Assembly: GCA_031287975.1 (NCBI GenBank)
Contig: JAITSF010000047.1
Span: 1-12,851 of the forward strand
Direction of reading: 5' to 3'
Origin: Candidatus Nomurabacteria bacterium
GTDB lineage: Bacteria > Patescibacteriota > Saccharimonadia > Saccharimonadales > Saccharimonadaceae
Length of the DNA: 12,851 nt
Shown piece after piece: positions 1 to 12,851 of the stretch. Position 1 is the stretch's first letter, and each line of letters begins with the position of its first letter. The notes under the pieces were generated by a model that was not told where the DNA came from, did no database searches, and was given only the letters and a program-made list of their open reading frames with translations. A program made the translations under genes and the position numbers.

Positions 1-822
1 GGCGGTGTTGTCGCGACAGGTAATCACGTCGGGCCAGTTGTCGCCGGCGAAATCATTGAGGGTTTTGGCTTTGGTAATGATGGTTGGTTGACCGTGAAAC
101 AGTAGGCGTGTCCTAGGAAATCCCAGATAGGCGCGGATTTTACGTTCACAATCTGTGGCGGTCATTGTTAGCGGGTAGAGTTCGCCGTCGGATTTTTTTA
201 GTAGTTGGCAATAGCTGGCTTGGGTGTTATCCTGAGCGACCGATTTTAACCCACCACTAATAATTTTGTCGATGTTGGCCAGCAATAATTTACTCCCTGT
301 GTTAGCAGCTTTTTCGTAGAGCGTGAACTTAGTTTCGGTGGGCGAGAGGGCGATTTTTTCTTGAATATACACTGGTCCGGCATCCATTTTAGCCGATAGC
401 GCCATCAGTGATACGCCAGTTTCGCGTTCACCGTCTGCAATAGCTGTTTCGAGCGGTGTTGGACCGCGATATTTCGGTAGCAACGAAGGGTGGATATTGA
501 CAATGCCGTTCGGGAAAATGGCGATAATGTTTAGTGGTACGATTTTACCGTAGCTTGCTAATACACCGATATCTGCGCCCAGTTTCAGTAAAGCCTCCTG
601 TAAGTTAGTTTGGTCGGCGTAAATTATCTTGATGTTTTGGTTGTTGGTTGACTCGATGATTTTTAGCTCGCGGGTTTTGCGGGAAATAATCTCTGACTGA
701 CGCGGCAAAACCAGCGCTACCACGCTGTTTTTACTGGAAATCAGACCATCAAAAATCGGCGTAGTAGGCTCGTTTAAGCCTTGAGCTAGTTGTTCGTTTC
801 CAAAGAAAACTATTTTCGACAT
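1..822 (-). CDS. fmt: Methionyl-tRNA formyltransferase, C-terminus cut by window edge
   Basis: Transfers the formyl group from 10-formyl-THF to Met-tRNA(fMet) in the cytoplasm, preparing the initiator tRNA. I translated 274 codons from ATG at 822 down to base 1 with no stop, so the protein continues outside the window; the family is usually about 310 aa. The N-terminus reads MSKIVFFGNE. The formyltransferase active-site segment is clear: N109 and H111 in VNIHPSLLPKYRG, and D147 in AKMDAGPVY, matching the Asn-His-Asp triad of the family. GADIGVLASYGKIVP (about residues 82-96) is the conserved stretch before it. The start is supported by AAGGAA eight bases upstream. It follows def by 14 bp on the same strand, the classical def-fmt pairing, so co-transcription is likely. 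Identification is secure. Confidence 0.96.
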   Translation of the reverse strand, partial: MSKIVFFGNEQLAQGLNEPTTPIFDGLISSKNSVVALVLPRQSEIISRKTRELKIIESTNNQNIKIIYADQTNLQEALLKLGADIGVLASYGKIVPLNIIAIFPNGIVNIHPSLLPKYRGPTPLETAIADGERETGVSLMALSAKMDAGPVYIQEKIALSPTETKFTLYEKAANTGSKLLLANIDKIISGGLKSVAQDNTQASYCQLLKKSDGELYPLTMTATDCERKIRAYLGFPRTRLLFHGQPTIITKAKTLNDFAGDNWPDVITCRDNTA

Positions 823-836
823 TTGGTTTTCCTTAG

Positions 837-1427
837 TTAATCATTTTTTAATATGCCCATTTTGATGATATCGTCATAGTTAATAGGCTTTAGGTCGCCA
901 TTGTCGCTAAGGATTGAGAAAGCGGTTTTTTGGTGTGTGATGTGATCGACAAAACATTTGCCGTTGCAGTGGTCGATTTCGTGTTGCAAGATTCGTGACA
1001 AAAACGGGTTTGAGGATTTAATTCGGACTTCGTTGCCATTGATGTCGATAGCTTTGACTCGGACTTTTTCGTGGCGTGGCACTAAGCCGTAAATGTCTTT
1101 TACGCTTAAACAACCCTCCTGATCAGTAATAATTTTACCCTCTTTTTTAATAATTTCAGGATTGATAAGGACAATGAAGTTCTGGTTGTCTTTGTTGTCG
1201 AAATCTTCGCGGATAATAATCACTCGCTCTAGACGGTTTATCTGGACAGCGGCCAGCGCCACTGCCATTTCGTAGGGTCGAGAAGCTTCCCAGTCCAGCG
1301 CAGTGGCCAACATATCGTCAACCAATTGCAATGTCTCGTCAGTGATAACATGAACGCGGTAGGATCTTTTACGCAGGTTCTGGTTGGGTAGAGTAATAAT
1401 ATTTTTGCGAGTGTGATTTGATTTCAT
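837..1427 (-). CDS. def: Peptide deformylase
   Basis: Removes the N-formyl group from nascent proteins; a cytoplasmic metallohydrolase. The protein has 196 aa, a normal to slightly long size. Motif 2, EGCLS at residues 104-108 (metal ligand C106), and motif 3, HEIDH at 149-153 (ligands H149 and H153, catalytic E150), are intact. Motif 1, normally GxGLAAxQ, reads AVALAAVQ at 55-62: Q62 is kept but both glycines are alanine, which is unusual. The first 20 or so residues are basic. There is no Shine-Dalgarno sequence before ATG 1427; instead a TATAAT lies 8 bases upstream, suggesting a leaderless mRNA. fmt follows after 14 bp with its own ribosome-binding site. Confident in the family; activity is expected but motif 1 deserves a look. 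Confidence 0.96.
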   Translation of the reverse strand: MKSNHTRKNIITLPNQNLRKRSYRVHVITDETLQLVDDMLATALDWEASRPYEMAVALAAVQINRLERVIIIREDFDNKDNQNFIVLINPEIIKKEGKIITDQEGCLSVKDIYGLVPRHEKVRVKAIDINGNEVRIKSSNPFLSRILQHEIDHCNGKCFVDHITHQKTAFSILSDNGDLKPINYDDIIKMGILKND

Positions 1428-1435
1428 AATTTTAT

Positions 1436-1465
1436 ATTATAGCACATGTAACTGGATAAAGTAAA
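1436..1465 (-). promoter_or_regulatory. Promoter of def-fmt, probably leaderless
   Basis: On the minus strand a perfect TATAAT (1436-1441) is followed by eight bases and then the def ATG. TTTACT or TTACTT sits 17-18 bp upstream as a weak -35. A start site 6-8 nt after the -10 would put +1 at or next to the ATG. It is back to back with the plus-strand promoter of the radical SAM operon, about 50 bp away. Confidence 0.6.
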
Positions 1466-1470
1466 ATATC

Positions 1471-1498
1471 TGCACAACCTATTAAAGTGTGATATAAT
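1471..1498 (+). promoter_or_regulatory. Promoter of the radical SAM/peptide operon
   Basis: TGCACA (1471-1476, 4 of 6 against TTGACA), a 16-bp spacer and a perfect TATAAT (1493-1498). The expected +1, about 1504-1506, falls exactly where the outer helix of the leader RNA begins (TGTTCTATT from 1504), which supports both calls. A 15-bp string just upstream (1455-1469) recurs at 3971-3985. Confidence 0.6.
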
Positions 1499-1503
1499 AG
1501 ACA

Positions 1504-1632
1504 TGTTCTATTATAAATGCGTATGGTAGGGTAGTGTTTTGCTGCGCGATCGTCCATCAAGTTGGGCATCGCGAAAGCAAGTGGACGAAATCCATACGCT
1601 ATTGGAATAGAACACCTCGCGGTGCCCTTTTT
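1504..1632 (+). ncRNA. Structured 5' leader with pseudoknot, candidate riboswitch/attenuator
   Basis: Nested helices: P1 1504-1512 with 1606-1614 (9 bp, TGTTCTATT/AATAGAACA); P2 1519-1526 with 1592-1599 (8 bp, GCGTATGG/CCATACGC); P3 1539-1543 with 1576-1580 continuing as 1545-1550 with 1568-1573 (CGCGAT/ATCGCG). The P3 loop carries CGTCCA (1551-1556), which is the exact complement of TGGACG (1582-1587) just after P3, an H-type pseudoknot. Downstream, CACC-TCGC-GGTG (1613-1624) followed by TTTTT (1628-1632) is a short terminator-like hairpin that shares two bases with the 3' arm of P1, so the two could compete. The element is the very 5' end of the maturase mRNA. I could not match it to SAM, preQ1, ZTP, fluoride, cobalamin, c-di-GMP, T-box or HDV-type consensus sequences from memory. 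The structure is seen; the regulatory role is inferred. Confidence 0.6.
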
Positions 1633-1702
1633 AGTAGAAGGCGCAAAATCAGTGGGTCTTAGCGAAAACCCCAGTACATTAACAGAAAGGAAGGTGTAAA
1701 AA

Positions 1703-3010
1703 ATGTTATATCGTAAGTTAAGTGCGCCACTTCATGTTCAGATTGAAATCACATCGTTATGCAATAACCAATGTCAGCATTGTTATAATCAAATATTTCG
1801 TAAGGACGTGCAGCAAAATACGATACGGAGCTGGGGGATTGGGCGAATTATGTCAGAATTGGTAAAGGATAAGGTATCTTCTGTCGTCATAACTGGAGGA
1901 GAGCCGTTACTGTTCCCAAATCTTGTTTTAAATATTGCCGAGCAATGTGTGAGCAACGACATTAAGTATTCAATCAATTCAAACTTAACAGTTTGTGAGC
2001 CAAACGTTTTTGAGGAGCTATTGGATTTTGGGAAAGTGCGAGTTTTGACTTCTATAGCTTCGTTTTCGCCAGATGTCCATGACGAAATGATGGGGCGTGA
2101 AAACGCATTTAACGAAACAATCTTCAATGTGAGGACGTTGGCTAAGCTCGGAGTCGATATTGTTGCGAACATGGTATTAACAAACGTAAACGTGAACCAA
2201 GTCTACGAAACAGGAAGGTTCATCAGTTCATTGGGGTTGAAAACCTTTGCTGTGACGAAAGCATCATGTCCTGTTGGTATTGGATTACCTGACAACTTGG
2301 ACATCTCTAAAGACGACTTTCTGAGGTCTGTAAAGGGCATGAAGATGGTTAGGGACGATTTTGGTATAAAAGTTGGTACATTGAGCTGCTATCCTCATTG
2401 CGCATTGGGAGATTTGGAAGAATACAGTTTTGTGGCAAATCGTCTGTGTGGTGCTGGTAAAACAGACTGCGTGATATCTTCGCAGGGAGACGTGAGAGCT
2501 TGTGTGCAATCCGACAAAGTTTACGGAAATATTTTCCGAGAATCTTTATCAGATATCTATGCAAAGATGGACGAGTGGCGTGATGGCACGTTGTTGCCAA
2601 CCATATGCAAGGTTTGTGAATATTTTGCAGCGTGTGGTGGCGGATGTCGTTATAACGCACAAGCATTTAACGGCGTCTCTGGAATGGATGTTTTTGCAAC
2701 CAAACCGGAAGACGTAGTCGTGCCACTTAAACAGAGGAGTGTTCGTATCTACGACAGACAGCAAAACATTTTTACACCAAGCGGTATCAAATCTCGCCCT
2801 GAAGATTTTGGGAGAATATTTTCAAATTTCGACGGGAAAATTATTATGGTTGATGGCAATGGAGGCAGGTTGGTTGATAATATTATAGGCCGAACTGTCA
2901 AAATTGCATCAATATACGAGGACAACAAGGAATGTAGTGAGGAAGATATTAATTTTCTTCTCGACAGGCTCTTGTTGTCTGAGTTCTCAATATTGGTCGA
3001 GAGCAGCTGA
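1703..3010 (+). CDS. Radical SAM/SPASM peptide maturase
   Basis: Probably installs a radical-derived crosslink or other modification on the small peptide encoded 13 bp downstream. The 435-aa protein starts with AAGGAAGGTG as ribosome-binding site. Residues 20-27 carry the radical SAM 4Fe-4S motif CX3CX2C (C20, C24, C27 in CNNQCQHCYN), and GGEP at 65-68 is the SAM-binding motif. A complete SPASM domain for auxiliary clusters follows: C249-X12-G-X4-C267, then C302-X2-C305-X5-C311-X3-C315, with C411 a possible last ligand. There is no N-terminal peptide-recognition domain; instead about 105 residues follow SPASM, and 385-432 (GNGGRLVDNI... SEEDINFLLDRLLLSEFSIL) resemble the winged-helix pattern of PqqD-type RiPP recognition elements (inference, weak to moderate). 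Family assignment is very secure. The precise subfamily (ranthipeptide, sactipeptide, other) cannot be told from the sequence alone; anaerobic-type heme or heparinase maturases are less likely given the neighbouring peptide. Confidence 0.93.
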   Translation: MLYRKLSAPLHVQIEITSLCNNQCQHCYNQIFRKDVQQNTIRSWGIGRIMSELVKDKVSSVVITGGEPLLFPNLVLNIAEQCVSNDIKYSINSNLTVCEPNVFEELLDFGKVRVLTSIASFSPDVHDEMMGRENAFNETIFNVRTLAKLGVDIVANMVLTNVNVNQVYETGRFISSLGLKTFAVTKASCPVGIGLPDNLDISKDDFLRSVKGMKMVRDDFGIKVGTLSCYPHCALGDLEEYSFVANRLCGAGKTDCVISSQGDVRACVQSDKVYGNIFRESLSDIYAKMDEWRDGTLLPTICKVCEYFAACGGGCRYNAQAFNGVSGMDVFATKPEDVVVPLKQRSVRIYDRQQNIFTPSGIKSRPEDFGRIFSNFDGKIIMVDGNGGRLVDNIIGRTVKIASIYEDNKECSEEDINFLLDRLLLSEFSILVESS

Positions 3011-3023
3011 AGGGAGGTGTATT

Positions 3024-3119
3024 ATGGTCCTCGGTATGTTGGAGAGCTCCGATCAGGAGCAGGTCGTGATGACGACTGAGTGCGAGAGCGGTACTGGTTG
3101 CGACAGCTACATCGAGTAG
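3024..3119 (+). CDS. Candidate RiPP precursor peptide, 31 aa
   Basis: A short ORF 13 bp after the maturase stop, with a near-perfect Shine-Dalgarno sequence (GGGAGGTG) at normal distance from ATG 3024. The N-terminal part (MVLGMLESSDQEQVVMTTE) is acidic and leader-like; the C-terminal part CESGTGCDSYIE has two cysteines (C20, C26) spaced by five residues, with Glu, Asp, Ser, Thr and Tyr around them, the type of residues radical SAM enzymes crosslink. No double-Gly cleavage site is present. A strong hairpin 19 bp after the stop ends the unit. A longer in-frame reading from 2904 exists but overlaps the maturase and lacks a ribosome-binding site. I do not recognise the peptide family; precursor status is inferred from position, size, translation signal and composition. 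Confidence 0.75.
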   Translation: MVLGMLESSDQEQVVMTTECESGTGCDSYIE

Positions 3120-3138
3120 CGGCATAACCTTTCTCGTA

Positions 3139-3171
3139 CCCCCGTATTTGTGTTCTTTACAAATACGGGGG
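3139..3171 (+). terminator. Strong hairpin closing the maturase-peptide operon
   Basis: A perfect 13-bp inverted repeat (CCCCCGTATTTGT, 3139-3151, with 3159-3171) around a 7-nt loop. No U-tract follows on either strand, so it may act as an mRNA 3' end stabiliser or a U-independent terminator rather than a textbook one. Its loop and 3' arm hold the -35 box of the next promoter. Confidence 0.55.
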
Positions 3172-3184
3172 CAACTCGTATAAT
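3156..3184 (+). promoter_or_regulatory. Promoter of the metallopeptidase gene, leaderless
   Basis: TTTACA (3156-3161), a 17-bp spacer and a perfect TATAAT (3179-3184). The GTG start at 3191 lies six bases after the -10, where +1 is expected, and there is no ribosome-binding site. The -35 is embedded in the preceding operon's hairpin, so the two units share DNA but not, apparently, a transcript. Confidence 0.75.
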
Positions 3185-3190
3185 GATGGT

Positions 3191-3910
3191 GTGAAAGTGG
3201 ATTTTATTTATGATATTCATCAAGATTTATGGAATTATTTTTTCAGATATATTGAGCCGGTGAAAGACAAAACTCACGAACTGAATACGATACTACAGGG
3301 TAGGCCATCAATCCCCGTTGAAGTGAAGCTGCTAATAGAAAATATAGATAAGTTATATGATACTGAATGGTGCGATACGGCCGTTGATATTTATGATTAT
3401 TTACATGAAAAAATTGAAAAATCGCCGGCGTTAGCCAGGTCAGTAAAAGATATCAGAATTGAATGGGAAAAATACGAAAAGCGATATTTTTCGCAATTAG
3501 CAGAATATTTTCAAGTTTCAAAAATTAGAAATATGAGGGGATATCTTACAAGCATTAATGGCTTTCCATATAATGCAAAAGCAGGGACATTTTTTGTTCC
3601 GATATTTAATGATATAGGCAAGAGAATAAACGTAATTATGCACGAAACTATGCACATTGTGTTCAGAGATAATTATGAAGAGAAAATGCGAAAAGCAGGG
3701 CTTGGAGACGATGGGGTTTTTCTAGTGACTGAAGCGTTTGCAGATTTACTAAATACTAGATTTAAAGAAATAAACCCAATAAAAGAAGCGCCAAAATCGA
3801 AGGCTAAAGGCGGAACGAAGTCAATAATCGATAAGATAGATGAACTAAATGAGAGCGATATAAAATTTCTCGATAAACTTGAGGAGTTGATAAAAATCGT
3901 GAAAAAGTAA
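3191..3910 (+). CDS. Soluble HEXXH zinc metallopeptidase
   Basis: 239 aa starting at GTG. HETMH at 151-155, preceded by hydrophobic INVIM, is the zinc-binding and catalytic motif (H151, E152, H155); E181 in LVTEAFADLLNTRF is a good third ligand, the gluzincin arrangement with about 25 residues between. No signal peptide or membrane segment is visible, so it should be cytoplasmic. The first 110 residues and the last 45 are charged and helical; the tail (SIIDKIDELNESD... LEELIKIVKK) may form a coiled coil. I do not recognise a named family. Its position right behind a radical SAM maturase and peptide suggests leader removal from that peptide, but it has its own promoter, so the link is only inferred. 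Metallopeptidase-like toxin or regulatory (ImmA-type) proteases are alternatives. Confidence 0.8.
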   Translation: MKVDFIYDIHQDLWNYFFRYIEPVKDKTHELNTILQGRPSIPVEVKLLIENIDKLYDTEWCDTAVDIYDYLHEKIEKSPALARSVKDIRIEWEKYEKRYFSQLAEYFQVSKIRNMRGYLTSINGFPYNAKAGTFFVPIFNDIGKRINVIMHETMHIVFRDNYEEKMRKAGLGDDGVFLVTEAFADLLNTRFKEINPIKEAPKSKAKGGTKSIIDKIDELNESDIKFLDKLEELIKIVKK

Positions 3911-3923
3911 CGGTTTGGGTAGG

Positions 3924-3972
3924 TTTTGTGTGGGCGTAGAGGAGGGTTCGATTTTGGGTGGCTAATAACAGA
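3924..3972 (+). repeat. 49-bp direct repeat, copy A
   Basis: Matches 11850-11898 at 48 of 49 positions (only A/G at 3940 differs), in the same orientation, about 7.9 kb apart. It starts TTTTGTGTGGGCGTAG and ends GGCTAATAACAGA. It lies in the 151-bp gap between the metallopeptidase and the sortase gene and is not coding. Immediately after it, 3971-3985 repeats a 15-bp string from the promoter region at 1455-1469, followed by TTGACG (3986-3991), a possible -35 with no convincing -10 or gene behind it. Confidence 0.9.
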
Positions 3973-4018
3973 TAAAGTAAAATATTTGACGTTTGGAATT
4001 TAGAGGTAATAACGAAAC

Positions 4019-4057
4019 GTTGTGAAAAATACAACATATTGTTGTAAAAATAACAAC
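4019..4057. repeat. Paired 17-bp dyads GTTGT-N7-ACAAC
   Basis: Two perfect half-site pairs, 4019-4035 (spacer gaaaaat) and 4041-4057 (spacer aaaaata), 22 bp apart start to start, about two helical turns. The same dyad with exactly seven A/T-rich bases between half-sites occurs at 4228-4244, 12578-12594 and 12770-12786. Could be a protein operator or a hairpin in RNA. Confidence 0.75.
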
Positions 4058-4060
4058 AAT
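4038..4060 (-). terminator. Probable terminator of the SipW-sortase operon
   Basis: Directly after the TAA of the sortase gene on the minus strand: an 8-bp hairpin ATTGTTGT/ACAACAAT with a 7-nt loop, followed by ATGTTGTATTTTT. The stem is A/T-rich and weak, so this is moderate. It coincides with one of the dyads. Confidence 0.45.
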
Positions 4061-4061
4061 A

Positions 4062-5141
4062 TTACTGTTCAGAGACAGCTTTAACAATGTAGCGGTTTTT
4101 CATGTCAGGAGTGCAAGAGATTAGGGTTAGTTCTTTTCTATCGCTATCGCTGTCAAGGACTGATAAATCATCAGGTGGGTGAACAGAGTAGCTTTCGACT
4201 TTGTATTCAACGTTTTCACCGCTAAATGTTGTAATTATTACAACATCACCGATTTGTAGGTGGTCGATATTAGTGAAGAATAAATTGCCACCATTAGATG
4301 ATTTGTGGCCGAGCAGGACGACATTGCCGGTCTCACCCAGCGACGGGCCGGTATATTTCGAGATGGAAATATTGAGCGAGGAATCGTTTTCGTAATTGAT
4401 GATTGGGTATTTTAGGTCAATAGCCGGTATTTCGATCGCGCCGATAACTTCGCGGTTGTTGACGGTAGTGCTGATGCCGGCGGAGATTGACGATTGGAAT
4501 TGATCAGCAGTCTCTGTCAGTTTGTCGTTAAGGAAGCTGATACGGCTGCTGTCCCACAACGAATAGGCTACAAGGGCGGTTATGCTGACGCCAAGTAGAA
4601 TGACTGAGGCGACCAGGCGTTTTAAGCGGGTGTCGGCTGGCCAGCGGCGGAAGAAGTGAATTGCCAGCACCAGCATAATAATCGCTAAAATGGGTAAAAT
4701 AATTGTTCGGATATAACCGTAAGGACGGGTTAACTCTTGAATATAATATGCTGTCCAGTTGGTATGAAAGACTTCGCGGCCGATGTAGCTGTCGCGGGTA
4801 ACTTTTTGGCCGTCGGCGATTGGGTTGTTGTCGCCTTTGGTGATAAAACTGTCGCCGAGGACGTGGATGACGCGGTGGAAGGCTAGTTGTTTACCTATCG
4901 AGTCGGCGCGAAAAGCGATAACATCGCCGACTGCGACATCGTCGAATTTGCCTTGTTCGATAACCACTACAGAGTGCGTCATGTATTCAGACTCCATTGA
5001 GCCGGTGGCAATGATGAACGGTTTGTATCCAAAGACGTAGATGTTTTCGGAGCTTTTGCCGAGAACGACTACGAACACAACGGCAGCTATAAATATAAAT
5101 GTCGCTAGAATCAAGAGGGCATTAGAGAGAATTTTTTTCAT
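4062..5141 (-). CDS. Fusion of SipW-type signal peptidase I and sortase
   Basis: 359 aa with two enzymes in one membrane protein. Residues 1-28 are a signal anchor. Then comes a SipW/archaeal-type signal peptidase: ATGSMES places catalytic S48, LAFHRVIHV gives H89 (His instead of the Lys of ordinary bacterial enzymes), and KGDNNP contains D104. Two membrane segments (about 144-164 and 176-194) lead to a C-terminal extracellular sortase of about 130 residues: IGAIEIPAIDLKYPI is the entry strand, H279 in LLGHKS, C343 in LISCTP and R350 in NRYIVKA are the catalytic triad. Both active sites are complete. It overlaps the upstream sortase-substrate gene by 4 bp (ATGA), indicating translational coupling, with AGAGGA upstream. 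It would process the SipW-type signal of the TasA-like protein and anchor the VPNTG protein. The fusion architecture is seen; substrate pairing is inferred from the operon. Confidence 0.93.
   Translation of the reverse strand: MKKILSNALLILATFIFIAAVVFVVVLGKSSENIYVFGYKPFIIATGSMESEYMTHSVVVIEQGKFDDVAVGDVIAFRADSIGKQLAFHRVIHVLGDSFITKGDNNPIADGQKVTRDSYIGREVFHTNWTAYYIQELTRPYGYIRTIILPILAIIMLVLAIHFFRRWPADTRLKRLVASVILLGVSITALVAYSLWDSSRISFLNDKLTETADQFQSSISAGISTTVNNREVIGAIEIPAIDLKYPIINYENDSSLNISISKYTGPSLGETGNVVLLGHKSSNGGNLFFTNIDHLQIGDVVIITTFSGENVEYKVESYSVHPPDDLSVLDSDSDRKELTLISCTPDMKNRYIVKAVSEQ
4228..4244. repeat. Dyad GTTGT-N7-ACAAC inside the sortase gene
   Basis: A perfect copy of the 17-bp dyad (spacer aattatt) within the coding sequence of the sortase domain, in the strand VVIITT. 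As it is coding it may be coincidental, but the spacing is identical to the intergenic copies. Confidence 0.6.
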
Positions 5142-5842
5142 GGAGATCTATCCTCTTTGGAGGTTGGTTTTGTTTTGTCGGCGCGGCGGCGGAGTAGGAA
5201 CAGGATTAGCAAAAGTACAGTTGATAGAGAAAAAAAGGCGATCAGACCATAGAGGAAATAATATAAAGCGCGACTTTCGCCAGTGTTGGGCACTAGCGGC
5301 AGGTGTGGTACGGGCGCGCCGCTGATATTTTCTGGTGCGGTTATACTGCCGGGCGAGGCGTTTTGGCAACTGTTGGTGTCGCCATGGAAAGTTACGTAAA
5401 CCAGGAACGATTTACCTTGATGTTCGTTGCCGAAATTTTTGTCCATGCTGACATTGAGGACGAATAAATCGTCGGTTTCGGGGCCGACACAGATAAAGTT
5501 GCGGCCGCTGGTGTTGTTCGGACCGATATTGACTAGTTGAGAGCCGTTATAACTGAGGGCTAGTTGCAGCTCGTTGAGGGTCAAGTTGCTAGTAACGTCC
5601 TCTTCGACATCGTGGACACCGACCGTAACCGATTGGGACGATTGGTTATTGACGCGAATGTTGTACGAGGTGTTAAACCCGGGACCGATGTTTAGCTCGT
5701 CGAAAACCAAGCTTTGGTTGTGGGTAAGGCTAGCGTCAGTGATAGTTATGGTGTAATCGGTGGCGTCAGCGGGTTGGGCGAACAAAGACAAAACTACGGC
5801 AAGTGTTGTCCCTAAAACGCTGTGCCGTAGTTTCTTAATCAT
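5138..5842 (-). CDS. Secreted sortase substrate with VPNTG motif
   Basis: 234 aa. Residues 1-27 form a classical signal peptide (MIKKLRHSVLG, hydrophobic core, then QPADA with cleavage likely after A27). The exported part is rich in Thr, Asn and beta-type sequence, with two Cys (ICVGP and NSCQN) that could pair. The C-terminus is a cell-wall sorting signal: LVPNTG at 183-188, a hydrophobic stretch of about 25 residues, then RRRADK. VPNTG is a variant of LPXTG. It lies 18 bp after the TasA-like gene and overlaps the start of the SipW-sortase fusion by 4 bp, so that enzyme is its probable anchor. No obvious Shine-Dalgarno precedes ATG 5842, so translation may rely on coupling. Function beyond surface attachment is unknown; a fibre accessory or anchor protein would fit. 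Confidence 0.85.
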   Translation of the reverse strand: MIKKLRHSVLGTTLAVVLSLFAQPADATDYTITITDASLTHNQSLVFDELNIGPGFNTSYNIRVNNQSSQSVTVGVHDVEEDVTSNLTLNELQLALSYNGSQLVNIGPNNTSGRNFICVGPETDDLFVLNVSMDKNFGNEHQGKSFLVYVTFHGDTNSCQNASPGSITAPENISGAPVPHLPLVPNTGESRALYYFLYGLIAFFSLSTVLLLILFLLRRRADKTKPTSKEDRSP

Positions 5843-5860
5843 AGCTAGAGTGATGATGAT

Positions 5861-6622
5861 TTAGTTAGTATCGTTAATGCCAACGGTGCTTTCGGCGGTC
5901 GACCAGCGAGTATCGGTCAAGGTTACGCTCGGGTTATTGCGATACTGCAGACCCTCAGCGCGGGCTGAGATAGCCAGAGTTTTGCCTTGAGCGGCGTTCG
6001 GTGCATAGCCAGCGAAGTACAGTGTGAAACCAACAGTAATCGGGCCAGCTGTACCGTCAGTTTCGGCGCCAGTGCCGGTGCCTTGAATGGTCTGGACTGT
6101 GCCGACACCGGTCGTGCCGGTGGACGCAAAGGCCGCGCAACCAGTGCCGCCGTTGCCGCCCGCCACGTAGCCAGAGATAGCACAGAGAGCGGTGTCTTTA
6201 GCGGTGCTGGCCGCCGCCGCGTTTTCGGCCGCCAGTAGCGAAGCTTGCGTTACATTGCCACTGTAAGCGTAAATGTATGGTTTCAAGGCCGCGTCAATAG
6301 TCGCGCCCGAGAACGCCGCCCGTAGCCAAGCGCTTTTGTTGCCGACATTAGTGATATCGCCGTAAATATAAACCGCGTCGCCTGGGTTTAGGTTAGCAAT
6401 CGAAGTGGTGATTGCGGTGCCGCCGGACGGTTGGCCGTTAACTTGATATTTGAATGAACCGCGTAGGTCCAAAGTGCCCGAAGTAGCGCTGCCTGATCCG
6501 GTGATGACATCGCTAAAGAATGCGAAAATCACACCAGTGGTAATCGCCACCGCGGCGATAATCAGAGCCAGAGCCGCTATAAGTTTGCGATTCTTGTGGT
6601 TGTCTTGTTGTTGTTGCGTCAT
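5861..6622 (-). CDS. TasA/camelysin-like SipW-dependent surface protein
   Basis: 253 aa. After a hydrophilic MTQQQQDNHKNRK comes a hydrophobic segment (14-36) ending in FAFFSD, then GSGSATSGTLDL: this is the SipW-type signal of TasA, CalY/camelysin and related proteins (hydrophobic core, Tyr/Phe-Phe-Ser/Thr-Asp, then a small-residue stretch and G-T-L-D-L). The rest is a low-charge, Ala/Gly/Thr-rich beta-type domain with two Cys (ALCAISGY and TGCAAF), probably a disulfide. In known systems such proteins polymerise into matrix fibres or act as surface proteases; here fibre subunit is the better guess. GGAGG sits 8-9 bases before ATG 6622. First gene of a three-gene operon with the sortase substrate and the SipW-sortase fusion, whose peptidase half should be its processing enzyme. 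Family by motif and context; confidence good. Confidence 0.82.
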   Translation of the reverse strand: MTQQQQDNHKNRKLIAALALIIAAVAITTGVIFAFFSDVITGSGSATSGTLDLRGSFKYQVNGQPSGGTAITTSIANLNPGDAVYIYGDITNVGNKSAWLRAAFSGATIDAALKPYIYAYSGNVTQASLLAAENAAAASTAKDTALCAISGYVAGGNGGTGCAAFASTGTTGVGTVQTIQGTGTGAETDGTAGPITVGFTLYFAGYAPNAAQGKTLAISARAEGLQYRNNPSVTLTDTRWSTAESTVGINDTN

Positions 6623-6662
6623 AGGTTATTTCCTCCTTTTACCCATTATTATTATCATTAGC

Positions 6663-6694
6663 ATTATACTAATCGATTTTGTCAGCGATGTCAA
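6663..6694 (-). promoter_or_regulatory. Promoter of the surface-fibre operon
   Basis: On the minus strand a perfect TTGACA (6689-6694) and a perfect TATAAT (6663-6668), with a long 20-bp spacer; TAGTAT at 17 bp is an alternative -10. A leader of about 35 nt with a good ribosome-binding site follows. Confidence 0.5.
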
Positions 6695-6756
6695 CAGGCG
6701 GTATTATCAGATATGGAGTTTTCCACATTATTTGCTAGAATCAAGTATTATCGCTG

Positions 6757-6786
6757 TTGCAGTTATATTGATGATTGTGGTAGAAT
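6757..6786 (+). promoter_or_regulatory. Possible promoter of the giant adhesin gene
   Basis: TTGCAG (6757-6762), an 18-bp spacer and TAGAAT (6781-6786). TATAAA at 6801-6806 is a second -10 candidate. The region before ATG 6827 (CACCACAACAACCC) has no Shine-Dalgarno, and an in-frame stop at 6803-6805 fixes 6827 as the first possible start. Weak evidence; the 204-bp gap is a divergent control region with the TasA-like operon. Confidence 0.3.
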
Positions 6787-6826
6787 TACCATAGGGTAAC
6801 TATAAATAAAAACACCACAACAACCC

Positions 6827-9800
6827 ATGAAAAAACAACAATCTAAAATAGACGGTAGTATTTTCGTCTCGCGTAGTGAGCGAGCGAGTTTTGCTGTCAA
6901 TAGAAAAAATGACGAGATTCCCAGAAAATCTGGCTGGACGTGGCAGAAGTTGTCTTTGGCGGTTCCTGTGGCGGTTATGGGTGTTGGCATTATTTTGTTC
7001 GCTGTCATACAGGCTTTCTTCTCCGATAAAATCGAGACTAATTTTAACGCGGTTTCGGCGACAGACACGATTGTTATCGGCACGTTTGATTGCACCAATG
7101 CGGCGCAAGAGTGGACGGCGCCGTATGCTGGTCAGTTTCAGTTAGAGGTTTGGGGCGCGGCTGGCGGCGATAATTCGGCGACTAACACCGGCGGCAAGGG
7201 CGGCTACGCGACCGGTACAATCCAGTTAAGGGCTGGCGAAAAAATTTGGGTAAATGTTGGTTGTCGAGGTCAAACCACTACTGGTAGTTATGCGCCGGGC
7301 GGTTGGAACGGCGGCGGGCGGGGCGCTAAGTTTAGTAGTTTACCGACAGGCGGCGGTGGTGGCGCGACTGATATTCGGATTGCCAGCGAAAGCACCGGTC
7401 AGCCGAGTTTGTTGACGCGCGTTCTTGTGGCCGGTGGCGGTGGTGGTTCGGGCTCAAACAACGGAACGGCAACGCTTATAAACAAAGGTGGCGCTGGCGG
7501 CGGGTTGTTTGGAATAGACGGTATAACAAGCAGCCTACATATTGGTCTTGGCGGCACCCAAACTGCTGGTGGCACGACCGGTTCGGACAGCCGGCGCGAC
7601 GCGGTTAATGGGCTGGGCACTTTTGGGCAAGGCGGTAGCATGTTGGCCGGCACAACTAATGGCCTTACGACTGGCGGCGGTGGTGGTGGCGGCTGGTATG
7701 GCGGCGGCGCGGGCGTTTGGGAAGGCGGCGGTGGCGGTTCGGGCTATGCTTGGACATCGGCTATGGCGGGTAATTATCCGGCTGGTGGTTTAGGCTCGTC
7801 GAGCTATGATACGGCGCATTGGTTGGAGGACACCCTGCTCATTAACGGTAATTCATCAATGCCCGACCCCGACGGCAATACTATAACCGGTCGCAGTGGT
7901 GACGGTTTTGCGCAGATTACTCAGATAGTACTTACCCCGCCGACTATTACACTAAACGGCGATGACCCGCTGACGATTTTGCGCGGCGTGCCTTTTGACG
8001 ATCCGGGCGCGATAGCCAGCGATGTGGTTGACGGCGACTTGACGGGCGACATAGTGGTTGACGACTCGGCGGTTGATACTACGACGGTCGGGCAGTATGA
8101 AGTTTCTTATGAAGTTACCAACAGCGCTAATTTAACAGCGTCAATTACTCGCACTGTCAAGGTGATAGCGGCTTTGGAATACGGCTGCACCAAAACTGCC
8201 AAATCGTGGACAGCGCCAATTGACGGACAGTACAAATTGGACGTTTGGGGCGCGGACGGCGGCGCAGTCAGCAACTCGATTTACAACGGACACGGCGGCT
8301 ACGCCAGCGGTCTAGTTAAACTCAAGGCCGGCGAAGAAATATTTGTTTATGTCGGTTGCAAAGGTGAAGAGTCATCCCAAAGTGGCTATGTCAATGCCGG
8401 CGGTTGGAACGGCGGCGGCGCGGCTAAAAACAGCACCACTAACGTCCGCGGCGGTGGCGGTGGCGCGACCGATGTGCGCGTGGTGGCAGATAGTCTGTAC
8501 AATCGGATTATTGTGGCCGGCGGCGGTGGCGGGAACTCCGCTCATGCCACTAACCAAAAGGCTGGCGATGGCGGTGGCGACACCGGCGCGGACGGAAGTT
8601 TTGGCAAGGGCGGCAGCCAGAGTGCCGGCGGTGCTGGGCAGGTAACCGGCGGCGCGGCGGCTGACTTTGGCGTTGGCTCTGAAAACACGGCATCAACTGT
8701 TGGCGGCGGCGGTGGCGGTTGGTATGGCGGCGGCAACGGCAACGGCGCGGGCGGTGGTTCGGGCTATGTGCTGACCAGTTCATCATACAAACCCAGTGGC
8801 TATTTCAGCCAATCCGCTAACTATTACTTAGCCAGCCCAGTCAATGTCCAGTACAGCCAAACCGGATTTGTAACCAATCCGGCTTCGGCCGGCGATGGCT
8901 ATGCGAAGATTTCTTTTAGCCAATTGCCCACCGAGCCGACAATCTCGCTGGTTGGTGCTAATCCGCTAGAAATTGATCATGGCAGCGCGTTTGTTGACCC
9001 AGGCGCAACGGCATACGACGCCATCGACGGCAACATTAGCAGTAGTGTAGTGGTGTCTTTGGGCGGTTTAGATGTTAATATATCCGGAAATTACACTGTA
9101 ACTTATAGTATAACCAACAGTTTTGGACTGTCAGCGTCGGTTTCTCGGCAAGTTACTGTAAAAATGCAAGAAACATCGCAAGGCTTTGCCTGCACGAACT
9201 CTACCCAAGTTTTTGTCGCTCCGGCCACTGGAGTATATACGCTAGAAACTTGGGGCGCGCAAGGTGGTGCCGGCACCCACGCTGCTGGCGGTAAAGGTGG
9301 CTACTCAAACGGTAAGATTTCCTTAACTCAAGGAACGACGCTTTATGTTTACGTCGGTTGTCAGGGTGTTTCATCGACTGCCTCTGCGCCGGCTGGTGGC
9401 TGGAACGGCGGCGGCGCTGGCCAAGGCAAGGCTGGTAGTTATGTACACGGCGGTGGCGGTGGCGGTTCGGACATTCGTATTGGTTCAGATACGCTCTACG
9501 CTCGAGCGATAGTGGCCGGAGGCGGCGGTGGTGCCGGCGGCGCTAGCCACAACGGCTTTTCAACGGTCGGCGGTTATGGCGGTGGCTTGGTTGGTATGAC
9601 AGGCGATGCACAATCTGGTCGCACCGGCGGCGGTGGTGGCACGCAAACTGCCGGTGGTGTGGCCGGCTGCTATTCTAGCGGTACTGGTTGCGGTTTGGCT
9701 GGAGCGTTTGGACAAGGCGGCGACTCAGCTGGTGATTATAGCAATGCTTTCTTGGGCGGTGGCGGTGGCGGCGGCTGGTATGGCGGTGGCGGTGGCGGCG

Positions 9801-10894
9801 CTGGCGGACCGTCGGGTGGCGGTGGCTCGGGCTATGTTTTAACTTCGACATCTGATAAACCGCCTGGCTATTTATTAGGCAGCCAATATTATATGACTGA
9901 TACTGAGATAAACGGCGGCAATGAGTCCATACCCGCAGTCGGCGGCGGCGGCGAAGTCGGCCACGCCGGCGATGGCTATGCCCGCATTTCATATAGTGTG
10001 CCGTCAATCTTTGACTTTAACTACACCGGTGCAGCTCAGCCGTGGATGGCACCGTCGGACGGCGATTATAAGCTAGAAGTTTGGGGTGCGCAAGGCGGCG
10101 ACGGCCAAACCGGCACTGCAAATGGTGATTATCTTGGCGGCCGAGGCGGTTACACAGTTGGTATAGTGGCTCTTAGTAGTGGCGACGCGCTCTATGTGCG
10201 AGTTGGTGGCCAGGGTCGTAAGGCCGGCCAAACTGGCGATGGATTAGTGTCGAATTCATTTAATGGTGGCGGCTTAAGTGATAGTCAACGTATTTATAAC
10301 GGCTGGGGACGTTCTGGTGAAGGCGGTGGTGCTAGTGATGTTCGTATTGGTACTGATAGTCTATACGCTCGTGTAATTGTTGGTGCTGGCGGCGGCGGAG
10401 CGGGTATTTACGACCTTGGCGGAACTTATAAAGCTTCCGGCGGCGCTGGCGGCGGTCTAACTGGTCTGGACGGCGAAAATAACGGCGTTGCTATCGGTGG
10501 TGGTGCTACCCAAACAGCTGGTGGCACAAGCGGCGGCGGTTTTACGACCGCGTCTGGATTTGGTGTCGGCGCTTCGATGGTGCTAAATGGTGCGTCGGTA
10601 ACTTCTGGCGCCGGTGGCGGCGGTGGCTGGTACGGTGGCGGTGTATCAGCACAAGGAAGTACGGTTCATAACTCTGGTGGCGGCGGCGGTTCGAGTTGGC
10701 TTTACACGGCTGCTAATTATAGTACTTGGGCGAACGCTGTCGGCTCATCGGCTAGCGGCCAATGGCTGCTTACATCGCAGTACTATCTAGTTGATGCCAA
10801 CACTATCGTCGGAACTGCCGCCATGCCCGATCCAGCCGGTGGCACGGCAACCGGCCGCAGTGGTAATGGTTATGTTAGAATAACAAAGTTGTAA
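6827..10894 (+). CDS. Giant glycine-rich, Ig-like repeat surface adhesin
   Basis: 1355 aa. A basic N-terminus is followed by a membrane segment (about 41-63) ending in AFFSD and a stretch like the SipW-type signal of the divergent TasA-like protein (FAFFSD), so export and cleavage by the SipW-sortase fusion is likely. Four glycine-rich domains (about 84-366, 450-698, 784-1058, 1061-1355) each open with W/F-x-AP-x2-G-x-Y/F-x-LEVWGA and contain GGWNGGG, GGGGATD(I/V)R, VAGGGGG, TQTAGG, GGGWYGGG and SGY blocks, like the glycine-rich domains of ALK-type receptors and bacterial adhesins. Two DUF5011/Ig-like domains (about 370-446, 704-780; DPGA-x2-D-x-DG core) separate domains 1-2 and 2-3; none lies between 3 and 4. 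The first three glycine-rich domains each have a Cys pair (C89/C146, C454/C511, C789/C845). No LPXTG motif; it ends NGYVRITKL. Attachment, perhaps to host cells or fibres, is inferred. Confidence 0.9.
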   Translation: MKKQQSKIDGSIFVSRSERASFAVNRKNDEIPRKSGWTWQKLSLAVPVAVMGVGIILFAVIQAFFSDKIETNFNAVSATDTIVIGTFDCTNAAQEWTAPYAGQFQLEVWGAAGGDNSATNTGGKGGYATGTIQLRAGEKIWVNVGCRGQTTTGSYAPGGWNGGGRGAKFSSLPTGGGGGATDIRIASESTGQPSLLTRVLVAGGGGGSGSNNGTATLINKGGAGGGLFGIDGITSSLHIGLGGTQTAGGTTGSDSRRDAVNGLGTFGQGGSMLAGTTNGLTTGGGGGGGWYGGGAGVWEGGGGGSGYAWTSAMAGNYPAGGLGSSSYDTAHWLEDTLLINGNSSMPDPDGNTITGRSGDGFAQITQIVLTPPTITLNGDDPLTILRGVPFDDPGAIASDVVDGDLTGDIVVDDSAVDTTTVGQYEVSYEVTNSANLTASITRTVKVIAALEYGCTKTAKSWTAPIDGQYKLDVWGADGGAVSNSIYNGHGGYASGLVKLKAGEEIFVYVGCKGEESSQSGYVNAGGWNGGGAAKNSTTNVRGGGGGATDVRVVADSLYNRIIVAGGGGGNSAHATNQKAGDGGGDTGADGSFGKGGSQSAGGAGQVTGGAAADFGVGSENTASTVGGGGGGWYGGGNGNGAGGGSGYVLTSSSYKPSGYFSQSANYYLASPVNVQYSQTGFVTNPASAGDGYAKISFSQLPTEPTISLVGANPLEIDHGSAFVDPGATAYDAIDGNISSSVVVSLGGLDVNISGNYTVTYSITNSFGLSASVSRQVTVKMQETSQGFACTNSTQVFVAPATGVYTLETWGAQGGAGTHAAGGKGGYSNGKISLTQGTTLYVYVGCQGVSSTASAPAGGWNGGGAGQGKAGSYVHGGGGGGSDIRIGSDTLYARAIVAGGGGGAGGASHNGFSTVGGYGGGLVGMTGDAQSGRTGGGGGTQTAGGVAGCYSSGTGCGLAGAFGQGGDSAGDYSNAFLGGGGGGGWYGGGGGGAGGPSGGGGSGYVLTSTSDKPPGYLLGSQYYMTDTEINGGNESIPAVGGGGEVGHAGDGYARISYSVPSIFDFNYTGAAQPWMAPSDGDYKLEVWGAQGGDGQTGTANGDYLGGRGGYTVGIVALSSGDALYVRVGGQGRKAGQTGDGLVSNSFNGGGLSDSQRIYNGWGRSGEGGGASDVRIGTDSLYARVIVGAGGGGAGIYDLGGTYKASGGAGGGLTGLDGENNGVAIGGGATQTAGGTSGGGFTTASGFGVGASMVLNGASVTSGAGGGGGWYGGGVSAQGSTVHNSGGGGGSSWLYTAANYSTWANAVGSSASGQWLLTSQYYLVDANTIVGTAAMPDPAGGTATGRSGNGYVRITKL
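7076..10894 (+). repeat. Four tandem glycine-rich repeat units in the adhesin gene
   Basis: Units of about 750-890 bp starting near 7076, 8174, 9176 and 10007, diverged at DNA level but with the same order of protein blocks; units 1-2 and 2-3 are separated by DUF5011-coding spacers (about 7934-8166 and 8936-9166). Runs of GGC/GGT codons (for example 7675-7693, 9757-9803) are internally repetitive and prone to slippage or recombination. Confidence 0.8.
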
Positions 10895-10918
10895 TTTTCA
10901 GCTATTTTGTTGTAGAAT
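10889..10918 (+). promoter_or_regulatory. Promoter of the tRNA pair, overlapping the adhesin stop
   Basis: TTGTAA (10889-10894, the last two bases-triplet being the adhesin TAA), an 18-bp spacer and TAGAAT (10913-10918). The expected start, near 10925, leaves a short leader containing the hairpin AGTCAG-gcc-CTGACT (10923-10937). Confidence 0.45.
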
Positions 10919-10949
10919 GAAAGTCAGGCCCTGACTCACATAGTTTTAG

Positions 10950-11025
10950 GGGTATTAGCTCATTTGGCTAGAGCGCTTCGCTGGCAGCGAAGAGGTGGCC
11001 GGTTCGAATCCGGCATACTCCACCA
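10950..11025 (+). tRNA. tRNA-Ala (anticodon GGC)
   Basis: Complete cloverleaf: acceptor GGGGTAT/ATACTCC, D arm GCTC...GAGC, anticodon stem CTTCG/CGAAG with loop CTGGCAG (anticodon GGC), T arm GCCGG-TTCGAAT-CCGGC, discriminator A and encoded CCA. The acceptor has the G3:U70 wobble pair, the alanine identity element, confirming the charge. The 5' end could be off by one base. Confidence 0.97.
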
Positions 11026-11031
11026 TTTTCA

Positions 11032-11108
11032 GGGTCGCTAGCTCAGTTGGCTAGAGCGCCTCGTTTACACCGAGGAAGTCGGGAGTTCGAGCCTCTCGCG
11101 ACCCACCA
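11032..11108 (+). tRNA. tRNA-Val (anticodon UAC)
   Basis: Complete 77-nt cloverleaf: acceptor GGGTCGC/GCGACCC, D arm GCTC...GAGC, anticodon stem CCTCG/CGAGG with loop TTTACAC (anticodon TAC), T arm GGGAG-TTCGAGC-CTCTC, discriminator A and encoded CCA. It starts 6 nt after tRNA-Ala, so both are surely on one transcript. Lacks a clear intrinsic terminator behind it. Confidence 0.97.
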
Positions 11109-11283
11109 CAAGCACCTTACGTAAGCCCTCGACAAAAAATTGCCAGTAGTTTACAAAGGTTTTTCCAAGTACGTGTAGAGTTGAAAATATACATAAGGGT
11201 TTTGGAAATATATATCTAGTTTCTGACCGGCGTGATTTTGGAGATTATAACGCACAATACTATACTATGTTGCAAGGACCATT

Positions 11284-11314
11284 CTGACAATATAGTAGTT
11301 GTTTGTGTTATATT
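11284..11314 (+). promoter_or_regulatory. Possible promoter of the large structured RNA
   Basis: CTGACA (11284-11289), a 19-bp spacer and TATATT (11309-11314), with an expected start about 11321, just before the first hairpin of the structured region. A second -10-like TATACT lies at 11261-11266. The stretch 11109-11283 between the tRNAs and here is A/T-rich and otherwise shows only a TTACGTAA palindrome (11117-11124). Confidence 0.4.
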
Positions 11315-11320
11315 GAAAAA

Positions 11321-11830
11321 AGAAAAGGGGGCTCTCCCCATGATAACGAGGAGAGCCCACATCACGACCTCTGAGTTATGGATAGACCATCCTCAAATAA
11401 CCCAGAGTTCCTATAGACGGTGAACCGTTACCACAAATGGCGGTTCACCTATATACAAGCCTTGCGGCCTATATACCAAGGTACGGTGTCCAATAACGGA
11501 CATTTTGCCGAGTAAACGGCTGATAAAACTGACCCGAAAAATTGGGTAACTTGTAACGTTACCATCTTACATCGGGCTATGCAAACCTGCGTTAGCTTTT
11601 TGTAAAGTTTTGGCATTGGTTTGACAGCTAAGGCTGCAGTCAAGCACTGCTGCTTAATTTGTACCGTGCTGGTTGCTCTGGATTAGGTTTAGGATATTAG
11701 TATTGTTGGTTAAAAACGCAACTATCCGCAACCCGAGAGAGCTTTTACTTGGAAAGAACGGAAGTGTACAAAGCGCATAGTGCTTGTATTCTTCTAAGGA
11801 TATAATACACTTCGTGGTTGTTTTTGGCAA
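11321..11830 (+). ncRNA. Candidate large structured noncoding RNA
   Basis: About 500 nt without a credible coding frame but with consecutive hairpins: 11329-11337/11350-11358 (9 bp, GGGCTCTCC); 11369-11373/11403-11407 enclosing 11375-11379/11397-11401 and 11380-11383/11389-11392; 11419-11427/11441-11449 (9 bp, GGTGAACCG); 11460-11464/11477-11481; 11487-11491/11498-11502; 11507-11510/11517-11520; 11532-11535/11544-11547 competing with 11545-11550/11558-11563. It seems to close with 11761-11768/11806-11813 (8 bp, GAAGTGTA) followed by a G/T-rich tail with TTTTT (11820-11824), terminator-like. I looked for and did not find the conserved cores of tmRNA, RNase P RNA or SRP RNA. Size and tRNA adjacency recall ornate large RNAs such as GOLLD or ROOL, but I cannot match sequence. 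Helices are seen; a single transcript is inferred. Confidence 0.5.
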
Positions 11831-11849
11831 TAGTTTCGTTAGATTTGTA

Positions 11850-11898
11850 TTTTGTGTGGGCGTAGGGGAGGGTTCGATTTTGGGTGGCTAATAACAGA
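11850..11898 (+). repeat. 49-bp direct repeat, copy B
   Basis: Second copy of the element at 3924-3972 (48 of 49 identical, same orientation). It ends five bases before the TTGACT of the next promoter, so here it could be an upstream control sequence for the 123-aa gene. Confidence 0.9.
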
Positions 11899-11902
11899 AA
11901 CA

Positions 11903-11931
11903 TTGACTTTTTATGTAATCTATACTACACT
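11903..11931 (+). promoter_or_regulatory. Promoter of the 123-aa protein gene
   Basis: TTGACT (11903-11908), a 17-bp spacer and TACACT (11926-11931). TATACT at 11921-11926 is a better -10 by sequence but sits only 12 bp from the -35. The leader that follows contains the hexanucleotide repeat. Confidence 0.5.
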
Positions 11932-11947
11932 CGTTCTTGGATGTTTT

Positions 11948-11995
11948 AAAAATAAAAATAAAAATAAAAATAAAAATAAAAATAGAAATAGAAAG
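11948..11995 (+). repeat. Hexanucleotide tandem repeat in a 5' leader
   Basis: Six perfect AAAAAT units (11948-11983) followed by degenerate AGAAAT and AGAAAG units that merge into the Shine-Dalgarno sequence of the next gene. The array lies between promoter and start codon, so copy-number change would alter leader length, not reading frame. Confidence 0.92.
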
Positions 11996-12003
11996 GAATG
12001 AAA

Positions 12004-12375
12004 ATGAGTGAGCTCCCACGAACAAGAGAGGAAGTTCTAGCCAAAGAGATAAATGGAGTTGATGGCTATACCACATCGTCCGGAGAGAAGCGACATGAAA
12101 AATTTGATGAGCTGTCGAATTGGGGTAAGAGTTTAGCAAGAGAAGTCGATGAACGTGCTGCTTACGGTGCCGAGAGAGCCGAAAAACAGGCCGAGTTTGC
12201 TAGGAATAAGGTCGAACGGCTTCAAGAGGCAAAACGAAATGGTGTAACTACCGAGACCTTGTTCGTTAGCGGGCAAACAGTAGATATTGATCGTGTTATC
12301 GAGATGTGGCAAAGAAACGCAAACGAAAGGCAACAAACGGCGAATGGCCTAAAGACTGGCAATTGGACTGCGTGA
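12004..12375 (+). CDS. Unknown hydrophilic helical protein, 123 aa
   Basis: I do not recognise a family. The protein is strongly charged (many Glu, Lys, Arg), has no Cys, no signal peptide and no membrane segment; residues about 28-80 (KRHEKFDELSNWGKSLAREV onward to the KVERLQEAKR stretch) look like a continuous amphipathic helix or coiled coil, followed by a short T/V segment and a second helix (DIDRVIEMWQRNANERQQTA). Start: ATG 11998 is in frame two codons earlier, but AAAGGA (11992-11997) would abut it, while ATG 12004 has a normal 6-base spacing, so I prefer 12004. It has its own promoter and a repeat-bearing leader. The real-gene call rests on length, ribosome-binding site, promoter and sensible composition. 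Confidence 0.7.
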   Translation: MSELPRTREEVLAKEINGVDGYTTSSGEKRHEKFDELSNWGKSLAREVDERAAYGAERAEKQAEFARNKVERLQEAKRNGVTTETLFVSGQTVDIDRVIEMWQRNANERQQTANGLKTGNWTA

Positions 12376-12484
12376 TTTGTTCCTATAAGAATAAGTTTTA
12401 TCGACAGAAACACTAAATGAATGTCGTGAGCCCATCTTAGCTTTCAAGGTTTTCCGCTGGGAATAATTTTGTGGAAAAAAGGGC

Positions 12485-12512
12485 TTGATTTTTGAAATTT
12501 AGTGTGTATAAT
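12485..12512 (+). promoter_or_regulatory. Promoter upstream of a hairpin-rich intergenic stretch
   Basis: TTGATT (12485-12490), a 16-bp spacer and a perfect TATAAT (12507-12512). No ORF with a ribosome-binding site follows closely; the transcript would begin with the hairpins at 12530-12596. Confidence 0.5.
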
Positions 12513-12517
12513 GGTCT

Positions 12518-12600
12518 TTAATAGCGTAAGTTTCGGGTTGAAACCTCTGGCGGAAATGGTTTTGCGAGAGGATTTTTGTTGTGAAAATTACAACAATTTG
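12518..12600 (+). ncRNA. Possible small RNA or leader with three hairpins
   Basis: Behind a good promoter: GTTTC-gggtt-GAAAC (12530-12544), CCTCT...AGAGG (12544-12548 with 12567-12571) followed by ATTTTTG, and TTGTTGT-gaaaatt-ACAACAA (12576-12596). The CCTCT/AGAGG stem plus T-run could be an early terminator, making a roughly 60-nt RNA. Short stems, so tentative. Confidence 0.3.
12578..12594. repeat. Dyad GTTGT-N7-ACAAC
   Basis: Perfect copy of the 17-bp dyad (spacer gaaaatt), located 11 bp before the -35 of the small ORF promoter at 12605, a position suited to an operator. Confidence 0.7.
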
Positions 12601-12604
12601 GGAC

Positions 12605-12633
12605 TTTACAAGCATTTTAGCACCTGATACAAT
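12605..12633 (+). promoter_or_regulatory. Promoter of a small leaderless ORF
   Basis: TTTACA (12605-12610), a 17-bp spacer and TACAAT (12628-12633), the same TTTACA-17 layout as the metallopeptidase promoter. ATG 12643 lies nine bases after the -10. Confidence 0.6.
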
Positions 12634-12642
12634 AGGCAAATT

Positions 12643-12720
12643 ATGAGTTCAGACCGAGTTCTTCCGGTGGTAACGGAAGGTTTCGAGTGTGCACTTATGG
12701 TTGAAAGCACAGCAACTTAA
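12643..12720 (+). CDS. Possible 25-aa leaderless peptide
   Basis: ATG directly behind a strong promoter, no ribosome-binding site, stop TAA at 12718. The peptide starts MSSDRVLPVVTEGFEC, has one Cys (C16) and ends MVESTAT; it is short and without a membrane helix or signal. An ACAACA-gaaa-TGTTGT hairpin with T-rich tail lies about 40 bp downstream, giving a complete small transcription unit. VVxTExxEC-like wording is faintly similar to the RiPP precursor at 3024 (VVMTTEC), but too weak to claim homology. It could equally be an unrelated spurious ORF in a small RNA; the region also holds a hairpin CTTCCG-gtggtaa-CGGAAG (12661-12679). Confidence 0.35.
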   Translation: MSSDRVLPVVTEGFECALMVESTAT

Positions 12721-12746
12721 CAATTTATGTTCAATCGTAAGATGAT

Positions 12747-12786
12747 GATGTAAAAATTACAACAGAAATGTTGTTAATTTTACAAC
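12747..12786. repeat. Paired dyads, one perfect and one near-perfect
   Basis: GATGT-aaaaatt-ACAAC (12747-12763, one mismatch in the left half) and GTTGT-taatttt-ACAAC (12770-12786), 23 bp apart start to start, echoing the pair at 4019/4041. Confidence 0.6.
12759..12780 (+). terminator. Possible terminator after the small ORF
   Basis: ACAACA-gaaa-TGTTGT, a perfect 6-bp stem closed by a GAAA tetraloop, followed by TAATTTT. It is built from halves of the two dyads, so either structure may be the relevant one. Confidence 0.4.
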
Positions 12787-12795
12787 GACAATTTA

Positions 12796-12820
12796 GGTAT
12801 ATCTTTTTTCGGGATATACC
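12796..12820. other. Hairpin near the window end
   Basis: Perfect 8-bp inverted repeat GGTATATC/GATATACC with a 9-nt T-rich loop. No T-run outside the stem. The last 31 bases contain TTGACG (12832-12837), a possible -35 for something beyond the window. Confidence 0.4.
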
Positions 12821-12851
12821 GATGTAAGGATTTGACGGTATGGTTGAAATT

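Follow-up and report, generated by a model that had tools for sequence, protein, structure and literature searches.

A putative radical SAM peptide operon with an HExxH protein gene in a Candidatus Nomurabacteria draft genome

Organization of the locus

The window, by which we mean the whole stretch of 12,851 nucleotides analysed here, is contig 12 of a draft genome of 506 kb in 78 contigs, with a completeness estimate of 70%. Its plus strand carries, in this order, a radical SAM (rSAM) gene, a small cysteine-containing open reading frame that begins 13 nt (3011–3023) behind the rSAM stop codon, a hairpin, and a gene for a protein with an HExxH motif (Table 1). A preliminary description of this DNA had reported a two-cysteine ORF behind a complete radical SAM/SPASM gene, and we could confirm the coordinates, the gap, the cysteines C20 and C26, the ribosome-binding site and the hairpin. 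It had also called the locus minimal, a view that must be given up, as the third gene, that of the HExxH protein, was overlooked and belongs to the locus.

Table 1. Positions of the features of the locus and the basis of each assignment.
Feature	Position	Strand	Basis
Region of strong folding before the rSAM gene	1504..1614	+	z −5.4; belonging uncertain
Radical SAM/SPASM peptide maturase, 435 aa	1703..3010	+	ORF, Pfam domains, aligned cysteines
Shine-Dalgarno (SD) sequence AGGGAGGTG of the precursor gene	3011..3019	+	anti-SD duplex, −12.9 kcal/mol
Precursor peptide gene, 31 codons	3024..3119	+	ORF, SD, CDS control, leader comparison
Intergenic 14-bp hairpin behind the precursor gene	3139..3171	+	folding, shuffle control
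TATAAT, inferred −10 element of leaderless type	3179..3184	+	6 nt before HExxH start
Putative cytoplasmic zinc metalloprotease (HExxH), 239 aa	3191..3910	+	H151, E152, H155, E181 invariant

The enzyme has the radical SAM motif CX3CX2C (C20/C24/C27), and its Radical_SAM (E = 1.7e-20) and SPASM (E = 3.4e-6) domains both score above the Pfam cut-offs. Cysteines 233, 249, 267, 302, 305, 311 and 315 are invariant in two alignments, A2 (five rows including the window, one of them partial) and A5 (four rows). A C-terminal extension of about 100 residues had no match in Pfam and PDB searches. No recognised leader-binding RRE domain was found in the enzyme, and with a radical SAM motif beginning at residue 20 there is no room for an N-terminal one. 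From its sequence, the C-terminal extension may have a PqqD-like RRE fold, but Pfam, the PDB and hhalign gave this no support; profile comparison of the extension with N-terminal RRE-like stretches returned a probability of 0.2%, and single-sequence AlphaFold2 models, with mean pLDDT of 34 and 42, were too poor for fold comparison. Membership of the viperins was rejected: the enzyme matches the PADLOC pVip model (E = 1.1e-15), but it carries a SPASM domain and is accompanied by a peptide.

The small ORF translates to MVLGMLESSDQEQVVMTTECESGTGCDSYIE, which can putatively be divided, at a predicted boundary, into a leader, MVLGMLESSDQEQVVMTTE, and a core, CESGTGCDSYIE. Its ribosome-binding site had been described as near-ideal, and its SD pairing is indeed the strongest of the eight starts tested, those of the seven longer ORFs (150 aa or more) and of the precursor ORF itself; the next strongest reaches −11.8 kcal/mol and that of the rSAM gene −9.4 kcal/mol. 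GC content at third codon positions (GC3) is 0.81, compared with 0.42 in the rSAM gene and 0.31 in the other neighbour, although high GC3 is no general mark of such precursors, since those of five relatives range from 0.37 to 0.74 (0.74, 0.73, 0.48, 0.44 and 0.37). The earlier statement that no known precursor is matched holds for NCBIfam, Pfam and PHROGs, the best NCBIfam score being 15.4 bits against a cut-off of 65.

The hairpin behind the precursor gene has a folding energy of −23.8 kcal/mol, which 1 of 200 shuffled sequences equalled (z −3.3), and is followed by no T-run. Upstream of the rSAM gene, the stretch at 1504–1614 folds at −48.2 kcal/mol, with none of 200 shuffles as good; a search of Rfam gave no match, either at the gathering score or at E ≤ 1, and the stretch is possibly a leader RNA or a separate RNA.

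In the product of the third gene, H151, E152 and H155 of the HExxH motif and the downstream glutamate E181 are invariant in the five rows of alignment A1, the window included. The protein has no significant Pfam, NCBIfam, PHROG or PADLOC family, and sequence searches gave neither a peptidase family nor a solved relative; judged by its motif, which together with the downstream glutamate is the pattern of MA-clan metalloproteases, it is a putative zinc metalloprotease. A phage origin was rejected, as neither the peptide nor the HExxH protein has a PHROG and no viral relative of the enzyme was confirmed.

Farther downstream, 4062–10894 is occupied by a surface cluster. It includes a 359-aa protein that unites a signal peptidase domain with a sortase domain, a protein resembling camelysin, and a glycine-rich protein of 1355 aa, in which two Ig-like domains and four glycine-rich stretches of the ALK/LTK type are present. 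A 125-aa ORF at 11998–12375 had no significant family match.

Relatives of the enzyme and their linked peptides

Within the same bacterial family, 30 of 295 genomes contain a match to the enzyme at E ≤ 0.001 (comparison genomes were about 0.5–1.7 Mb in size). The best in-family relative, in genome G161, is 42% identical over residues 1–401, and nothing more similar was present in the genomes searched. A profile built from four rows (window, G161, G548 and G599) matched 27 of 216 genomes of the phylum at E ≤ 1e-20. We take as the window enzyme type all members scoring at least 350 bits, a line of our own choosing, namely G548 (770), the window (717), G599 (694), G670 (371) and G652 (352), together with G161 from other searches.

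All six full-length members of this type have an SD-led, cysteine-rich ORF just downstream. The five peptides besides that of the window are MELLSIMEGTASGSVSLCDSIDCHDGDDGPGGCFDSGDCNEPD in G161, MEILSIMENNSSVSLSSASCDGPICDCGDDCYDCIDCDE in G548 (with a GTG start), MISQDFGFVSILVSDSSQVASQTSCEEDCYNDFCDVGKCDCVQCDCD in G599, MAVGILRLQTTRVCEDNCDGEDIDGVPCVDVEDPPCYEMCQDSDDGPND in G670 and MALGLVALDVQASCDCDELYGPGQDPPCDTMCNDTNNGPTDDQ in G652. The proposal that the locus encodes a ribosomally synthesized and post-translationally modified peptide (RiPP) thus gains support, since a small cysteine ORF lies behind every one of the five full-length relatives. One of two lesser members also has a downstream cysteine peptide: it is present in G654 (135 bits, C-terminal half only), while G673 (284 bits, a shorter ORF of 365 aa) has none directly downstream. 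The side branches G221 and G235 have a downstream cysteine ORF as well, the G235 enzyme being cut by a contig end. No peptide directly follows the enzymes of G147 (26% identical) or of the Firmicutes locus L031 (23% identical), the sole locus to come from a scan of genome contigs. About 1.9 kb behind the L031 rSAM gene lies an ORF (7934–8254) that contains several CWPWRGGGG repeats and might be a precursor.

In the enzyme tree, the six type members group with G673 and G221 at a support of 94/93, which is below the 95/80 mark. By our own reading, 11 of 27 rSAM matches examined have a plausible adjacent precursor, the window and two near-copies in G234 included, and 16 have none. The preliminary description had looked to homologous maturases for a small ORF with conserved C20 and C26; the ORF is there, but the cysteine spacing is not conserved. 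What the relatives do share is a tail rich in cysteine and acidic residues; subsets of them also have the start of the leader in common. At the level of sequence, a linked short precursor is conserved with the maturase.

A control over 11 regions, the window and 10 that were fetched, set this linkage against the background. Behind each CDS of at least 150 aa we looked for an SD-led ORF of 20–80 codons with at least two cysteines in its second half, starting between −20 and +150 nt from the CDS stop. Such an ORF was found behind 6 of 133 CDSs and behind none of the remaining 127. Five of the six CDSs are rSAM genes (window, G161, G221, G235 and G274), and the sixth lies just before the second rSAM gene of G161; its small ORF is probably the precursor of that second enzyme. 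rSAM genes are over-represented in this control because the regions were chosen for holding rSAM or HExxH genes.

The leaders were compared over the seven residues after the first methionine, against 18,528 pairs of N-termini from other ORFs. The window leader starts MVLGML and resembles MALGLV and MAVGIL; likeness was found for the pairs window–G652 (p = 0.01), window–G670 (p = 0.01), G652–G670 (p = 0.001) and G161–G548 (p = 0.0002), while 11 of the 15 pairs tested show none. With 15 pairs tested, the two p values of the window are only suggestive.

HExxH genes within and outside such loci

A search for the HExxH protein within the family gave 18 matches in 14 of 295 genomes. In six of the 18, the gene lies right behind an rSAM gene, a cysteine peptide and a hairpin: five of these linked loci are the window, G161, G274, G139 and G205, the sixth is another copy from the genome of the window, and their intact enzymes fall in three separate branches, so that at least three enzyme types are involved. 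The gap between precursor and HExxH gene folds as a hairpin in all six (a shuffle control was run for the window only). A TATAAT-like box ends 6–7 nt before the HExxH start codon in five of them, and 9 nt before it in G161. The second copy in the window's genome is on contig C13 (L083 1–786, minus strand), where an intact HExxH gene stands behind decayed rSAM pieces in two frames, with a startless, cysteine-rich, core-like stretch also before it.

No rSAM gene with a peptide was seen in the flanks (up to 1.5 kb) of the other 12 genes. One of these, in G290, follows an rSAM gene of a different kind, with no peptide. The linked copies do not form one clade in the HExxH tree, where the number of label changes (5) is close to the shuffled mean (5.3). 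Because 12 of 18 copies are unlinked and the linked ones are unclustered, the HExxH protein may do something else.

Across the phylum, 25 matches came from 22 of 192 genomes, and the window's genome accounts for two. Among the 23 outside it, six have a cysteine-rich small ORF upstream: G537, G595, G548, G599, G654 (where the rSAM gene is truncated) and G652. The window-type copy in G652 is located elsewhere in that genome, with no adjacent rSAM gene and no SD sequence before its likely ATG. A rough binomial estimate for 6 of 19 linked copies gives 2e-8 at an adjacency of 1%, a value that we assumed. In two further loci, an HExxH gene lies directly behind an rSAM gene with no called peptide (L113, G651), and the first 20 or so residues of an HExxH ORF resemble the start of the rSAM class, as if by internal deletion (L125, G616).

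A second family of HExxH proteins occurs in the same setting. In G670 and G652, whose enzyme loci were found through the enzyme and not through HExxH, the gene after the peptide encodes an HExxH protein of this other family. G548 and G599 have both kinds, the other-family gene sitting between the peptide and the window-type HExxH gene; since both genomes were found via the HExxH search, the linkage seen there cannot be counted as independent. The G670 (37.8 bits) and G548 (33.5 bits) proteins score above the 32.4 bits required for Peptidase_MA_2, with G599 (23.5) and G652 (19.9) below it, and those of G548 and G670 are 31% identical.

A model for the pathway and its alternatives

Known peptide maturases offer several partial likenesses. 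Among 31 solved relatives of the enzyme profile, the top three ranks are all taken by peptide maturases, SuiB (5v1q, 5e-24), SkfB (6efn, 7.5e-23) and PqqE (6c8v, 1.6e-22), with CteB (5wgg) at 9.9e-10; enzymes of other chemistry, among them cytosylglucuronate decarboxylase, sulfatase maturase and MoaA, rank lower. Among the best 25 of 87 NCBIfam families none reaches its cut-off, the highest score being that of GeoRSP (92.7 bits against 400). SuiB, which makes streptide, acts on a Lys-Trp core and has an N-terminal RRE, and the window has neither. SkfB links the locus to the sactipeptide maturases, where a short precursor is likewise found, but the window enzyme has no N-terminal RRE, no C39 partner was found in the six genomes searched, and the curated models score far below their cut-offs (AlbA 65.2/850, SkfB 64.7/300, StsB 67.7/625 bits). 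The ranthipeptide systems SCIFF/CteB and PapB also place a SPASM rSAM enzyme beside a small cysteine- and acid-rich peptide, whereas the window core has two cysteines; the PapB model matches at E = 2.8e-15, but with 56.4 bits against 340, and SCIFF (TIGR03974, cut-off 425) ranks outside the best 25 of the 87 families, the 25th scoring 47.8 bits. The mycofactocin enzyme MftC gives E = 1.7e-23, but 83.3 bits against 265, and the window peptide lacks the C-terminal motif of MftA. The ACGX system (TIGR04340, cut-off 400) is present in the same bacterial family, in G234 (571.6 bits) and G227 (421.2 bits), with its precursor upstream of the enzyme; in the window the precursor is downstream and the enzyme scores 65.3 bits. 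Membership in the mycofactocin, PQQ, SCIFF and ACGX systems was thus rejected on curated cut-offs.

With enzyme, cysteine peptide and putative zinc protease found together in relatives, the locus looks like a real peptide-making system. Very probably it is a radical-SAM RiPP operon of a member of the Patescibacteria, probably of the Saccharimonadia; the enzyme would cross-link the cysteine peptide and the HExxH protein would most likely trim the leader. The enzyme would bind the hydrophobic N-terminal leader and generate a 5′-deoxyadenosyl radical, and one or both of C20 and C26 would be coupled to carbons of core residues, yielding thioether bridges like those of sactipeptides or ranthipeptides, each with a mass change of −2 Da, with the auxiliary Fe-S clusters handling thiolate and electron. 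We infer the joining of cysteine to carbon from the kinship of the enzyme with peptide maturases and from the cysteine-rich tails; whether the link is of the sacti- or the ranthipeptide type cannot be told from the sequence. The hairpin may set the HExxH gene apart from a precursor that is produced in large amounts, and the HExxH protein, expressed from a putative promoter of its own, would remove the leader inside the cell. Counting against a RiPP are the tiny core, the unconserved cysteine spacing, the enzymes of G673, G147 and L031 that no peptide directly follows, and the failure to recognise an RRE domain. No exporter is among the window ORFs scanned.

The role of the protease is where another explanation comes closest. 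Rather than a leader peptidase, the HExxH protein might be a self-protection (immunity) protease that destroys mature or stray peptide, and orphan immunity genes are retained after the rest of a system is lost. The promoter-like box beyond the hairpin in linked loci would fit, as would the intact copy on contig C13, whose neighbours are decayed rSAM pieces and a core-like stretch with no start codon. The large number of unlinked copies, dispersed over the tree, would fit too. The unlinked copies may, however, have another job, and the replacement of the protease by one of another family in G670 and G652 suits processing at least equally well. The family of the protease changes, yet a gene for one persists; this favours leader removal, and we regard immunity as the unlikelier role, though a serious competitor.

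Considerably less probable is a peptide-derived cofactor, or a redox or metal carrier, that stays inside the cell as PQQ and mycofactocin do. PqqE and the mycofactocin maturase are among the relatives of the enzyme, and a C39 exporter peptidase was found in none of six genomes (two of them less than 90% complete). Against this, the cores differ strongly among relatives, unlike cofactor precursors, no mycofactocin or PQQ partner is among the window ORFs scanned, and the enzyme is below the curated cut-off for PQQ (57 bits against 381) as for mycofactocin. It is very improbable that the enzyme acts on a small molecule and that the ORF is an unrelated small cysteine protein, such as a metal binder: AhbD/NirJ-type (haem-type maturase) models score as high as peptide maturases and the cysteine- and acid-rich tails could bind metal, but the peptide is linked to very divergent rSAM types and absent from the other control CDSs, and the solved relatives that rank first to third all act on peptides. 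A chance reading frame, conceivable for a mere 31 codons, was rejected on the CDS control and is hardly compatible with the strongest SD pairing of the eight starts, the high GC3 and the leader likeness to two relatives.

Beyond the window, we tentatively consider, at somewhat less than even chances, a phylum-wide system of ultrasmall, presumably host-attached bacteria in which several independent rSAM types share one plan of maturase, cysteine- and acid-rich precursor, hairpin and leaderless HExxH gene, with a protease that is replaceable and outlives the rest and with peptides acting between episymbiont and host or rivals. Bacteria with genomes of about 0.5–1.2 Mb have discarded most biosynthesis, and some of those studied here nevertheless retain radical enzymes devoted to peptide modification. 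Should the peptides really be produced, they would be candidate molecules for the dealings of ultrasmall bacteria with hosts and rivals, and with its short cysteine precursors and an unclassified protease the system is compact enough for tests in E. coli.

Other peptide loci were noted in the same material. Small cysteine ORFs lie upstream of rSAM genes in L053 and L070 (both G234), L056 (G227) and L059 (G491); the G234 and G227 loci are of the ACGX type, and in G234 the gene pair occurs twice on one contig, with a peptide of four SACG repeats. Further rSAM enzymes with small cysteine peptides are encoded in L098 (G273), L097 (G283), L100 (G294) and L072 (G161); for the enzymes of G273, G294 and G161, no equivalog model within the best 25 reached its cut-off, and one peptide of this set ends in ...AMTCKNPSNCH.
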